Positions 1 through 64,000 of a stretch of DNA of 64,000 bases are shown here, piece by piece (position 1 is the stretch's first letter; each line of letters begins with the position of its first letter). Position numbers and translations under genes: made by a program. The stretch spans positions 62,001-126,000 of the forward strand of contig JAIQFV010000011.1 of assembly GCA_020073085.1 (NCBI GenBank). Direction: 5' to 3'. The DNA is from Terriglobia bacterium (GTDB lineage Bacteria; Acidobacteriota; Terriglobia; JAIQFV01). Under the pieces are notes generated by a model. That model saw only the letters and a program-made list of their open reading frames with translations. It was not told where the DNA came from and searched no databases.

Positions 1-561
1 AAAGGTGACCTTCGTCTCCTCTCTTCCGACCTCGATGATCTCTACCGGAGGGACGCGGTCACTCCTGCCGGCCTCGGGCGTGAAAGAGCCCGGATAAATG
101 CTGACGATGCCGCGGTTCTCCGGCAGGCGGATGTCCGCGAAGATCTTTCCCCCGAAGAGTTGACAGGTCAGAATGACGGCTTGATCTTTGATCTGCAAAT
201 CTTTGCAGAAATTGACAAAAGGGATTTCCGTCCGGGCGGAAAGAACAGGTCCGACTCCAATGAAAATATTGGTCCCGGGGATAAGCACAAGCGCCGCCGG
301 CTTTTTACTCATCAGGTTCGATATCGCAGCGGCAACCACATCCGGGGTCGGCATTTCGAGGAAGGCGCCGTCGAGAACAATCACAGAGTCGGCCGTGCCC
401 AACTTCGAAGAGAGGGAAGCGGAGCCCTTTCCCAGCAAGACTGCATGAAGCGGGATCTCCAGAGTCGCGGCGATTTCTCTGCCAAGCCCCAACATTTCGA
501 ACGTGGTGTCGGTGAGTTCACCTCTCAATTGCTCGGCGATGACAAATATTCCATTTTTCAT
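1..561 (-). CDS. etfA: Electron transfer flavoprotein alpha subunit, N-terminal part (cut by window edge)
   Basis: Reads MKNGIFVIAEQLRGEL and continues with the ETF alpha N-terminal fold (AVLLGKG, LVLIPGTN, GVGPVLSARTEIPFV). About 187 residues are visible; the C-terminal FAD-binding domain lies beyond position 1. In the family, EtfA and EtfB form a soluble heterodimer that carries electrons from dehydrogenases, or bifurcates them. The start is chosen because AGGAGG sits just upstream, 13 bases after the etfB stop. It is the last visible gene of a hydrogenase operon, so the electrons probably come from or go to hydrogen (inference). Whether this ETF is of the bifurcating kind cannot be judged from the part seen. 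Confidence 0.9.
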   Translation of the reverse strand, partial: MKNGIFVIAEQLRGELTDTTFEMLGLGREIAATLEIPLHAVLLGKGSASLSSKLGTADSVIVLDGAFLEMPTPDVVAAAISNLMSKKPAALVLIPGTNIFIGVGPVLSARTEIPFVNFCKDLQIKDQAVILTCQLFGGKIFADIRLPENRGIVSIYPGSFTPEAGRSDRVPPVEIIEVGREETKVTF

Positions 562-574
562 TTTTGATTACCTC

Positions 575-1357
575 CTAAGCGAGCGCTCGCTTGGACAAAA
601 TTTCAACGAGTCTCTCGGCGATTTCATTGGGTGAGCCTTCGATCATCTCCGCCATGCCTGCCACCTCGGGCTTGTAGAGCTGTTCCACCGGCAATCGGCC
701 AAGGGAGTCGGGGCAGGGGACTTCTCGAGGTTCGATCTTCATGGTTTTCATGACAGAGCGGACTTTAGCAACAGGAACGTAGCGGGGAGGTTTTTCCGCC
801 GCCTGAATCCCCAGCACAGCGGGAATAGGCACTTCGAATTCACCCCGCAACCCGCCTGCAAATTCCTTCATGACGAGAGCTTTCTTTCCCTCAGGCTCGA
901 GTTCGATCCCCGTGACCACTCCGATATAGGGGAAGCCCAGTCCTTCAGCCAGGCACGGGCTGAGTTCACCTTCGAGATCATCAATCGCCTGGGAGCCGGT
1001 CAAAATCAAGGTGTCGGAGGTCAGCAGTTGCGGATCGCTCCGCAGGAAGGTGGAAAGAATCTGAGCCGCGACGGGGCCGCTGAGACCTGAAAAATCGCCG
1101 ATGATTTTGATGGCGCGATCAGCCCCTTTAGCCAGGGCCGTGAACAGCGCTTCCTCCAGCTCGGGGGCTTCGAAGGCCACCGCGGTGACTTTGCCCCCGT
1201 GTCTTTCCTTCAAGAGCAGACTCTGTTCCAACGCGTGCTCATCGGGCTCGCTCAGTTTCAGCCGCAGCCATCCGGTGTCCAGAGACTTTCCGTCTGACCC
1301 TACTTCCAATTCCTCCACAACATCAGGAACCATCTTCAGACAGGTAATAATGTTCAT
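575..1357 (-). CDS. etfB: Electron transfer flavoprotein beta subunit
   Basis: 260 residues, the usual EtfB length. The opening MNIITCLKMVPDVVEELEV, the central SEPDEHALEQSLLLKE segment and the TGSQAIDDLEGELSPCLAEGLGFPYI stretch (seen in two parts) are ETF beta hallmarks. Beta binds AMP or a second flavin, depending on clade. The gene starts 6 bases after the maturation protease stop with a GGGAGG ribosome site, and etfA follows 13 bases later, so the four genes are one transcript. The last codons contain a 16-bp perfect palindrome directly before the etfA ribosome site. Placement with a 3c-type hydrogenase rather than an acyl-CoA dehydrogenase is the unusual point. Confidence 0.93.
   Translation of the reverse strand: MNIITCLKMVPDVVEELEVGSDGKSLDTGWLRLKLSEPDEHALEQSLLLKERHGGKVTAVAFEAPELEEALFTALAKGADRAIKIIGDFSGLSGPVAAQILSTFLRSDPQLLTSDTLILTGSQAIDDLEGELSPCLAEGLGFPYIGVVTGIELEPEGKKALVMKEFAGGLRGEFEVPIPAVLGIQAAEKPPRYVPVAKVRSVMKTMKIEPREVPCPDSLGRLPVEQLYKPEVAGMAEMIEGSPNEIAERLVEILSKRALA
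577..592 (-). repeat. 16-bp perfect palindrome at the etfB/etfA junction
   Basis: AAGCGAGCGCTCGCTT is its own reverse complement. It forms the last codons of etfB and ends a few bases before the AGGAGG of etfA. In RNA it could form a short hairpin near the etfA ribosome site. It may equally be a chance product of codon use. Confidence 0.4.
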
Positions 1358-1363
1358 TGATGT

Positions 1364-1870
1364 TTACCTCCCGTTCTTTTTTATCAGGCTGTACTCCTCC
1401 TGCGTCCAACTCTCCAGAACCTGTTTCGCCCGCTCAACAAAGAGGGGGAGGGCCTCGGTTGCGGCCAGGGTCAGTCCCTCTCCCAGGCGGTAAGGATTTT
1501 CGACTTCAAGGGCCAGCACTCGAATCTCTGAAGCAATGGGGATGCCCAGGCATCGGGCGACCCTGACCGCATCAGCCAAGCCGGAGTAGTGAGGAGACGG
1601 TGCCACAGCCTTCTCGAAGTCTTGGCCGGTAAACTCCAGGATCGTACCCGGGGCATAACGGCCGGTGAATGCGGCATCCAGAAATAGAACATGGGCTCGA
1701 TTCTCCAGGAACTCCAGCAAGTCCACTCCGGACCCGGCCGATTCAACGATCTCCAAATCACCGTAGGCTCCTTTCCGAAGCTCTCGCGCGGCAAGGAGAC
1801 CGATGGCATCGTCGCCCAGGAGTTCATTGCCGAGGGCGACCACAAGGTTCGAAGACTGTGTCGCGCTCAT
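1364..1870 (-). CDS. [NiFe] hydrogenase maturation protease
   Basis: 168 residues from the ATG whose first bases overlap the stop of the large-subunit gene (ATGA overlap). The N-terminus NLVVALGNELLGDDAIGLLA matches the HyaD/HybD/HoxW endopeptidase signature GNxLxxDDxxG, whose acidic residues bind nickel; a second family segment is LLEFLENRAHVLFLDA. In the family this enzyme removes the C-terminal tail of the large subunit after nickel insertion. The neighbouring MvhA-like subunit carries such a tail of 25 residues after its last CxxC-xx-H motif, so it is the likely substrate. A longer in-frame start 96 bases upstream lies inside the large-subunit gene and is rejected. Confidence 0.92.
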   Translation of the reverse strand: MSATQSSNLVVALGNELLGDDAIGLLAARELRKGAYGDLEIVESAGSGVDLLEFLENRAHVLFLDAAFTGRYAPGTILEFTGQDFEKAVAPSPHYSGLADAVRVARCLGIPIASEIRVLALEVENPYRLGEGLTLAATEALPLFVERAKQVLESWTQEEYSLIKKNGR

Positions 1871-3399
1871 CTTGCTACCTCCTTCAAAACGCGGCCATCG
1901 CGGTCGCGGATTCGTGCGATCAAGGGCATTTGACCGGGAAAGGAATGGGTTGCACAACCATGACACGGATCATAGGCTCGGAACGCCATTTCTATCTGGT
2001 TCAGCAAGCCTTCGGAAACCTGTCCCGCATGAATCAAACCTTTGGCGCTTTTTTCGACACTCATCGCCATGCGAGCCGCGTTGTTTTGAGTGGCGACGAT
2101 GAGGTTGACGTTCCGAATGATGCCGTTCTCATCGGTCTCGTAATGGTGCACGAGGGTCCCGCGGGGTGCTTCCACCACTCCGATCCCCACCGCCGGCGTC
2201 GATTTCGGAATGACCCGAAGATCCCTGCTGGTGATATCAGGATCATGGATGAGTTCGATCATCCGCTCCGCGGCATAGACCATCTCCACAACCCGCGCCC
2301 AGTGGTTGGCCAGGGTGTGGTGGACCGGCTTGTCTCCCAGCACGGCAAATAGCTCTTCGCGTGCCTTCTGGGCCTGGGGCGTTGCCATGCCTTCGGAAGC
2401 GTTCAAGCGCGCCAGAGGCGCCACACAATAGACGCCGCTCTCCGGACCATCGACAAAGCCATTCCATCCTTTGCGCTTGAGATAGGAGAACTTCACGTAG
2501 CTCCAAGGTTCCACATGCTCGGCGATCTGGTCCAGATATTCCCCGGGCGGAAACTTCACAAACTCCTTGCCGGTGGGATCGACAACCCGAATCTTCCCGT
2601 CATAGAAATTAACGCGGTTCTCCGCATCCACCATTCCCATGTAATAGGTCTTGTGGGTAAAGGTGTCCGAGGTGATCAGCTTGACATAGCCTTCATTCTT
2701 GAGGATGAGGTCTTTGAAGACCTGCAGAGTGAAGAGAGCGAACTCCAATCCGTCCCCGGCCAGCTCTTTGAACTTGGGAAGTTCTTCTGCCGCGATGCCT
2801 TTCGCGACTCCGCCCGGCAATCCAAAAACCGGATGAATCACTTTTCCGCCCACGTAGGTGATCAGCTCGCGGAGGCGACGACGCATCGAGATGACTTTCT
2901 TTCCTACCTCGACCCCGACCTTCTGAATCACCCCGACCACATTCCTGAGCTCTTTGGGGGCATCGGGACCGACGATGAAATCCGGGCCGCCGAGGATGTA
3001 CACATGAAGGGCGTGATCTTCGAGCATGAAGGTGTTGTAGATGAGTTCGCGGATTTTCCTGGCGGCCGGCGGCGGTTCGACCTTGTACAGATCATCGAGT
3101 GCCTTGGTCGCCGCCATGTGGTGGGCTGTAGGACAGACTCCGCAAATGCGGCTGGTAATCTGGGGCATGTCTTCGGCGGGACGTCCCTTGCAGAAAACTT
3201 CAAATCCTCTCAATTCCGGAACCTGGAAATAAGCGCGGTCAACCTCGCCGCGGTCGTCCAAAAAAATGTCGATCTTGCCGTGGCCTTCCAGACGAGTGAC
3301 GGGGTCGATCGTGATCCGCCGTCTGTCTTCCGCATAGGTGGCGTTCGCCTGGGTTTGTGCTAGGTTCCAAACCTTCTGGATGGGCTCGTCCATAGTCAT
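1867..3399 (-). CDS. mvhA: [NiFe] hydrogenase large subunit, MvhA-like (group 3c type)
   Basis: 510 residues. The L1 motif RICGVCPTAHH holds nickel ligands C86 and C89; the L2 motif DPCHGCATH near the end holds C479, C482 and H485, followed by a 25-residue tail expected to be cut during maturation. The N-terminus has the usual ITIDPVTRLEGHGKI strand. In the family this soluble subunit splits or makes hydrogen at the Ni-Fe site. The start lies in an ATGA overlap with the small-subunit gene, with GGAGGTG upstream. The order D-G-A matches methyl-viologen-reducing hydrogenase (Mvh) operons of methanogens. No hypABCDEF genes are in the window. Confidence 0.93.
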   Translation of the reverse strand: MTMDEPIQKVWNLAQTQANATYAEDRRRITIDPVTRLEGHGKIDIFLDDRGEVDRAYFQVPELRGFEVFCKGRPAEDMPQITSRICGVCPTAHHMAATKALDDLYKVEPPPAARKIRELIYNTFMLEDHALHVYILGGPDFIVGPDAPKELRNVVGVIQKVGVEVGKKVISMRRRLRELITYVGGKVIHPVFGLPGGVAKGIAAEELPKFKELAGDGLEFALFTLQVFKDLILKNEGYVKLITSDTFTHKTYYMGMVDAENRVNFYDGKIRVVDPTGKEFVKFPPGEYLDQIAEHVEPWSYVKFSYLKRKGWNGFVDGPESGVYCVAPLARLNASEGMATPQAQKAREELFAVLGDKPVHHTLANHWARVVEMVYAAERMIELIHDPDITSRDLRVIPKSTPAVGIGVVEAPRGTLVHHYETDENGIIRNVNLIVATQNNAARMAMSVEKSAKGLIHAGQVSEGLLNQIEMAFRAYDPCHGCATHSFPGQMPLIARIRDRDGRVLKEVAR

Positions 3400-4388
3400 T
3401 TCACCTCCACGGCGTCATCGCGGACTGCTAACTTTCTGCGTAGCAGGGAAGCGGCGAGGCCGTACCGATAGAAAGTCCCAACGGGATCCGGGATCCCCGA
3501 AAGTATCCGATCGATCTCTGGCTCGGTATTGGCATCGACCGAGGAGCATAGGGAAGAAAGAATCTTGGCGCCCTGGTCCTTGACGCGTGAGGTCGGTCCA
3601 AAACAGCCGGTGCACGGCATGTTGCCCTGCACGCAGAGGGCTTCGCATCCCCCCCGGGTCGCCGGCCCCATGCAAACAATCCCTTGTGCGAGCAAGCACC
3701 TTTCGGGATCGATGTCAGTCCAAAGAGGGCGCTTGAATTCGGTGATTTTCAGGTCCGTCGGCTTGGAATCCTTCCGCGGGCAGTCTTCACAGAGTGCAAC
3801 GTCCGGGGCAAGAACGGACCCTTTCGCCGGCAGCTTTCCCGAGAGAAGCGTCAAAATGGCCTCTTTCAGGATTTTGGGAGTAGGCGGGCACCCGGGAAGG
3901 TAGTAATCCACTTCCACCACCTGGTTCAACGAGCGGACCATCTTCCTGAATTCCGGAAGGGTGGCTGTCCGGCCGTCTTCCTTAACTTCCAGTAGGGGTC
4001 TTGTTCCTTGCGGGTTTTGAACCGTCGGCGCCTCCTCGTAAACATACTTCAGGATCTGCTCGCGGTCGAACTGGTTGGCCAGACTGGGAATTCCTCCCAG
4101 ATGTGCGCACGAGCCGTAGGCCACCAGGAGCCGGCTCTTGCGGCGCATCAACTGGACCATTTCCTCCTGTTCTGAGGTTCGCAGGGCGCCATTGACCAGG
4201 CTCACCAGGATGGAACCATCGGGCATGGCCTCGACATCTTTCTTTTTGAAATCGAGGGCCACCGGCCAAAAGACGATGTCCACGGCATCCAGCACCATGA
4301 GAATGTCTTCGGCCAGATCAACGACTGACTCTTCGCAGCCACCGCAAGACGCACACCAATAAAAAGCAATCTTGGGCTTATCCGGCAT
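3396..4388 (-). CDS. mvhG: [NiFe] hydrogenase small subunit, MvhG-like
   Basis: 330 residues. KIAFYWCASCGGCEES gives the proximal-cluster cysteines C12, C15 and C18, joined later by GSCAHLGG and PGCPPTP. Further cysteine groups (CEDCPR; C in DPERCLLAQG; GGCEALCVQGNMPCTGCFGP) should hold the other iron-sulfur clusters. It relays electrons between the large subunit and the MvhD-like protein. The start used overlaps the mvhD stop by 11 bases and has GAGGAGGTG upstream; a longer start 84 bases upstream lies within mvhD. No Tat signal is present, so the enzyme is cytoplasmic. Confidence 0.92.
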   Translation of the reverse strand: MPDKPKIAFYWCASCGGCEESVVDLAEDILMVLDAVDIVFWPVALDFKKKDVEAMPDGSILVSLVNGALRTSEQEEMVQLMRRKSRLLVAYGSCAHLGGIPSLANQFDREQILKYVYEEAPTVQNPQGTRPLLEVKEDGRTATLPEFRKMVRSLNQVVEVDYYLPGCPPTPKILKEAILTLLSGKLPAKGSVLAPDVALCEDCPRKDSKPTDLKITEFKRPLWTDIDPERCLLAQGIVCMGPATRGGCEALCVQGNMPCTGCFGPTSRVKDQGAKILSSLCSSVDANTEPEIDRILSGIPDPVGTFYRYGLAASLLRRKLAVRDDAVEVK

Positions 4389-4905
4389 GGGCGGCCACCT
4401 CCTCTTCTTCCATTTTTTCGGCGGACATTTTGAGTTCCGAGTCCCATTCTCGGAATCGGGAGGGGAGCTCAAGAGGTCCGAGGGCCCTCACCCTCTCTAC
4501 CATGTCATTCACCACGAGTTTGACCTTTTCTCCTTCGGACGCGGAAATCCATTCCAGGCGAAAGCGGTCCTCCTCGATTCCCATCTCACGGAGGATTCGC
4601 TTGAAAAGCTGAAATCGGCGCAGGGCTTTGTAGTTGCCTTCCTGGTAATGACAATCCCCCGGATGGCACCCGCCCACCAGAACGCCGTCGGCCCCTCGCG
4701 CAAAAGCATCGAGGATGAACTGGGGGTCAACGCGTCCGGAGCACATCACGCGAATGATCCTGGCGTTGGGGGCATGTTTCAATCTCGAAACACCGGCAAG
4801 ATCCGCCGCCGTATACGTGCACCAGTTGCAGAAAAAGGCAACAATGCGCGGCTCCCACCGGCCCGGTGAATCCGTCGTTTCGTTCATGTTCGGCTCGTGA
4901 GACAT
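4378..4905 (-). CDS. mvhD: Methyl-viologen-reducing hydrogenase delta subunit-like iron-sulfur protein (MvhD)
   Basis: 175 residues. EPRIVAFFCNWCTYTAAD (C26, C29), RVMCSGRVDPQFILDAF and VGGCHPGDCHYQEGN are the conserved MvhD cysteine motifs for a [2Fe-2S] cluster. In methanogens MvhD carries electrons from the hydrogenase to HdrA; here no hdr gene is visible and etfBA follow instead. The ATG used has GGAGGTG four bases upstream; a TTG start four codons earlier would place the ribosome site inside the gene and is rejected. It is the first recognisable gene of the operon. A C-terminal stretch rich in E and K (EKMEEEEVAAHAG) overlaps the next gene. Confidence 0.92.
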   Translation of the reverse strand: MSHEPNMNETTDSPGRWEPRIVAFFCNWCTYTAADLAGVSRLKHAPNARIIRVMCSGRVDPQFILDAFARGADGVLVGGCHPGDCHYQEGNYKALRRFQLFKRILREMGIEEDRFRLEWISASEGEKVKLVVNDMVERVRALGPLELPSRFREWDSELKMSAEKMEEEEVAAHAG

Positions 4906-5337
4906 GTTCACCTCCAAAACAGTGAAGGTTCCCGGTCCCGACCAAGGAGGAGGTCACACATTCCAGTGCCCGGCTGAATGACTTCGGCCTCGATCTGCGG
5001 TATCCGGCCGGAGAAGCTGCCCGGAAGGCAGGGGAGACGGCCTTGACACAGGGATGCGTTGAGAGAGGCTCTTCGCCTTTCGGTCAGAGAGAGAGGTTTG
5101 TTGCAGAAGTTGGAAGGGGATTCGGAAAGGGGTTGGTCGACCTCAGATCGGCTTCGAGTCGTCTCCGCATTCTCGAGCAAAACGCCCCGAGGATGATTCG
5201 GATGTCCTTTGTCAATAAACCTGACACGGTTCTCCCTTGGCATCCCGGCATCCGCGATCTTCTCTCCACAGATGCCAGGACTCAGGTTACGCAGATCCGG
5301 GGAGTAAGAATATGATTCCGTATGATCTGTCCACAGT
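4906..5337. other. 432-base gap between the two hydrogenase operons
   Basis: The gap carries no gene I can support. One minus-strand frame stays open for about 111 codons from an ATG at 5243 (MPRENRVRFIDKGHPNH...) and is open further upstream, ending next to the mvhD start. It has no family resemblance and no clear ribosome site. The promoter of the mvhD-etfA operon should lie here, but I see no strong -35/-10 pair. Confidence 0.4.
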
Positions 5338-6651
5338 CTATTTAAGCATCTCCTGCACGATAGTCAGCTTAAGAGAATGTGTGGCGCAAGAGATGCACGG
5401 GTCATAGTTGCGTACCACTTGCTCACACTGCCAAGTCAGCTTGTCCTTAGGTAGATGAATATTCTTTGTCACAAACTGCCGCAAATCCGCCTCAATGGTC
5501 TTCTGGTTTTGGGAGGTGGGCGGAACGATTTTGGCGTCCGAGATGAGGCCCGCGTCGTCGATGTCGTAGCGATGATACAGAATTCCGCGCGGGGCCTCGG
5601 TGCATCCGAATCCCGTGGCGGCGTGCGGTTCGTATTCGACGAACGGGCGCTCGGGCGCCTCATACTCGTCGATAATCCTCAAGGCCTCGTCGCAGGCATA
5701 AAGCGTCTCGATGGCCCGAACCACAATGCTTTGAAAAGGGTTGCGGCACACCGCGGGAAGCCCCGCGGCCCGGGCAGCATCCTGAGCCAGGGGTGAGAGC
5801 TGTTCAAAGTTCAGATTGTACCTTGCCAGGGGCCCCACAAAGTACGCTCCCCGCACCTTGAGCTGGGAATGCAGGGCATTGGAGTGCTCGACGTGTTCTT
5901 CGACAAAGTGATGATCGTACTCACGGATGGAGATGTTCAGGCCCTTATTGGAGATCAATCTTCCCTCATTGAATGGATACTCCTCAGGGTGGTGCAGAGC
6001 GACGAACTCGTAGTCCTGTTCAAACTCGGGGAACGGAAGGTCGGCCGTCCACTGTACCGTGTCAAGCGCCGCGTCCCGGGCCCATTTGAGTTTTTCAGCG
6101 AGGGGTGCCAGTTCCCGCTTGGTGGGGACCTTATAAAATCCTCCCACCCGGACGCTGACGGGATGGATCTCGCGTCCTCCCAGGAGGATCACCAGGTCAT
6201 TCCCGATCTTTTTCAGCTTCAAGGCGCGCTCGACCACCGCGGCGTGGTCTTTTGCCATCTGGATGACATCCTGGTAACCGAGGAAATCCGGCGCATGCAA
6301 CATGTAGATGTGCAGGGCATGGCTTTCAATCCACTCCCCGCAATAGAACAGCCGGCGCAAGGCCCGGAGTTGACCGCCCACCTTGACGTCAAAGGCCGCC
6401 TCAATGGCGTGCACGGAGCTCATCTGGTAGGCGATCGGGCAGATCCCGCAGATTCGAGCCACAATGTCGGGAACCTCAGTGTGGTGTCGTCCTCGAAGAA
6501 AGGCCTCGAAGAAGCGGGGCGGCTCGAAAATATTGAACCGCACCTCGGCCACCGCGCCGCCTTGCAGCTTGATGAATAATCCGCCTTCGCCCTCCACTCG
6601 GGCCAGGAAATCCACTTCAAGTTTCTTGCCCCGGGCCTTTGCAACTTTCAT
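5338..6651 (-). CDS. hydA: Group 3b [NiFe] hydrogenase large (alpha) subunit
   Basis: 437 residues. L1 is [20 protein letters not shown] (C68, C71) and L2 is DPCISCATH (C419, C422, H425) followed by a 12-residue tail. Sequence style and neighbours (HydB, HydG, HydD) match cytosolic bidirectional NAD(P)-linked hydrogenase, also called sulfhydrogenase. The start at 6651 has AATGAGG eight bases upstream; a start 39 bases earlier lacks one. It lies about 136 bases after hydD, and that spacer contains a perfect palindromic repeat at 6735-6766. No second maturation protease is visible, so processing must use one encoded elsewhere or the protease next to mvhA. Confidence 0.93.
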
Positions 6652-6734
6652 AAAGTATGCCTCATTGGTTGTTGACGGACTTGTCCGCAAAAACGGACGT
6701 CATTGAAGTTGTCAAAGCCCCTAGACGGTTCAGC

Positions 6735-6766
6735 GTAGGGGCGTCCGCCCCGGCGGACGCCCCTAC
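6735..6766. repeat. Palindromic intergenic repeat, family 1, copy A
   Basis: Arms GTAGGGGCGTCCGCC and GGCGGACGCCCCTAC pair over 15 bp around a 2-base centre. A second copy lies at 43931-43962 in the opposite orientation, and the two share flanks TTCAGC on one side and CTACAG on the other. This makes it a dispersed REP-like element rather than a terminator built for this site, although it could act as one between hydD and hydA. Confidence 0.85.
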
Positions 6767-6787
6767 AGGAAAGCTGACATTCAAGTG

Positions 6788-7567
6788 TCACTTCTCATGG
6801 GCCTCGCTCTCCCGGCGAAACGCCTCCGCATAGGCATTGAATCCCCGGTACGTCCGCATAATCTCCCGGTCCTTCACCCCGTGGTCCCTCCACCATCGGC
6901 TCAAGGCATCCGAGTTAGGAGTCTCCTTCGGACCAAAGCAGCCGTAACAGCCGCGGGAGAAAGAAGGGCAAATCGCGCCGCATCCCGCCTGGGTGACCGG
7001 TCCGAGACAAATCGTTCCCTGCGCGGCCATGATACAGACCGTGCCTCGCCGCTTGCACTCCATGCACACGCCGTAGGTCGGGGTGTTTGGCTTCCGGCCA
7101 TTCAGGAAAGCACTGAGGACCTCGACCAATTGATGTTTGTTGATCGGGCAGCCGCGAAGTTGGAAATCGACAAAAACGTGATCTGCAATGGGGGTCGACT
7201 TGTTGAGTGTTTTGATATATTGGGGCGAGGCGTAGACGATGGGAACATAGCGCTGGACGTCAGTGAAGTTCCGGAGCGCCTGGATTCCCCCGGCTGTGGC
7301 GCACGCACCGATGGTGACCAGGAATTTTGAGGCACGGCGTACTTTATGGATGCGCTCGGCGTCGTGAGGGGTCGTAATGGACCCTTCAACCAGGGAGATA
7401 TCGTACGGCCCATTGATCACCGCACGGGAGGCTTCAGGGAAGTTGGCGATCTCAATGGCCCCGACCACGGCGAGCAATTCGTCTTCACAGTCCAGCAGGC
7501 TTAATTGACACCCATCGCAGGATGCGAACTTCCAGACTGCGAGTTTCGGCTTGCGCTTTTGGGCCAT
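6788..7567 (-). CDS. hydD: Group 3b hydrogenase small (delta) subunit
   Basis: 259 residues. [14 protein letters not shown] gives proximal-cluster cysteines C17 and C20; GACATAGG and [10 protein letters not shown] complete the site. C-terminal cysteines ([20 protein letters not shown] and GCYGCFGP) fit additional clusters. It links the Ni-Fe subunit to the HydB/HydG diaphorase module. The start ATG lies immediately after the hydG stop, with GGGAG upstream. No signal peptide is present. Family assignment is firm from the motifs and the operon. Confidence 0.93.
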
Positions 7568-7568
7568 G

Positions 7569-8408
7569 TCATATCTCCCATTTCGTTAACAAATCCTTGA
7601 TGCGGCCGTAGACGAAAACCGGCCCGTCTTTACAAACAAAGACCGGACCGAACTGACAGTGACCACAAAAACCGATGGCGCATTTCATGTTGCGCTCCAT
7701 GGAAATATGGATGTTGTCGGTCTTGACCCCGCGTTTCAAAAGCTCCATGACTGTAAATCGCATCATGACTTCGGGTCCACACACCATGGCGGTCGTGTTG
7801 CGGGCATTGAATGGGGCCTTTTGGATCAACGTCGTGACCACCCCCACATTGCCTCGCCAGCCTCCCATCGCCCGGTCCACCGTCACGTGGACCTCCAGGT
7901 CAAAATGCGCGCGCCAGCGCTCCAGCTCCCGGGGAAAGAGAATCTCTTCCGGCGTGCGGGCTCCATAGAGCAGCACCACCTTGTCGTAGTGGTCGCGTTG
8001 CGAGAGCAACTGGTACATGGCGGGACGCAGCGGGGCCAGGCCTATTCCCCCGGCCACGATGACGATATCGCTCCCCGCGGCGACATCCACCGGCCAATGG
8101 CTGCCGAACGGTCCCCGCACCCCGAGGATATCGCCTCGTTTGAGGCGTCGCATGGCTTTGGTCACCGTCCCTACCGCGCGCGTCGTGTGCACCAGCATCT
8201 TTGTCTTGGTGGGATCGCCACTGATGGAAATGGGGACCTCGCCGACGCCGAACACATAGAGCATGTTGAATTGTCCGGCCTGGAACGAGAATCCATCTCC
8301 GCCCCGGGCGGGCTCGAGCTCCAGGGTAAAGGTGTCGTGCGTTTCCTGCCGGACCCTCTGGACGCGAAAGGGAGAGGGCACCATCGGGTCAGAAGTGCTG
8401 AGGCTCAT
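7569..8408 (-). CDS. hydG: Group 3b hydrogenase FAD/NAD(P)-binding (gamma) subunit
   Basis: 279 residues. Ferredoxin-reductase fold: the FAD-binding region holds [24 protein letters not shown], and [15 protein letters not shown] is the nucleotide-binding turn. The C-terminus has [20 protein letters not shown] for a [2Fe-2S] cluster. It exchanges hydride with NAD(P)H and electrons with the iron-sulfur subunits. The start at 8408 is chosen because it falls 13 bases after the preceding stop with AAAGG upstream. Starts at 8438 or 8495 would overlap the previous gene and lack a ribosome site. Confidence 0.92.
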
Positions 8409-8421
8409 TAATTCGTGCCTT

Positions 8422-8886
8422 TCAAGAAGGGTTGCCATAAATGTCCAGGAGTTGCAGTCTCGTGGCCTCCAACCGCTGTTCCATGATGTGGGCAAAACGC
8501 TTCAACAGTTCGTATCCCAAATCATGGTCACTTTCACATTTGACGCGCAGGCACTTGCCATCCAGAGCGATGGCGCGTGTCGGCTCCACGGCGCGCGCGT
8601 CGAAATGCCATTGGTAGGGGGGAAGCAGCCAGGACCATCCCAGAATCTCGCCGGCGCTCACGGTTTGAACGGTGAGCGATCCCCGGTTGGGGGTCCGGAT
8701 TTCCACCGCCACCTTGCCTTCACGAATGATGTAGAACTGATTGGCTTCCTCTTCCTCGCGAAAGAGGTATCTGCCGGCTTCGAAACGAACGTTCGAGGCG
8801 CATCCGACCACCAGGTCCAGATGTCGCGGGGAAAGATCGCTTAGAAACGGATGCTCTGCCAGGATCGGTTGAAGTGTGTCTAACAT
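8422..8886 (-). CDS. Cyclic nucleotide-binding-fold protein in the hydrogenase operon
   Basis: 154 residues, a single cNMP-binding jelly roll: [29 protein letters not shown], then [32 protein letters not shown]. The phosphate-binding cassette is atypical (GWSWLLPP where CRP-type proteins have GE...R). No helix-turn-helix follows, so it is not by itself a DNA-binding regulator. Its ATG overlaps the hydB stop (TAATG) and it precedes hydG, so it is translated with the enzyme. It may sense a ligand and modulate the hydrogenase complex (inference). Such genes recur in group 3b operons of several phyla, as I recall. Confidence 0.88.
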
Positions 8887-10055
8887 TATTGCTCCTCCTT
8901 CGATGAGAGGGCTGCACTGTCAGTGGATCCAGCCTGCCGGATGGCGAGAACTTCTTCTGTCAGATCGATGGCCACGGGACACCAGGTGATACATCGCCCA
9001 CAACCCACGCATCCCGAACTGCCAAATTGATCGATCCAGGTGGCCAGTTTGTGGGTGAGCCATTGCCGATAACGGGACTTGCGGGAAGCCCGGACACTTC
9101 CCCCATGGATGTATGAAAAATCAGTCGTGAAACAGGAATCCCACTTCCGCCAGCGTTCGGCCTCGGTGCCGGCCAGGTCGGTGACGTCTTCTACGGTGGT
9201 GCAGAAACACGTGGGACACACCATGGTGCAGTTCGCACAGTTCAAGCACCGTTCCGCCACCTCATCCCATCGAGGGTGCTCAAGATTGCGATATAGCAAT
9301 TCCTTGATCTCGTGGGTATTCAGCTGGCGTCCCATGTGCTGTGCGGCCTGGGAAACGATATCTGAAGCTGTCTTTATCTCTTTTGCTGATGCCTCCTCAT
9401 GGGGAACCTCCCGGAGGAGTTCGGTACCCCGGGCCGTTCCCGCTTCCACAAGGAAATCATGCCGACCATCGACACTGATCTCGGTCAAGGCCAGGTCAAA
9501 CCCAAAAGTGACTTCAGGGCCCGTGCCCATGGACTCGCAGAAGCAGGTCCCGCCGGGCTGTGTGCAATTCACGGCAACGATGAAGACGTTTTCGCGGCGG
9601 GAAGAATAAGTGGGATCTCGAAAGGCCCCCTGGGTTAATACCTTGTCCTGGATGGCGATCGCCTGGAGTTCACACGCCCGTACCCCCAGGAAAGCGAGTT
9701 TGGGGACTTCCTGGGTCTCTGGAGGGATCTCAAACCCGTTTCCTTCACGATTTGCCTTCCACATGCGGAGGACCGCCGGATGAAGAAATTTCTTCCACGA
9801 GTGCGGTCCGAGGGCATAACCAAAGGCGGCTCCGTCGTTGCGCTTCACCAGCCGATAGGAGCCGCCCTTCTGTTCATCGGTCCATCCCACCGGAAGTTCG
9901 GCAGCAGAAGTCAGTTCGTCATAAATGATGGCGCCTTCAGCCACCTTGGGCCCCATCACCTGGTAGCCGTGGAGGCGCAAGGCCTCAATCAGCGTCTGAA
10001 GCTGCTGGCCCTGGATCCGGACTCGATCGTGAGTTTGATGCGGAGGTACGCTCAT
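8886..10055 (-). CDS. hydB: Group 3b hydrogenase iron-sulfur (beta) subunit
   Basis: 389 residues. The N-terminal two thirds is the 4Fe-4S beta-subunit domain of sulfhydrogenase ([16 protein letters not shown]). Two ferredoxin motifs follow: [16 protein letters not shown] and [20 protein letters not shown]. It wires HydG to HydD. It is the first gene of the operon. GGAGG lies eight bases before the ATG, and a strong promoter lies just upstream (10078-10106). The stop overlaps the next ATG by one base. Confidence 0.92.
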
Positions 10056-10077
10056 ATCACAAAGCCTCCATGGGGGA

Positions 10078-10106
10078 ATTATATTAACTTGAGAAAACTT
10101 TCACAA
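10078..10106 (-). promoter_or_regulatory. Sigma-70 promoter of the hydB operon
   Basis: On the minus strand TTGTGA (10106-10101), a 17-base spacer and TATAAT (10083-10078) make a near-consensus -35/-10 pair. The start of transcription would be near 10070 and the hydB ATG is at 10055, so the leader is very short. Confidence 0.7.
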
Positions 10107-10108
10107 GT
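10087..10108. promoter_or_regulatory. CRP/FNR-like dyad overlapping the hydB -35 box
   Basis: ACTTGAGAAA, a 2-base centre and TTTCACAAGT form a 22-base dyad with one mismatched pair. Read on the minus strand the core is TTGTGA, six bases, TCTCAA, close to the CRP pattern TGTGA-N6-TCACA. Overlap with the -35 box suggests repression, or class II type control. Confidence 0.55.
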
Positions 10109-10337
10109 GTTTTTCTTGATTGAACAATTCCTCGAAATAAATCCTTCGTATCGTTTAATTTGGGCGGCCGCCGGGGAAATCAAGATCGAAAATGGCGAGA
10201 ATGCCGGGAGAATGCAGACCTTCTTTCATTTGATTGTGGCTCGTCAAGTTGGTATGGAAGTGGTGGCCCGACTATCGGAGTTATAATATCGTCCGACTTA
10301 AGTCTGATCGGAGCGGATCACATTCCTGGGAGGACAC

Positions 10338-11291
10338 ATGAACCCGGTGGACGTGGTGGGATTGGGAAGCTGTACGGTTGATTTTTTTGCCTTGGTTCCA
10401 CGGTTGATTGGGGCGGAGGAAAAAATCAATGTCGATCGGTTGGAGGTCCACGCCGGTGGTGTTACGGCGAACAATCTGACCCAGGTCGCTCGCCTAGGTG
10501 CGCGCGCCGGGTGGTTCGGGTTGATCGGCGACGACGCCAATGGCCGGGTCATCATGGACGCCTTTGCCTCCGACCACATGGACACAAGCGCGGTCGAAAT
10601 TGTTCAGGGAGAACTCTCCTCGATGACCTGGATCCCGGTGGATACCCGCGGCGAGCGGTGTATCTACATGTTTCCCAATGTCACGGCCAAAGTGACCCCC
10701 GAACAAATCCGCACCCGGTTTGGCCCCTACATCCGCCAGGCCAAACATCTTCATACTGAGGCTTCACAACTCCCTTTGGCCCCCGTGCTGGAGGCCATCC
10801 GTATAGCGAAATCCTCGGGGGTCAAAGTCCTGTTTGACCTCGATGTGGATCCGACTTACTTTGTCGAGTCAGGCTTGGGATCAGAAGGCGAACTCGAAGA
10901 GGCGTTGCGGTTGACCGACGTTTTAAAACCCTGCAAGACGGCGGCCCGGGAACTTACCCGGCAGAACGACTATGAACGAATGGCCGAAAGTCTGCTTGCA
11001 CTGGGTCCGGAGATGGTGGCGATTACCATGGGCGGTGACGGTTGCCTGCTGGCCACGAAGGGATCCAGGGTGCATCGTTCCTCATTTGAAGTTAAGGTCG
11101 TCGACACCACGGGTGCCGGGGACGCCTTCATGGGGGGGCTTTCTTATGCACTGCTTCAAGACTGGCCGCTCGATCGCGTCGCCGCCTTTGCCAATGCGTG
11201 TGCCGCCCTGTGCTGCACCCAGGTTGGGGCTCGATCGATGTCCAACCGGCAGGAGGTAGAGGAACTCATCATCGCCAATCAACACCAATGA
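10338..11291 (+). CDS. PfkB-family carbohydrate kinase
   Basis: 317 residues, a typical ribokinase-fold length. The N-terminus VDVVGLGSCTVDFFALVPRL and GGVTANNLTQVARLG match PfkB signature 1. Near the end VVDTTGAGDAFMGGLSYAL is signature 2, with the catalytic Asp in GAGD. It phosphorylates a sugar or nucleoside using ATP; the exact substrate cannot be read from sequence. GGGAGG lies before the ATG. It is transcribed away from the hydrogenase operon and has no obvious partner. A possible -10 (TATAAT) lies at about 10283. Confidence 0.9.
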   Translation: MNPVDVVGLGSCTVDFFALVPRLIGAEEKINVDRLEVHAGGVTANNLTQVARLGARAGWFGLIGDDANGRVIMDAFASDHMDTSAVEIVQGELSSMTWIPVDTRGERCIYMFPNVTAKVTPEQIRTRFGPYIRQAKHLHTEASQLPLAPVLEAIRIAKSSGVKVLFDLDVDPTYFVESGLGSEGELEEALRLTDVLKPCKTAARELTRQNDYERMAESLLALGPEMVAITMGGDGCLLATKGSRVHRSSFEVKVVDTTGAGDAFMGGLSYALLQDWPLDRVAAFANACAALCCTQVGARSMSNRQEVEELIIANQHQ

Positions 11292-11325
11292 ATCTTCTTT
11301 TCCTTTCGTGAGCTCTGCAGGCAGG

Positions 11326-11356
11326 CGCAGGCATCAAGAAGAACGCGATGCCTGCG
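11326..11356 (+). terminator. Hairpin after the PfkB kinase gene
   Basis: CGCAGGCATC and GATGCCTGCG pair over 10 bp with an 11-base loop, 34 bases after the stop codon. No T-run follows, so a factor-independent terminator is not certain; it may be another intergenic palindrome. Confidence 0.4.
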
Positions 11357-11438
11357 GCACCCGGTATTGAGTCTTCGAAAAGGTTTTCCCGCGAAATCGG
11401 CGACTCTGCGGTGAGCCCCAGTCCTTTAGGAAGCGAAA

Positions 11439-11756
11439 TCAATCGAGATCGATGTCGCGAATAGGTTTTACGTTGGGTTCATCCTTGGTTTTCTCAAGGG
11501 CCGCTGCAAACTTGCGTTCGAGCAGTTGAGCGTGGGTTTTCATCTCTTCGGCGCTCTGGTTGAAGAGGGCGTCGCGGCGTGCCTCCTCCGCTTTCAGCAA
11601 CTCTGCCGCCCGGTCCAGGTCGACGGTTGCAGCCTTTTTGGGGGGCGTCACGTGACCGATGACCTTGCCGAGTTGCGGATCGACATCAAGCCGGGCCCCG
11701 CAACAGGGGCATGGAACCACAAAACTGGCCGCTCTCTTCTCATCCATGGGCTTCAT
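11439..11756 (-). CDS. Small zinc-ribbon-like conserved hypothetical protein
   Basis: About 105 residues from the start chosen here; a longer in-frame start at 11846 is possible. The N-terminus has FVVPCPCCGARLDVDPQLGKVIGH, a one-knuckle Cys pair motif. The rest is a charged coiled-coil-like region (LDRAAELLKAEEARRDALFNQ) ending in acidic IRDIDLD. I recognise the style of small acidobacterial proteins of unknown role but no function. It stands alone, convergent with the PfkB kinase gene. Confidence 0.6.
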   Translation of the reverse strand: MKPMDEKRAASFVVPCPCCGARLDVDPQLGKVIGHVTPPKKAATVDLDRAAELLKAEEARRDALFNQSAEEMKTHAQLLERKFAAALEKTKDEPNVKPIRDIDLD

Positions 11757-11950
11757 GCTACTCGTATGATTTAGTGGTGTCAATCTGTGGGTTATTTCGA
11801 TGTCAAACCGATTGAAGACACTCGGATCCAAAGGGGGATCGTCCAACCAGATTTTGGTCAGCCGGGGGGGGTGGGATTGAGGTGCTATTCCCGGACGGAA
11901 CTACTCGTCAGACAGTGACCGGGCCTGGTGTGATTCGGAGAGATTGACCG

Positions 11951-12163
11951 ATGACGATAAAACTTGATAAGAAATGGGTTCAGTATCTTTCCCGTCAACC
12001 GGAGACGGGGTTGGGCTATCAAAAAGTGGACATCCGACTGAAGGACAATCGGGTGCGCACCAATGTCTTGGTTCTCAATGCTGAAGAATTGGAATTGCCG
12101 GAGGGATTGAGTGGAACTGAGATCAAAGAAATCCACCTTCATCGAGATGACCAACGGACGTGA
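11951..12163 (+). CDS. Hypothetical small protein, 70 residues
   Basis: MTIKLDKKWVQYLSRQPETG begins a short protein with alternating charged and hydrophobic residues (KVDIRLKDNRVRTNVLVLN). The pattern suggests a small beta fold. GGAG lies 11 bases before the ATG. No family recognised. It sits directly before the large inverted-repeat element. Codon use looks protein-like, so I keep it, with moderate confidence. Confidence 0.5.
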   Translation: MTIKLDKKWVQYLSRQPETGLGYQKVDIRLKDNRVRTNVLVLNAEELELPEGLSGTEIKEIHLHRDDQRT

Positions 12164-12237
12164 TTGAACGGCCAATTCGCAATCCACCCATCTCAACCCG
12201 CTAATTTTCCTCCTCCATTTTGAACCATACTCCTGAG

Positions 12238-13036
12238 TTCCGAAGTTAAGGGCGTCAACTAAGCGTTAGGTTCTTCGATTCAAATCGATTGGGATGGAAT
12301 GAAGAAAGAATGGCAGTGTTCGGTCTTTGGAGGGACCGAAGAAAGCGGGAGAGATCTGACTCTGTTCTGTCGATTCATGCTTTTCGAGCGAGGCGGGGCT
12401 GTCGCTTTAGGCCCGGAGGGCGCTCAGATTGTAGCCCCGTCTGAGTCCCGCGCTTTTTCTTTTTGCGGGGCGAGGGCGGGGTAGCAAAGGGAGAGGATGC
12501 GAGAGCCCCGCTGGCGGGGCGAAACGAGGTGCCAGATCCAAGTATGCAGAACATCCTCTTCGATGCCACGCACTCGGAAAGAGTTCGCCCCCTCTTGCGT
12601 AAAAGAGATCTTCCGAGGGCGCTCCCGCTGCCAGGAAAACTTCCAGTGTCCTGGTGTGGCTTCGTGAATTCAACCGGTGCGGTTGGGCTCTCCTAATTCG
12701 TGAAACGAGAAGGGTAACGGGGGACGGAGACAAAGCATTGCGGAGAGGAACATGCCAGGGAATTATTGTAGGGATGTCCGAAGATCCATTCGGCAGATTC
12801 TTTCGCCCCGCCAGCGGGCCTCGGATGTCATTGGGGAGACCGTTACCCCACCCTCGCTCCGCCCCGCAAAGAACGCGGGATGGAGCTTCTCGCCACGGCG
12901 GATCTTCGACAGGCGGGGGTACTATCTGGCGGCCCTCCGGGCCTAAAGGGACAAAGGCCTTGCTCGAAAAGCATCCACTAATGGGAATCGAAACTTCCTT
13001 CGACATTAATCATAGCCTTCAACTTCGGAATTCGGG
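12238..13036. repeat. About 800-bp imperfect inverted repeat (two copies of an intergenic repeat, head to head)
   Basis: The left arm (12376-12550) and right arm (about 12780-12975, reversed) share long runs: GCTTTTCGAGC, CTTTAGGCCCGGAGGGC, CAGAT-GTA-CCCC, TTTGCGGGGCG and CCCGCTGGCGGGGCGAAA. Weaker matches continue outward to CCGAAGTT at 12238 and AACTTCGG at about 13020-13027. Between the arms lie about 230 bases with no gene. Frames up to 199 codons cross the arms but have the skewed composition of the repeat and no family match. It is either a dispersed repeat inserted twice in opposite senses or one large foldback element. No transposase is present. Confidence 0.75.
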
Positions 13037-13344
13037 TTAATGGCGCTCCAGAAGACTCCTCTCTTAGAAAAGTAAAATGCGAGATGCGACGCTCCATATT
13101 TAGGCCTTTAGCCAGATGCGATGCTTTGGCGGCCAAATCCTGGGCTGGAAATTGCCGCTTGCAGGGGCCTCCTGATCGAGATTAGTTGCGAATGATCGAA
13201 TGGTTTTGGCGTTAGGCGCCAATAGTTACATCCCCCATTCACTACCATAATGTGTTACTTCAGTTCATACTTATTACATTAATGTTTTAATATACTTAAT
13301 AAGAATTGATATCATGTATTGTCATTGTATCCCAAGGAGGGTTT
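13037..13344. other. AT-rich leader before vapBC, no gene seen
   Basis: Base composition falls sharply near 13240-13330 (AT-rich, with TTAATATACTTAATAAG). This is suitable for a promoter of the toxin-antitoxin pair. VapB/VapC-type autoregulation would act here, but I see no clear operator. Confidence 0.35.
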
Positions 13345-13569
13345 ATGGAAACCTATGCCACCATCAAGGGCCAGGTGGTCATTCCGGCAAGGCTCAGAAA
13401 GAAATTCAACATCAAGGCGGGAACCAGAATTCATGTGACTGAAGGGGAGGATGAGATCATCCTGAAGCCGATCACAAGAACCTTTTATGACAAGCTCCGA
13501 GGTTCTCTGAAAGGCAAAGGGGTATTGAAGGCCCTGGCAGAGGACCGGGCCCGCGAAAAGGAGCGATGA
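13345..13569 (+). CDS. vapB: AbrB/SpoVT-type antitoxin (VapB-like)
   Basis: 74 residues. The N-terminus METYATIKGQVVIPARLRKKFNIKAGTRIHV (seen in two parts) is the swapped-hairpin AbrB DNA-binding fold. The charged tail ending DRAREKER should wrap the toxin. AAGGAGG sits just before the ATG; an upstream in-frame ATG lacks one. The stop is one base before the PIN-toxin ATG. In the family it neutralises VapC and represses its own operon. Confidence 0.88.
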   Translation: METYATIKGQVVIPARLRKKFNIKAGTRIHVTEGEDEIILKPITRTFYDKLRGSLKGKGVLKALAEDRAREKER

Positions 13570-13570
13570 C

Positions 13571-13975
13571 ATGGCGGCCACCAAGGTGCTGGACAGTCGA
13601 GCGCTGGTGGCCTTTTTCGAAGATGAGGCCGGCGCTGAAAAAGTGGAGGACCTGCTCCTGAAGGCGGAGGAAAGCGGGAAACCGCTGCTCCTGTGCGTCG
13701 TGAACTGGGGTGAGGTCTGGTACAACATCGCGCGTCGCCAGGGAGAGCAGGTGGCGGACCGGTTCATGGACGACATCGGCAAAATGGCGATTGAGATCGT
13801 CGATGCCGGCCGCGAACTCACCCTGCTTGCCGCGAAATTCAAGGCCAAGCATGCCATGGCCTACGCCGATTGCTATGCCGCCGCCCTGGCAAAGCTGCAT
13901 CGATGCGATCTGGTGACAGGGGACAAGGAATTTGAATCAATTGCTGGGGATGTCAGGATCCAATGGGTGCGGTGA
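13571..13975 (+). CDS. vapC: PIN-domain ribonuclease toxin (VapC-like)
   Basis: 134 residues. VLDSRALVAFFEDE holds the first catalytic Asp (D8), VVNWGEVWYN the Glu (E48), AYADCYAAALA Asp (D100), and DLVTGDKEF completes the PIN acidic centre. All the acidic residues expected for Mg-dependent RNA cleavage are present. It pairs with the AbrB-type antitoxin immediately upstream. Its RNA target cannot be predicted. Confidence 0.9.
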   Translation: MAATKVLDSRALVAFFEDEAGAEKVEDLLLKAEESGKPLLLCVVNWGEVWYNIARRQGEQVADRFMDDIGKMAIEIVDAGRELTLLAAKFKAKHAMAYADCYAAALAKLHRCDLVTGDKEFESIAGDVRIQWVR

Positions 13976-14136
13976 CATGAGATTGTCAGGAAGCAGGGGT
14001 TGACATTCCTCCCCCGGGAAAGAACTCGCGTCGGCGCGCTGAGAATCGTCAATATGCTAAGTCCGCAGACTTGGCGACGGGATCTCAGGATCGAAGTTGC
14101 CGATGGTAGAATCCTGATTCTGGTGAACCATTTCTT

Positions 14137-16413
14137 CTAACCGACTGACTTACTCGCTGTCCCGCCCCCCCGTAATGCGGCCGCCTCGACAATGCCGATG
14201 GTCGTGAGGTTGACCACCTCTTCCGCGGTCGCTCCATACTGAAGCAGGTGAACGGGCAAGCGCGTGCCCATGAGGATGGGTCCGATGGGAACGGCGCCTC
14301 CAACGTTTTCGAGCAACTGCACCGCCAGATTTCCCGAGTGCAGACCGGGAAAGATGAGAACGTTCGCGTCCTTCTCAAGGTCCGAAAAAGGGAAGTGCTG
14401 CAATCGAATAGAGCTGTTGAGGGCTGCGGCGAGCTGCATTTCACCGTCGATGACCAGGTCGGGGGCGTGCTGCTTGGCAATGGCGGTGGCCTCACGGACC
14501 TTGCGAGCGAGCGGATGGTCGACACTTCCGAAGTTGGAGAACGAGAGCATGGCTACCCGCGGCTCGATGCCGAGGGAATGGGCCATGCGGGCGGCGAGCA
14601 GGGCGATCTCGGCCAGCTCCTGGGCGTTGGGATCAATGTTGACCGCGCAATCGGCCAGCAAGACCGCTCCCTGCGGACGCAGCACGAGGTAGTGACTCGA
14701 GACCCGGCCGACGCCAATCGCAGGGCCAATCAGCTCCAGGATGATCCGGAGCGATTCCACGTAGTGGTGGGAGACACCGGCGATCATCATGTCGGCATCC
14801 CCGCTGTGAACCATCATGGCGGCAAAGTAATCCTGCTGGCGCAGGCGCTGGGCTGCCGCGCCGCGCATCACTCCGCGTCGGCGCCTCATTTGAAAGTACG
14901 CGTCGGCATAGGCCTCGACCCGCGGGCTGCGGGCCGGATCCACCACCGGCACGCCGCCGAGGTCGAAGCGAAGCCGTTCGATGGCCTCCCGCACTTCACT
15001 CTCCCGGCCCACTAGAATGGGTCGGGCGATTCCTTCATCCACCAGGATATTGCAGGCCCGCAGGATCGCTTCGTTGGTCCCCTCGGAGAAAACGACCCGG
15101 AAATTCTCCTGGCGCGCTGTCAGGATCATCCCCCGCATGATTTCACGGCCGGTGCCCAGCCGCACGGTGAGGCTTTCCTGATAGCTTTCGGTCGAAACCG
15201 GACGGCGCGCGACCCCTTCCTCGATCGCCTTTTGAGCCACCGCCGCGGATTCGCGTACCAGGATGCGAGGGTCGATGGGTTTGGGCAGCAGGTACTCCGG
15301 GCCAAAGCTGAAGAGTTCACCGCCGTAAGCGCGCTCCACCTCCTCGACAACGTCTTCCCGGGCAAGCTCGGCCAGAGCACGTGCCGCCGCCAGCATCATC
15401 CCTTCCGTAATCCGTGTTGCCTGAACATCCAAGGCCCCGCGAAAGATGTAAGGAAAACTCAAGAGGTCGACCAGCGCATTTGGAGACTGGTCGAGACTCG
15501 TGGCGACAATCACATCCTGCCGACTCCCCCGCGCCGCTTCGTAGCTGATCTCAGGTTCCGGCGTCGCGAGACAGAACACGAGAGGGAACCGGTTCATGGA
15601 ACGGATCATCTCCTGGGTGAATACTCTCGCTGTGGAGGCGCCGAGCAGGACGTCGGCGCCACGCACTCCGCTGGCTAAATCCCGGGCCTGATGATCCCGT
15701 GCGAAGACGCGCTGGTACTCATGCAGATCCTTGCGGTCAGGATGAAGCAGTCCTGCGGAGTCGTACATCAGAAGATTTTCAGGGCGGACGCCAAGGCAAA
15801 GGAATAGCCGTGCGCATCCGGTCCCGACGGTGCGGGCCCCGCAGATAACTACGCGGATCTGATCGATTCGTTTTTCAACCAGGTCCAGGCCATTAAGCAG
15901 GGCGGCAGCGGCAACAACCGCATTGCTATAAAGGTTTTCGTGGAACACAGGGATACTGAGGCTTTCGATCAATCGATCGTAAATGTAAAGGCCTTCGGGT
16001 GCACGGATGTCCTTGAGATTAATTCCGCCAAAGGTCGGCTCCAGCAGCTTGACGGTCTCGACCAGTCGGTCTGGTTCGGTGGTGTTCAATTCCAGGTCGA
16101 ATACATCGATGTCCGCAAGGCGCTTGAACAGGACAGCCATGCCTTCCTGCATCGGCTTGGCGGCTGAGGGTCCGATGTCGCCCAAGCCGGGTACCGCCGT
16201 CCCGTTGGTGATCACACCCACCAGGTTTCCGCGTGAGGTGTAGCGGAACACCTCCGATGGTTCCAGAGCGATCTCCTGGGACGGAAAGGAAGCGCCGGGC
16301 AGGTAAGCGAGCCGCATTTCGCGCGGCGTTAAACAGGGCGTGGTGGCTCGCACCTCGATTTTGCCTGGCCGCCCGGATGCGTGATATTCAAGGGAATCCT
16401 CTCGCCGAATCAT
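14137..16413 (-). CDS. Malic enzyme-phosphotransacetylase fusion with altered metal site
   Basis: 758 residues in MaeB layout: malic domain (about 30-150), NAD-binding domain (155-400), phosphotransacetylase-like domain (about 425-750). The fold is clear from [43 protein letters not shown] and [12 protein letters not shown]. Key residues differ from active MaeB. The ED metal pair in GGINLEDI is KD (K134), HDDQHGT is HENLYSN (158-164), and YTPGVA is YLPGAS. The lysine K86 is kept. It may be an inactive, regulatory or re-purposed paralogue. AGGAGG precedes the ATG at 16413; a start at 16521 lacks one. It lies downstream of the 1703-residue dikinase-like gene. Confidence 0.85.
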
Positions 16414-16435
16414 GACGAAGCCTCCTGAGAGCTTT

Positions 16436-16598
16436 ATTAGGAAACCAGGAAGACAGGAGAAATCAGGGCTAAAACCGATGACCCTTGACTCAAAACTAAA
16501 GACCCAGAGCCAATCATTCAAAGAGTCAACGCCCGTGATCTTTGACCTGGAATCTTAGAATTCGTTTCTAGCCTTCTTTGGCTTCCTGGTTTCCTAAT
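16436..16598. mobile_element. 163-bp MITE-like element with 17-bp terminal inverted repeats
   Basis: ATTAGGAAACCAGGAAG at 16436-16452 is matched perfectly in reverse by CTTCCTGGTTTCCTAAT at 16582-16598. The 129 bases inside encode nothing recognisable. It lies in the spacer between the dikinase-like and malic-enzyme-like genes. No transposase or target duplication was confirmed, so the mobile label is an inference. Confidence 0.4.
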
Positions 16599-16624
16599 TA
16601 GATGTTCTTATCACTACTCTTCGT

Positions 16625-19600
16625 TCAGACCAGCGGGTAGTGTTCCACCGTCTCCTGCAGGGCGGACAGGAAGGTGGCGACGGGGCGGACCTGGAGAATC
16701 CACAGGCGGGTCCCTTCAATCCCGAACTCGATGTCCAGGGGATACCCGTAGGCAGATTCCAGCACAGCAGCGGTGCGAACCAATTCTGAGAGTTCCACAT
16801 ACTCTAACGCGGGCCGGAGCCTCTGGTGGTAGAGGCTTTCGGTGCGCGTTGTGCCCTGGCCGGCTCGTTTGCTGAAAACCACCTGTTCCCGCTTGTCCGC
16901 AGTGATATAGCGGAACCTCAGTGGCCCTTTCTCTAGGTCACTTTCTTTATCAATCACAATTTGGTCCGCAGCGACCACACCCGAAACCACTCCTTCACCC
17001 AGGCCGAGCCCTGCATTGACCACGATTTCACGGAGCTCTCCTTCCGCAACGTTGATCGTCTGCAGGACCCCTGATACCCGCGACCTGACCATGCACTGGA
17101 CGATCACGCCTCCCCCTATTTGTTCGGCCCCTGTGCCCAGCACGGCACGGTTATGGATCGCGCGCTCGGTCCACAGCCCGCTCCAGGCTTGTTTGAGATG
17201 TTCAAGCAGTGAGTTCTCCCCGCGGACAAAAAGAAAAGTCTCAAATTCCCCTGCCCGCGCTGCAATCTCGGCATCCTCCTCACGGGCGGAAGAGCGGATG
17301 GCCACAAAGGGAGGGGACGACTCTTGTTCCGAGCCCGCGTCGCCGGCGGTTTCTCTATCAAGTTTTTGATAAGCGCCGGCAACCTCCTCCGCCATTTTCT
17401 GTGGAATTGCCACTCTCTTCCAGAGGCCGCGAATGCAAGCGGACTTCTGTCCGGGCTCCATGTCCGTGCGGGCGACGATCGCGTGAATCGCCTCGCGAAG
17501 AGTCGACGCCCCTGCCGGGACACCGTCGAGCCCTGTCAGGGGACTGGCCAATGGAAGTTCGAGCATCTCTTCAAACGCATGATGGGTAATCACAAACCAG
17601 GGGGGAACGAGGCCGTGGCCGCCCAACCGCTGGGCCTCCGCTAGATTGGCAGCCTTCCACCCAATCAAAGGAAATAAGCCCAAGCCGCCCTCTTCGGATT
17701 CAAGAATGTGGCGGTGTTCGAATCGACGCAGGACCTTCGCATCCTGTTGTTCAATCCATATCCGGTCGCTGCCGCGCGCTACCTGCTCCTCCTTTGATGG
17801 GGGACCGAGGACCATGTCGATCCGCTCGAGCTGTCGGAGGAGGTGTCGTATTCGAGGATCTTCGGCTGGGATCTGACGGCGGTGCCGAATGGCATTGGCA
17901 AACTCCCAGCGCCGCTCCTCGAGGCGTCGACCCACGGCCTCATCAATTTTCGGGACTTCGTAAGGGCTCCACTCGAGTGTCTCCAGTCGGCACGTCTGCA
18001 TTGATCCGGCCACATCTTCAAGGGATTCGCGCAGGTGGAGCAATTCGAGTCGCATCGCCAGCAACTCGTAAGTGGAGGTTGAGGTGGGGATACGCCGCTT
18101 CGCCCGTTCCCACAAGATCCGATGGCGGCGCTCGAGTTCCTGTGCGAGATGAAGGAGATGTTCACGGACAATCTGCCCCAGGTCGCGATTGTTGAGGAGC
18201 AATGACAGAAGCTGTGTCTTTGCGCCGTGGCCCGATGGATCGCCTCCAAACGTCCTGCCAAGGAGCAATTCGTGGACGGCGTGCTGTGCGAGAACCGGGT
18301 CGCTGAGCCGGACGAGCAGCTTCTCGATCTGATGGATCGCACGCAGTCGCCACCCGCGCAGAATCAGAATTTCCTTCGGGTGGGTGGTGTGGTTCAGACG
18401 ATGGCTGGCCTCGGCAAACAAGTGAAATCCCTCGTGGAGGGCCAGGGCTTCACGGCTCTGCCCCAGCACCCGCAGGGTTCCTTCATCCGCATCCAGAACG
18501 ACAAGATCCCCCTCGCGGAGGCAATGCTCGCGCTCCTTCATGTCGCGTCGCACCGCCACCTGCCACCCCTGCGTCTCCCGGATTTCCTCACGGTATTCCA
18601 GGACCGGGAAAACCAAAGTTGTGGTTCCGTTGGCCTCGAGTTGCCAATGTCCGGAAATGATGAGGGCCGGTTTGTGGAACTGGGTAGCGATCAGGCCGGC
18701 ATGGCTCAGGACTCCGCCGCCTGTGGAGACGATCCCCGCCGAATGATAGAGGAAGGTGCTGTCCTCCGGCCGCACAAAGGGCGCAACCATCACGGCGCCA
18801 ATGAAATCCTTCGGGGAGCGGGCAGCAGTCCCAAAAAGCGTGGTTCCAACAGTGCGTCCGGGTGACGCCTTAAGCCCGATGGCAATCTGTTCTCCGGGTT
18901 GTGGTGGCGGCCGCCTTGTTCCGTTCCCCTTCTGAAAGGACTCACGGATCTTCTCGGGGCCGGGGCGGGGGAACGCAAATGAATCCACTGTACCGGGCGT
19001 CACATAGTTGTTGCGACGGAGCAGGGTTGCCAGCTCCGCGGCGCTGGTGCTGGCATTGGAGCGCCAGGGATCTCGAGGCGACTCCCGGGAGCTGAATAAC
19101 GCCTCGCCGTGGACGAACAGGGCCAGGTGTGCGCTCCCAATTCCATCGCGGAGAAAATAGAGGGTCAAGTCGTCCCCTCGAAGCGCAAGTCGCCCCCGCT
19201 GGACCTCATAGCCATTGATCGATCCTGTAGTTTCCAGGCGCAGGGACCGTTCGAGCGGGGCCACCATGGCTGCAAGAACCGAGGAGTTGTGGATGAGCTC
19301 GTTTCCCGAGTCGAGGAGTTCAGCAAATTTCTCTGCCTCGTGTTCCTTGCGGAAGAGTTCAGGTGGGCGACGCCGTAGACCTTCGGGCGTCGCGACGATT
19401 TCTCCCCGGGTCAATGCCTCACGCACGGGGCGAAGGAGGCCCTGTTCGATGTCCACCTGGTCAAAGGACCGGTGTCTTACTTCGGCATCGAAGCGAATGA
19501 GGTCAAGGTTGAGTTCGTCCAGGCGTGTGCGGAGCCGGGCGAAGAACTCCGTTGGAGCTGGGACGGTGAACCGGTCGCGGTAAGGGCCTAGCCCGGACCA

Positions 19601-21736
19601 TGAGCTCTCGTGCTCTCCGGTAGGGCCGGTTTCTTCAGCCATCAGGATACCCAGCCGGTCCGCGGTGAGGAGTTGGGTCAAGGGGAGCACCCCCCATGAT
19701 GCAAACTTCGCGGCCCAGGCCTCGGCCACCTTCTGGCGCGCCTCAACGCTGAGGTTCAGGTTGCCAATTACCCAGTCCAATTCCATCAAGTACGGGGTCA
19801 AAGCGAGCAGGGCTTCGGCTTTTTCGCACAGAGTTCCCAAGTCCAGGGCACGCTCCTTATCGTAGCGAGCGTGAATGCGGGTATTCTCGACTTGGAAGTC
19901 AAATTCCAGGTTTCGAAAGAAGACGCGAATTGCATCCAGGTTGGGATTGGGATGGGCGGACAATTCGTACTTGCTCACCCCGTAGTACTCGAGGTCAATC
20001 ATTCCCCCCTGCAAGGGAGGAGAGTAGTCGATGCGCAAGAAGGCCGGGTGATTGGCAAAGGACAGGTAGTAGTGAACCTCGTTGGCATAACAAAAGATTC
20101 GGGCGCCTGGAAACTTGTTCTGGCCGTGGAGAAGTTGCCGGGCGTAGGCATGGGCGAGCAACCCCACCGCATACGGAATGCGGCTGGCTTCAACTGTTCC
20201 GCCGGTTTCTGACTCAAAGTCCACGTAGCGGATTTTTATCATCGTTCGCAGGACGCGCCGGCGGGAAGTGACCGCCAAATCCACCGTTCGGTTCGTCGCA
20301 CCTCCGGTCTCAACTAATCGGATCCCCAGTTGCAGCCCCCTCTGATGCAGGTATCGCTTCAAGCCGTGGAGCGTCTTGACTGCACCCAGGGACCGTGGAT
20401 CCTGAAACATCTGCACCAGACGGGTGAGCTCGGCCGAAATCTGGAGCTTAGAGGTTTCTTTCTCCAATTCTGACACAACTCGGTCCTTGAGCTCCTGGTA
20501 GATTCCGGGAAGGATCGTGATCTCCGATGTGTACGATCTGAACAACACGATGAAATCCTCCACGATCTGATCCATCCGGCCAACTACGCGGCGGATCTTC
20601 TCTCGCGTAAGAGGCGCAACATCGAGGATGTCGACAAGCGCCTCAGCGTGGAGGAGGTTATAGGATCGGAAACGCGCTACAAGATCATCTCCGCTGGACT
20701 TGCGGTCTTCCGCCGGCAACCCGCCGTGGGCGACGATCAGGAAACGCTCGAACATCCGGCGAGCCTCTTCGCTCGTCTCGAAGAGGGGCGCTTCCAAAGG
20801 AGAGACCACCAGAGGGAAACTGCCGCCAACGGTTATCCCGATACACTGCGTCACTTCGATTCCGAGATTGAGATGAGGCCATCCCAATTCCGCGATTATT
20901 TTTCGAAGCAACGGCTCGCCGCAAATTTGTTCTGCCCGGCGAAGGGATGCCAACACTTTAAGCGGGGCGCCACGTGGCAACACTAGGTGGAGGAGATCCT
21001 GGTGACTGGCTCGGGTGTAGTCCAGATAGGAGCCGAGGAAAGCATAAGGTTCCGGACCGAGAAGTCGTTGGGCCAGCTGCGGGCTGGCCGGACGGCCCTC
21101 CAGGTCTAACAGCCGAGCGGCCAGAAGGCGAACACCGGGGTTCTCCTCGGTCTCATACAAAGCCAACACCGGATCGAGACCTTCAGGCGCCGGAGGGAGA
21201 CAATCCCGCAGCATGGTTGCGATCTGTCGGAGCGCTTGGGAATCCGCCAGGGGAGAATCATCGCATTCGATCTGCTCTGCCAGGAATTTCATCATCCGCC
21301 GATCGACTGCAAGCAGTCCGGTCCGGGCGTGTTGCGCCGCAAGGTTCAGGGCCCGAAGAACGAGAATTCTGTCCCGAGCCAGAAGCATCCCCTCGAGCAG
21401 AGGCCAGGAGTCGGCACAGCTGGCCGTTGATTCTTCAAGGAGAGAAAACACAGCAGAGGGCATTGCACCGGTCTTCTTGCGTAACAGGGGGAGGAGCCGT
21501 TCAAGATACTGATTTCCGGATATGAGGGGACAAGCGCCCAGCGCCTGCCGGAGTTGCCGGCAGTCGGTTTCCACCTGCTCTACCCGATCCATAGCGAACT
21601 CAAACTGGGAAGCGAGCGAATCAATGAGAGCACAGATCAATTCACCCTCATTGCGCGGCGGTGACTTGTGGGCGGTCGCGGTGGATTGAGAAAGTTCCTG
21701 GGCGGGGCCTTTGACTGTGTCCATAAAGCGCCCCAA
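16625..21736 (-). CDS. Giant phosphohistidine-swivel/ATP-grasp dikinase-like protein
   Basis: 1703 residues. The last 350 residues (about 1345-1700) are a PPDK/PEP-synthase ATP-binding domain: IGWKAANLAEAQRLG, VAIRSSAREEDAE, VVNAGLGLGEGVVSG, ending in WILQVRPV. Before it, about residues 960-1080, is a swivelling phosphohistidine domain with GGGVLSHAGLIA (H1012). Residues 1-950 match nothing I know and are mostly helical. His domain before ATP-grasp is the order of glucan water dikinases, not of PEP synthase or rifampin phosphotransferase. No PEP/pyruvate TIM barrel is visible, so the acceptor is unknown; it may be a polysaccharide. The ATG at 21736 is used; MDTVKG four codons later is an alternative. 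Confidence 0.8.
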   Translation of the reverse strand: MGRFMDTVKGPAQELSQSTATAHKSPPRNEGELICALIDSLASQFEFAMDRVEQVETDCRQLRQALGACPLISGNQYLERLLPLLRKKTGAMPSAVFSLLEESTASCADSWPLLEGMLLARDRILVLRALNLAAQHARTGLLAVDRRMMKFLAEQIECDDSPLADSQALRQIATMLRDCLPPAPEGLDPVLALYETEENPGVRLLAARLLDLEGRPASPQLAQRLLGPEPYAFLGSYLDYTRASHQDLLHLVLPRGAPLKVLASLRRAEQICGEPLLRKIIAELGWPHLNLGIEVTQCIGITVGGSFPLVVSPLEAPLFETSEEARRMFERFLIVAHGGLPAEDRKSSGDDLVARFRSYNLLHAEALVDILDVAPLTREKIRRVVGRMDQIVEDFIVLFRSYTSEITILPGIYQELKDRVVSELEKETSKLQISAELTRLVQMFQDPRSLGAVKTLHGLKRYLHQRGLQLGIRLVETGGATNRTVDLAVTSRRRVLRTMIKIRYVDFESETGGTVEASRIPYAVGLLAHAYARQLLHGQNKFPGARIFCYANEVHYYLSFANHPAFLRIDYSPPLQGGMIDLEYYGVSKYELSAHPNPNLDAIRVFFRNLEFDFQVENTRIHARYDKERALDLGTLCEKAEALLALTPYLMELDWVIGNLNLSVEARQKVAEAWAAKFASWGVLPLTQLLTADRLGILMAEETGPTGEHESSWSGLGPYRDRFTVPAPTEFFARLRTRLDELNLDLIRFDAEVRHRSFDQVDIEQGLLRPVREALTRGEIVATPEGLRRRPPELFRKEHEAEKFAELLDSGNELIHNSSVLAAMVAPLERSLRLETTGSINGYEVQRGRLALRGDDLTLYFLRDGIGSAHLALFVHGEALFSSRESPRDPWRSNASTSAAELATLLRRNNYVTPGTVDSFAFPRPGPEKIRESFQKGNGTRRPPPQPGEQIAIGLKASPGRTVGTTLFGTAARSPKDFIGAVMVAPFVRPEDSTFLYHSAGIVSTGGGVLSHAGLIATQFHKPALIISGHWQLEANGTTTLVFPVLEYREEIRETQGWQVAVRRDMKEREHCLREGDLVVLDADEGTLRVLGQSREALALHEGFHLFAEASHRLNHTTHPKEILILRGWRLRAIHQIEKLLVRLSDPVLAQHAVHELLLGRTFGGDPSGHGAKTQLLSLLLNNRDLGQIVREHLLHLAQELERRHRILWERAKRRIPTSTSTYELLAMRLELLHLRESLEDVAGSMQTCRLETLEWSPYEVPKIDEAVGRRLEERRWEFANAIRHRRQIPAEDPRIRHLLRQLERIDMVLGPPSKEEQVARGSDRIWIEQQDAKVLRRFEHRHILESEEGGLGLFPLIGWKAANLAEAQRLGGHGLVPPWFVITHHAFEEMLELPLASPLTGLDGVPAGASTLREAIHAIVARTDMEPGQKSACIRGLWKRVAIPQKMAEEVAGAYQKLDRETAGDAGSEQESSPPFVAIRSSAREEDAEIAARAGEFETFLFVRGENSLLEHLKQAWSGLWTERAIHNRAVLGTGAEQIGGGVIVQCMVRSRVSGVLQTINVAEGELREIVVNAGLGLGEGVVSGVVAADQIVIDKESDLEKGPLRFRYITADKREQVVFSKRAGQGTTRTESLYHQRLRPALEYVELSELVRTAAVLESAYGYPLDIEFGIEGTRLWILQVRPVATFLSALQETVEHYPLV

Positions 21737-21938
21737 AGGGAGAAGCAGGGAATATCCTGCGGCAAGCGGCTCCAGAATAGAGCTTTTCGTGGCGAAAGTC
21801 TACGGAATCATGCGTTGAATTAACACCTTCCTTGCGGGATCGACTCAAGCAAGCGATACTATTTCAAGCCTTGGAATGGCGTAGGCTCTGACAACAGAGA
21901 ATTTGTTGAATGAATGTGGTCGGTTGAAAGGACTATTC

Positions 21939-22394
21939 ATGAGTGAGAGTCTTGATTACTTTTCAATGCTGAGGCATGCCATTGAAGAAGCGCGGCAAGG
22001 ATTGAGTGAAGGGGGCATCCCCATTGGCGCCGCTTTATTTGACCGTGGTGGAAATCTTCTCGGTCGGGGCCACAATCGGCGCGTGCAGGACGGCGATCCC
22101 TCCGTCCATGCAGAGACGGATGCCTTCCGCAAATCCGGACGGCAGCGCAGTTACCGTGACAAAATCATGGTGACGACCCTTGCGCCGTGCTGGTATTGCA
22201 GCGGTTTGGTGTACCAGTTCAAGATCGGCGCCGTAGTGGTGGGTGAGTCAGTGAATTTCTCCGGAGGGGCCGGCTGGCTGCGACAAAACGGCGTTGAGGT
22301 GATTGATCTCCATTCCAAGGAGTGCATCCGGTTGCTGGCGGACTACATCGCCGGTCATCCCGAAATCTGGAACGAGGACATTGGTGAAGAGTAG
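21939..22394 (+). CDS. Cytosine/cytidine deaminase-family enzyme, yeast Fcy1-like
   Basis: 151 residues. The zinc site is VHAETDAF (H57, catalytic E59) and LAPCWYCSGL (C84, C87). The flanks GGIPIGAALFDRGGNLLGRGHNRRVQ, KIGAVVVGESVNFSG and a terminal WNEDIGE (each seen separately) strongly resemble fungal cytosine deaminase. That enzyme converts cytosine to uracil in pyrimidine salvage. AAAGGA lies before the ATG used; an ATG-less extension upstream is possible. It is followed 43 bases later by a small unknown gene. Similarity to the fungal enzyme rather than bacterial CodA is notable. Confidence 0.88.
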   Translation: MSESLDYFSMLRHAIEEARQGLSEGGIPIGAALFDRGGNLLGRGHNRRVQDGDPSVHAETDAFRKSGRQRSYRDKIMVTTLAPCWYCSGLVYQFKIGAVVVGESVNFSGGAGWLRQNGVEVIDLHSKECIRLLADYIAGHPEIWNEDIGEE

Positions 22395-22437
22395 GTTCGA
22401 ACCGATGTCCTGATTCGTTTGATGAGGCCCATAACTG

Positions 22438-22812
22438 ATGAAACCCGGATGGCCACAAGTACGCAAGAGACACCGCTATCAGTGGGTCATTGATGCCTTA
22501 AGTGAGCAACCCTCCTTCTTCCAGAAGCGGATGTTTGGCAGCGAAGCGTGTTACCTTCACGGCCGCCTGGTGCTGGCCCTGACCTCGGGAGCGGATAAGC
22601 CCTGGTGCGGCATCCTGGTTCCCACCGCCAAGGTTCATCACCGCTCCCTGCTTCAGGAATTCAGCGGCCTGCGGGTCCATTCCGTCCTGAGGAAATGGCT
22701 CTACTTGCCGGAAGACTTCGAAGAATTTGAGGAAACTACAAACAAGTTAATTGAGAGAATCCTGGCGAACGACATCCGGATCGGAGTGGAATCAACGCGC
22801 TCCTCCAAATGA
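22438..22812 (+). CDS. Small conserved hypothetical, TfoX-N/YjbR-like
   Basis: 124 residues. The segment QKRMFGSEACYLHGRLVLAL resembles the start of TfoX N-terminal domains (KMFGG-x-x-LY-x-G), followed by VLRKWLYLPEDFEEFEETTNKLIERI (a terminal helix seen in two parts). No catalytic motif is visible. It follows the deaminase gene by 43 bases and may be co-transcribed. The family call is tentative. Confidence 0.55.
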   Translation: MKPGWPQVRKRHRYQWVIDALSEQPSFFQKRMFGSEACYLHGRLVLALTSGADKPWCGILVPTAKVHHRSLLQEFSGLRVHSVLRKWLYLPEDFEEFEETTNKLIERILANDIRIGVESTRSSK

Positions 22813-22989
22813 CCCTTCTCGAACCCAGGGCGGGGTGGGGGCGGCCTGTTCTCGAGAAGGGAGCAGGATCACCTGGTACCAGGCATACCGAGCGTTGGCG
22901 GGAATCCCGGTCAGTGAGCAGGTTCGCCGTACGCAGGTTCCTGGTTGCGCAACCTGGGGGACACCCATGTCGGTGTCGAGGATTGTGAC

Positions 22990-23400
22990 ATGAAGATTTT
23001 CATCCGATTCATCGCACTGGTTATTGTTCTGAACATCGTCCGGTATGTGGTCGGCGGCCCCCTTGAATTTCCACTGGTCATCAACCGAATATTTGGCGTG
23101 ATGGAGAGAAATGCCGCCTGTTTCAATATCCAATTCTCATCGATGGACTGGGTCACATCCCGCTCACGGCTTCGCGGAGAGCGCCCGGCCCTCTTTCTGA
23201 GAAGTCGCAATGCGTGCCTGCTCCGCCCGGGACCACTCACAAATCACTTGCGCATCTTTGGTGGAGATCTTTGCCTCGGGGTGGAGCAGCAGGTAGGAAC
23301 CCAGGGGCATCTCCCCGCTGGAAACCTCTCTGCAAATCTTTTCGAGTTGCTGATCTGTCCCGAGAGGCGGTCCATGGCGGTCGGTGTGGTTCCAATCTGA
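22990..23400 (+). pseudogene. Probable 3'-truncated small membrane protein gene
   Basis: The first 57 codons read as a coherent membrane protein: MKIFIRFIALVIVLNIVRYV, then VGGPLEFPLVINRIFGVMER and a segment ending DWVTS. After about 23160 the frame runs on antisense to the end of the haem-binding gene and turns into arginine-rich low-quality protein (SRSRLRGERPALFLRSR). The natural C-terminal half appears lost at the junction. The memory that this opening belongs to a family of small integral membrane proteins is uncertain. Confidence 0.4.
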
Positions 23401-23673
23401 AAAATTCAGATGCTTTCGGCCGTGGTTGACATGATCGATGACGAACCAAGAAACCGGGGCGGTATTACTGTACCAGGGCCACTGGGTCTCGTGCGAATGG
23501 CAATCGCGGCAGGCCCGATCAAGAACTGAGGCAACGTCCCCGGGGACTTGAACATAGGCTTCCATGCTTTCTTCCGAGTGGGTGGGGGGGTTGGTTCTTG
23601 CAGGCCGGATGAACTGCGAACCCGCAAGTAACCCCATGAGTGCGATGCCCGCCCACTTTAATAATTTCCTCAT
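23164..23673 (-). CDS. Exported haem-binding domain protein
   Basis: 169 residues. The signal peptide or anchor is at residues 5-22 (LKWAGIALMGLLAGSQF). RACRDCHSHETQWPWYSN gives a CxxCH haem c site at C55-C58-H59, followed by PVSWFVIDHVNHGRKHLNFSDW, the signature of the Haem_bd family. Periplasmic and probably monohaem. The function is unknown in most members. It stands alone, and its 3' end overlaps antisense with a decayed membrane-protein frame. Confidence 0.85.
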   Translation of the reverse strand: MRKLLKWAGIALMGLLAGSQFIRPARTNPPTHSEESMEAYVQVPGDVASVLDRACRDCHSHETQWPWYSNTAPVSWFVIDHVNHGRKHLNFSDWNHTDRHGPPLGTDQQLEKICREVSSGEMPLGSYLLLHPEAKISTKDAQVICEWSRAEQARIATSQKEGRALSAKP

Positions 23674-23945
23674 GACCGCTCACTCCTTTGGTGAGAACTC
23701 TGGTCGCAGGAGTAGACGCAGACTCGACGTCAACTGTTATCAGGATGCTTGCGTTATGTGGAGGGCGGCTCGCAGAAGAAAAGGCAGAGAGGCGATGGGT
23801 GGGGCGAAGAAAGGGTCGCAGGACCCAATAAGCCCACAGTCAGATTCAATCGCAGGGGTCTTGTATGGCGGTGGTGCACGAGGCCAAGGGAATCAGCCCG
23901 CCGGGCGGCGGCCAGGATGTAATTCTGCGCGGCAGGGGTGAGCAT
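23674..23945. other. 272-base gap, no gene supported
   Basis: Short frames cross this interval in both directions, but none has a ribosome site or family features. It should hold the promoter of the haem-binding gene. Confidence 0.4.
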
Positions 23946-24173
23946 TCACCGGGCTTCACTCGGCCCATTCAACTCCAAATCACGCTGCACAAAGTCAGCC
24001 ACGGCCTCTTCCATTTTGAAGAAGTACCGCCCCAGGATGAAGAACGGTTCTCCATCCGGGGGCAGAACATGGATGTGGGTTGCGTAGGTCCCTTTCTTCA
24101 CTTCGCGTAACACGATCTGGCTGGGGTTCCGGCCATCGCCTGTCTTAATCTCGCCGCTTTTAATAAAGTCCAT
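23946..24173 (-). CDS. Hypothetical small protein, 75 residues
   Basis: MDFIKSGEIKTGDGRNPSQI begins a short soluble protein with a central GTYATHIHVLPPDGEPFFILGRYF and a C-terminal helix FFKMEEAVADFVQRDLEL. It looks like a compact alpha/beta protein with real codon bias. No family or function recognised. No neighbours in the same operon. Confidence 0.55.
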   Translation of the reverse strand: MDFIKSGEIKTGDGRNPSQIVLREVKKGTYATHIHVLPPDGEPFFILGRYFFKMEEAVADFVQRDLELNGPSEAR

Positions 24174-24318
24174 CGCTCATTCCTGAAGGCAGAATTCTGT
24201 CCCGCACTCTGCCACCACTTTACTATAACGGCGTCCGGTTTCAAAATTGCTGTCTTGATTTTCTCGGCGTCTCGGCGGTAAAAGCCCTTTGATTATCAAT
24301 AGACAGGACCGGGTCGGA

Positions 24319-25008
24319 CTATTTCTTCGCTGAAAGAACATTCGAGCGCAGGTCAGCAAAGGTCTTTCCCTGGCTTCCAAAATGCCCGACCAGATTACGG
24401 GCCAGGAGGGAATTTTCCGGGGCCCCGGCCACAGCTTTCTGGAGGTGCTCCGGGTGATCACTGCGCCGGGGCATAGAACTGATGAGGGCTGCGGCAAATT
24501 CCAAATCGGGATCATTTCCTCGCAGGGTGATGGATTTCAAGACCATGGAGTAGCCGTCAATACTCTGGGCGAAGTTCAGGTTCGGGGTCACGGGAGCGGT
24601 CTGCTTGTAAGTTTCGACCAAATAGCCGAGATCAAAGAGCGCGAGAGCCTCCGACGCTCCTTTCGAATGCGCCTCCTTCGCGCGGGCTGAGAGACGGGTG
24701 TAAAGTTGGTTGCCAATCTCGGGGTTATTCATCGCGTAGACCGTGGCCCGGCGCAGAGTCTCCATTCGAACGAGGACAGGGGCATCCGCCGAGAGGAGTG
24801 CCAAGGTATCATCAACGAGCCGATGGATATCATAGTCGGGATTGGTGGCGCGCCATCCACTCCCTCCCCAGGGAAGGGATTTTGCGGTTCCGATGTCAAA
24901 TGGCCAGCAGACCAGGGGCGGACCAGCCCAGGCGATTTGTGCCCATGCGATCAAAGTGGTGACAAGGATGAAACCAAGCAATAAAGAACGAAACCTATTC
25001 ATGGTCAT
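24319..25008 (-). CDS. Exported conserved hypothetical protein
   Basis: 229 residues. The signal peptide is at 5-29 (RSLLLGFILVTTLIAWAQIAWA), with cleavage likely after AWA. The mature start GPPLVCWPFDIGTAKSLPWGGSGW is followed by helical repeat-like sequence (LVDDTLALLSADAPVLVRMETLRRATVYAM) reminiscent of HEAT/TPR scaffolds. GGAGG lies 8 bases before the ATG. The mature N-terminal phrase is familiar from acidobacterial exported proteins, but no function is known to me. Confidence 0.75.
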   Translation of the reverse strand: MTMNRFRSLLLGFILVTTLIAWAQIAWAGPPLVCWPFDIGTAKSLPWGGSGWRATNPDYDIHRLVDDTLALLSADAPVLVRMETLRRATVYAMNNPEIGNQLYTRLSARAKEAHSKGASEALALFDLGYLVETYKQTAPVTPNLNFAQSIDGYSMVLKSITLRGNDPDLEFAAALISSMPRRSDHPEHLQKAVAGAPENSLLARNLVGHFGSQGKTFADLRSNVLSAKK

Positions 25009-25381
25009 GGTGGTGACCTCCCATTTGGTTTGAGTTTTTGAACTCGATGAAAACTGAAATCAGGGACAGACACTTCACTCTCATGAATGTCGACAGTTTT
25101 TTGAAGGCGGTGTCCGTCGCTTCTTCTTTGTTTTCCGAGATTGTCTGTCTGTAGGAAAGACGGTGAGGTGGGGATGGGTGTTAGCGCAGCGGGTCAATCT
25201 TTTGTCAAGGAAGGAGCCGAGAAATGCGGATCTCGTGCTATGAAGAGCCGAACGGCCCTCATGCTTTATAAGCAGCTATTCTCAACGCAGGAACTCATCC
25301 CACCGTGCTGGATCTCTGTGCTTGTCTATGCTTTCCATATTTCACGAGGAAGGGGCGAACCCCGATCCTGCGCGTCCGCAC
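25009..25381. other. 373-base gap with a half copy of the GGGACAGACAC repeat
   Basis: No gene is supported. AGGGACAGACAC occurs at about 25063-25074, matching one arm of the inverted repeat at 47000-47062. The rest shows nothing distinctive. Confidence 0.4.
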
Positions 25382-26404
25382 CTATTTGCCCTCTCCCGGC
25401 CACTTGCCTTCCCACAGGCGCCACCACTGGGTATCGCCGAATCCGAGCCGATCCCACCATAGATCGAGCATGTGTTGGTCGAGCCGCAGGATTCCGTCAC
25501 GAGTCACCCCGGGCGGCGGAGGCAGGAGTTCCGCCATCCGGTCGTAAACAGAACCACGCTCCCTCGCATCGACACGGGAGATCAAATGCCAAAGCGTCAG
25601 GCCATCGCGGGGCCGGGCCTCGGTGAGAACAGTGGCCAGAGCTGACACACGGTCAGGGGAACCCAAGGCGCCAAAGTCGAATCGGGTCAGAGCGTGTTGG
25701 AAGGCAGGGGAGCTGTCTTCAAAATAGGGGGTCCCGGGGCCCACGCCGGGCCGCGTCGCGCAAAGCGCGCCTTCGGGTGCAAAGGACTCGTGGCCATGGA
25801 AATCAAATGCGACCCAACCATGCGTCACATACAAGAGTCCGGAACCTGAATCATCAACCGTCAGCGTATAAGCGCAGCCCAAATCCACGGCGGTTGCCGA
25901 TGGCGTGTCGACAAAGAAAAGGCGCGGCGGCGCCCAAATCGTCGCGTGCATCGTGCCGCGGGCCAGGGCGATACGGTGTTCACTCGCCCGTGCCTTCACC
26001 AGGCGCACGCGGGTATTGGGCTCAATCTCCACCTGACCGATCTTGCCGATGCTCAAGATGGCCCGGGAGGCGCCATCTGTTTCCAGCCACTGGCCGACAG
26101 CAAGACGGCCCTCTTCCCCCATGCGACTCGATCCAATTTTCGGTGACCCTTGCAGGCTCGCCACGTCCCAGCCCGGCTTGAAATGTTGAAATAATCCCCA
26201 GAGACCCGCCACAAGCACCACCATGGCGGCAATCGCGACCAACGGCCGCCACAGTGACCAGAATCGGGTCCGATGGGAGGCCGAAGGATTCGTTGGCATC
26301 TCCGGCATCGGCTGGTCGGACCGGAACTGGCTCAGGAGGCGTTCCAGGCGCTGCACCTCGGGATCCGGTTCGCCTGTACGATCCCAAAGATAATCGTCAC
26401 TCAT
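25382..26404 (-). CDS. FecR-domain membrane protein, probable anti-sigma partner
   Basis: 340 residues. A short cytoplasmic part (1-55) with DPEVQRLERLLSQFRSD is followed by one membrane segment at about 60-80 (LVAIAAMVVLVAGLWGLF). The outside region has FecR-like features: GRLAVGQWLETDGASRAILSIGKIGQVEIEPNTRVRLV (seen in two parts) and an ATAVDLGCAYTLTVDD repeat. Its ATG overlaps the stop of the ECF sigma gene by 8 bases with AAGGAGG upstream, so the two are co-translated. It likely holds the sigma factor at the membrane until a signal arrives (inference). Confidence 0.82.
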   Translation of the reverse strand: MSDDYLWDRTGEPDPEVQRLERLLSQFRSDQPMPEMPTNPSASHRTRFWSLWRPLVAIAAMVVLVAGLWGLFQHFKPGWDVASLQGSPKIGSSRMGEEGRLAVGQWLETDGASRAILSIGKIGQVEIEPNTRVRLVKARASEHRIALARGTMHATIWAPPRLFFVDTPSATAVDLGCAYTLTVDDSGSGLLYVTHGWVAFDFHGHESFAPEGALCATRPGVGPGTPYFEDSSPAFQHALTRFDFGALGSPDRVSALATVLTEARPRDGLTLWHLISRVDARERGSVYDRMAELLPPPPGVTRDGILRLDQHMLDLWWDRLGFGDTQWWRLWEGKWPGEGK

Positions 26405-26981
26405 GAACGTTCCTCCTTTCAAGCTTCTCGCGAAGCTGCTTCATGCCGCGGTGCAGATTGACCCGCACCGAGGCCGCGGTCAGACCCGTTCGTTCCGCGA
26501 TTTCCGGGCCGGTCATCCCTTCGACCAGGCGAAGGATTAGCGTTTCACGATAGGCTTCCGGCAAGGACCGGATTTTTTCGAGGATCAGGATGGCCTCCGC
26601 CTCCGGTGGATCCTCTCCGGGGAAATCTTCGGTGAGCTCTGTCAACTCTTGACTGCTGCGGTGATAATCAGTGGCCCGATGGCGCGCAATCATGGCGAGC
26701 CAGCCGCCGAAAGCCGCCGAATCCCGCAAGGTGTGGATCTGCCTCAACGCGATCAAAAACACGTCATGTACAAGATCATCCACCTCCGGACGCGGGATCC
26801 TCGCCAGAAGTATCCCGTGGACCATCCGCGAATACCGTTCATAGAGGCGGCCGAACGCGACACGATTCCCTTCGCGAGCAGCGTTGGCCAAGGTCGCATC
26901 GTCGGAAATCTCAATCACGGATGGGGTGGACACGAGCCGATGTTGCCTGATCCCGTTTCGAAGTTCAAGAATTGTTTCCAC
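26397..26981 (-). CDS. ECF RNA polymerase sigma factor
   Basis: 194 residues. Region 2 is LYERYSRMVHGILLARI and VDDLVHDVFLIALRQI; region 4 is LPEAYRETLILRLVEGMTGPEIAERTGLTAASVRVNLHRGMKQLREKL (read in parts). It is followed by the FecR-domain gene with overlapping codons, the usual ECF/anti-sigma layout. Targets are unknown. The exported-protein genes further downstream on the same strand side (27.2-29.1 kb) are possible ones. Confidence 0.9.
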   Translation of the reverse strand: METILELRNGIRQHRLVSTPSVIEISDDATLANAAREGNRVAFGRLYERYSRMVHGILLARIPRPEVDDLVHDVFLIALRQIHTLRDSAAFGGWLAMIARHRATDYHRSSQELTELTEDFPGEDPPEAEAILILEKIRSLPEAYRETLILRLVEGMTGPEIAERTGLTAASVRVNLHRGMKQLREKLERRNVHE

Positions 26982-27173
26982 AGCACGCCTATAAACTGAC
27001 AGTTTCCACTCTACTAAGACGAAACTGGGCCGTCATGTGTTAACAGGTCAGGACGGGAGGACATTGTTGGAAGGATAAAGCGGAGAGGCGGGAAATCCCT
27101 CGTCACCCCCTCTCTTCCAATGCGGGGAAAAGCTTCACTGAACAGGCTCCGGTGGAGGAAACATTTGAGGAAA

Positions 27174-27205
27174 CCGGGGGTGTCCTTAATATGCAACACC
27201 CCCGG
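27174..27205 (-). terminator. Terminator hairpin after the exported OB-like protein gene
   Basis: On the minus strand CCGGGGGTGT and ACACCCCCGG pair over 10 bp with a 12-base loop, 21 bases past the stop codon of the gene at 27226-27675. A short pyrimidine run follows. This is a good factor-independent terminator candidate. Confidence 0.65.
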
Positions 27206-27225
27206 CTGGCCCAGACCTTCATGAA

Positions 27226-27675
27226 TTACCGCCAATTGCCCCTGGACCACAACGGGATACCCTGGGCATTCCGCAGGGTCAACATGCGGTCCCCCTTCCT
27301 TACCTCCCGTGCGATTAAGGTCTCAACCCCATTGTCACTGATTCGCGATCCCGTGATTTCGATGACCTCTCCCTTGGCAATCGCAAAGTTGTTGTTCGCC
27401 AGAAAGCCGGATGGGCCGAGGTGCACCGTCAAATTTTCTTGATCGGTTTTCAATACCACGTGAGTTCCACCCCATCCCCGCCGGCCATTCAATACTTGGA
27501 CTTCCTGGACTGTCCCCCTCACGACCGCTTCGGTGGAGGGGTTGTACATGCGCTGACCTTCTGCTCGTCCCCTCGAACGGCATCCATTCCGGCCTTGTGC
27601 CGACAACAGGGAAGCCGATACGCTAGTCGCCAGAAAAATCAGGATCATGGCCCCGCAAGTAATCGCTCGCTTCAT
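27226..27675 (-). CDS. Exported small beta-barrel-like protein
   Basis: 149 residues. Signal peptide 1-26 (ITCGAMILIFLATSVSASLL). The mature part has AVVRGTVQEVQVLNGRRGWGG, LTVHLGPSGFLANNNFAI and KGEVIEITGSRI, then VETLIAREVRKGDRMLTLRNAQGIPLW: a single OB-like barrel. The ending LxLRNAQGIPLWS resembles the repeat ending LVLRDDSGMPLWR of the next gene, so the two proteins are related in their C-terminal motif. GAGAGGAG lies before the ATG. Function unknown; periplasmic or secreted. Confidence 0.72.
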   Translation of the reverse strand: MKRAITCGAMILIFLATSVSASLLSAQGRNGCRSRGRAEGQRMYNPSTEAVVRGTVQEVQVLNGRRGWGGTHVVLKTDQENLTVHLGPSGFLANNNFAIAKGEVIEITGSRISDNGVETLIAREVRKGDRMLTLRNAQGIPLWSRGNWR

Positions 27676-27756
27676 GACTGATCTCCTCTCCCGGTGGTTG
27701 AGATTGCAATTCCTATCCTTCCAAAGGAACCCTTCAATGGTTTTGGTTCTTCAGGC

Positions 27757-28524
27757 CTATCGCCGCCCGGAGGTCCATAGCGGCCAACCCTCGTCATCTC
27801 GCAGAACCAGGATGTCGCCTGTGGTCCGGTTCAGAAGCTCTACCGCCACATAATCGGTATCGTAAAGTATCGACAAGAATGCCCTTACTTCCATTCGGTC
27901 TCCCACATTGATTGGAAAGTTGTTCTCAAGCAGGAGGGAGTAGGGCCCGGTCAGGATGGTGGCAACCGCCCCGTCGTCTTTCTTTAAAGCAAATGTCGGG
28001 AAGCCCTGAGCGATCCCCAGATGGATGGTCTCCACCACTCCCGCGAAAGAGAGAATCTCCTTCTGCACGGAAGAGCGATTGCGCGCACCCTCGCCGCGCC
28101 GGCCTGGGCTTATGCCGGGTTGCCCGGACGCCCTCCAGAGAGGCATTCCACTGTCGTCCCGCAACACCAGCACAGTTGCCGTGGTGAGGTTCTTCAATTC
28201 AACGGCAGTATAGGTATTCTCGTGGCGCACGGACGGAAATGCCCGGACGTTCATCTGGTCGCCAATCCTGATTTCGAAGTTACTGTTCATCAGTAGGTAG
28301 TATGGCCCAGTGGTGATGACGACATTGCCTCCCGTGTTCTGGCCCAATACGAAGGAGGGGAATCCCTGGCCGATCCCGAGACTCACGCTCTGGACCACCC
28401 CTTCCAACGTCGTCAGGGTAGCGGCGGCGGGCCGGTCCATGCCCCGGGTTTGACCCAGAGACTCAAAGTTCAAGGTTGCCAGCAAGAGCAAGAGAATGCT
28501 GAGAGAATAAAATCTTCGGATCAT
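27757..28524 (-). CDS. Exported protein with two tandem copies of a ~100-residue domain
   Basis: 255 residues. Signal peptide 1-24. Two internal repeats follow: TLEGVVQSVSLGIGQGFPSFVLG to VLVLRDDSGMPLWRASG, and FAGVVETIHLGIAQGFPTFALKK to ILVLRDDEGWPLWTSG. Each contains a GP-Y-LLxNNF-x-I-x-GDxMxVRAF core. The repeat is the same type of barrel as in the neighbouring 149-residue protein. GGAG lies before the ATG. The duplication suggests ligand or surface binding, but no function is known. Confidence 0.75.
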   Translation of the reverse strand: MIRRFYSLSILLLLLATLNFESLGQTRGMDRPAAATLTTLEGVVQSVSLGIGQGFPSFVLGQNTGGNVVITTGPYYLLMNSNFEIRIGDQMNVRAFPSVRHENTYTAVELKNLTTATVLVLRDDSGMPLWRASGQPGISPGRRGEGARNRSSVQKEILSFAGVVETIHLGIAQGFPTFALKKDDGAVATILTGPYSLLLENNFPINVGDRMEVRAFLSILYDTDYVAVELLNRTTGDILVLRDDEGWPLWTSGRR

Positions 28525-28694
28525 GATGAATCACTCCTTGGATAAAATAGGGTGAAGTAAGGTTGAAGCGTGCTTGCCCATAGAAGTTCGATTGAGGAAA
28601 GAATGCCTCAAGGCATTCGAACTCCCACAATCAGGTACAATTCCGGAAGGTCAATCGAGGGGGAGGTCTCACCTCCCACCTCATATCACTCCGG

Positions 28695-29099
28695 TCATCG
28701 TCGGCATCTTCCGCGTCCCCGGCCCGTTGCCGGGGAGTTTGCCTTGCCTGCACCATCTTGCGGGCCGAGACGCCGGCCGGATGACGCGCCATACCCAGTG
28801 CCGTCCCTTGGGCCAATTCCCAGATTTCCCGTTCCATCTCCCGGTCCCCAATGATGGCCAGCCTTGGCGTTTTGCCCTTGAGCATCCTGCCGGCCGCTTC
28901 CGACCGCCCGGCCGCAAATGTCGCAAATGCCGTCGCCATCTTGGTCATGGATGGCGTGAAGTTGAGGGTCGCTCGATTGCCGGGCTCGGTTTTGTGTTTG
29001 AACAGTTGCATTGTCCTGTGCTCGGGCCACCAGGACCGAGCTTGAAACCAAGAGTCCGATGACCACAAGAACTGCAGACGATTTGGATATTGATCTCAT
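28695..29099 (-). CDS. Exported protein with a DxDGDG calcium-like loop, sigma-54-dependent
   Basis: 134 residues. Signal peptide 1-28 (SSAVLVVIGLLVSSSVLVARA). The mature part carries HDQDGDGICDICGRAVG, an EF-hand/dockerin-like acidic loop fused to a CxxC pair, then a Gly/Arg-rich tail (GPRDGTGYGAS...). An alternative frame of similar length (28631-29068) lacks a signal peptide and is rejected. A sigma-54 -24/-12 element lies 52-69 bases upstream, and a histidine kinase/NtrC-type pair lies just beyond; it is probably their target. Confidence 0.65.
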   Translation of the reverse strand: MRSISKSSAVLVVIGLLVSSSVLVARAQDNATVQTQNRARQSSDPQLHAIHDQDGDGICDICGRAVGSGRQDAQGQNAKAGHHWGPGDGTGNLGIGPRDGTGYGASSGRRLGPQDGAGKANSPATGRGRGRCRR

Positions 29100-29150
29100 A
29101 AGTTTTCACTCCCACTCTGATAATCTTCATAACAACCGACACCCTTGATG

Positions 29151-29168
29151 TTGCAAGGCTGATTCCAA
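29151..29168 (-). promoter_or_regulatory. Sigma-54 promoter (-24/-12) of the 28695-29099 gene
   Basis: On the minus strand TTGGAATCAGCCTTGCAA has GG and GC separated by exactly 10 bases, as sigma-54 requires, with TTGC at -12. The start would fall near 29141, giving a leader of about 42 bases. A CCGGC-GAAT-GCCGG palindrome lies just upstream at 29192-29205. Confidence 0.6.
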
Positions 29169-29389
29169 AGACGGCCAATCACTTTAAGAAACCGGCGAAT
29201 GCCGGATCCGATGTTCGCTATCTGGGACTTACAACGGAAGGTGGTTTTGAGGGCTTGTCGACTCCCGGGGCTGTGGCGCAGGGATCAGATGCAATCTTTG
29301 CACATAATTGGGCGGTTCTCTGCAGGATTTGCAGTCACCCTTGATAGTCGAAGGACTCATGACGGTGGAACAACTGCGGAGGGGGGAAG

Positions 29390-30730
29390 TCAGTCTTTTT
29401 CGATGACGCCGTAATCCCTAAGGCGGTACTGTAGAGTTCGGAGGCTGATTCCGAGTTGTGCGGCTGCTTTTCGGCGATCCCCGTTGTTTTCCTCCAGGGC
29501 ATGTGTAATCGCCCGTCTCTCTATCTCAGCCATAGTCAAGGGTTGGCTTGTCTTTGAGTCGCCGCCGACGGATGCGAACGGGATGTCTCCGGGGCGGATG
29601 ACATCTGAGGTACAGATGATCAGGGCGCGTTCCACGGTGTTTTGAAGCTCGCGCACATTGCCGGGCCAGGTATATTTCAGAAACTGCTCCTGGGTGTCCG
29701 AGCGCAGTGATTTTATTGGCTGTCCCATCTGGGCAGCGATCTTCTTCAGGAAGTATTTCGCGAGAGGGAGGATGTCTTCGCGACGATCTCTAAGTGGGGC
29801 CAGGTGGATGGGGAAAACATTGAGGCGGTAATACAGGTCCTCACGAAAGATCCTCTGCCGGATAGCCTCAGCCAGATCCCGGTTAGTGGCCGCGATAACC
29901 CGGACATCAACCGAGATGGTGCGGGTTCCACCGACGCGTTCGAACTGTTGTTCCTGGAGGACCCGCAGCAACTTGGCCTGAAGGTTTCCGCTCATTTCCG
30001 CGATTTCGTCCAGGAACAAAGTGCCGCCATGTGCCCATTCAAATCGGCCCCGCTTGGCTTGAGTGGCGCCGGTAAAAGCTCCCTTTTCATGACCGAAGAG
30101 TTCCGATTCAAGCAGCGACTCGGCCAAGGCGGCGCAATTGACGGCAACAAACGGGCTGTCGGCGCGAGGACTGCGGCGGTGAATGAAACGGGCCAGGACC
30201 TCCTTCCCGGTTCCCGATTCCCCGGTCAGCAGGACTGTGGCCAGTTGAGGGGCGACCTGGGACGCCAGGGTGAGTGCCTGGGACATGGCCTGGCTTTGTG
30301 CGATGATGTCGGCCGGAAACTGCGCTTCGGTTTCCGCTTGGTGAATCAGGCTCTGATCCTTCAGCAACCGTTGTCCCAGGACTTTCTGGACGGCGAGCCT
30401 CAATTCATCGGGGTTGTCCAGCGGCTTGATGAGGTACTCCTGGGCACCCAATTTGATAGCTTCCACTGCGGTTTGGATCGAGCCGTAAGCGGTGAGGACG
30501 ATGATAGGGATCTCCGGAGACCTCTCCCGAATCCACTTGATCAACTCGATGCCGCCCATCCCGGGCATCCGCTCGTCTGTGATGACCACATCAAAGCTGC
30601 GTTGCTCCAGCAGCCGGGTTGCCTCGAAACCATCGGCTGCTGTCTCCACCCCATACTTGTCACCCAGAATCGCGCCTAACAATTGTCGTTGGGCCGGTTC
30701 GTCGTCAACTATGAGAACTGAGTTCTTCAC
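29390..30730 (-). CDS. NtrC-family sigma-54 response regulator
   Basis: 446 residues from a GTG start. Receiver domain with [15 protein letters not shown], phospho-acceptor D52 ([13 protein letters not shown]) and K in IVLTAYGS...LIKPLDN. The AAA+ domain holds GESGTGKE and [13 protein letters not shown] (the sigma-54 contact loop). The C-terminal Fis-type HTH is [22 protein letters not shown]. The GTG at 30730 begins the receiver strand directly, 16 bases after the kinase stop with AAAGGA upstream. A longer upstream start would run 71 codons back into the kinase gene. Confidence 0.9.
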
Positions 30731-30746
30731 GGGAGGTACAGGTCCT

Positions 30747-32033
30747 TTAGAAACCGATCGGCACCCGAAGGGAGCAGCGGGCGCCACCCTCGGCCCGGTT
30801 GGCCAGGGTGATACTTCCGCCCAATCGTTCGATGATCTGTTTAGACACGGCCAGTCCGAGCCCGGTGCCTTTAATTCTACCGGTCGTAAACGGCTCGAAG
30901 AGATCCTCTGGAGATTGATCACCCAGTCCCGGTCCGCAGTCATCTACTTCAATGACCGCCTCCCGGGTCGTTTCATCTTTGCGCAGAGCGACAGAGATCG
31001 CCTGTCCCGCAGGCGTGACCTGGATGGCGTTCAGGAAGATGTTGAGAAGGACCTGGCGGATCCCGTTCGGGTCGGAGTGAACGAAAAGGGTTTCATCCGG
31101 ACAGCTCAGACGAATCCCGCCTCCATTCAAGCCCGGTTTGGCTTCGAGCATTGCGATCACTTCCGCCGACAGCCTTTTGAGATCAAATTGACTGAGTTCC
31201 GGTTTCCCAGGCCGTGCAAAACTCAGGAGATCATTGACCAGCTGCTCAAGGCGCTTGGCTTCATTCACCACGGTTATCATCAGGGCTTGGGCCTCATGAT
31301 CCGGCGGAAGACTCTCCTGGGTCACTTGGGCCAGCCCTTTCATCGCCCCCAGCGGGTTGCGGATCTCGTGCGCTAAAGTGGCCGCCATCTGCCCCAGCGT
31401 GGCCAGATGCTTGTCGAGATTCTCCCGGGTCCTCAGTTTCAAAAACTGATCCAGGGTTCTCAGAAAATAAAACGACAATGTGAGCAGGGCAACAATGGCC
31501 AAGGCCGATGTGATCAAGTGAGAGTAAGCCTGTCTCGTGATAAAAGCCGCCTGCGACTTCTGGAGTCCCATGCGAATCCGCCACCCGGTGACCTCTGCGC
31601 CCCGACCCTGCGCGGATCGCGGAGAAGCCGAAAAGGAATCCTCGAACCAGTAGATGGATGATTTCACGTCTTTCTCTTGCCCGGACGTTGGAGCCGATTG
31701 CCTGTCGGGCTTGTTTTCGAAACTCACCAGCGTCCGCCCGGTATGATCGAGGAGTGCCAGGGAGGTCACTTTCTCCGGATTGGCCAGGGCGGCCTCTTCC
31801 AGGGCGGACTCCCATACGGAGAGGTTATTTCGTCGGCCCGGACCTCGGGTCTGGGCATCGACCGAGGCTGCAATATCGTGTCCGATCTTCTCCAGATATT
31901 GATCGCGCAGCCTGACGAGGGTAAGAAATCCGTACAGGGCACTCGACCCGAGGCCTACACAAATCGCGAAGACGGCGGCAACAAAGATTCGGGTCGAAAA
32001 CAACCCGGTTCTATTGAGGCTTCTCGTATCCAT
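30747..32033 (-). CDS. Membrane sensor histidine kinase (NtrB/ZraS-like)
   Basis: 428 residues. Two membrane segments: about 14-36 ([20 protein letters not shown]) and about 165-187 ([19 protein letters not shown]). A periplasmic sensor of about 125 residues lies between them. The H-box is [15 protein letters not shown] (His near residue 227); ATPase boxes are [24 protein letters not shown] and [18 protein letters not shown]. It phosphorylates the regulator encoded 16 bases downstream. The sensed signal is unknown. ZraS-like kinases act on envelope stress, which would suit an exported Ca-loop/CxxC target. Confidence 0.9.
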
Positions 32034-32839
32034 AGGGCAACGGGGTCTGAGAGAGTGGTTTTGTCTGATGTTGGATTGAACTTCTCCATCACCGCGACCA
32101 ACGGGGCAGCCTACTCATCCTGATCGTTGTAAATTAGCAAATCAGCCCGCCTCCAGCGGCATTGCAAACGACCGGTCGGAGCCATTGTAATGCCGCCGGG
32201 TTCGACTGTGAAGATGTATATTGCGTGGTAATGGAATAATGTTCCTGAATTGCAGCGAGACGGACCGGATGAATGTACGTTTGGGGCCGCGTGTCATCCC
32301 CAGCCGCAGGAGCGGTTTGGAGATTTACCTCTTATCTGAATTGGCATCAAGAACGAAACAGGTAGCTCACCTTTACAAAGAACTGTCGACCCGAGGAGGT
32401 TGAGGAGTGAGACCATGTCGGGAATGGAGCGGAGGGCCGCTTCCCCCGGAATTCAATGTTTTTTGACTCCGGTTATTTTGCCCTTCCACGGAGGCCATGT
32501 GGAGCCAACAAACGACAGTCCCGGTATCAGGGCTGTGTGATCCGCCACGGAAGCGGCCGGCCATTCTTTATCGGGGGTTCATCGACCTTGCTGAATGAAC
32601 AGCGGGCATCCTGATTGCGAAGGGCGCCGGCGCACTCAGGATAGAGGAACTTCGGTTCGGGAGACACAGCGCCATGAGAGGGATCCCCTTCGACACCCCT
32701 GCCTGGCTGACAGGGAAGAAAAGCAAGTCCAATCCGGATCTGCTTGCGAGGTCTCAGGGAGGAGAGTCAATCTGGAAACGACCCGGATTCTCCAAAGATG
32801 CCGCCCTCCGGTTCATCAGAAGCAGTCAACCAGCGGCTG
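32034..32839. other. 806-base gap without a supported gene
   Basis: Short frames on both strands (for example 60 codons at 32674-32856 plus) show no family match. A minus-strand segment ending at 32347 reads GRQFFVKVSYLFRS before its stop, reminiscent of a beta-barrel C-terminus, but is too short to call. The promoter of the histidine kinase operon should be here. Confidence 0.4.
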
Positions 32840-33049
32840 CTAATCTTCGAGCTTGAACCCGACCTTTAGAATGACCTGCCAATAGCCGACCTTATTCGCC
32901 TCGACGCTGCCGCGAATTTCCAGGACTTGGAACCACTGGATGTGATGAACAGTTTTAGAGGCTTTGGCGATTGCGTTTTGGACTGCATCCTCAACGCTCG
33001 TCTTTGAAGTGCCGGTTAGTTCAACCTGTTTGTACACGAAATCAGCCAT
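32840..33049 (-). CDS. Dodecin family flavin-binding protein
   Basis: 69 residues, the usual dodecin length. MADFVYKQVELTGTSKTSVE and AVQNAIAKASKTVHHIQWFQVLEIRG contain the dodecin alpha/beta fold, with the aromatic W in the flavin-stacking position (HIQWFQV). Dodecins form 12-subunit cages that store riboflavin or FMN. GGAGGAG precedes the ATG chosen; a start 63 bases upstream is unlikely. Monocistronic. Confidence 0.93.
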   Translation of the reverse strand: MADFVYKQVELTGTSKTSVEDAVQNAIAKASKTVHHIQWFQVLEIRGSVEANKVGYWQVILKVGFKLED

Positions 33050-33511
33050 CTCAACTCCTCCAAAAGATTTGAATGAAAGCAGGGTCCGGATGCATCCCCG
33101 GCCATGGAGCATGGGTCATACCCGAGGTGAAGCGGTGAGCTCTCGGATTGTCCCCCTTGTCCTGCGATCCAGGGAACGAAAGAGGGCAACAGGATCCCGA
33201 TTCGCTCATTTATTCGAATTCACTCAAAACGGCATCAGAGCATATATGAACGCAGGAATCGCCGCAAGGCTCGGTCTGCTTTTTCAATCAATCCCGTTTC
33301 CCATTTTTCCGGTCATGGAGTGAGGTTTCCTCTTGACAAAGGATGGGGACATCCCTATTAAGACATGGATGAAGTGTATTCAGTCCGGGAGCCTACCGCA
33401 GGACTTCCTGGGGCGCCGATTGTTTTTCCATGGTCATCGCAATGGGTGTGGACGCGTGAGTTACCGTCGTGCCTTCGTGCTGACTATGACCACGAAATGG
33501 AGAGGTGCTCG
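33050..33511. other. 462-base gap, leader of the MgtE-N/Nramp operon
   Basis: No gene is supported. The MgtE-like frame is open for 49 codons before the ATG used, but that part has poor protein character. A long leader before a Mg-related gene could hold a riboswitch; I could not recognise a known ykoK or mgtA fold by eye. Confidence 0.4.
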
Positions 33512-34753
33512 ATGATTTACTTTACCGAGCTGGAGAACCTGCCGATCTTCGACGCCCGGGGCGAATACCTCGGACGGCTGGTGGATCTCGGCATTAACCC
33601 GAGTCAAAACCCCCTTCAGGTGGCGACGTATTATGTCAGGAGTCCAAAGAAGGAATTGCTGAGCATCACCCAGGCACAGCTGCCTTCCATCTCGGTGCGC
33701 GCGGCTCAGACCCGGGTCCCGGCGGAGGACCTCGGTTCTTATACCCCGGAGGAGGACCTGATCCGCATCAAGAAGGATGTCCTGGACCAGCAAATCATCG
33801 ATGTCAACGACCAGAAAGTTGTACGTGTCAATGATGTGGATTTTGATATTCGGCCCAGCGACGGATATACCGACCTTCATATCGTCGCCGTCAACGTGGG
33901 GTGGGAAGCGGCGGTGCGCCGGTTGCTTCAAGGGGTTTTTGCGAAGCACACCATCCGCCGGATTGCAGGACTGTTCTCTCAGAAGACGATTCCCTGGGAG
34001 TTTGTAAACCTGATTGAGCCGGACCCATCGCGTCGGGTTCGGCTTCGTATTTCTTACAGCCGGCTGGCGGACCTCCATCCGGCGGACCTGGCTGACATTC
34101 TTGAGGAGTTGAGCCGTGACGAGCAGAAGTCAGTAATCGAATCGTTGGATGACGAAACCGCTGCCCAAGCCGTCTCAGAAATTCCGACGAGGATGCAGGT
34201 GGCCCTGCTGGAAAGCATCCCCGCCAGCCGCGCGGCTGACATCGTGGAGGAGATGCCGCCCGATGAAGCGGCCGACGTCCTCCAGGAGCTTCCGCCGGAG
34301 ACTTCGGCCCAAGTCCTGGCCAATATGGAGAAGGAGGAAGCCAAGGAAGTCCGGAATCTTTTGGGGTTCGAGGAAAACACCGCGGGTGGATTGATGACGA
34401 CCGAATTCATCGTGGTCGGGGACCTGGCCACCGTGGAAGCCGCCGTCGCAGCATTGAAGGCATTTGATGGCTCGATGGAGTCGGTGCATGCCATCTACCT
34501 GATCGACCCCAACGCCACCTTGACTGGAGTCGTGCCTTTGGCGCGAATCTTACTGGCGGAGGCCAGCACCCCTCTGCGGGGGCTTTCGATGGATCCGGTC
34601 ATCTCGGTCCCGTTTCACGCGGATGACAAAGCGGTCGTGACCTTGTTCAATAAGTACAATCTTCTGACCCTTCCCGTGGTCGATGACAACGGCCGCATGC
34701 TGGGAGTGGTCACAGCCGACGATGTGCTGGAGATTCTCATCACCAACCATTAA
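33512..34753 (+). CDS. Soluble MgtE N-terminal/CBS-domain protein with PRC-barrel-like head
   Basis: 413 residues. Residues 1-150 form a PRC-barrel-like region (LPIFDARGEYLGRLVDLGI and again QIIDVNDQKVVRVNDVDF). Residues about 185-280 are the helical MgtE_N repeat (ADLHPADLADILEELS; AADIVEEMPPDEAADVLQELP). Two CBS motifs end the protein (AIYLIDPNATLTGVVPL; LPVVDDNGRMLGVVTADDVLEIL). This is the cytoplasmic Mg2+-sensing half of MgtE without the channel. GGAGAGG lies before the ATG. It is followed 21 bases later by an Nramp-related transporter, which it probably gates or regulates. Confidence 0.88.
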   Translation: MIYFTELENLPIFDARGEYLGRLVDLGINPSQNPLQVATYYVRSPKKELLSITQAQLPSISVRAAQTRVPAEDLGSYTPEEDLIRIKKDVLDQQIIDVNDQKVVRVNDVDFDIRPSDGYTDLHIVAVNVGWEAAVRRLLQGVFAKHTIRRIAGLFSQKTIPWEFVNLIEPDPSRRVRLRISYSRLADLHPADLADILEELSRDEQKSVIESLDDETAAQAVSEIPTRMQVALLESIPASRAADIVEEMPPDEAADVLQELPPETSAQVLANMEKEEAKEVRNLLGFEENTAGGLMTTEFIVVGDLATVEAAVAALKAFDGSMESVHAIYLIDPNATLTGVVPLARILLAEASTPLRGLSMDPVISVPFHADDKAVVTLFNKYNLLTLPVVDDNGRMLGVVTADDVLEILITNH

Positions 34754-34774
34754 TCATGGACTGGCCGGTGTAGG

Positions 34775-36043
34775 ATGATGATCACGCGGAGTTTTCGACG
34801 CTATCGACGCTCTATTTTGATCTTCCTGGCCGTGCTGGGCCCCGGGATCATTACGGCCAATGTCGATAACGACGCCGGGGGAATCTACACCTATTCCGTG
34901 GCCGGAGCTCACTTTGGCTATACGCTGTTGTGGACGCTCATCCCCATCACGGTGGCTTTGGTGGTGATTCAGGAAATGGTGGCCCGGATGGGAATCGTCA
35001 CGGGCAAGGGATTGGCCGACCTCATCCGGGAAGAATACGGGTTCCGCACCACCTTCTTCCTGATGGCGTTGTTGTTGGTGGCCGATTTGGGCAATACGAT
35101 TTCTGAGTTTGCCGGTTTGGCTTCGGGGATGTCCATCTTTCATGTGAGTCGCTACATCGCCGTTCCGTTGGGAGCCCTGCTGGTGTGGGTGCTGGTTGTG
35201 AAGGGGACGTACCGGATCGTTGAAAAGGTCTTCCTGGCCGCCTGCGTGTTTTATGTGGCCTACGTCATCTCAGGCTTCCTGGCGCATCCCAACTGGAAGG
35301 TCGCCATGATCAGTACCGTCAAGCCCTCCCTGCATTTTGATTCCGGTTCACTTTACATGGTCATCGGCTTGGTGGGAACGACCATTGCACCCTGGATGCA
35401 GTTCTATCTGCAGTCTGCGGTGGTGGAGAAGGGAACTAAACTCAAGAACTACATGCAATCGCGATGGGATGTCATCATTGGTTGCATTATTACTGACGTT
35501 GTGGCTTTCTTCATCATTGTGGCGTGCGCCGCCACAATCTATGTCAACGGGCATGGCGAGATTTCGAATGCGGGGGACGCGGCCCTGGCATTGCGCCCCC
35601 TGGCGGGCCGGGCTGCGGCCGCGCTGTTCGCGTTCGGCCTGTGTAATGCCTCACTGTTTTCGGCCTGCATTCTCCCCCTGGCGACTGCCTATTATGTGTG
35701 CGAAGGATTGGGATTTGAATCCGGAATCAACAAGCGCCTTCACGAAGCCCCGACCTTTTACTCCCTGTTCACAGGGTTGATCGTCTTGGGCGGCCTGGCC
35801 GTCCTGGTGTTGAGCGAACAAAAGCAAGTCCCGATCATCCTGCTCTCGCAGGTCGCCAACGGAATCATCCTGCCGTTTGTTTTGATCTTCATGTTGCGGT
35901 TGAGCAACCGCAAAGACTTGATGGGGGACTACCGCAACACGCGCGGCTTCAATATTATTGCCTGGGTCACTTGCGTGGTGATGATCGCATTGACGGCGTT
36001 ATTGGCCATCAGCGCTTTCTTCCCGAAGTACATCCCGAAGTAG
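34775..36043 (+). CDS. Nramp-related divalent metal transporter with altered DPGN site
   Basis: 422 residues, about 11 membrane segments (for example IVEKVFLAACVFYVAYVISGF and FFIIVACAATIYV). Helix 1 reads GPGIITANVDNDAGGIYTY where Mn/Fe Nramps have DPGN, and helix 6 reads TTIAPWMQFYLQSA where they have the MPH motif. Loss of the soft-metal ligands is the hallmark of Nramp-related magnesium transporters, and the preceding gene is an MgtE-type Mg sensor. I therefore favour Mg2+ uptake (inference). The two genes form one operon. Confidence 0.85.
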   Translation: MMITRSFRRYRRSILIFLAVLGPGIITANVDNDAGGIYTYSVAGAHFGYTLLWTLIPITVALVVIQEMVARMGIVTGKGLADLIREEYGFRTTFFLMALLLVADLGNTISEFAGLASGMSIFHVSRYIAVPLGALLVWVLVVKGTYRIVEKVFLAACVFYVAYVISGFLAHPNWKVAMISTVKPSLHFDSGSLYMVIGLVGTTIAPWMQFYLQSAVVEKGTKLKNYMQSRWDVIIGCIITDVVAFFIIVACAATIYVNGHGEISNAGDAALALRPLAGRAAAALFAFGLCNASLFSACILPLATAYYVCEGLGFESGINKRLHEAPTFYSLFTGLIVLGGLAVLVLSEQKQVPIILLSQVANGIILPFVLIFMLRLSNRKDLMGDYRNTRGFNIIAWVTCVVMIALTALLAISAFFPKYIPK

Positions 36044-36056
36044 TTCCCGTGGACAT

Positions 36057-36920
36057 CTATCCTTCCAGCTTCACAAGAAAGTCTCGAACGGCGGGGGCCA
36101 GGCTGGAGGCGATCTGGCTGTTCTCTTTCTCCTGCAGGTCGGAAACGACAAAGGCCAGATAAGTTCGGGTTTCGAAACCGGCCACTTCCATATTCCGGAT
36201 CCTGGATGTGTAAAGCGGGAGGCCAGAGACATTCAGGGCGGCCCTCAGTCCGCGCCGAGGGAATACCTCCCCTTGTTTCCGGGTAATGGCCAGCGAAAGA
36301 ACGGTCTCCTGGTTTTTTAGAATGAGATGGACAAACTTGCGTCCGTTAAAAGAGCATCGATGGGCGACAACGATTTCAAACTCCGCGGGGATTCTTTCTT
36401 TTGCCAGAGAAACCAGGCCAACATACTCGGGGCCCAGTCTCTGCGACATCTCCTCAAGCGTAGCGTGCTGCTTCGCAAATTGGGAATCGATGGCGCAATG
36501 AATATGATCTCCCACTCCGATCTTGAGAATCGTGGCGGTCAACTGCGATAGGCCGGCAGGGTGGCGGAGGGACCACACCCGATAGGCGCCCACGCCCGCG
36601 ATTGAGAGTGCCGCAGCCGAGGCGGCCACCAGGATTAAACGGCTCCAAAAAGGGACCGTGTCTTTTTGCCCTTCGCTTTCACGCAAACGATTTTGAATCT
36701 TCGCCCGGAGTCCCGCCGGCACGACCTCTTGTTGGACAGCATTTCGCAGTGCGGTTCTCACCTGGGTTCGACTCTCGAGGGCGGTGGAGCAGTCCTTGCA
36801 ACCTTCAAGATGTTTTGAGGCCTCCAGACGGAGATCGGCGGGCAATTCTTCATTCAAATAAGCATCCAGACGACGTCGTGTCCTTTCGCATGTCTCTTGT
36901 GAGAAGTCAGATGCGTTCAT
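36057..36920 (-). CDS. Zinc-finger (zf-HC2) transmembrane anti-sigma factor-like protein
   Basis: 287 residues. ETCERTRRRLDAYLNEELP leads into ASKHLEGCKDC, the H-x3-C-x2-C zinc-binding anti-sigma helix set. One membrane segment lies at about residues 112-132 (LILVAASAAALSIAGVGAYRV). A 150-residue outside domain follows (VVAHRCSFNGRKFVHLILKN; ETRTYLAFVVSDLQ), similar in style to RsiW/YlaD C-terminal domains. No sigma gene precedes it; the nearest orphan ECF sigma gene is at 54613. The start at 36920 is the first ATG before the zinc motif; a longer start is possible. Confidence 0.8.
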   Translation of the reverse strand: MNASDFSQETCERTRRRLDAYLNEELPADLRLEASKHLEGCKDCSTALESRTQVRTALRNAVQQEVVPAGLRAKIQNRLRESEGQKDTVPFWSRLILVAASAAALSIAGVGAYRVWSLRHPAGLSQLTATILKIGVGDHIHCAIDSQFAKQHATLEEMSQRLGPEYVGLVSLAKERIPAEFEIVVAHRCSFNGRKFVHLILKNQETVLSLAITRKQGEVFPRRGLRAALNVSGLPLYTSRIRNMEVAGFETRTYLAFVVSDLQEKENSQIASSLAPAVRDFLVKLEG

Positions 36921-37083
36921 GAGCTTGGGTTTTCCTTCCCTCGAACGGGTATGCCAGGGAGGCAATTTGAATATCGTCCTCCGCAACGATTCGATACTTG
37001 ACCAGACTGGAAGCTGTTTGAGAGTGATTCTCCAACTGGAACTGAGCCGCCGATTCCATGGGGACGAGTCCCCCTAATTTCGT

Positions 37084-37105
37084 GTGCAGGCGAGGACGCC
37101 TGCAC
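37084..37105. repeat. Short palindromic repeat (9-bp stem, AGGA loop)
   Basis: GTGCAGGCG-AGGA-CGCCTGCAC lies between the anti-sigma and molybdoenzyme genes. The form GTGCAGGCG...CGCCTGCAC followed by TAC is, to my memory, a recurring intergenic palindrome in acidobacterial genomes. It may also end transcription of the molybdoenzyme operon. Confidence 0.5.
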
Positions 37106-37115
37106 TACTTTGACT

Positions 37116-38135
37116 CTAATGCCCGGCATACCAGTCATAACCCCGCTCGGCCCAATAGTCGGCCGGACGCTGATCGGTAAATCGAATGGTCCCGATTCGT
37201 TTGAGGTTCTTGATTCCGTACTTTACCGGGATCACCAGCCGCAACGGGGCTCCATGAGCGGGCGAGAGGGGACGTCCATTCATTTCATAGCAGAGCAGTG
37301 TCTGGGGATGCAGGGCGCTGGGCATGTCCAGGCCGACATAATATCCATTGTCGGGAGTCTCAAGACTGACGTACCGCACCAGATCCTCGGGTGCTTTCTG
37401 GACGTCGGGCGGCGCGCCGCTCATGGTGGCTGGTCCGTACCTGGCGGCAAAATCCGCCAGCCGCGCTCCTGCCCATTGAACGACCTGACTCCACCCCTCG
37501 ATACATTTCAGTTCTGTAACCATTTCCACGCGGGGTAACTGCTTGACCTCTTCCAAACCCAACGTGATTCCTCTTTCGCCCGTGGTGGTATCCTCGAACA
37601 TGTTCTGAGTTCCGCTTCCCCCATATTCAGAGAGTCCCAGGACACGCAATCTCCATGAGGAGGGATCAAACTCGACGTCCATTCCCTCAGTTCCGTTAAT
37701 TCGAGGCTCCTGTGCAAAGGAAAGGGAGAACGTTGGGGCAAGCCGCGTCCCCCTGAAGTAATCCCGTGCCAACTGTTCGTTGACTTGCAGGGTACTACGC
37801 AGAGGCCAGAGAATGTCGTCGTCCAAGCGACGCGAATTGAGCCAGCGCCATCCGGCATATCCTGCCAGGGCAGAGGCGCCCGCTACGAGGAAACTGCGCC
37901 GGGATCGGATTCTTGCTTGACGAAGGACTTCTTGATCCGTTCTGTTGCTGGGTTGATGGAGTGGTGCGGGGACTGGCGTGGCGTCTCCTTCCACCGGTCC
38001 TGTAGACTGCCCCGCCTGAGCCGATGCCACTAGCCCGGCCGGTACGGCCGCCCCTCCCTTGCCTTCCAAGTTCGCGCCCGCTCCGGTCACCTCGCTCCGA
38101 ACGTTGTCGTTCGGATGCTCGACTTTGTCATTCAT
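37116..38135 (-). CDS. Tat-exported molybdopterin oxidoreductase, sulfite oxidase/MsrP family
   Basis: 339 residues. A 75-residue Ala/Gly/Pro-rich head comes before the Tat motif SRRSFLVAGASALAGYAG (RR at 79-80). The molybdenum cysteine is C211 in TELKCIEGWSQ. C-terminal landmarks are PAHGAPLRLVIPVKYGIKNLK and GYDWYAGH. The gene overlaps by 8 bases with the upstream cytochrome b gene, and a thioredoxin-like gene precedes that. This resembles the MsrPQ layout for repair of periplasmic methionine sulfoxide, but sulfite or another substrate is possible. The long head before the Tat signal is odd; a downstream GTG start is an alternative. Confidence 0.85.
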   Translation of the reverse strand: MNDKVEHPNDNVRSEVTGAGANLEGKGGAAVPAGLVASAQAGQSTGPVEGDATPVPAPLHQPSNRTDQEVLRQARIRSRRSFLVAGASALAGYAGWRWLNSRRLDDDILWPLRSTLQVNEQLARDYFRGTRLAPTFSLSFAQEPRINGTEGMDVEFDPSSWRLRVLGLSEYGGSGTQNMFEDTTTGERGITLGLEEVKQLPRVEMVTELKCIEGWSQVVQWAGARLADFAARYGPATMSGAPPDVQKAPEDLVRYVSLETPDNGYYVGLDMPSALHPQTLLCYEMNGRPLSPAHGAPLRLVIPVKYGIKNLKRIGTIRFTDQRPADYWAERGYDWYAGH

Positions 38136-38814
38136 CGGGGGAATCCTCCAGGGTGATCAATTCAAACCCTGCAATCATGGCGCGGAAATTGTTCCATCCG
38201 GCTTTCATGACTTGGGCGATGTGAACAAGGAAGAATGCGAGGTAGCCCAGGGTCAATAGGAAATGTTCCATCCGTGCTGCGGGATATCCGCCGAGCAGGG
38301 ACGTGAGCCACGCGAACTGGATCGGTTTATAAATGGCCAGTCCGGTGATCAGCGAACCCCCTCCCATCAGAATTATGGTCGTGTAGGCGATCTGTTGAGC
38401 CCCGTTGAATTTCCTTTGGGGAGGATGAAATTTACTTAAATGGAGATCGTGAAGCACTACTTGAATTGCTTCCCGGAAAGAGTGGCGGTTGGGAACCAGG
38501 TACCGCCATTCACCAGAAAAGACCGTGTAAATGACGTAGAGAAAACCATTGATGGCAAAGAACCACATTAGGAAAAAGTGCCATGCCATCCCCTCAGCCA
38601 GGCGATGATTCAGATTGAGGGCGGTATAGAAGGAATCCGGGAAAAAGCGGAACAACGTCCAGGATCCGAATCCGATGCGGTAGACGTCGTTCGCCCAATA
38701 GATGAGCAAACCACTCCATATCATCAGGGTCAACACTGGGAAATTGATCCAGTGAAACCAGCGGATGGCCAACGGATGTTTCTCTTCAATCTTTTTCATA
38801 GCTGGATGACTCAA
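38128..38814 (-). CDS. Cytochrome b561-type membrane subunit
   Basis: 228 residues with about four to five membrane segments: FPVLTLMIWSGLLIYWAND; HFFLMWFFAINGFLYVIYTV; IAYTTIILMGGGSLITGLAI; LLTLGYLAFFLVHIAQVM. Candidate haem-ligand histidines are in HPLAIRWFHW, NHRLAEGMAWHF, EHFLLTL and LVHIAQ. It should feed quinol electrons to the Tat-exported molybdoenzyme whose gene overlaps its 3' end. It is longer than MsrQ-like subunits I recall and closer to thiosulfate-reductase-type cytochrome b. Confidence 0.85.
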   Translation of the reverse strand: MSHPAMKKIEEKHPLAIRWFHWINFPVLTLMIWSGLLIYWANDVYRIGFGSWTLFRFFPDSFYTALNLNHRLAEGMAWHFFLMWFFAINGFLYVIYTVFSGEWRYLVPNRHSFREAIQVVLHDLHLSKFHPPQRKFNGAQQIAYTTIILMGGGSLITGLAIYKPIQFAWLTSLLGGYPAARMEHFLLTLGYLAFFLVHIAQVMKAGWNNFRAMIAGFELITLEDSPDE

Positions 38815-38858
38815 TAATCAAACAAATGGGCTGCGGACACCCGCGCTCCAAATGAACT

Positions 38859-39458
38859 TTAATTCGAATCCTGCAACAGCTCTTCAATTTTCCGGGCAAG
38901 CTTCTCCTCGCCGGCAGCGTTTCGGTAATTCAGTTCTCCCTCCCAGCGAAACCGGATACGACCGCGTTTGTCGATCAGGTGAATCGTGGGCCAAAACTGC
39001 TGTTGCCACCGGGTCCAATTGGCGGCTTGCGGGTCCAGGAGAATGGGATATTCAATGCCCAACTCCTTGACGCGGCGAGCCACATTGTTGGGATTGCGCT
39101 CAATTTCCGTCTCGGGGGTATGAATCCCGATGACGGTGACCTCTTTGGGCGCAAACTTCTTGTAAAGCCGATCATAGGCCGGCAGATTATGGCGGCAGTT
39201 GATGCAGGCGAACGTCCAGAACTCGATGACAGTCACCTTCCCAAGTCGCGATGAAAGGGGGATGGGGACTCCACCGGGTGTATTCAACCAGGTACCGCCC
39301 ACTAGTTCAGGTGCTGCCATATCCAGAGCAACAGGCTGTTCCTCCGTCTTGGAAAAAGCGGCTCTAACCAGAAGGCCCAGGCTTAACAGGATCAGGACCG
39401 TGGTTGAACTTAATGCTAAAGCAAAGGAAAGAGTCGAGAATATTCTTGGTTTTTTCAT
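38859..39458 (-). CDS. Membrane-anchored/exported thioredoxin-like protein (TlpA/DipZ C-terminal type)
   Basis: 199 residues. N-terminal signal or anchor at about 14-34 (LALSSTTVLILLSLGLLVRA). The thioredoxin fold begins at VTVIEFWTFACINCRHNLP with redox cysteines C85 and C88. VIGIHTPETEIERNPNNV and QQFWPTIHLIDKRGRIRF match the DipZ-type redoxin domain. It is the first gene of the three-gene molybdoenzyme operon (gap 44 bases) and may keep cysteines or methionines of the envelope reduced. Confidence 0.87.
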   Translation of the reverse strand: MKKPRIFSTLSFALALSSTTVLILLSLGLLVRAAFSKTEEQPVALDMAAPELVGGTWLNTPGGVPIPLSSRLGKVTVIEFWTFACINCRHNLPAYDRLYKKFAPKEVTVIGIHTPETEIERNPNNVARRVKELGIEYPILLDPQAANWTRWQQQFWPTIHLIDKRGRIRFRWEGELNYRNAAGEEKLARKIEELLQDSN

Positions 39459-39620
39459 TTTCGAATTCGTCCGGCCCCATCTGGCTCTCGCGTTTTTTGA
39501 TTTGTGGCACTTACACGAGATAAATCAGTTCCATAGCTTGCGGGGACTATCGCCACACTCTGTTAATCTCTCCAGTCGGGTAATTTATTCCCAAAGAACA
39601 AATTTTTTTTGGGTTGGGGG

Positions 39621-39748
39621 GAAGAAGTTGCCAGTGATCGGTTGTCAGTGGGCAGTGGTCAGTGGGCAGGGGTCAGTGATCAGTGGTCAGTGGTCAGTGA
39701 TCAGTGGTCGGTGATCAGTGGTCAGTGGTCAGTTGCCAGTGAGCAGCT
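39621..39748. repeat. Heptanucleotide array A, left arm
   Basis: It begins GAAGAAGTTGCCAG and continues as about 17 seven-base units of the form GTGGTCA (written otherwise, TCAGTGG), with variants GTGATCA, GTGGGCA and GTTGCCA. The same opening GAAGAAGTTGCCAG is found in reverse at the end of the right arm. Confidence 0.9.
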
Positions 39749-39872
39749 CTCGATCGCCAGTAGGGTTCATTCCGATCTATTTGATCAGACAATCGAACTC
39801 ACTCTTGATTAGAGGAAAATCATATATCGTCGGACATCGATGGGCTTCAAGACTTCGATCCTCTCGATCTTG

Positions 39873-39977
39873 CTGACTGCTGATGGCTAATAGCTGACGG
39901 CTGATTGCTGGCAACTGATCACTGACCACTGGCAACTGACCACTGACCACTGATCACCGACCACTGGCAACTTCTTC
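39873..39977. repeat. Heptanucleotide array A, right arm (inverted)
   Basis: Units CTGACTG, CTGATGG, CTAATAG, CTGACGG, CTGATTG, CTGGCAA, CTGATCA, CTGACCA and so on run up to the stop codon of the GH63 gene at 39978. It is the reverse of the left arm; about 125 bases separate them. Confidence 0.9.
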
Positions 39978-42617
39978 TCATTCCCCGCTTTGCTGGATCA
40001 ATTTGGCCACCAGCCCGGTCCATCCGGTTTGATGGCTGGCGCCGATTCCGGCGCCGTTATCTCCGTGAAAATATTCATTGAAGGGAATTAAATCTCTCCA
40101 ATGCGGATCCGTTTGAAATTTCTCCGTGCCGCCAAAGGTAGGTCTACGGCCGCTGCGACCGCGTAGAAAAATGTGAGTGAGGCGGCGAGAAATCTGGGTG
40201 GCGACCTGCCACAGATTCATCATCCGGCCCGAGCCGGTGGGGAATTCGACTTTATACTCGTCTCCCAAAAAATGATGGAATTTTTGCAGCGACTCAATCA
40301 GGAGGAAATTCAGAGGGAACCAGATGGGTCCACGCCAGTTTGAATTACCCCCAAAGAGGCCTGTCGATGATTCAGCGGGCTCATAGTCCACGCGATATTC
40401 TGTATGGTTAATGTGTAGTGAATACGGATGATTTTGGTGATAGCGAGACAGGGCTCGAATCCCGTGGGGGGAGAGGAACTCCTCCTCATCGAGCATGTAC
40501 TTTAGAACACGCCGCAGGCGATGACGGTTGACGAGCGAGAGAAACCGCCGAAAGCCGTGCGGGGAGGACTGGGTTTCAATGTTATCGCTGAGATCGGCCC
40601 GATTTTCAATGAACCACTGCATGCGCCGCTTGAAGCCGGGCAGTTTATCGACGATCTCAGAATCCAGGGTCTCGACGGCGAACAGGGGAATCAATCCGAC
40701 CATGGAACGAAGCCGGATCGGGAAATGCTTGCCGTTGTCGAGGTGCAGGACATCATAGTAAAAGCCGTCCTGTTCGTCCCAGAGTTCAATGTCCTTGCCT
40801 CCCAGGTTGTTCATCGCATTGCAGATATAAACAAAGTGCTCAAAAAACTTGCTGGCGACGTCCTCGTAGGCAGAATCCCTTCGCGCCAGCTCCAGTGCAA
40901 TGGCCAGCATGTTCAGGCAATACATCCCCATCCAACTGGTGGCGTCGGATTGCTCGATGTGTCCTCCGGTAGGGAGCGGGGCACTCCGGTCGAAGACCCC
41001 GATGTTGTCGAGACCAAGGAACCCTCCCTGGAAAACGTTTCTCCCTTGAGCATCCTTGCGGTTGACCCACCAGGTGAAGTTGAGCAGCAGCTTATGAAAA
41101 ACGCGCTCCAGGAAGCGGAAGTCCGCGGTGCCGCGCCGTTTCTTCTCAATCTTGTAGACGCGCCAGGCGGCCCATGCGTGCACGGGTGGGTTGACATCTC
41201 CCAAGGCCCACTCATAAGCAGGAATCTGTCCGTTGGGATGCATGTACCACTCACGAAGCAGGAGGACCAATTGTTCTTTCGCGAAGTCGCAGTCCATGAG
41301 GGCGAGAGGAATGCAGTGAAACGCCAGGTCCCAGGCGGCATACCAGGGGTATTCCCATTTGTCGGGCATGGAAATCACATCGCCGTTGTACAGATGCGTC
41401 CAATCATGGTTTCTCCCATACAACCGCTCAGGTGGAGGCTCCGGACCTGCGGGGTCACCCTTCAGCCATCGGCTCACTTCATAATGATAGAATTGCTTGC
41501 CCCACAACATCCCCGCAAACGCTTGCCTCTGCACCCGCCGGGCATCTTCCGAAAGGGCGCGCGGGGCCAATTGAGCGAAAAACTCATCGGCCTCTTTTTT
41601 TCTCTGATCCATCATGCCTTCAAACTCCGCGCCAAAGGATGGCGAGTGAGCCGGATCCGGAGTAAAGCGAAGACGAACGGTGGCAGTCGCACCGGGATCG
41701 ATCCGCAAGGGATAACAGGCGGCCGCCTTTGATCCGATCCCCTCGGGGTTAACCGCTGATTTGACACCCTCCACGACGAAGTCGTTGAAACCATCCTTCA
41801 CGAATGGAGAGCTGTTTTCCAAATTACAGAGACGGTGAAAGTTGGTCTCGTTTTCAGTGAATAGAAGTTGCGGCGTCCCTTCACAGATCAGTTTACGGTG
41901 CCCATAGTAGGAATGGTCCATCTCAATCACGGGAGAACCTTCCATTCTCTCTCCCTGCTGCATTCGAGGGCGCCTTTCGCCAAATCCCCACGACCAGGTG
42001 TTTCGAAACCATAGCGTGGGCAGCAGATACAAAGAAGCGGGTTCAGGGCCGCGATTGATCACCTCAATCCGGATCAGGATGTCCTCGGCTGTGGCCTTGG
42101 CATATTCGACAAAGACGTCGAAGTAACGGTCCTCGTCGAAGACCCCCGTATCAATCAATTCAAACTCCAAATCGTTCCGCCCTCGCCGCCGGTTCTCCTC
42201 AAGCAAACGGGCATATGGAAATTCGGCCTGCGGGTACTTATAGAGGTAGTGCATGTAGGAATGCGTGGGTGTCGAGTCGAGATAAAAGTAATACTCCTTT
42301 ACATCTTCGCCATGGTTGCCCTCGTTGCCCGTCAATCCAAAGAGACGTTCCTTGAGGATGGGGTCCCGGCCGTTCCACAGCGCCAAGGCAAAGCAAATGT
42401 ATTGATGTCGATCGCAGATTCCCGCAAGCCCATCTTCGTTCCAGCGATAAGCGCGGATTCGGGCGTGGTCATGAGGAAAATTCTCCCAGGCTGTTCCATG
42501 AGAACTGTAGTCTTCGCGCACGGTTCCCCACGCCCGTTCGCTCAGATAGGGTCCCCAGCGTTTCCAATGGGCCTTGTGCTCGCGGGATGCTTCGAGCCGG
42601 AGGTCTTCTTGAGTCAT
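39978..42617 (-). CDS. GH63-type glucosidase, paralogue 1
   Basis: 879 residues. Landmarks: [57 protein letters not shown], and [21 protein letters not shown], the last typical of GH63 (alpha/alpha)6 barrels. Bacterial members hydrolyse alpha-glucosides, mannosylglycerate or glucosylglycerate; which one cannot be told here. No signal peptide, so cytoplasmic. A close paralogue of nearly equal length lies at 48867-51512, sharing most of the sequence by eye. Heptamer arrays flank both ends: GAAGCCA-type before the start, CAGTGGT-type after the stop. Confidence 0.88.
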
Positions 42618-42657
42618 TAGCTGAACCTCTCGATAAAGTGCATAGCCTGATTTCGAA

Positions 42658-42811
42658 CGAAGCCGGAAGCCAGAGGCCGGAAGCCAGAAGCCAGAAGCCA
42701 GAAGCCGGAAGCCAGAAGCCGGAAGCCAGAAGCCAGAAGCCAGAAGCCAGAAGCCGGAAGCCGGAAGCCAGAAGCCAGAAGCAGGAAGCCAGAAGCCGGA
42801 AGCCGGAAGCA
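42658..42811. repeat. Heptanucleotide array B, left arm
   Basis: About 22 units of GAAGCCA with variants GAAGCCG and GAGGCCG, starting just upstream of the GH63 paralogue 1 start codon. Reading frames of KPEAR-type peptides through it are artefacts of a 7-base period. Confidence 0.92.
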
Positions 42812-43096
42812 GGATGAATCAAGATGAAATAAGGAGCACGGGTTTAATCGCCCCTTTGGCGTCTGATTCCTGACCTCTGATTTCGAAGCCCTTGCAATGC
42901 GTCTATGACAAGAGACTACATTCTATATAAGACTGACCTCGGAGAGCAATTAATACGAACAATGGAATTGGAGTTACATGGGGCGAAGGTGTAGTCCTCG
43001 CGGCAGGATTGTCCGCCGATGCGGCTGAGGTCTGGAGTCAGAATGGCGACAGGCAATTAGGAATTGACATTTGAAATTGGGGGTTTCTATCCGAGT
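42812..43096. other. Spacer between inverted heptamer arms B, no gene
   Basis: 285 bases. The first 60 include degenerate heptamers (TCTGATT CCTGACC TCTGATT). No gene is supported. The promoter of GH63 paralogue 1 may have been displaced to here or lie within the array. Confidence 0.4.
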
Positions 43097-43407
43097 TCAG
43101 ATGTCCGACTTCCGACATCTGACTTCCCACTTCTGATCTCCGGCTTCTGGCTTCCGGCCTCTGGCCTCCGGCCTCTGGCCTCTGGCCTCTGGCTTCCGGC
43201 TTCTGGCCTCTGGCTTCTGGCCTCTGGCTTCTGGCCTCTGGCTTCCGGCCTCTGGCCTCCGGCCTCTGGCCTCCGGCCTCCGGCCTCTGGCCTCTGGCTT
43301 CTGGCTTCCGGCTTCTGGCCTCTGGCCTCTGGCCTCTGGCTTCTGGCCTCTGGCCTCTGGCCTCTGGCTTCTGGCTTCCGGATTCCAGCCTCTGGCTTCC
43401 GGCCTCA
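43097..43407. repeat. Heptanucleotide array B, right arm (inverted)
   Basis: About 44 units of TCTGGCT/TCCGGCC type, the reverse of array B left arm. The first seven or so units are more diverged (TCAGATG TCCGACT TCCGACA TCTGACT), which suggests growth and decay from one end. Confidence 0.92.
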
Positions 43408-43467
43408 ATATCCAGAACAGCGTAGTTCGACTGAACAAGAGAGTACATCAGGGTCGAATGTCGCTGG

Positions 43468-43866
43468 CTAGTCCTTCCGAATCACCCTGAAAAAGTAGAG
43501 GGTGAGGCCATTGGGATCGGAAAGGCAGAAGCTCTTATGTCCCCACTCCTGGTCGGTCAGCTTCTGTTTGATGGGCAGGTCCCTCTCGAGAGCCCGCCGG
43601 TATCGGTCCTCGAGGTCGTCAACTTCGATGACCATGAACGCGCCTTGGGGAGGCCGATCATCGAAGAGGTGGGAGGCGTGACCGCTCCGAGGGAAAGTGA
43701 GTATTTCGATGATCCCTGAGGCGGCCCCGAAGAGAATTCCGCGGTCATCGGGACTGCGGTCCCATGACTCGAGCACAGGAAGCTCCAGCCCGTCGCGGTA
43801 GAATGCGACCGTGGCCTCGTAATCTCGCGTAAAGAAGGAAAATCGGAACTGCCCTCTCCTGTCCAT
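43468..43866 (-). CDS. VOC-superfamily (glyoxalase-fold) protein
   Basis: 132 residues. QFRFSFFTRDYEATVAFYRDGLELPVLESW and SFCLSDPNGLTLYFFRV (first seen in two parts) are the paired beta-alpha-beta-beta-beta modules. Metal-ligand positions are not complete enough to assign glyoxalase, dioxygenase or resistance function. The ATG at 43866 begins the fold, with GGAG upstream. A longer frame to 43995 would include a palindromic repeat and is rejected. Confidence 0.82.
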   Translation of the reverse strand: MDRRGQFRFSFFTRDYEATVAFYRDGLELPVLESWDRSPDDRGILFGAASGIIEILTFPRSGHASHLFDDRPPQGAFMVIEVDDLEDRYRRALERDLPIKQKLTDQEWGHKSFCLSDPNGLTLYFFRVIRKD

Positions 43867-43930
43867 GGGCTCCAAAGCAAATACAAACGCTGGAAACAGA
43901 GTTATATCGGGCAATGGTGGATTGTTCGCT

Positions 43931-43962
43931 GTAGGGGCGCCCGCCGTGGCGGGCGCCCCTAC
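43931..43962. repeat. Palindromic intergenic repeat, family 1, copy B
   Basis: Arms GTAGGGGCGCCCGCC and GGCGGGCGCCCCTAC, 15 bp with a 2-base centre. In reverse orientation the whole element, including TTCAGC and CTACAG flanks, matches copy A at 6735-6766, with the arm difference T/C compensated on both sides. Confidence 0.85.
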
Positions 43963-44006
43963 GCTGAAACATGCACGATTTTGTAACATTTTCAATGGTG
44001 TTCGTA

Positions 44007-45377
44007 TCAGTCCACCGGCTTCACATCCTCCATCAAGGCAAAGAAGCCCTCGGCAAGGGTCGGATGAATATAGACGGCTCCTTTCAGGAACGTGAAAGGC
44101 AGACCAGCGCGCATGACGGTGCCGATGATCTGGATGAGTTCCCCTCCTTCCACCGCCAGCATGGACGCCCCCAGGATACGGTCGTTCGAAGCGTCCACGA
44201 CAAGTTTCATAAGGCCGGCGGTTTCGTCACGTTCAATGGCACGGGCCACGTAACTCATGGGAATCTTTCCGATCTTCAGCCGGTATCCTTTCTTCCTTGC
44301 CTCTTTCTCAGTCATCCCGACCCCTCCGAGCTGCGGGTCGGTAAAGACGGAATACGGCACCAGGCGGTCGGCGATGGTCAGGTTTTTCCCTTCCACCAGA
44401 TTTCCATAGATGATCTGAAAATCGTTGTATGAGACGTGCGTGAATGCGGGACCGCCCTTGACATCGCCCAAAGCCCAGACGCCGGGGACGTTCGTCTCGA
44501 GGCGTTGGTTGACCTTGATGAACCCATCCTTGTCGGTCTCGATACCCGCCTTCTCGAGGCTGAGCCGGTCGCTGTTGGGCCTTCGGCCCACGGCGACGAG
44601 AAGATGCGATCCCGTCAACACGTTCGTGGAGTTTCCGGATTCAACGGTTAAATGAATTGTCGTTCCCTTTTTCTCCACCCGAGTCGAGTTGGCGTTCAGC
44701 AGAAACGCGCTGCCCTCGGCCTCGAGAGCTTTTTGCAGTTCTACGGTGACGTCGGCATCCTCGCGGGGGAGGATCTGGCCTCCGCGATGGATAACGGTCA
44801 CGCGGCAGCCGAATCGGCGAAACATCTGTCCAAACTCCAGACCGATGTACCCGCCCCCGAGTACCAGCAGATGTTCGGGCAATTCCTTCAATTCCATGAT
44901 GCTCGCATTGGTCAGGTAATCGATGGTATCCAGGCCTGGCAACACAGGGAGGCTGGTCCGAGTCCCTGTGTTGATGAAGATTTTTTCGGCTTCGAGTGTT
45001 TCGTCTTTTACTTGAAGCTGATGCGGAGCCGTAAAGCGCGCCTCCCCCCGGTACAGTCGCAGCGTTTTGCGGGCATCCACGCGACGTTGTTGGCCGTCGC
45101 GGAAGGATTGGACGATCTTGTTTTTTCGCGCCACAACGGCGGCCATATCAACCCTGACATCCGCAGCTCGAACCCCCCAGCGGTCGGCGTTCCGGGCGTA
45201 ATGCGCCACCTGGGCGCTATGAACCATGGTTTTAGTCGGTGTGCACCCGGTATTGATGCAGGTCCCGCCGAGGTGTGACTTCTCGATGAGGGCAACCTTG
45301 AGCCCTCGATCGGCCAGGTTTTGTGAAAGAGGATTTCCTCCCTGCCCGGATCCAATCACGATGGCGTCGTATTTCAC
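44007..45377 (-). CDS. Mercuric reductase/dihydrolipoyl dehydrogenase-like flavoprotein
   Basis: 456 residues. FAD site YDAIVIGSGQGGNPLSQNLA, redox pair GGTCINTGCTPTKTM, NAD(P) site LLVLGGGYIGLEFGQMF, second FAD motif VWALGDVKGGPAFTHVS, and C-terminal HPTLAEGF with the base-providing His. There is no HMA head and no C-terminal CC pair, so mercury reduction is doubtful; a soluble disulfide or quinone reductase is as likely. It lies upstream (in its own direction) of the VOC gene, in the cluster between the GH63 paralogues. Confidence 0.87.
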   Translation of the reverse strand: MKYDAIVIGSGQGGNPLSQNLADRGLKVALIEKSHLGGTCINTGCTPTKTMVHSAQVAHYARNADRWGVRAADVRVDMAAVVARKNKIVQSFRDGQQRRVDARKTLRLYRGEARFTAPHQLQVKDETLEAEKIFINTGTRTSLPVLPGLDTIDYLTNASIMELKELPEHLLVLGGGYIGLEFGQMFRRFGCRVTVIHRGGQILPREDADVTVELQKALEAEGSAFLLNANSTRVEKKGTTIHLTVESGNSTNVLTGSHLLVAVGRRPNSDRLSLEKAGIETDKDGFIKVNQRLETNVPGVWALGDVKGGPAFTHVSYNDFQIIYGNLVEGKNLTIADRLVPYSVFTDPQLGGVGMTEKEARKKGYRLKIGKIPMSYVARAIERDETAGLMKLVVDASNDRILGASMLAVEGGELIQIIGTVMRAGLPFTFLKGAVYIHPTLAEGFFALMEDVKPVD

Positions 45378-45633
45378 GAAGCGACCTCCCGGTTACCAGG
45401 ACGTTTCATTGATCAAATGTAGTGATGTTGGCAAAGACCCCGGCGACGGTCAGCTACTCTGCCGCACGTTATCGCGGAAGGCCCAGCCAACGGGATCTCA
45501 CAATCGAACGAGAACGAACAACCTCACCCCAAGGCCCGCGTGCTGATTGGTCTGAATTGAACGCCCAATGTAATCTCTCTTTCGCCTTCTGTCCAGATGC
45601 AGGATTCATCGGTGGGGTGATCTGAGAGGAGAA

Positions 45634-46974
45634 TTAACCCCGTCGAGCGACAACCTCGGAGACGACGCGCGCCGGAGCTTCCTCTTCCAAGCGAGAGACG
45701 CTGGGGGCGCGGACGGTCAAAAACTGAACGAGATCCTTGGAGAAGAGGATGTCCAAAGTCCAATCGAGGGCGACCCGCACCTTTTTTTCGAATCGTGGAA
45801 GTTTGCTCAAATAAATGGTTCTCCATAACCACCAGGCGAAAAAGCCGGAGAAATTCACCCCAAGAATATTGGCGACCCCGGTTCGCTTCCCGATGGCGGC
45901 CAATTGTCCCAGGGTTGAGAATTGAAAAGGGCGTTTGCGGGCTCCACGGATCTCCGCCTGGATGTTCTCGGCGAGGACCTTGCCTTGGCGCAGGGCGTGT
46001 TGGGCCGTGGGCGGACAGGGCTTTCCCGTTTTGGGATCGGGGACCACAGCGCAATCCCCAAGCGCCCACACCCCCGGCCAATCGGGCACCTCCATGTAAC
46101 GGTTGACCTTCAGGCGACCTCGCTCCTTCTCACAGGCGATCGATTGCAGGAGGGGATTCGGGGAGGTTCCCGCGGTCCAGACGAGTGTGTTTGCCTCAAT
46201 GGTCGTGCCATCGCTGAGTTCGATGCCGTCGTCTGAAACTCCTTCGACCTTCGTATTCACCAGGATTTCCACTTTCCGTTCGGTCAATTTCCTCTGCGCA
46301 TAGGTGCCGAGTTTCTCGCCCAGTTCGGGCAGGATGACCGGTCCCGGGTGCACCAGAACGACCCTTAACATGCTTTCTCTCAAGTGCGGATAAGCATGCA
46401 AGCTTTCGCGAACGAAGTCGTTGACCCCGGCGACCGTTTCTACGCCCGCGAATCCGCCACCGGCGACGACGAACGTCAAAAGGGGATGCTTGAACCGGCA
46501 ACATTCGCTGTCGGCCTCCTCCAACTGGGCGATGAGGTGGTTTCGCAGCGTAATTGCATCACCAAGTGATTTCATGGTGAGGGCCCGTTCCTCGAGACCC
46601 GGGAGATTGTAGAAATTCGTAATGGATCCGAGGCCTACCACAAGGTGGTCGTAGCGGAGAGTGTGCTCGTGGCCATCGAACCCGTGGGACACACGCACCT
46701 GTTTGGAGGGAAGGTCAATTCCTTCGACTTCACCGGCGAAGAAATTGACTCGCTTAAGCATTTTGCGGGCCGGGTTAACGATCGTCGTCAGGTCGAGATC
46801 GCTCGCCGCCACCTCATGAAGCATCGGCGTGAAGAGAAAGAAATTCTCCCGGTTCACCATCGTCACTTCAACGTCCGGGTCCCGCGCCAAAGTTTTTTCA
46901 AATTCCATGGCGGCATACATCCCCGCGAAGCCGCCTCCGAGAATTAGAATGCGGGTTGGTTCAGCAGCGCTCAT
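45634..46974 (-). CDS. ndh: Type II NADH:quinone oxidoreductase
   Basis: 446 residues. TRILILGGGFAGMYAAMEFEK (FAD site, shown in part), FVVAGGGFAGVETV (NADH site), VWTAGTSPNPLL and VWALGDCAVVPDPKTGKPCPPTAQHALRQG (seen in parts) are the NDH-2 signatures. The C-terminus has an aromatic amphipathic membrane anchor (NFSGFFAWWLWRTIYLSKL). It oxidises NADH without pumping protons. The start at 46974 with GAGGAAAC upstream is preferred over 47070. It is probably paired in function with the glucose dehydrogenase gene next to it, re-oxidising the NAD(P)H formed. Confidence 0.9.
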   Translation of the reverse strand: MSAAEPTRILILGGGFAGMYAAMEFEKTLARDPDVEVTMVNRENFFLFTPMLHEVAASDLDLTTIVNPARKMLKRVNFFAGEVEGIDLPSKQVRVSHGFDGHEHTLRYDHLVVGLGSITNFYNLPGLEERALTMKSLGDAITLRNHLIAQLEEADSECCRFKHPLLTFVVAGGGFAGVETVAGVNDFVRESLHAYPHLRESMLRVVLVHPGPVILPELGEKLGTYAQRKLTERKVEILVNTKVEGVSDDGIELSDGTTIEANTLVWTAGTSPNPLLQSIACEKERGRLKVNRYMEVPDWPGVWALGDCAVVPDPKTGKPCPPTAQHALRQGKVLAENIQAEIRGARKRPFQFSTLGQLAAIGKRTGVANILGVNFSGFFAWWLWRTIYLSKLPRFEKKVRVALDWTLDILFSKDLVQFLTVRAPSVSRLEEEAPARVVSEVVARRG

Positions 46975-46999
46975 GATTGTTTCCTCGCAGATGACAGAG

Positions 47000-47062
47000 A
47001 GGGACAGACACCTAATTGGACACCATACCTGGAAAGTCTTTTGAGACAAGGTGTCTGTCCCT
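47000..47062. repeat. Inverted repeat with GGGACAGACACC arms
   Basis: AGGGACAGACACCT at 47000-47013 and AGGTGTCTGTCCCT at 47049-47062 pair over 14 bp with a 35-base loop. It lies between the glucose dehydrogenase and NDH-2 genes. A half copy lies near 25063. GTGTCTGTCCCT palindromes are widespread in bacteria, often linked to REP-type transposases, from memory. Confidence 0.75.
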
Positions 47063-47078
47063 AATTCCAAGACGGCGC

Positions 47079-48182
<1,104 letters not shown>

Positions 48183-48297
48183 TGCGGATTCTCCTTTTTT
48201 TGTTGAGACCTTGCCACGCGGAGCTGCCGTGTCCCTCGCTCAATGGTTGCTGCCTAGTAATGCCCGCGGGGAGGGAAACTATTCCCGGCTTCTTAAT

Positions 48298-48364
48298 AGT
48301 TGTCAGTTCTCAGTTGCCAGTTGCCGGTAAAGTTATCAGTTCTCAGTTCTCAGTTGTCAGTGGG
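48298..48364. repeat. Heptanucleotide array C, left arm
   Basis: About eight units of TCAGTTC/TCAGTTG/CCAGTTG, interrupted once. It lies directly upstream of the four-helix-bundle gene. The inverted arm is at 48801-48866. Confidence 0.85.
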
Positions 48365-48421
48365 CGAACGAGACATCTCCTTGTATACTGGAATCCTCAC
48401 CCACCCCCACGGAGAGCACAG

Positions 48422-48787
48422 ATGAAACACTCGTATAGAGATCTTGTCGCCTGGAGGAAGGCCATGGATCTTGTCACCGAGGTTTACAAGATGACATCAG
48501 CCTTTCCCCAGAGCGAACTCTATGGTTTAACCGGGCAACTCAGACGTGCGGCCGTTTCTATTCCATGCAACATTGCTGAAGGTCAAGGTCGCCTTACCAG
48601 AGGGGAGTTTCAACAGTTCCTTGGCTACGCACGGGGATCTATCGTGGAGGTGGAAACCCTAACTCAAATTGCCGGAGAGTTGCAATTCCTTCAACCCAGC
48701 CAACTCGGGCAGCTTCAGACCAAGACCTCTGAACTGGCAAGGATTCTAAACGGCCTGATCAATGCAATAAGGAATCGATGCCAGTGA
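48422..48787 (+). CDS. Four-helix bundle protein (23S rRNA intervening-sequence protein family)
   Basis: 121 residues. MKHSYRDLVAWRKAMDLVTE, FPQSELYGLTGQLRRAAVSIPCNIAEG and FLGYARGSIVEVETLTQIAG are the hallmarks of the S23/IVP family (read in parts). Members occur as chromosomal orphans in many phyla and may bind nucleic acid; function is unknown. The ATG at 48422 starts the conserved domain; frames extending upstream cross the repeat. Remarkably, the gene is enclosed by inverted heptamer arms and sits beside a duplicated gene, so it may be part of a small mobile unit (inference). Confidence 0.9.
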   Translation: MKHSYRDLVAWRKAMDLVTEVYKMTSAFPQSELYGLTGQLRRAAVSIPCNIAEGQGRLTRGEFQQFLGYARGSIVEVETLTQIAGELQFLQPSQLGQLQTKTSELARILNGLINAIRNRCQ

Positions 48788-48800
48788 GTTTCATCGATCT

Positions 48801-48866
48801 AAAAACTGAGAACTGAGAACTGACAACTGAGAACTATTCTGACAACTGAGAACTGATAACTTCTTC
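48801..48866. repeat. Heptanucleotide array C, right arm (inverted)
   Basis: Units AACTGAG, AACTGAC, AACTGAT and related, ending AACTTCTTC against the stop codon of GH63 paralogue 2. The ending is the same as that of array A at paralogue 1. Confidence 0.88.
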
Positions 48867-51512
48867 TCATTCCCCACTCTGCTCGATTAGTTTGGCAACC
48901 AGCCCGGTCCAGCCGGTCTGATGATTGGCCCCGATCCCGGCCCCGTTGTCGCCATGAAAGTACTCGTTAAACAGGATGAGATCCTTCCAGTGGGGATCAG
49001 TCTGAAACTTTTGAATTCCGCCAAAGAAGGGCCGTCGCCCGTCCTGTCCCCGGAGAAAGATGCGGGTCAGGCGTCGCGAAAGCTCGCCCGCGACCTCCCA
49101 GAGGGTGAGCATTTTTCCGGAACCAGTAGGGAATTCCACCTTGAAATCGTCCCCCAGGTAGTGATGAAACTTTTGCAGGGATTCAATGAGGAGATAATTC
49201 ACTGGAAACCAGATGGGACCTCGCCAATTCGAATTGCCTCCAAACAAACCGGTGCTGGACTCTGCAGGTTCATAAGCAACGCGATAGCTGTTCCCGTTCG
49301 CCCCGAGCATGTACGGGCGGTCCTGGTGGTACCGGGAGAGGGCTCGGATTCCATAGGGTGACAAGAATTCCTGCTCGTTCAGCATCAGAGCCAGCACCCG
49401 GCGCAACTTGTCACGATCCACAATGGAAAGCAGGCGGCGTTCGCGCTGACCCGCTGTCCTCATACAAGCGACATTGCCAACCAAGTCGGGCCGATTGTCG
49501 ATAAACCACTCGAGACGCCGCTTAAACCCCGGAAGCCGGTCAAGCATGTCAGGCTCCAGGGTCTCCACCGCGAACAGAGGAATCAAACCCACCATAGAGC
49601 GGACCTTCATAGGAAAAGATTCCCCTCCGGGCAGGTGCAACGCATCGTAATAAAAACCATCCTCTTCATCCCACAATCCGAGGTTCTTGCTCCCGAGATG
49701 GTTCATGGCATGAGCGATGTGGAGAAAATGCTCCCAGAACTTGCTGGCCACATTTTCGTAAGCCGGATTCTCACGGGCCAGCTCCAGCGCGATGGCCAGG
49801 AGGTTGAGACAGTACATGCCCATCCAACTGGTCCCGTCGGACTGCTCGATATAGCCCCCTGTAGGCAATGGAGCCGAACGGTCAAAAACGCCGATATTGT
49901 CCAGGCCCAGGAAACCTCCCTGGAAGACGTTCATCCCCTCGGCATCTTTCCGGTTCACCCACCACGTGAAATTCAACATCAGTTTGTGAAATACGGACTC
50001 GAGGAAGTGGAGGTCACCTTTGCCGCGGATTCTTTTTTCAATCTTATACACACGCCAGGCGGCCCATGCGTGTACGGGGGGATTCACGTCACCGAAGGCC
50101 CATTCGTAGGCAGGCAACTGGCCGTTCGGGTGCATATACCACTCCCGCGTCAACAGGACGAGTTGCTCCTTGGCAAAGTCGGGATCGACCAGCGCCAGAG
50201 GAATGCAATGGAAGGCGAGGTCCCAGGCCGCGTACCAGGGATACTCCCACTTGTCGGGCATGGAAATCACGTCGGCGTTGTACAGGTGTCCCCATTCCCG
50301 GTTCCGACCTCGTTGATGACCCTCAGGCGGCGGGTTGTCGGGGTCCCCCTTGAGCCAGGTCCGAAGATCATAGTGATAAAACTGTTTCGACCAGAGCATC
50401 CCCGCAAAGGCCTGGCGTTGTACCCGGCACGCATCTTCAGAGGTGCATTTGCCGGCACGCTCTTTGTAGAACTCGTCCGCTTCAACCTTTCTTTTTGAGA
50501 AGACCGCATCAAATTCCTTTCCCAGAACTGTGGCATGGGGAGGGCAGTCGACGAACCGAAGACGCAGGGTGGAACTCTCACCCGGCGGGATTCGAAGGCT
50601 GAAATGGGCCGAGGCCTTGGTGCCTGTTTGGGCCGGGTTCACGGCGGCCCGGTTGCCATGCACGATGTATTCGTGGATTCCATCTTTGACATAGGGGGTG
50701 CTATTTTCACCACCCCACAGCCGCCTGGCATTGGATTCGTTCTCGGTGAAGAGCAGCTCCGGAGAGCCGTCGCAAACGAGCCAGCGCTTGCCGTATTCAT
50801 GATGGTCCACCGCGATGACCGAGGCCCTCTGGACACCATCAGCCCGGGTCAAGCTCGGCCTCCGACTGGCGCCATTCCAAGACCAGGTATTGCGAAACCA
50901 AAGAGTCGGCAGGAGGTGTAGTTCGGCGGGATCAGGGCCCCGGTTATGGGCCATGATGCGGATGCAAATATCTTCGGGTGTGGCCTTGGCGTATTCGACG
51001 AACACATCAAAGTAGCGGTTCTCATTAAAGATGCCAGTATCAATCAACTCGAACTCCAAGGCGTCTCTCCCCCGGCGACGGTTTTCCTCGACCAGTCGGG
51101 CGTATGGAAATTCCGCCTGCGGGTACTTGTAGAGAAAATTCATGTAGGAGTGAGTGGGTGTCGAATCGAGATAGAAATAGTACTCCTTGACGTCCTCTCC
51201 ATGGTTGCCCTCGCTGCCGGTCAGACCGAAGATTCGTTCTTTAAGGATCGGATCGCGTCCGTTCCACAGGGCCAGCGCAAAACAGATTACCTGGTGACGG
51301 TCCGAGATTCCACCGATGCCATCTTCGCCCCAGCGATAAGTACGAGATCGCGCCTGGTCATGCGGAAGGTAGTCCCATGCCGTGCCACCAGGGCTATAGT
51401 CTTCGCGCACCGTACCCCATTGGCGCTCACTGAGGTAGGGCCCCCATCGCTTCCAGTGAGCCTTGCGGTCGTGGGATTCTTGAAGTCGGATGTCTTCTTG
51501 GGTCACATTCAC
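48867..51512 (-). CDS. GH63-type glucosidase, paralogue 2
   Basis: 881 residues, colinear with paralogue 1. Matching landmarks include [36 protein letters not shown] and [21 protein letters not shown]. Differences are scattered substitutions rather than domain changes, and a central segment ([20 protein letters not shown]) differs most from the other copy. No signal peptide. The two copies may have different substrate ranges or expression. Heptamer arrays lie on the same sides as in paralogue 1: GAAGCCA-type near the start and CAGTTCT-type after the stop. Confidence 0.88.
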
Positions 51513-51547
51513 TCCTCATTGATTGAATGACCTGGTTCTCTTGAATC

Positions 51548-51633
51548 GAAGCCAGAGGCCAGAAGCCGGAAGCCCGATCAACTCAGTTACCGTGGATTTT
51601 TCTGGCTTCAGGCATCCTGCTTCTGGCTTCCGC
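51548..51633. repeat. Heptanucleotide array D, short inverted pair
   Basis: GAAGCCA/GAGGCCA units at 51548-51574 and TCTGGCT/TCAGGCA units at 51601-51633, facing each other across about 26 bases. It lies just upstream of GH63 paralogue 2, in the position that array B holds at paralogue 1. Confidence 0.8.
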
Positions 51634-51688
51634 TCCAAGACTACGAAGCTGCCCTCTAAACATCAGATCAGCCGGTCAATTAGCTCCC

Positions 51689-52849
51689 TCACTTCTCCAC
51701 CAACTCCATCACGTGCCCGTCCGGATCCCTCACCAGGAAACCTCGGCGGAATCCCAGTTTCGTGTCCGGCAGGGCGATCAACCCGGAAGAGACTAGCTTG
51801 AATTTCCCGGGAACCAAACTGCGGAAGGCTGACTCCGTATCGGGGGTGATCAGCTTGGTCTGCCAATGAATCAGGTCGTTGGATCGCTCGTCGGCGGGTT
51901 TCGCTCTTCCGCCTCGCGGTGCAAGGTATTCCAGAAACTCAATTCCCGGTCCCGAGGGGGCGCGGAGGCTGGTGATCCTCAGATGCGCCCCGAATACATT
52001 GTTCAGGTGTTCCTGCTCATCTCCATAATTCTCACTTTCGCCGGCGACCCGAAACCCGAGGAATCCCTGGTAGAACTTCAGGCTTGCTTCGGTGTCGATA
52101 ACGACGATGGCGGTGTGGTCAATGCCCAGGAATAAAGCCTCACTGGCCCGATGCCACTTTGAATCGCCTTTGTCGGGAGGGAATTGGAGAATCTCGAGCA
52201 CGTGCCGGTCGGGATCCTTGAAGTAGAAAGCGCGAATTCCGCCGGCCTCCTTGTTCCAATCAGGCAGGCGCTGGGGCCCGGAGGAGGCATGTTCAACTTT
52301 GTTCTGTCGCAGCCATTGATAGGCGCGGTCCATGTCATTCGTGATGATCGCGATATGCTGGAACCATCGGTCGTTGCTGCGGGAATCCTCGGGAATGGCT
52401 CGCCCCCGGGGCGCGAGATATTCAGTCAACTCGATGAACTCTTCACCCAACTTCATCCGGACGACTCGCATCCTCACTCCGAACAGTCCTACGAGATGTT
52501 CGTAGTCGCTTCCGGCGACCTCCACGTCGGAAACCTTTTCGAACCGGAGAACCTTGGAGTAAAACTCGACCGAGCGGTCCATGTCGGCGACGGTCATTCC
52601 CACGGCATCGACGCCGATGATCGAGAGGGGGAGGGGGCGGGGAGACGGGCTCGCGGGAGCCGCAATTCCTCCTCCTTGGCGTCCGTCGCTCCCCGCCTTA
52701 AGGTGAGACTGAGAGGCCCTGTATGAAAATGGCCACAAGAGTCCGAGAAGGATCCAAACAGGAAAAAGGACCAAGCCCGCAGAACGACCCCACGACGTTC
52801 TTCCAAGCGCGAGTTTGTCAGGCTGGGTCATTTGATTCTCCGGTGTCAT
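51689..52849 (-). CDS. Exported two-domain VOC (glyoxalase-fold) protein
   Basis: 386 residues. An N-terminal membrane segment (about 24-44, SAGLVLFPVWILLGLLWPF) is followed by a Pro/Ser linker and two VOC domains. The first is IGVDAVGMTVADMDRSVEFYSKVLRF to DPDRHVLEILQFP. The second is IDHTAIVVIDTEASLKFYQGFLGF to VRDPDGHVMELVEK. Each carries an EFIELTEYLAPRGR or GIEFLEYLAPRGGRAKP segment, showing internal duplication. Envelope location is unusual for this fold. It lies 12 bases downstream of the GMC oxidoreductase stop and may be co-transcribed with it. Confidence 0.85.
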   Translation of the reverse strand: MTPENQMTQPDKLALGRTSWGRSAGLVLFPVWILLGLLWPFSYRASQSHLKAGSDGRQGGGIAAPASPSPRPLPLSIIGVDAVGMTVADMDRSVEFYSKVLRFEKVSDVEVAGSDYEHLVGLFGVRMRVVRMKLGEEFIELTEYLAPRGRAIPEDSRSNDRWFQHIAIITNDMDRAYQWLRQNKVEHASSGPQRLPDWNKEAGGIRAFYFKDPDRHVLEILQFPPDKGDSKWHRASEALFLGIDHTAIVVIDTEASLKFYQGFLGFRVAGESENYGDEQEHLNNVFGAHLRITSLRAPSGPGIEFLEYLAPRGGRAKPADERSNDLIHWQTKLITPDTESAFRSLVPGKFKLVSSGLIALPDTKLGFRRGFLVRDPDGHVMELVEK

Positions 52850-52861
52850 CGCTAGTGTCCT

Positions 52862-54433
52862 TTAACCTAATCTCCCGATCAGATGGTCACCAACGCGCAG
52901 AGCATTGGCCATGATGGTCAACCCGGGGTTGACCGCCCCGCTCGATGGAAAGAAGCTCGCGTCCACGACATACAGGTTGTCGAGTTCGTGCGCCTTGCAA
53001 TTGGCGTCCAGCGCGGAGGTCCGCGGATCCCGACCAAACCGGATCGTCCCGTTCTGGTGGGCGACACCGGCCAGAGGAATGCGCTGACCCACATAGAGGT
53101 TGTGGGAGAACAGTCCCTGATAGCACTCATGGCCATGGACAGAGCACTTGGTCTGCTGCTTCATGACGCCCTGAAGCTTGGCGATGAGCCGCTTGTGTCC
53201 TTCTTCATTGTTCACTTTGTAGGAAAGAACGATTTTCCCGTCGCGATCCACGGTCACGCGGTTCTCCGGGTCCGGCAAATCCTCGGACGTGAGCCAGAAA
53301 TCGAGCGAGTGGTTGGCCATAATCTCAAGGGTAAAACCCGGCGCAATGGCCGGCGCCCCTGCTTTGAGGGTGTCCCGGTCCAGTTTGCCGACAAAAGAGA
53401 TGTGGCCCATGGGGAATTCCCACTCCTTGGAGCCCAGGTAGAAATCATTTACTGACAAGGTCTTCTGGAAGATCGTAGGATTCAGACACTTTGAAATTGC
53501 CATTAGCACAGAGTTGACGTGCCCCATGTAGTGGCGTCCGACGACGTCGGAGCAGTTGGCCAGCCCGTGCGGATGCTTGTCGTTGGCGGAGCGCAACAGC
53601 AGCGCCGCGGAGTTGATGGCTCCACACGAAACGACCACAACGTCGGCAGAGAATTTATTCTTCGAGCCATGGTGTTCGATCCAAACGCCTGTGACCTCGC
53701 GACCGGAAGGACTGGTCTCGAGACGGGAAACGTAGGCATTGGTCATGAGAGTGACATTGGAATGATTGAGTGCAGGGTCCACACTCACTACCTGCGCGTC
53801 CGATTTCGCATACACCAGGCAAGGGTACCCGTCACAGGTGTTGCAGCGGATGCATCGGCTCGTCCGCGGGTTCTTCTCGTCCAGCATGACCCCCAAGGGA
53901 GTGTGGAATGGCTTGAGGCCGAGGTTTGCAAAGTCGTCACTCAGCAGTTGCATGCGAGGCTCGTGACTGACCGGCGGATGAGGGAAAGGGCCAGTCGCCG
54001 CGGGTTCGGTGGGGTCTTCACCCCGCTGGCCGTGAACCTGGTAGAGGTGCTCGGCCTGAGTGTAATAAGGCTCCAGGTCTTCGTATGAAATGGGCCAAGC
54101 CGGAGAGACTCCGCTGTGGTGGCGGATTTCTCCGAAGTCTTCTTTACGAAGGCGGAACAGCGCGGCCCCGTAAAACTTGGTGTTGCCGCCAACACAATAA
54201 TTGGTGTGGGGATGAAGCTCCTTCCCATCCCGGTCGCGCCAGATTTCCTTGGTCTGGTACTTTCCTTGAGCGTTGACCGCGATTGAACTCCAGTTGTCTT
54301 TTTCACGGGGCACATAATCGCCGCGCTCGAGTAACAGGACGCGCTTGCCCGAAGGAGCCAGCTTGGCAGCCAGCGTCCCACCTCCCGCGCCGGTCCCGAT
54401 GATGATCACGTCGTAATGAGTGTCATTTGGCAT
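52862..54433 (-). CDS. GMC-family FAD-dependent oxidoreductase
   Basis: 523 residues. YDVIIIGTGAGGGTLAAKLAP is the FAD site (residues about 8-28, partly shown), CVGGNTKFYGAALFRLR the GMC motif, and VVDASFFPSSGAVNPGLTIMANALRVGDHL (in parts) the C-terminal signature. A cluster CIRCNTCDGYPC suggests an iron-sulfur or structural site, as seen in some sugar or alcohol dehydrogenases of the family. It oxidises an alcohol group of a sugar or sterol-like substrate. The start at 54433 with GGGGGAAA upstream is preferred to a 71-codon extension. It lies 180 bases after an orphan ECF sigma gene. Confidence 0.88.
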   Translation of the reverse strand: MPNDTHYDVIIIGTGAGGGTLAAKLAPSGKRVLLLERGDYVPREKDNWSSIAVNAQGKYQTKEIWRDRDGKELHPHTNYCVGGNTKFYGAALFRLRKEDFGEIRHHSGVSPAWPISYEDLEPYYTQAEHLYQVHGQRGEDPTEPAATGPFPHPPVSHEPRMQLLSDDFANLGLKPFHTPLGVMLDEKNPRTSRCIRCNTCDGYPCLVYAKSDAQVVSVDPALNHSNVTLMTNAYVSRLETSPSGREVTGVWIEHHGSKNKFSADVVVVSCGAINSAALLLRSANDKHPHGLANCSDVVGRHYMGHVNSVLMAISKCLNPTIFQKTLSVNDFYLGSKEWEFPMGHISFVGKLDRDTLKAGAPAIAPGFTLEIMANHSLDFWLTSEDLPDPENRVTVDRDGKIVLSYKVNNEEGHKRLIAKLQGVMKQQTKCSVHGHECYQGLFSHNLYVGQRIPLAGVAHQNGTIRFGRDPRTSALDANCKAHELDNLYVVDASFFPSSGAVNPGLTIMANALRVGDHLIGRLG

Positions 54434-54612
54434 ATTTTCCCCCAGAATTTTAGTGGCCAGGTATTCGCCTTCCGGAGTCGCGCCCGGTGTGTGGAATAAG
54501 ACCAGGGAATTGCTGTTTGAATCTGGATGACCTGTTCGTTCAGGCCTTAAATCCCGGCGGGTCGAAGAATTATTCCGGCCCGTCAAGAAAAATGGATATT
54601 CAATCGGTTCGC

Positions 54613-55173
54613 TCAGAGTGCTTGGGCCATGCTGAGGGGTGGGCATGTGGGAGGCGTGAGTCTTGTCAGCTGACTTCTCAGCAATTGTCTTCCACGGCTG
54701 AGCCGCGACATCACCGTCCCTGCAGGAATCCCGAGGGTGTCCTGGATTTCCTTGTAGCTGAATTCGTAAACGTCGGACAGCAGGACCACCTCGCGATATG
54801 GCGCGGGAATCTCTTTGAATGCAGCCAGGACATCAGCGTCGGTAATGTTCTCGGCAACGGGCGGCTCATACACCAGGAGCTCTTCAAGGTTCACTTCCTC
54901 GTCCTTCACTAGGTTGAGGCGATACCACTTTCTGCGGTGATGATCGATGACATGAAACATGATCTTAAACAGCCATGCCCTGCAATTCGTCCCCGTCTCG
55001 AAGCGATGAAAGGACTTCCAGGCCTGTAAAAACGTTTCCTGGACTACATCTTCAGCTTCTGTTGGGTTTCGAAGAATAGAGGACGCCGCCCGGTAGAGAT
55101 CATTCATATGGGGGAGGGCCGTCGCTTCAAAGGTTCCCAGGTCGACCGAGTTTTCATTTTTTTCCGGTGACAT
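54613..55173 (-). CDS. ECF RNA polymerase sigma factor (orphan, SigE/RpoE-like)
   Basis: 186 residues. Region 2: LYRAASSILRNPTEAEDVVQETFLQAWKSF with the core-binding and -10 melting helices, then CRAWLFKIMFHVIDHHRR. Region 4: IPAPYREVVLLSDVYEFSYKEIQDTLGIPAGTVMSRLSRGR (read in parts). AGGAGG precedes the ATG. No anti-sigma gene adjoins it. The zinc-finger anti-sigma gene at 36057 is an orphan of the type that normally pairs with such factors. The GMC gene follows on the same strand. Confidence 0.9.
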   Translation of the reverse strand: MSPEKNENSVDLGTFEATALPHMNDLYRAASSILRNPTEAEDVVQETFLQAWKSFHRFETGTNCRAWLFKIMFHVIDHHRRKWYRLNLVKDEEVNLEELLVYEPPVAENITDADVLAAFKEIPAPYREVVLLSDVYEFSYKEIQDTLGIPAGTVMSRLSRGRQLLRSQLTRLTPPTCPPLSMAQAL

Positions 55174-55341
55174 TGAATTCCTCCTGGCCGGTACACGAAC
55201 CAGACCTTATTCTGCGATTACCTCAGGCTTGTTTGATGACTCCTGCTTTCATCGGAGTCCTTCAGCTGATCGCGAGCATTTACCGGGCTGAGTCCCACGT
55301 GACGCTTGGAAATCAGAATCCATGGCGGCTTCTACGACCCG

Positions 55342-55608
55342 TCAGGCCCTGTCATCTTTGAGTTGCTCTGTCAGGAGTGGCGGACAGTTCACCAGGGTGA
55401 CTACAAGTCCATTCATTTTCCGTAGCAGCGCGATTGCTTCCCGGTCCATAAAGGTGACCTCTGCCACATCCAGACTGACGCTTCGACCGTGCGAGAATAC
55501 TTCTTCGCAGACTGTTCTTAACTCGGCCACCCAGGGACCAATAACTCTGCCTTCAAGGCGAAGGGTTGTAACCTTCTCTGTCCGATCAGCGATTGATATC
55601 TTGAGCAA
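55342..55608 (-). CDS. STAS-domain protein (anti-sigma-antagonist fold)
   Basis: 88 residues from a TTG start with GGGAG seven bases upstream. The STAS fold: VTTLRLEGRVIGPWVAELRTVCEEV, VSLDVAEVTFMDREAIALLRKMNGLVVTLVNC (read in parts). The family phospho-acceptor Ser is replaced by Asp-Arg (FMDREAI), so phosphorylation control of the classical kind is unlikely. An ATG at 55677 would start upstream of the sigma-54 promoter and is rejected. Expression is probably driven by the giant regulator encoded next to it. Confidence 0.82.
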   Translation of the reverse strand: MLKISIADRTEKVTTLRLEGRVIGPWVAELRTVCEEVFSHGRSVSLDVAEVTFMDREAIALLRKMNGLVVTLVNCPPLLTEQLKDDRA

Positions 55609-55611
55609 ATT

Positions 55612-55619
55612 GATAACTC
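55612..55619 (-). promoter_or_regulatory. Ribosome binding site that fixes the TTG start of the STAS gene
   Basis: AAGGGAG lies four to eight bases before the TTG at 55608, downstream of the sigma-54 -12 box. No equally placed site precedes the ATG at 55677. Confidence 0.6.
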
Positions 55620-55638
55620 CCTTCTCAAGTTCTAAGTA

Positions 55639-55658
55639 TGGCAAGACCATAGCCAAAC
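55639..55658 (-). promoter_or_regulatory. Sigma-54 promoter of the STAS gene
   Basis: On the minus strand TTTGGCTATGGTCTTGCC has TTGGC and TTGC with exactly 10 bases between GG and GC. The start would be near 55629, leaving a leader of about 21 bases before the TTG start codon. This is the clearest -24/-12 element in the window. Confidence 0.75.
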
Positions 55659-55740
55659 TCACATCTCCGGCATTCAATTTGTTAAGCTATTTATTTAAAA
55701 TAATTTAATGACACAATGGAGGAAGAATGAGCTTCTACAT

Positions 55741-55760
55741 TTCCACGAAATATCGTGGAA
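55741..55760. promoter_or_regulatory. 20-bp palindrome, candidate enhancer site for the sigma-54 activator
   Basis: TTCCACGAAATATCGTGGAA has 8-bp perfect arms. It lies about 111-131 bases upstream of the predicted STAS start site, the usual distance of an upstream activator site. A near copy (ACGAAATATCGTGG) recurs at 55995-56008 across the end of the regulator gene. Confidence 0.6.
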
Positions 55761-55992
55761 TGAATGAAATGCCTCGTGGTAATGACCTTCCGGGTGGCCT
55801 CTGAGATCCGATCAGACTTAGAGGTCAGCCCGACTTGAGTAAGCGGACATGTCCATCGTATGCGTCGGAGATTAAGTCCATTATACTATTGTTAATAAAC
55901 AAGTTAATTCTTGTTAATAAGGGCGCGATGTCAGAGCCGTTTAAACGTGGAAGTCACAAGTTAGGGGGGATTTCGGAACCCGTAGGTGTGAA
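55761..55992. other. AT-rich spacer between the STAS gene control region and the giant regulator gene
   Basis: No gene supported. It contains runs such as TTGTTAATAAACAAG at about 55889. The low GC content is suited to DNA bending between enhancer and promoter. Confidence 0.4.
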
Positions 55993-58900
55993 CTACGAAA
56001 TATCGTGGGGTGATCGCCGGATGCCTAGCTTCTTCATTCGGCTTCGGAGGGTATTGGGATGGAGATTGAGGAGCTTGGCCGCACCTTTCGCTCCCTCAAT
56101 GACACCGCCTGCTTCCTCAAGGACCGTGAGTATATGATGACGTTCTATCTCTTCGAGTGTAAGCGTTTTCCCGTTCGTGGCCGATGTTATCGGCGAACCT
56201 TGAAGCGAAGAGGCAGCGGGGACCTCCGCGGACAGGCTTGGCGCAAAATGAGAATTGGAAATTGGCAAGAAATCCTCACCCAGGGCCAGGGCCGACCCTT
56301 GTGAAAGGACGACGGCCCGCTCGATGATGTTTTGAAGTTCCCGGATGTTACCGGGCCATGAATAATGCACTAAGCGATGCATCGTCTCCTGGGCCACGGA
56401 TCGGACGCTCTTGCCGAACTCCTTCGAATAGCGAGACACAAAGAACATGACCAGCTGGGGGATATCTGTTTGTCGGTCGCGAAGCGGAGGCACTTTGAGG
56501 GGAAACACGTTCAGCCTGTAATAGAGGTCGGAGCGGAATCTCCCCGCCTGGACGGCGTCTTCCAGATCCCGGTTGGTGGCGGCTATCACCCGCACATCCA
56601 CGCGGACTGACCGGCTGCTCCCCACCGGCTCAAATTCATGTTCCTGGAGGACCCGCAGCAGCTTGACTTGCGTTTCCAAAGGCAATTCGCCAACTTCGTC
56701 CAGAAAGATGGTCCCCCCGTCGGCGAGTTCAAATCGTCCGATGCGCCTCTCGAGGGCGCCGGTGAAAGCCCCTTTCACATGGCCGAAGAGCTCACTCTCG
56801 ACCAAGCCGGCCGAGATTGCGCTGCAGTTCACTTTGACGAGGGGACGATCCTTGCGCAGGCTGCAGTTGTGGATCGCCCGGGCTATCAATTCCTTCCCGG
56901 TCCCCGTCTCACCACAAATCAGGACCGTGGAAGTCGTGGGCGCCACCTGCTCCAGGTTTCGAAGGAGATCGAGCAGGGCAGGGCTGCTGCCGACAATCTC
57001 TTCAAAGTCATGCTCCCGGCGGATTTCTTCCTGGAGGTAAACATTTTCGGCTTCGAGCCTGTTCTTCAAGGCCCCAACCTCCGCCAGGGCGAGGCGCAAC
57101 TCATCCTCGGCCGACCGTCGGCGGGCAACTTCATGTCGCATTTCTTCGTAGAGGCGCGCTTTTTCAAGGGCGATTGCGGCGGTGGAGGAAAGGATCCGCA
57201 TCATCTCAATCCGCCCCGGCGTGAATGCTCCGCTCGTCAGGTTGTTTTCGAGATAGAGGATTCCACTGAGCTTTCCCTGATCCACCACCGGAACGCAGAG
57301 AACCGATTTCGGCCGGACCGACGCGATGTACGGATCGTTGGCAAATCGCTCATCGGCGGTCGCATCATCAATGACCACGCTTTCGCCTGTTTTCCGCACA
57401 TACCGGACGACCGCACGGGCCAGGTTGGCGGATTGCTCCATGGGAACGGATTGCCGGACGCGTATTTCCTGAAGGTCGAGCGCACCCTCGGCTTCGATCA
57501 CAAGTCTCCCCTCCTCTTCTCTGAGAAAAATCCCCCGGCGTGCACCGGCGTTTTCCAAGGCGATCTTCATCAGATTGTGGAGAAGGCCGTCCAACTCGAT
57601 CTCGACGGTGATGGCTCGCGAGGCTTTCAAGACGCTATTGATGTCTAATGAGGCTGTCTCTCCGGTCTCGAAATCAGGTTGTCTGGCGGAGGTTTTCTCG
57701 CCCAACAGATCGCTGTGCTTTTGCTCCATGGATCTGACTTTACCCATGGCACCCCATTTGGAATAAGCATCCCGCGCCTCAGCTAGAAGTGCCGCGGCGG
57801 TCTCTTTTCGCCCCCGGCCCAGCAGGAACTTGGCGAGCAGCTCTTTGCCCAGGGCACTGTTTTGAAGACTTTCCACCTCCCGGGCGTATTGAATGGCCTT
57901 TTCATAGGATTCCATCGCCTCCGAAGTGTGTCCCCGCAAGCGTTCGATCTCGGCCGTCAACAGCAACCAAAAGCAGCGAAAATTCTCCGGACAGTTTTCG
58001 GCCAGGATCCTCAGGGATTCCTGCTGCTTGAACAGTTGGTCCAGGGAACGATCCCGGTCCGGCCCTCCAGGAAGCGGGTAACATGATGCCAGCGTCAGGC
58101 CAATCCAAAAGTCCAGGACGGGAGGCCAGATGGTTCCACCCAGCGAATGTGCCACCCGTTGCAGGTGGGAAGCCGCCTCCGTGGCCTTTCCATATTCCTC
58201 GAGGTTGAAATACAGGTGGAGCTTCGCCAGATGATAAAAGGTCATGAAGAAGGGATTGGATTCATAAGTCCGGTGATAATCCTCTTCGTTGAACGTCTCA
58301 TCAGAAAGCGAGAACATGTCCCGGGTCAGCCCTTGGAGGGCCCGGGCCCAATTCAGGATGATCTTTTGTGCATCCACAAAGCTGGTCATCTTTAACTTGT
58401 TGATGACGGCAAGATTCGGGGAATAATCGCGGATAAAACGGCCCAGATCGCGGCTGATCAACAGGGCATGCCAACTCTCGGAGAAAACCGCATAGTTCGC
58501 ATAAGTGAAGTCACCTGTCTCAAAACCACTCCGGAAGGCCACCTGAGAATGAGGCAGGCAGGTTTCCATGGGCCGGCGCCAGATGTTCACATGGGCCTGG
58601 AACTGTTGGTGAATCTTGGCTCTCAGCCTGGGATCATTGAAGCGTTCGTTCACACTGAGTGCCAGCCGTCCGAATTCATACCCGGACTTGTAGTCTCCCC
58701 GAACCGGTCCGACCGTAATGGCGTGAGTCACGTATCCATAGGCAGAGTCCTCGGTGTTCCCATGGACCAGTGAAAGTCGCACCATAGTGGCGGAAATCAG
58801 GCGTGTGAGGAGTTGGTCTCCGACCAGATAAGCCGATGGCCACAGAGCGGTCAGGATCTTCATGACCATGCGGATCTCGGGGTCAGTCATTGTCGGGAGA

Positions 58901-61581
58901 TCGATGAGGGAGTCGATGGTCCTCGCTCCCCGGAGCTTCTGAATGGCCTCCACCTCCGCTTCCAGCGCAGCCTCCTTCTCCTCGGTCCGGTCGGGAAACA
59001 GGACCTCGAACAGTGCGAGCCCTTCCCGGCCACTGGCGATTGCCTCCAGATACCGCGACATATTTTCGTACTGGACGATTCTCAAGCTGTGAACCCGGGC
59101 TTTGTCGAGCCGCGTCCCTGCCCGCTTCAGAAGTTGCTCAAAATGCAGTTCCGACCACTGGAAGTCTCCGCAAAGATACTCACTTTCCGCCCTTTCCAGG
59201 TGCAGCCCGAGCATCAAGGCATAATCCGAGCTCCAATAGCCCTCTTCCAAGAGGGCTATTCCCTGGTTGAAATAGTTGAGGGCCGCCTGATAGGCCGTCG
59301 ACGATTTGGCCTTTCGTCCCGCGTCGAGATTAAGCTTCGCGAGAGTCACTCGCTCCTCCCCGTCGTCGATGAGATTTCTGCCGAGGTTGAGATGGTGGAC
59401 CACATCGAATATTTTTTCCTCGGCGAGAGAGGCAGTTCCCCGATTCAGAAGCAGCCGACCGACGGTCAAATGGACGAGGTTTCTCCGATCTTCGGGGATC
59501 AGGCTGTACGCCGCGAGCTGCACCCGATCATGCAGGAACGTAAAAGTGGGTGCTGCAGGCAAGGGCGGGTCCAACACGCTGATCTCGGAGACCTCGAAGG
59601 AGTCTGCCGATGAAAGGATCAATCCCTCCTCGCGTGCTTCACGGAGATCGGCAGCCACCTTCCCGGGGTCTTGCTCGCTGATGATCGCCAGCGTCTCGCC
59701 ATCAAATGTATTTCCGATACACGAGGCCAGAGTCAGGGCATGTTGCGACTGGGGAGAGAGTTTTCGAATCTTTCGTGTCATCAGGTCGATGACGTTATCG
59801 GTCATGCCGGCATTCGCGATCGCCTCCAGCTGGTAATTCCATCGGTTCAGCTCGTAGTCGAACTTGAGGAAGCCCTCCTGTCTGAGCATTTTCAAAAACT
59901 GTAGAACGAAGAAAGGATTTCCTCCGGTCTTGTCCAAAAGGAGGCGGGCGAGAGGAGCGACTTCAGACAGGTCCCCGTGAAGAGTGTCGCGGATTAGGAA
60001 CATGAGGTCTCCAATCTTCAGCGGGCCCAAGAGGACGCGGTGAAGCTGAGCTCCGGCCTGAGCCAGGGCGCTCAACGTGCGCGTGAGGGGGTGTCCCTCG
60101 TCGACCTCGTTGTCGCGATAGGCACCGATCAGCAACAGGTGGTGAACATCGGGGCCCGTCAGGAAGGGCTGGAGAAGACTCAAGGTCGCGGCATCGGCCC
60201 ACTGCAGGTCGTCAAGGAACACCACCAGGGGATGCTCCGGCTGAGCGAGGGCCCCCACAAAGTTCTGAAACGCCATTTGAAACCGGTTTAAGGCTTCTGT
60301 GGGACCGAGGGCGGGCACGGGCGTCTGCTTGCCCACAATCAATTCGACTTCAGGGAGGACCTCAGCGATTACCCCTCCGTTGTTTCCCAGGGCTTCCTGG
60401 AGGCGCGAACGGAACATCGAGAGCCGCTCTTCGCTCTCGGTCAATAACTGATGGATCAATCCTCGAAACGCCTGGATCAATGCGCCATGAGGGATGTTTC
60501 GAACAATCTGGTCAAACTTGCCTGTAATGAAGTATCCCCGCTGGCGGACAATCGGCTTGTACAACTCCTGGATCAACGAGGTTTTACCGATTCCGGAATA
60601 TCCGCACACCAGGATCAATGCGTTGGGCCCTCCGCAGGTGCGGTCAAAGGCATCCACCAGGGCCTTGACTTCGTGATCCCGGCCATAGAGCTTTTGAGGG
60701 ATGATGAATTGGTCCGAAACATCATGCTGGCCGAGTGGGAAGGGAGCGATGAAATGGTGAGAATTCCATTCTTGGAGGCAATGGCTCAAATCTTGTTTCA
60801 ATCCAGGCGCACTTTGGTATCGTTCCTCGGCGGTCTTGGCCAGCAACTTCATGACGATGTCTGAAATGGACCGGGGAATTTCAGGATTGACCTCCCCGGG
60901 TGGAGGCGGAATCTTCGCGATGTGCCCGTGAATCAATTCAAGGGGATCCGTCGCTGGGAACGGAAGCGTCCCGGTGAGGCACTCATAAAGGATGACTCCC
61001 AGGGAGTAGAAATCGGTGCGATAGTCGGTTCCCCGGTTCATCCGACCTGTTTGTTCGGGTGAAATGTAAGCCAGCGAGCTGATGAATGAAGTTGGGGGAA
61101 GAGGTGCGGTGGCCTCACCGCCGGGTCGTGAAGCAGACAGAAAATCGCCGATCTCCACCTCCTGGTTCGCCGGATTGACGAGGATACCCGGGGAAGTGAG
61201 GTTTCTATGGATGACATCCCGCCGATGCAACTCGGCCAGGATGGTTGACAGTTTGATGCCAAGCTTGAGTACACATTCCGGATCGTGCCTGAGCGAATCG
61301 AAGAGTCTCGGAAGGGGAAAGCCGCCCCGGTCCTCCATGATCAGGCCGCACGTCTCTTCCTGGCGGACGATTTCTAAAACCCTCGGGACACCGGGGAAAT
61401 CGAGTTCGCCCAGAATCCCGAATTCCCGTTCGAGCGACTGAACATCCGCGACTCGCGGGGGATTGCCTCTTGGCGTTTTGACAAGAACGGTCTGTTGATC
61501 TAGGTCCCGGCGTCCACGATACAGAACGTGCCGATCCGACAGCGAGAGTTCTTCGATGACCTCGATACCGAAAAGCGTCAT
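55993..61581 (-). CDS. Giant regulator: pseudokinase, STAND-type ATPase, GAF, sigma-54 activator and Fis HTH
   Basis: 1862 residues. 1-270: Ser/Thr kinase fold with K35 and HRN-L-T-S-P-G (125-132) where active kinases have HRD-L-K-P-x-N, and DFL instead of DFG (146-148). About 300-800: AAA/STAND NTPase (CGYSGIGKTSL; LVVFLDDLQWADAATLSLL). About 800-1290: helical TPR-like region. About 1310-1480: GAF domain. About 1525-1760: sigma-54 AAA+ with GETGTGKE and GHVKGAFTGA. The end is a Fis-type HTH (GAKGAAKLLNLHPNTLRSRM). The kinase head lacks catalytic residues. It should activate sigma-54 promoters, most plausibly that of the adjacent STAS gene. The start at 61581 is the first ATG of the fold. Confidence 0.88.
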   Translation of the reverse strand: MTLFGIEVIEELSLSDRHVLYRGRRDLDQQTVLVKTPRGNPPRVADVQSLEREFGILGELDFPGVPRVLEIVRQEETCGLIMEDRGGFPLPRLFDSLRHDPECVLKLGIKLSTILAELHRRDVIHRNLTSPGILVNPANQEVEIGDFLSASRPGGEATAPLPPTSFISSLAYISPEQTGRMNRGTDYRTDFYSLGVILYECLTGTLPFPATDPLELIHGHIAKIPPPPGEVNPEIPRSISDIVMKLLAKTAEERYQSAPGLKQDLSHCLQEWNSHHFIAPFPLGQHDVSDQFIIPQKLYGRDHEVKALVDAFDRTCGGPNALILVCGYSGIGKTSLIQELYKPIVRQRGYFITGKFDQIVRNIPHGALIQAFRGLIHQLLTESEERLSMFRSRLQEALGNNGGVIAEVLPEVELIVGKQTPVPALGPTEALNRFQMAFQNFVGALAQPEHPLVVFLDDLQWADAATLSLLQPFLTGPDVHHLLLIGAYRDNEVDEGHPLTRTLSALAQAGAQLHRVLLGPLKIGDLMFLIRDTLHGDLSEVAPLARLLLDKTGGNPFFVLQFLKMLRQEGFLKFDYELNRWNYQLEAIANAGMTDNVIDLMTRKIRKLSPQSQHALTLASCIGNTFDGETLAIISEQDPGKVAADLREAREEGLILSSADSFEVSEISVLDPPLPAAPTFTFLHDRVQLAAYSLIPEDRRNLVHLTVGRLLLNRGTASLAEEKIFDVVHHLNLGRNLIDDGEERVTLAKLNLDAGRKAKSSTAYQAALNYFNQGIALLEEGYWSSDYALMLGLHLERAESEYLCGDFQWSELHFEQLLKRAGTRLDKARVHSLRIVQYENMSRYLEAIASGREGLALFEVLFPDRTEEKEAALEAEVEAIQKLRGARTIDSLIDLPTMTDPEIRMVMKILTALWPSAYLVGDQLLTRLISATMVRLSLVHGNTEDSAYGYVTHAITVGPVRGDYKSGYEFGRLALSVNERFNDPRLRAKIHQQFQAHVNIWRRPMETCLPHSQVAFRSGFETGDFTYANYAVFSESWHALLISRDLGRFIRDYSPNLAVINKLKMTSFVDAQKIILNWARALQGLTRDMFSLSDETFNEEDYHRTYESNPFFMTFYHLAKLHLYFNLEEYGKATEAASHLQRVAHSLGGTIWPPVLDFWIGLTLASCYPLPGGPDRDRSLDQLFKQQESLRILAENCPENFRCFWLLLTAEIERLRGHTSEAMESYEKAIQYAREVESLQNSALGKELLAKFLLGRGRKETAAALLAEARDAYSKWGAMGKVRSMEQKHSDLLGEKTSARQPDFETGETASLDINSVLKASRAITVEIELDGLLHNLMKIALENAGARRGIFLREEEGRLVIEAEGALDLQEIRVRQSVPMEQSANLARAVVRYVRKTGESVVIDDATADERFANDPYIASVRPKSVLCVPVVDQGKLSGILYLENNLTSGAFTPGRIEMMRILSSTAAIALEKARLYEEMRHEVARRRSAEDELRLALAEVGALKNRLEAENVYLQEEIRREHDFEEIVGSSPALLDLLRNLEQVAPTTSTVLICGETGTGKELIARAIHNCSLRKDRPLVKVNCSAISAGLVESELFGHVKGAFTGALERRIGRFELADGGTIFLDEVGELPLETQVKLLRVLQEHEFEPVGSSRSVRVDVRVIAATNRDLEDAVQAGRFRSDLYYRLNVFPLKVPPLRDRQTDIPQLVMFFVSRYSKEFGKSVRSVAQETMHRLVHYSWPGNIRELQNIIERAVVLSQGSALALGEDFLPISNSHFAPSLSAEVPAASSLQGSPITSATNGKTLTLEEIERHHILTVLEEAGGVIEGAKGAAKLLNLHPNTLRSRMKKLGIRRSPHDIS

Positions 61582-61876
61582 AAACCCCGGGCTCCAGGCT
61601 CCAAGCTAAATGGACGTCGTCCGGCCTCCGCCGGACTATGTGAAACAAGCGCTCAGGTACACCGCCTTGAGAACATAATCTTTATTGCGGTTGCACTCAA
61701 CGCACCCTAACCACCGAGGAGTAGTCTGGTCACGCATCCCCAGAAATTTGGCGATTTGTATTATTATGCCACAGGAAAAGGGACTCTTCCGGAGATTATT
61801 CGCGATTCCTGCCACCCCGTGACGGTCCTCGCTTCCAATCTATCCGGTCTGGCCATGACCTTTCATGGGACCCTGT
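61582..61876. other. 295-base gap; short hairpin, no gene
   Basis: GTCCGGC-CTCC-GCCGGAC at 61619-61636 is a 7-bp hairpin close upstream of the giant regulator gene. No gene is supported. The regulator promoter should be here. Confidence 0.4.
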
Positions 61877-62167
61877 TTAACCGCGCGGCCCCTTTAAGTA
61901 TTGGCCAAAAATCGTCCCGAGTTCAGTCAGGCGTTCGCGCTCCACCGCCCGCAAGCGTTTTGAAAATGATTCTGGAACGCACCGTCGGACGTGATAGCGG
62001 ATAATTTCGTCCCCCACGCTCTTGAGAGCAGCCTGGGCCGCGGCAATCTGAGTGAGGAGATCGACACAGAGTCGATTGTCCGCAACCATTCGTTGGAGGC
62101 CCCGAATCTGTCCTTCGATCCGTCGCAACCGCAAGCCCACAGATTTCTGGTTTTTTGAGTCCAACAT
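61877..62167 (-). CDS. csoR: CsoR-type metal-sensing repressor
   Basis: 96 residues of the DUF156 fold: LRRIEGQIRGLQRMV and LLTQIAAAQAALKSVG. The copper-sensor fingerprint is complete: C34, H59 and C63 (C in RLCVDLL, H and C in YHVRRC), with the spacing of Cu(I) CsoR. In the family the apo-protein represses and Cu(I) releases it. It is divergent from a ClC channel gene with a CsoR-like operator between them. No copper ATPase or chaperone gene is in the window. Confidence 0.88.
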   Translation of the reverse strand: MLDSKNQKSVGLRLRRIEGQIRGLQRMVADNRLCVDLLTQIAAAQAALKSVGDEIIRYHVRRCVPESFSKRLRAVERERLTELGTIFGQYLKGPRG

Positions 62168-62202
62168 GGAATCATCCTGGTCAGCGATTGACTGCTATAT
62201 TA

Positions 62203-62230
62203 TTGTATACCTATACAGGGTAATGGTATC
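62203..62230. promoter_or_regulatory. Candidate CsoR operator in the csoR-ClC divergent region
   Basis: TATACC, six bases, GGGTAATGGTA resembles CsoR sites of the form TACCC-N-GGGTA-TGGTA. It lies 36-63 bases upstream of the csoR start and 65-92 upstream of the ClC start, so one protein bound here could control both. Confidence 0.5.
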
Positions 62231-62294
62231 GTATCGTCGGGAGGGGATTCAGTCAAGGGGAATGAGGGTCGCAGCGATGCCCAGGTAAACATAT

Positions 62295-63626
62295 ATGCCC
62301 AAGAGACTTGCAGAACAAAGTATCCTCTTTATAAGCATCCTGAAGTGGGTGATATTGGCCACCGTGATCGGTTCCCTCGTCGGCCTCTCAACTTCCGCGT
62401 TTCTGATTGCGCTCAATTTCAGCATCGCCTTTGCAAGGAAATCACCCTACTATTTTTTGTCTCTGCCAATCGCCTTCTGGCTGAGCGCGATGCTGGTCAA
62501 GAAGCTTGCCCCGGAGGCTGAAGGCCACGGAACCGAGAAGGTGATTGAGGCGGTACACAAACGGTCCGGAAAGATTGATAAGGCGGTTGTTCCCGTTAAG
62601 CTCATTGCCACGATTATTACCCTGGCGGCGGGCGGTTCCGCCGGAAAGGAAGGGCCTTGCGCCCAGATTGGCGCTGGGTTGTCATCCTTGTTCGCCGACC
62701 TTTTCCGATTTAACAACCGGGACAGAAAAAAGCTCGTAATCTGCGGGATCAGCGCTGGGTTTGCTGCAGTCTTTGGGACTCCCATCGCCGGGGCAATTTT
62801 TGGCGTCGAGGTCCTGTTTGTCGGGAGTCTCTTGTATGACGTTCTCCTTCCCTCGTTCATTTCCGGCGTGACGGCGTTTCAGGTGTCGTCTGCCCTGGGA
62901 GTGAAATACTTTCACCACGCCATCGCGTTTACACCCGTCTTTAGTGAACTCTTCTTTTTGAAGGTGGTCGTCGCAGGCATCTGTTTCGGAATGTGTTCAT
63001 TTGTGATGATTGAGATCCTGCGGTCAGCCGAAAAGCTTTCGGCTCTCTTGAATATTTCTAAACCTCTTAAAGGCGTCTTGGGTGGAACCGCTGTTTTACT
63101 GCTTGTGTTCGTCTTTTCCCAGCAGTATCTCGGCCTTGGCCTCGACACGATCGAAGCTTCATTGAATGGTCAACCCGTTTCGTGGTATGCATTTTTCGTG
63201 AAGAGCATATTCACTGCCAGTACGTTGAGCTTTGGGGGGAGTGGCGGGATTGTAACGCCGATATTTTTCGTCGGGGCCACCTCCGGGGCCCTTTACGCCA
63301 GAATTGCCGGTCTCGACCTGGCGACCTTTTCGGCCATCGGCCTCGTGAGTCTTCTGGCTGGCGCCGCGAACACCCCCATTGCTGCCAGCATCATGGCGGT
63401 TGAGCTCTTTGGACCTCAGATTGCGCCCTACGCTGCAGTGTCCTGTGTCATCAGTTTCCTCATGACCGGACATCGAAGCGTGTATCCGTCCCAGATTCTC
63501 TCCGTTAAGAAGTCGGCTTCACTGAACGTCCAGGTAGGTCAGCAGATCGATGAGTTAAACACCCAGGTCAGTCTCCGAATGAAGAGTATTCTCTGGTTGC
63601 TGCGAGTGGTGAAAAGAAACAAGTGA
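62295..63626 (+). CDS. ClC-family chloride/anion channel or antiporter
   Basis: 443 residues, about ten membrane helices (VILATVIGSLVGLSTSAFLIAL; FAAVFGTPIAGAIFGVEVLF; GVLGGTAVLLLVFVFSQQYLG). Glutamate gate GGSAGKEGPCAQ (K118-E119-G120-P121) is kept. The GSGIP region instead reads AEGHGTEKV, without the chloride-binding serine. The third filter is SGGIVTPIFFVGATSGALYARI (in parts). The anion and coupling are therefore uncertain; the altered first filter recalls fluoride- or other-anion-selective ClCs. Divergent from csoR and possibly under its control. Confidence 0.88.
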   Translation: MPKRLAEQSILFISILKWVILATVIGSLVGLSTSAFLIALNFSIAFARKSPYYFLSLPIAFWLSAMLVKKLAPEAEGHGTEKVIEAVHKRSGKIDKAVVPVKLIATIITLAAGGSAGKEGPCAQIGAGLSSLFADLFRFNNRDRKKLVICGISAGFAAVFGTPIAGAIFGVEVLFVGSLLYDVLLPSFISGVTAFQVSSALGVKYFHHAIAFTPVFSELFFLKVVVAGICFGMCSFVMIEILRSAEKLSALLNISKPLKGVLGGTAVLLLVFVFSQQYLGLGLDTIEASLNGQPVSWYAFFVKSIFTASTLSFGGSGGIVTPIFFVGATSGALYARIAGLDLATFSAIGLVSLLAGAANTPIAASIMAVELFGPQIAPYAAVSCVISFLMTGHRSVYPSQILSVKKSASLNVQVGQQIDELNTQVSLRMKSILWLLRVVKRNK

Positions 63627-63843
63627 ATAGGGAAGAGGCGTGGGCGACCCTAGAATGACGCCATGGGAAGGCGCCGGAAACGGCTCGCAGCCCAAGAGAT
63701 AAGATGCCATCCTAATTTGGAGGGACTGTCCCTCCGGAGTCGATACTGGGAACGAGAGCGGGGAACTGTTATCGTTAGAAGGGGTTAGCGGTTGGCGATC
63801 GTTTTCGAGTGGGTTCCAGTGAGGACCAGGACGTACCGCCCAT
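63627..63843. other. Gap after the ClC gene, nothing recognised
   Basis: 217 bases with no gene or structured repeat supported. Confidence 0.4.
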
Positions 63844-64000
63844 TCACATGATCGAGGGATCCTTTACACCGATTTCTGCCAGGTGCTGAAATACGCGTCG
63901 CACGACACGGTCGCAGCGGACCCCCATGAAGGAAAACGTCTCTTTTGCGGTTTCTCCGACCCGCGCAAAAAGGCCCCGGCGCATCATGGCTCGGCCCCGA
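63844..64000 (-). CDS. C-terminal end of an unknown protein, cut by the window edge
   Basis: The frame is open from position 64000 to the stop at 63844, reading about 51 residues: MMRRGLFARVGETAKETFSF then MGVRCDRVVRRVFQHLAEIG and VKDPSIM. The amphipathic helical pattern looks like real protein. Too little is visible to name it or to know its start. Confidence 0.4.
   Translation of the reverse strand, partial: RGRAMMRRGLFARVGETAKETFSFMGVRCDRVVRRVFQHLAEIGVKDPSIM

Follow-up and report, generated by a model that had tools for sequence, protein, structure and literature searches.

In the 64,000-nucleotide stretch of soil Acidobacteriota (Terriglobia) DNA analyzed here (the window), a small gene with a STAS fold is likely to be under sigma-54-dependent control, with the neighboring enhancer-binding protein (EBP) as its activator. 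On the minus strand, the EBP gene, which has an operator-like site (O1) across its stop codon, is followed by a second such site (O2), a -24/-12 element, a ribosome-binding site, the STAS gene, and a gene for an ECF sigma factor. Other members of the class have this arrangement as well, which indicates that it is a recurrent module rather than a one-off. As judged from sequence, the EBP, STAS, and ECF genes appear to form a self-contained module that is scattered through Terriglobia, and the sigma-54 reading of this module is well supported.

Control region and activator of the STAS gene

The interval between the EBP gene (55993..61581, minus strand; 1862 aa) and the STAS gene is 384 bp long and non-coding. 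The -24/-12 element in this interval, TTGGCTATGGTCTTGC (55641..55656, minus strand), was recognized by its match to the consensus, its conservation in a genus-mate, and the enrichment of such elements across the class. Read from 55656 to 55641, its spacing is canonical, TTGGC-N7-TTGC (TGGC-N7-TTGC), and the predicted +1 of the STAS transcript is at about 55630. In the alignment with the genus-mate locus (JAIQFY010000031.1, from a Terriglobia MAG), both halves of the element are retained against an intergenic background identity of about 50%. The genome of the window has a single copy of rpoN. The ribosome-binding site GAGAAGGGAG (55617..55626, minus strand) is identical in the genus-mate, and the STAS gene behind it (55342..55608, minus strand; 88 aa) likely starts at TTG 55608. 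This start, which was placed according to the positions of the promoter and the ribosome-binding site, is in the same frame as an open reading frame (ORF) listed from 55677. The latter position lies upstream of the promoter and was rejected as the STAS start, since an ORF beginning there would traverse the promoter.

With a score of 10.7 bits, the -24/-12 element of the window is among the weaker ones of its type, and three sigma-70-like matches are found at 55880-55934. Both observations would fit a chance match, in which case a sigma-70-type promoter or read-through out of the EBP gene would account for transcription of the STAS gene. However, these sigma-70-like matches, which lie upstream of 55677 where a sigma-70-type start had been named as the finding that would speak against sigma-54 control, are near the shuffle background (1.2 expected) and show no conservation in the genus-mate alignment. 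Moreover, 14 of 15 relatives have a -24/-12 element at a comparable distance. A chance match is highly improbable, and the sigma-54 control region proposed in the sequence-only reading is supported by the genus-mate footprint and by class-wide recurrence. We infer from these comparisons that the STAS gene depends on sigma-54.

The putative activator has the Pfam domain order Ser/Thr kinase-like, AAA_16, GAF, Sigma54_activat, and HTH_8, and was annotated from Pfam, NCBIfam, and kinase motifs. Its matches to PF00158 (5.6e-75) and PF02954 (1.6e-08) are those of an enhancer-binding protein. The HTH_8 domain contains LHPNTLRSRMKKLGI, and the protein ends in HDIS. The kinase domain is degenerate and probably inactive, because HRN replaces HRD and DFL replaces DFG (HRS and EFL in the genus-mate). 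With a probable pseudokinase at its N-terminus, this EBP is a fusion that also includes AAA_16 and a sigma-54 activator. The sensors vary across the type, with PAS and GAF in those scanned and kinase-AAA_16-GAF in the window.

Recurrence in the class Terriglobia

A STAS profile search of about 399 genomes recovered 15 loci of the window's STAS type in 14 genomes, and this group is set apart from the remaining matches (E-values of 7e-28 or lower, with the next at 1e-17). When the C-terminal HTH of the EBPs in these loci (helix type LHPNTLR) was used as query, the same 14 genomes were recovered, without any other ahead of a drop from 7e-33 to 1e-28. Neither type was found alone in the approximately 399 genomes, a co-occurrence that gene adjacency makes partly automatic. 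Most members of the type went into building the profiles, such that the recovery of those members is expected; more weight falls on the absence of either type alone and on the EBP of G115, which was not part of the profile. In the G115 genome, the STAS and EBP genes are split between two contigs, each close to the end of its contig. The EBP type was defined by profile search, and a strict DNA pattern for the LHPNTLR helix gave three matches. A sigma-54 site was found in 14 of the 15 loci of this type (7.8 to 19.7 bits); the one locus with no promoter match, L148, is at a contig end. At the level of sequence, the co-occurrence of the EBP type with the STAS type upholds the earlier suggestion that the neighboring EBP is the likely activator.

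For a broader comparison, 70 STAS loci were collected by profile searches in the class Terriglobia and from retrieved DNA stretches. The score matrix for sigma-54 sites was written by hand in advance of the scan, following the known consensus and without training, and sites with a score of 10 or higher were classified as strong. Strong sites were found in 35 of the 70 loci, which share ancestry and are not independent counts, whereas 2.4 would be expected by chance, as judged from random stretches drawn from these loci. Among these 35 sites, 28 end 22-36 nt ahead of the start codon. An EBP gene on the same strand ends within 1.5 kb upstream in at least 31 of 67 STAS loci, a count that misses some pairs (e.g., the contig C6 pair described below). 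Among the first 67 loci, the gene after STAS is an ECF gene in 13, a TolC-like gene in about 16, and a Crp/FNR gene in 11. The relatives with a Crp/FNR gene next are mostly without sigma-54 sites, and the sigma-54 rule thus does not extend to the whole STAS family. Open frames of some 550-600 aa harbor many of the STAS-family profile matches.

The genome of the window contains three STAS paralogs. The second EBP-STAS pair of this genome (L115, G000 contig C6, 1000-9000; with L116) has the STAS gene directly behind the EBP gene. The contig C6 pair has its own palindrome (TTCGCCAATTGGCGAA) and its own sigma-54 element (TTGGAGCCTGAGTTGCA), both of which are retained in the genus-mate, and the gene after STAS in L115 encodes an MFS transporter. 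The third paralog (L112, G000 contig C30), as well as L113 and L114, has TTGGATTCAGGCGTGCA upstream and a TolC-like gene next; an EBP gene directly upstream was not found in these three loci.

Candidate operators at and beyond the EBP stop codon

O2 (TTCCACGATATTTCGTGGAA, 55741..55760, minus strand) is a palindrome that may serve as an upstream activating site, and its center lies approximately 120 bp upstream of the +1 predicted for STAS, as had been noted from the sequence. O1 (CCACGATATTTCGTAG, 55993..56008, minus strand) corresponds to the repeat of this palindrome that had been reported at the end of the activator gene; read from 56008 to 55993, it spans the last EBP codons and straddles the stop codon. 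The distance between O1 and O2 in the window is about 250 bp, unlike the 21 or 41-42 bp observed in relatives. Within the 5.79-Mb genome, CCACGANNNNTCGTGG occurs in one place, at O2. The search for further copies, which the sequence-only reading had recommended, showed that the 13-base core CACGAWATWTCGT is restricted to O1 and O2, and the same is true of the genus-mate. In the genus-mate alignment, 18 of 18 bases of O1 and 16 of 16 bases of the O2 core are unchanged (background identity 50%).

Similar sites are found across the type. In every one of the 13 EBP genes for which the 3' end was reached, the stop codon is spanned by a site like CCACS-N6-SGTGG (two or fewer mismatches), and the typical form in relatives is CCACC-N6-CGTAG. 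Ten loci have a second operator-like site 21 or 41-42 bp further downstream. When at most one mismatch is allowed, operator-like sites are found in 12 of the 15 loci compared with 0.9 in shuffles, a figure that is post hoc because the pattern was generalized from these same loci. In L159 (G081), the EBP gene is 4.6 kb from the STAS gene, and operator-like pairs are found at both places. The EBP stop codon of this locus is inside the first site, and the remainder of the site continues outside the gene. Besides a GAF-like ORF and a response regulator gene, the interval between the two genes contains two small ORFs on the opposite strand that resemble a toxin-antitoxin pair. The LHPNTLR EBPs of genomes without the window's STAS type (L181, L182, and L184) have neither the tail nor O1. 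Selection on the DNA is favored by these two observations, namely that the L159 site outlasts the end of the gene and that LHPNTLR EBPs elsewhere lack the site.

Two other explanations for these sites were considered. The HxxS tail of the EBP may be kept for protein reasons, with O1 as a by-product, and the His residue is invariant in 13 EBPs. However, the codon for this His is always CAC, and the site extends beyond the stop codon (TAGTTC in most). Given also the part of the L159 site retained outside the gene and the lack of a tail site in the LHPNTLR EBPs of other genomes, this explanation is unlikely. The other possibility is that O1 and O2 act as RNA hairpins instead of DNA operators, by which the EBP mRNA would be attenuated or processed at its 3' end. 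RNA 3' ends often have palindromes near the stop codon, and O2 of the window can fold into an 8-bp stem with a 4-nt loop. However, a T-run is absent after O2, a terminator scan found no terminators on the minus strand, and O1 in most relatives (CCACC...CGTAG) would be poor in RNA pairing. The spacing of 21 or 41-42 bp between O1 and O2 suits the helical phasing of DNA sites, and in L159 sites are present beside the STAS promoter although the EBP gene is 4.6 kb away. Taken together, a role as RNA hairpins is quite improbable.

O1 and O2 are therefore best described as candidate operators, to which the EBP may bind. The earlier view of the palindrome as a likely operator gained support from footprint conservation, recurrence, and the co-occurrence of the EBP and STAS types. 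A common operator for every HTH type is not claimed. For EBP classes B, C, and D, an exact half-site search gave weak or no shared palindromes; single loci of other EBP types nonetheless have clear palindromes. In L060, which has a different EBP helix type, the palindromes TTCGCGATCTCGCGAA and TTCGCGAAGTTCGCGAA are located at -148 and -106 from the STAS start, 42 bp apart.

The STAS protein and its possible partners

The STAS_2 Pfam match of the STAS product is under the cut-off (22.3 versus 29.2 bits). A profile of the STAS family matches SpoIIAA structures, and Foldseek finds SpoIIAA and RsbV with the predicted structure (pLDDT 86; best E-value of 8.8e-06; query TM-scores of 0.69-0.80 for the top-listed SpoIIAA/RsbV entries). 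In the window, MDREA stands in place of MDSSG, and D-R-E-A aligns with D-S57-S58-G of SpoIIAA. This alignment rules out the earlier interpretation that the phospho-site Ser is replaced by Asp-Arg, which was off by one residue: Glu occupies the Ser58 position, and the Asp corresponds to the conserved residue preceding it. Among 70 relatives, Ser is found at this position in none and an acidic residue in 44, suggesting that this family is without classical phospho-switching at the Ser58 site. The related claim of a constitutively active STAS protein is unsupported. In Vibrio fischeri SypA, an Asp mimic of the phospho-site is inactive (PMC4517449); by this precedent, Glu at the Ser58 position would resemble the inactive state, which makes constitutive activity the less likely reading.

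The ECF gene (54613..55173, minus strand) encodes sigma-70 regions 2 and 4 only (Sigma70_r2 and Sigma70_r4_2 in Pfam; PF04542 and PF08281), with TIGR02937 of NCBIfam above cut-off. In the window's type, the gene after STAS is an ECF gene in 11 of 15 loci, a HisKA kinase gene in L156, L157, and, by resemblance, L154, and a metallophosphatase gene in L149. The idea that a sigma-54 cascade could feed into another sigma network thus stands in outline only, in that the next gene is an ECF gene here and in those 11 loci. The STAS and ECF genes may share one transcript, and the gap of 168 nt between them makes co-transcription less than certain. A GMC-family oxidoreductase ORF (52862..54646, minus strand; Pfam), with a likely start near 54433, is a possible further operon member. 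The start of this ORF overlaps the end of the ECF gene. The order of ECF gene, GMC oxidoreductase, and glyoxalase-like ORF (51689-55173 in the window) is the same in the genus-mate.

In the mechanism that we propose, the multi-domain sensor EBP would bind O1, at its own stop codon, and O2, further downstream, and the bound EBP would activate sigma-54-containing RNA polymerase at the -24/-12 element ahead of the STAS gene. The product would be a single-domain STAS protein that is unswitchable by serine phosphorylation at the classical site. With an ECF gene after STAS (a histidine kinase gene in some relatives), the signal may be relayed as a sigma-54-to-ECF cascade. As a tentative suggestion from gene neighborhood, the STAS protein may also act back on its own EBP in a feedback role. 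Action on the EBP is favored because it is the EBP-STAS pair that recurs across loci, with differing genes downstream. Equally tentatively, non-phosphorylatable STAS proteins may be dedicated EBP partners, in a widespread arrangement in which the EBP induces STAS and STAS acts back, with varied outputs (ECF, efflux, and kinases) and, in the window's type, an operator across the EBP stop codon.

Alternatively, the STAS protein may antagonize an anti-sigma factor and, by partner switching, release the ECF or another sigma factor. Its fold is nearest to those of SpoIIAA and RsbV, the ECF gene is adjoining in 11 of 15 loci, and the genome encodes three small HATPase_c_2 (RsbW-like) proteins, all on other contigs. 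However, no anti-sigma factor or anti-sigma kinase gene was seen beside the STAS or ECF gene in the window. Such adjacency is usual for STAS antagonists and not strictly required. In addition, Glu stands at the Ser58 position here, none of the 70 relatives has Ser there, and in many relatives the next gene is a TolC, Crp/FNR, or MFS gene, not one for a sigma factor. These features make a partner-switching role rather doubtful.

Sigma-54 control of a STAS-headed locus and of an ECF gene are already known separately. In V. fischeri, the STAS gene sypA is the first in a locus that is activated by the sigma-54-dependent SypG via an enhancer (PMC4517449; PMC3843225), and the window similarly has a single-domain STAS gene at the head of a putative sigma-54-regulated locus with an enhancer-like site. 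Unlike the window's STAS protein, which has Glu at a position that is never Ser in relatives, SypA is controlled by Ser56 phosphorylation via SypE (PMC4517449). Furthermore, SypG is a response regulator whereas the EBP of the window is a one-component sensor, and the syp locus makes polysaccharide whereas an ECF gene follows STAS in the window. In Pseudomonas syringae, sigma-54 and HrpRS drive the ECF gene hrpL, and HrpV inhibits HrpS (PMC5263251). The likeness lies in the use of sigma-54 and EBPs to drive an ECF gene, and the action of HrpV on HrpS may serve, by analogy, as a model for a STAS protein acting on its EBP (PMC5263251). However, the hrpL scheme as described has no STAS gene, concerns another regulon and phylum, and has no operator described at the stop codon of the activator. 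The window's STAS protein shares its fold with SpoIIAA and RsbV, but it lacks Ser at the Ser58 position and an adjacent SpoIIAB/RsbW gene, and it has a putative sigma-54 promoter and a local EBP.

Among the open-licence papers searched, nothing was found on STAS with sigma-54 in Acidobacteria, nor on a module in which EBP, STAS, and ECF genes are combined and an operator-like site spans the stop codon of the EBP gene, which is weak evidence of novelty; this regulatory module is apparently undescribed. Sigma-54, STAS proteins, and ECF factors, which are usually studied apart, come together here in a single compact module, found repeatedly in a large and poorly studied soil class. The operator sequences and the matched EBP types make the targets of these activators directly testable. 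If the STAS protein does act on the EBP, a well-known fold would thereby gain a new role.
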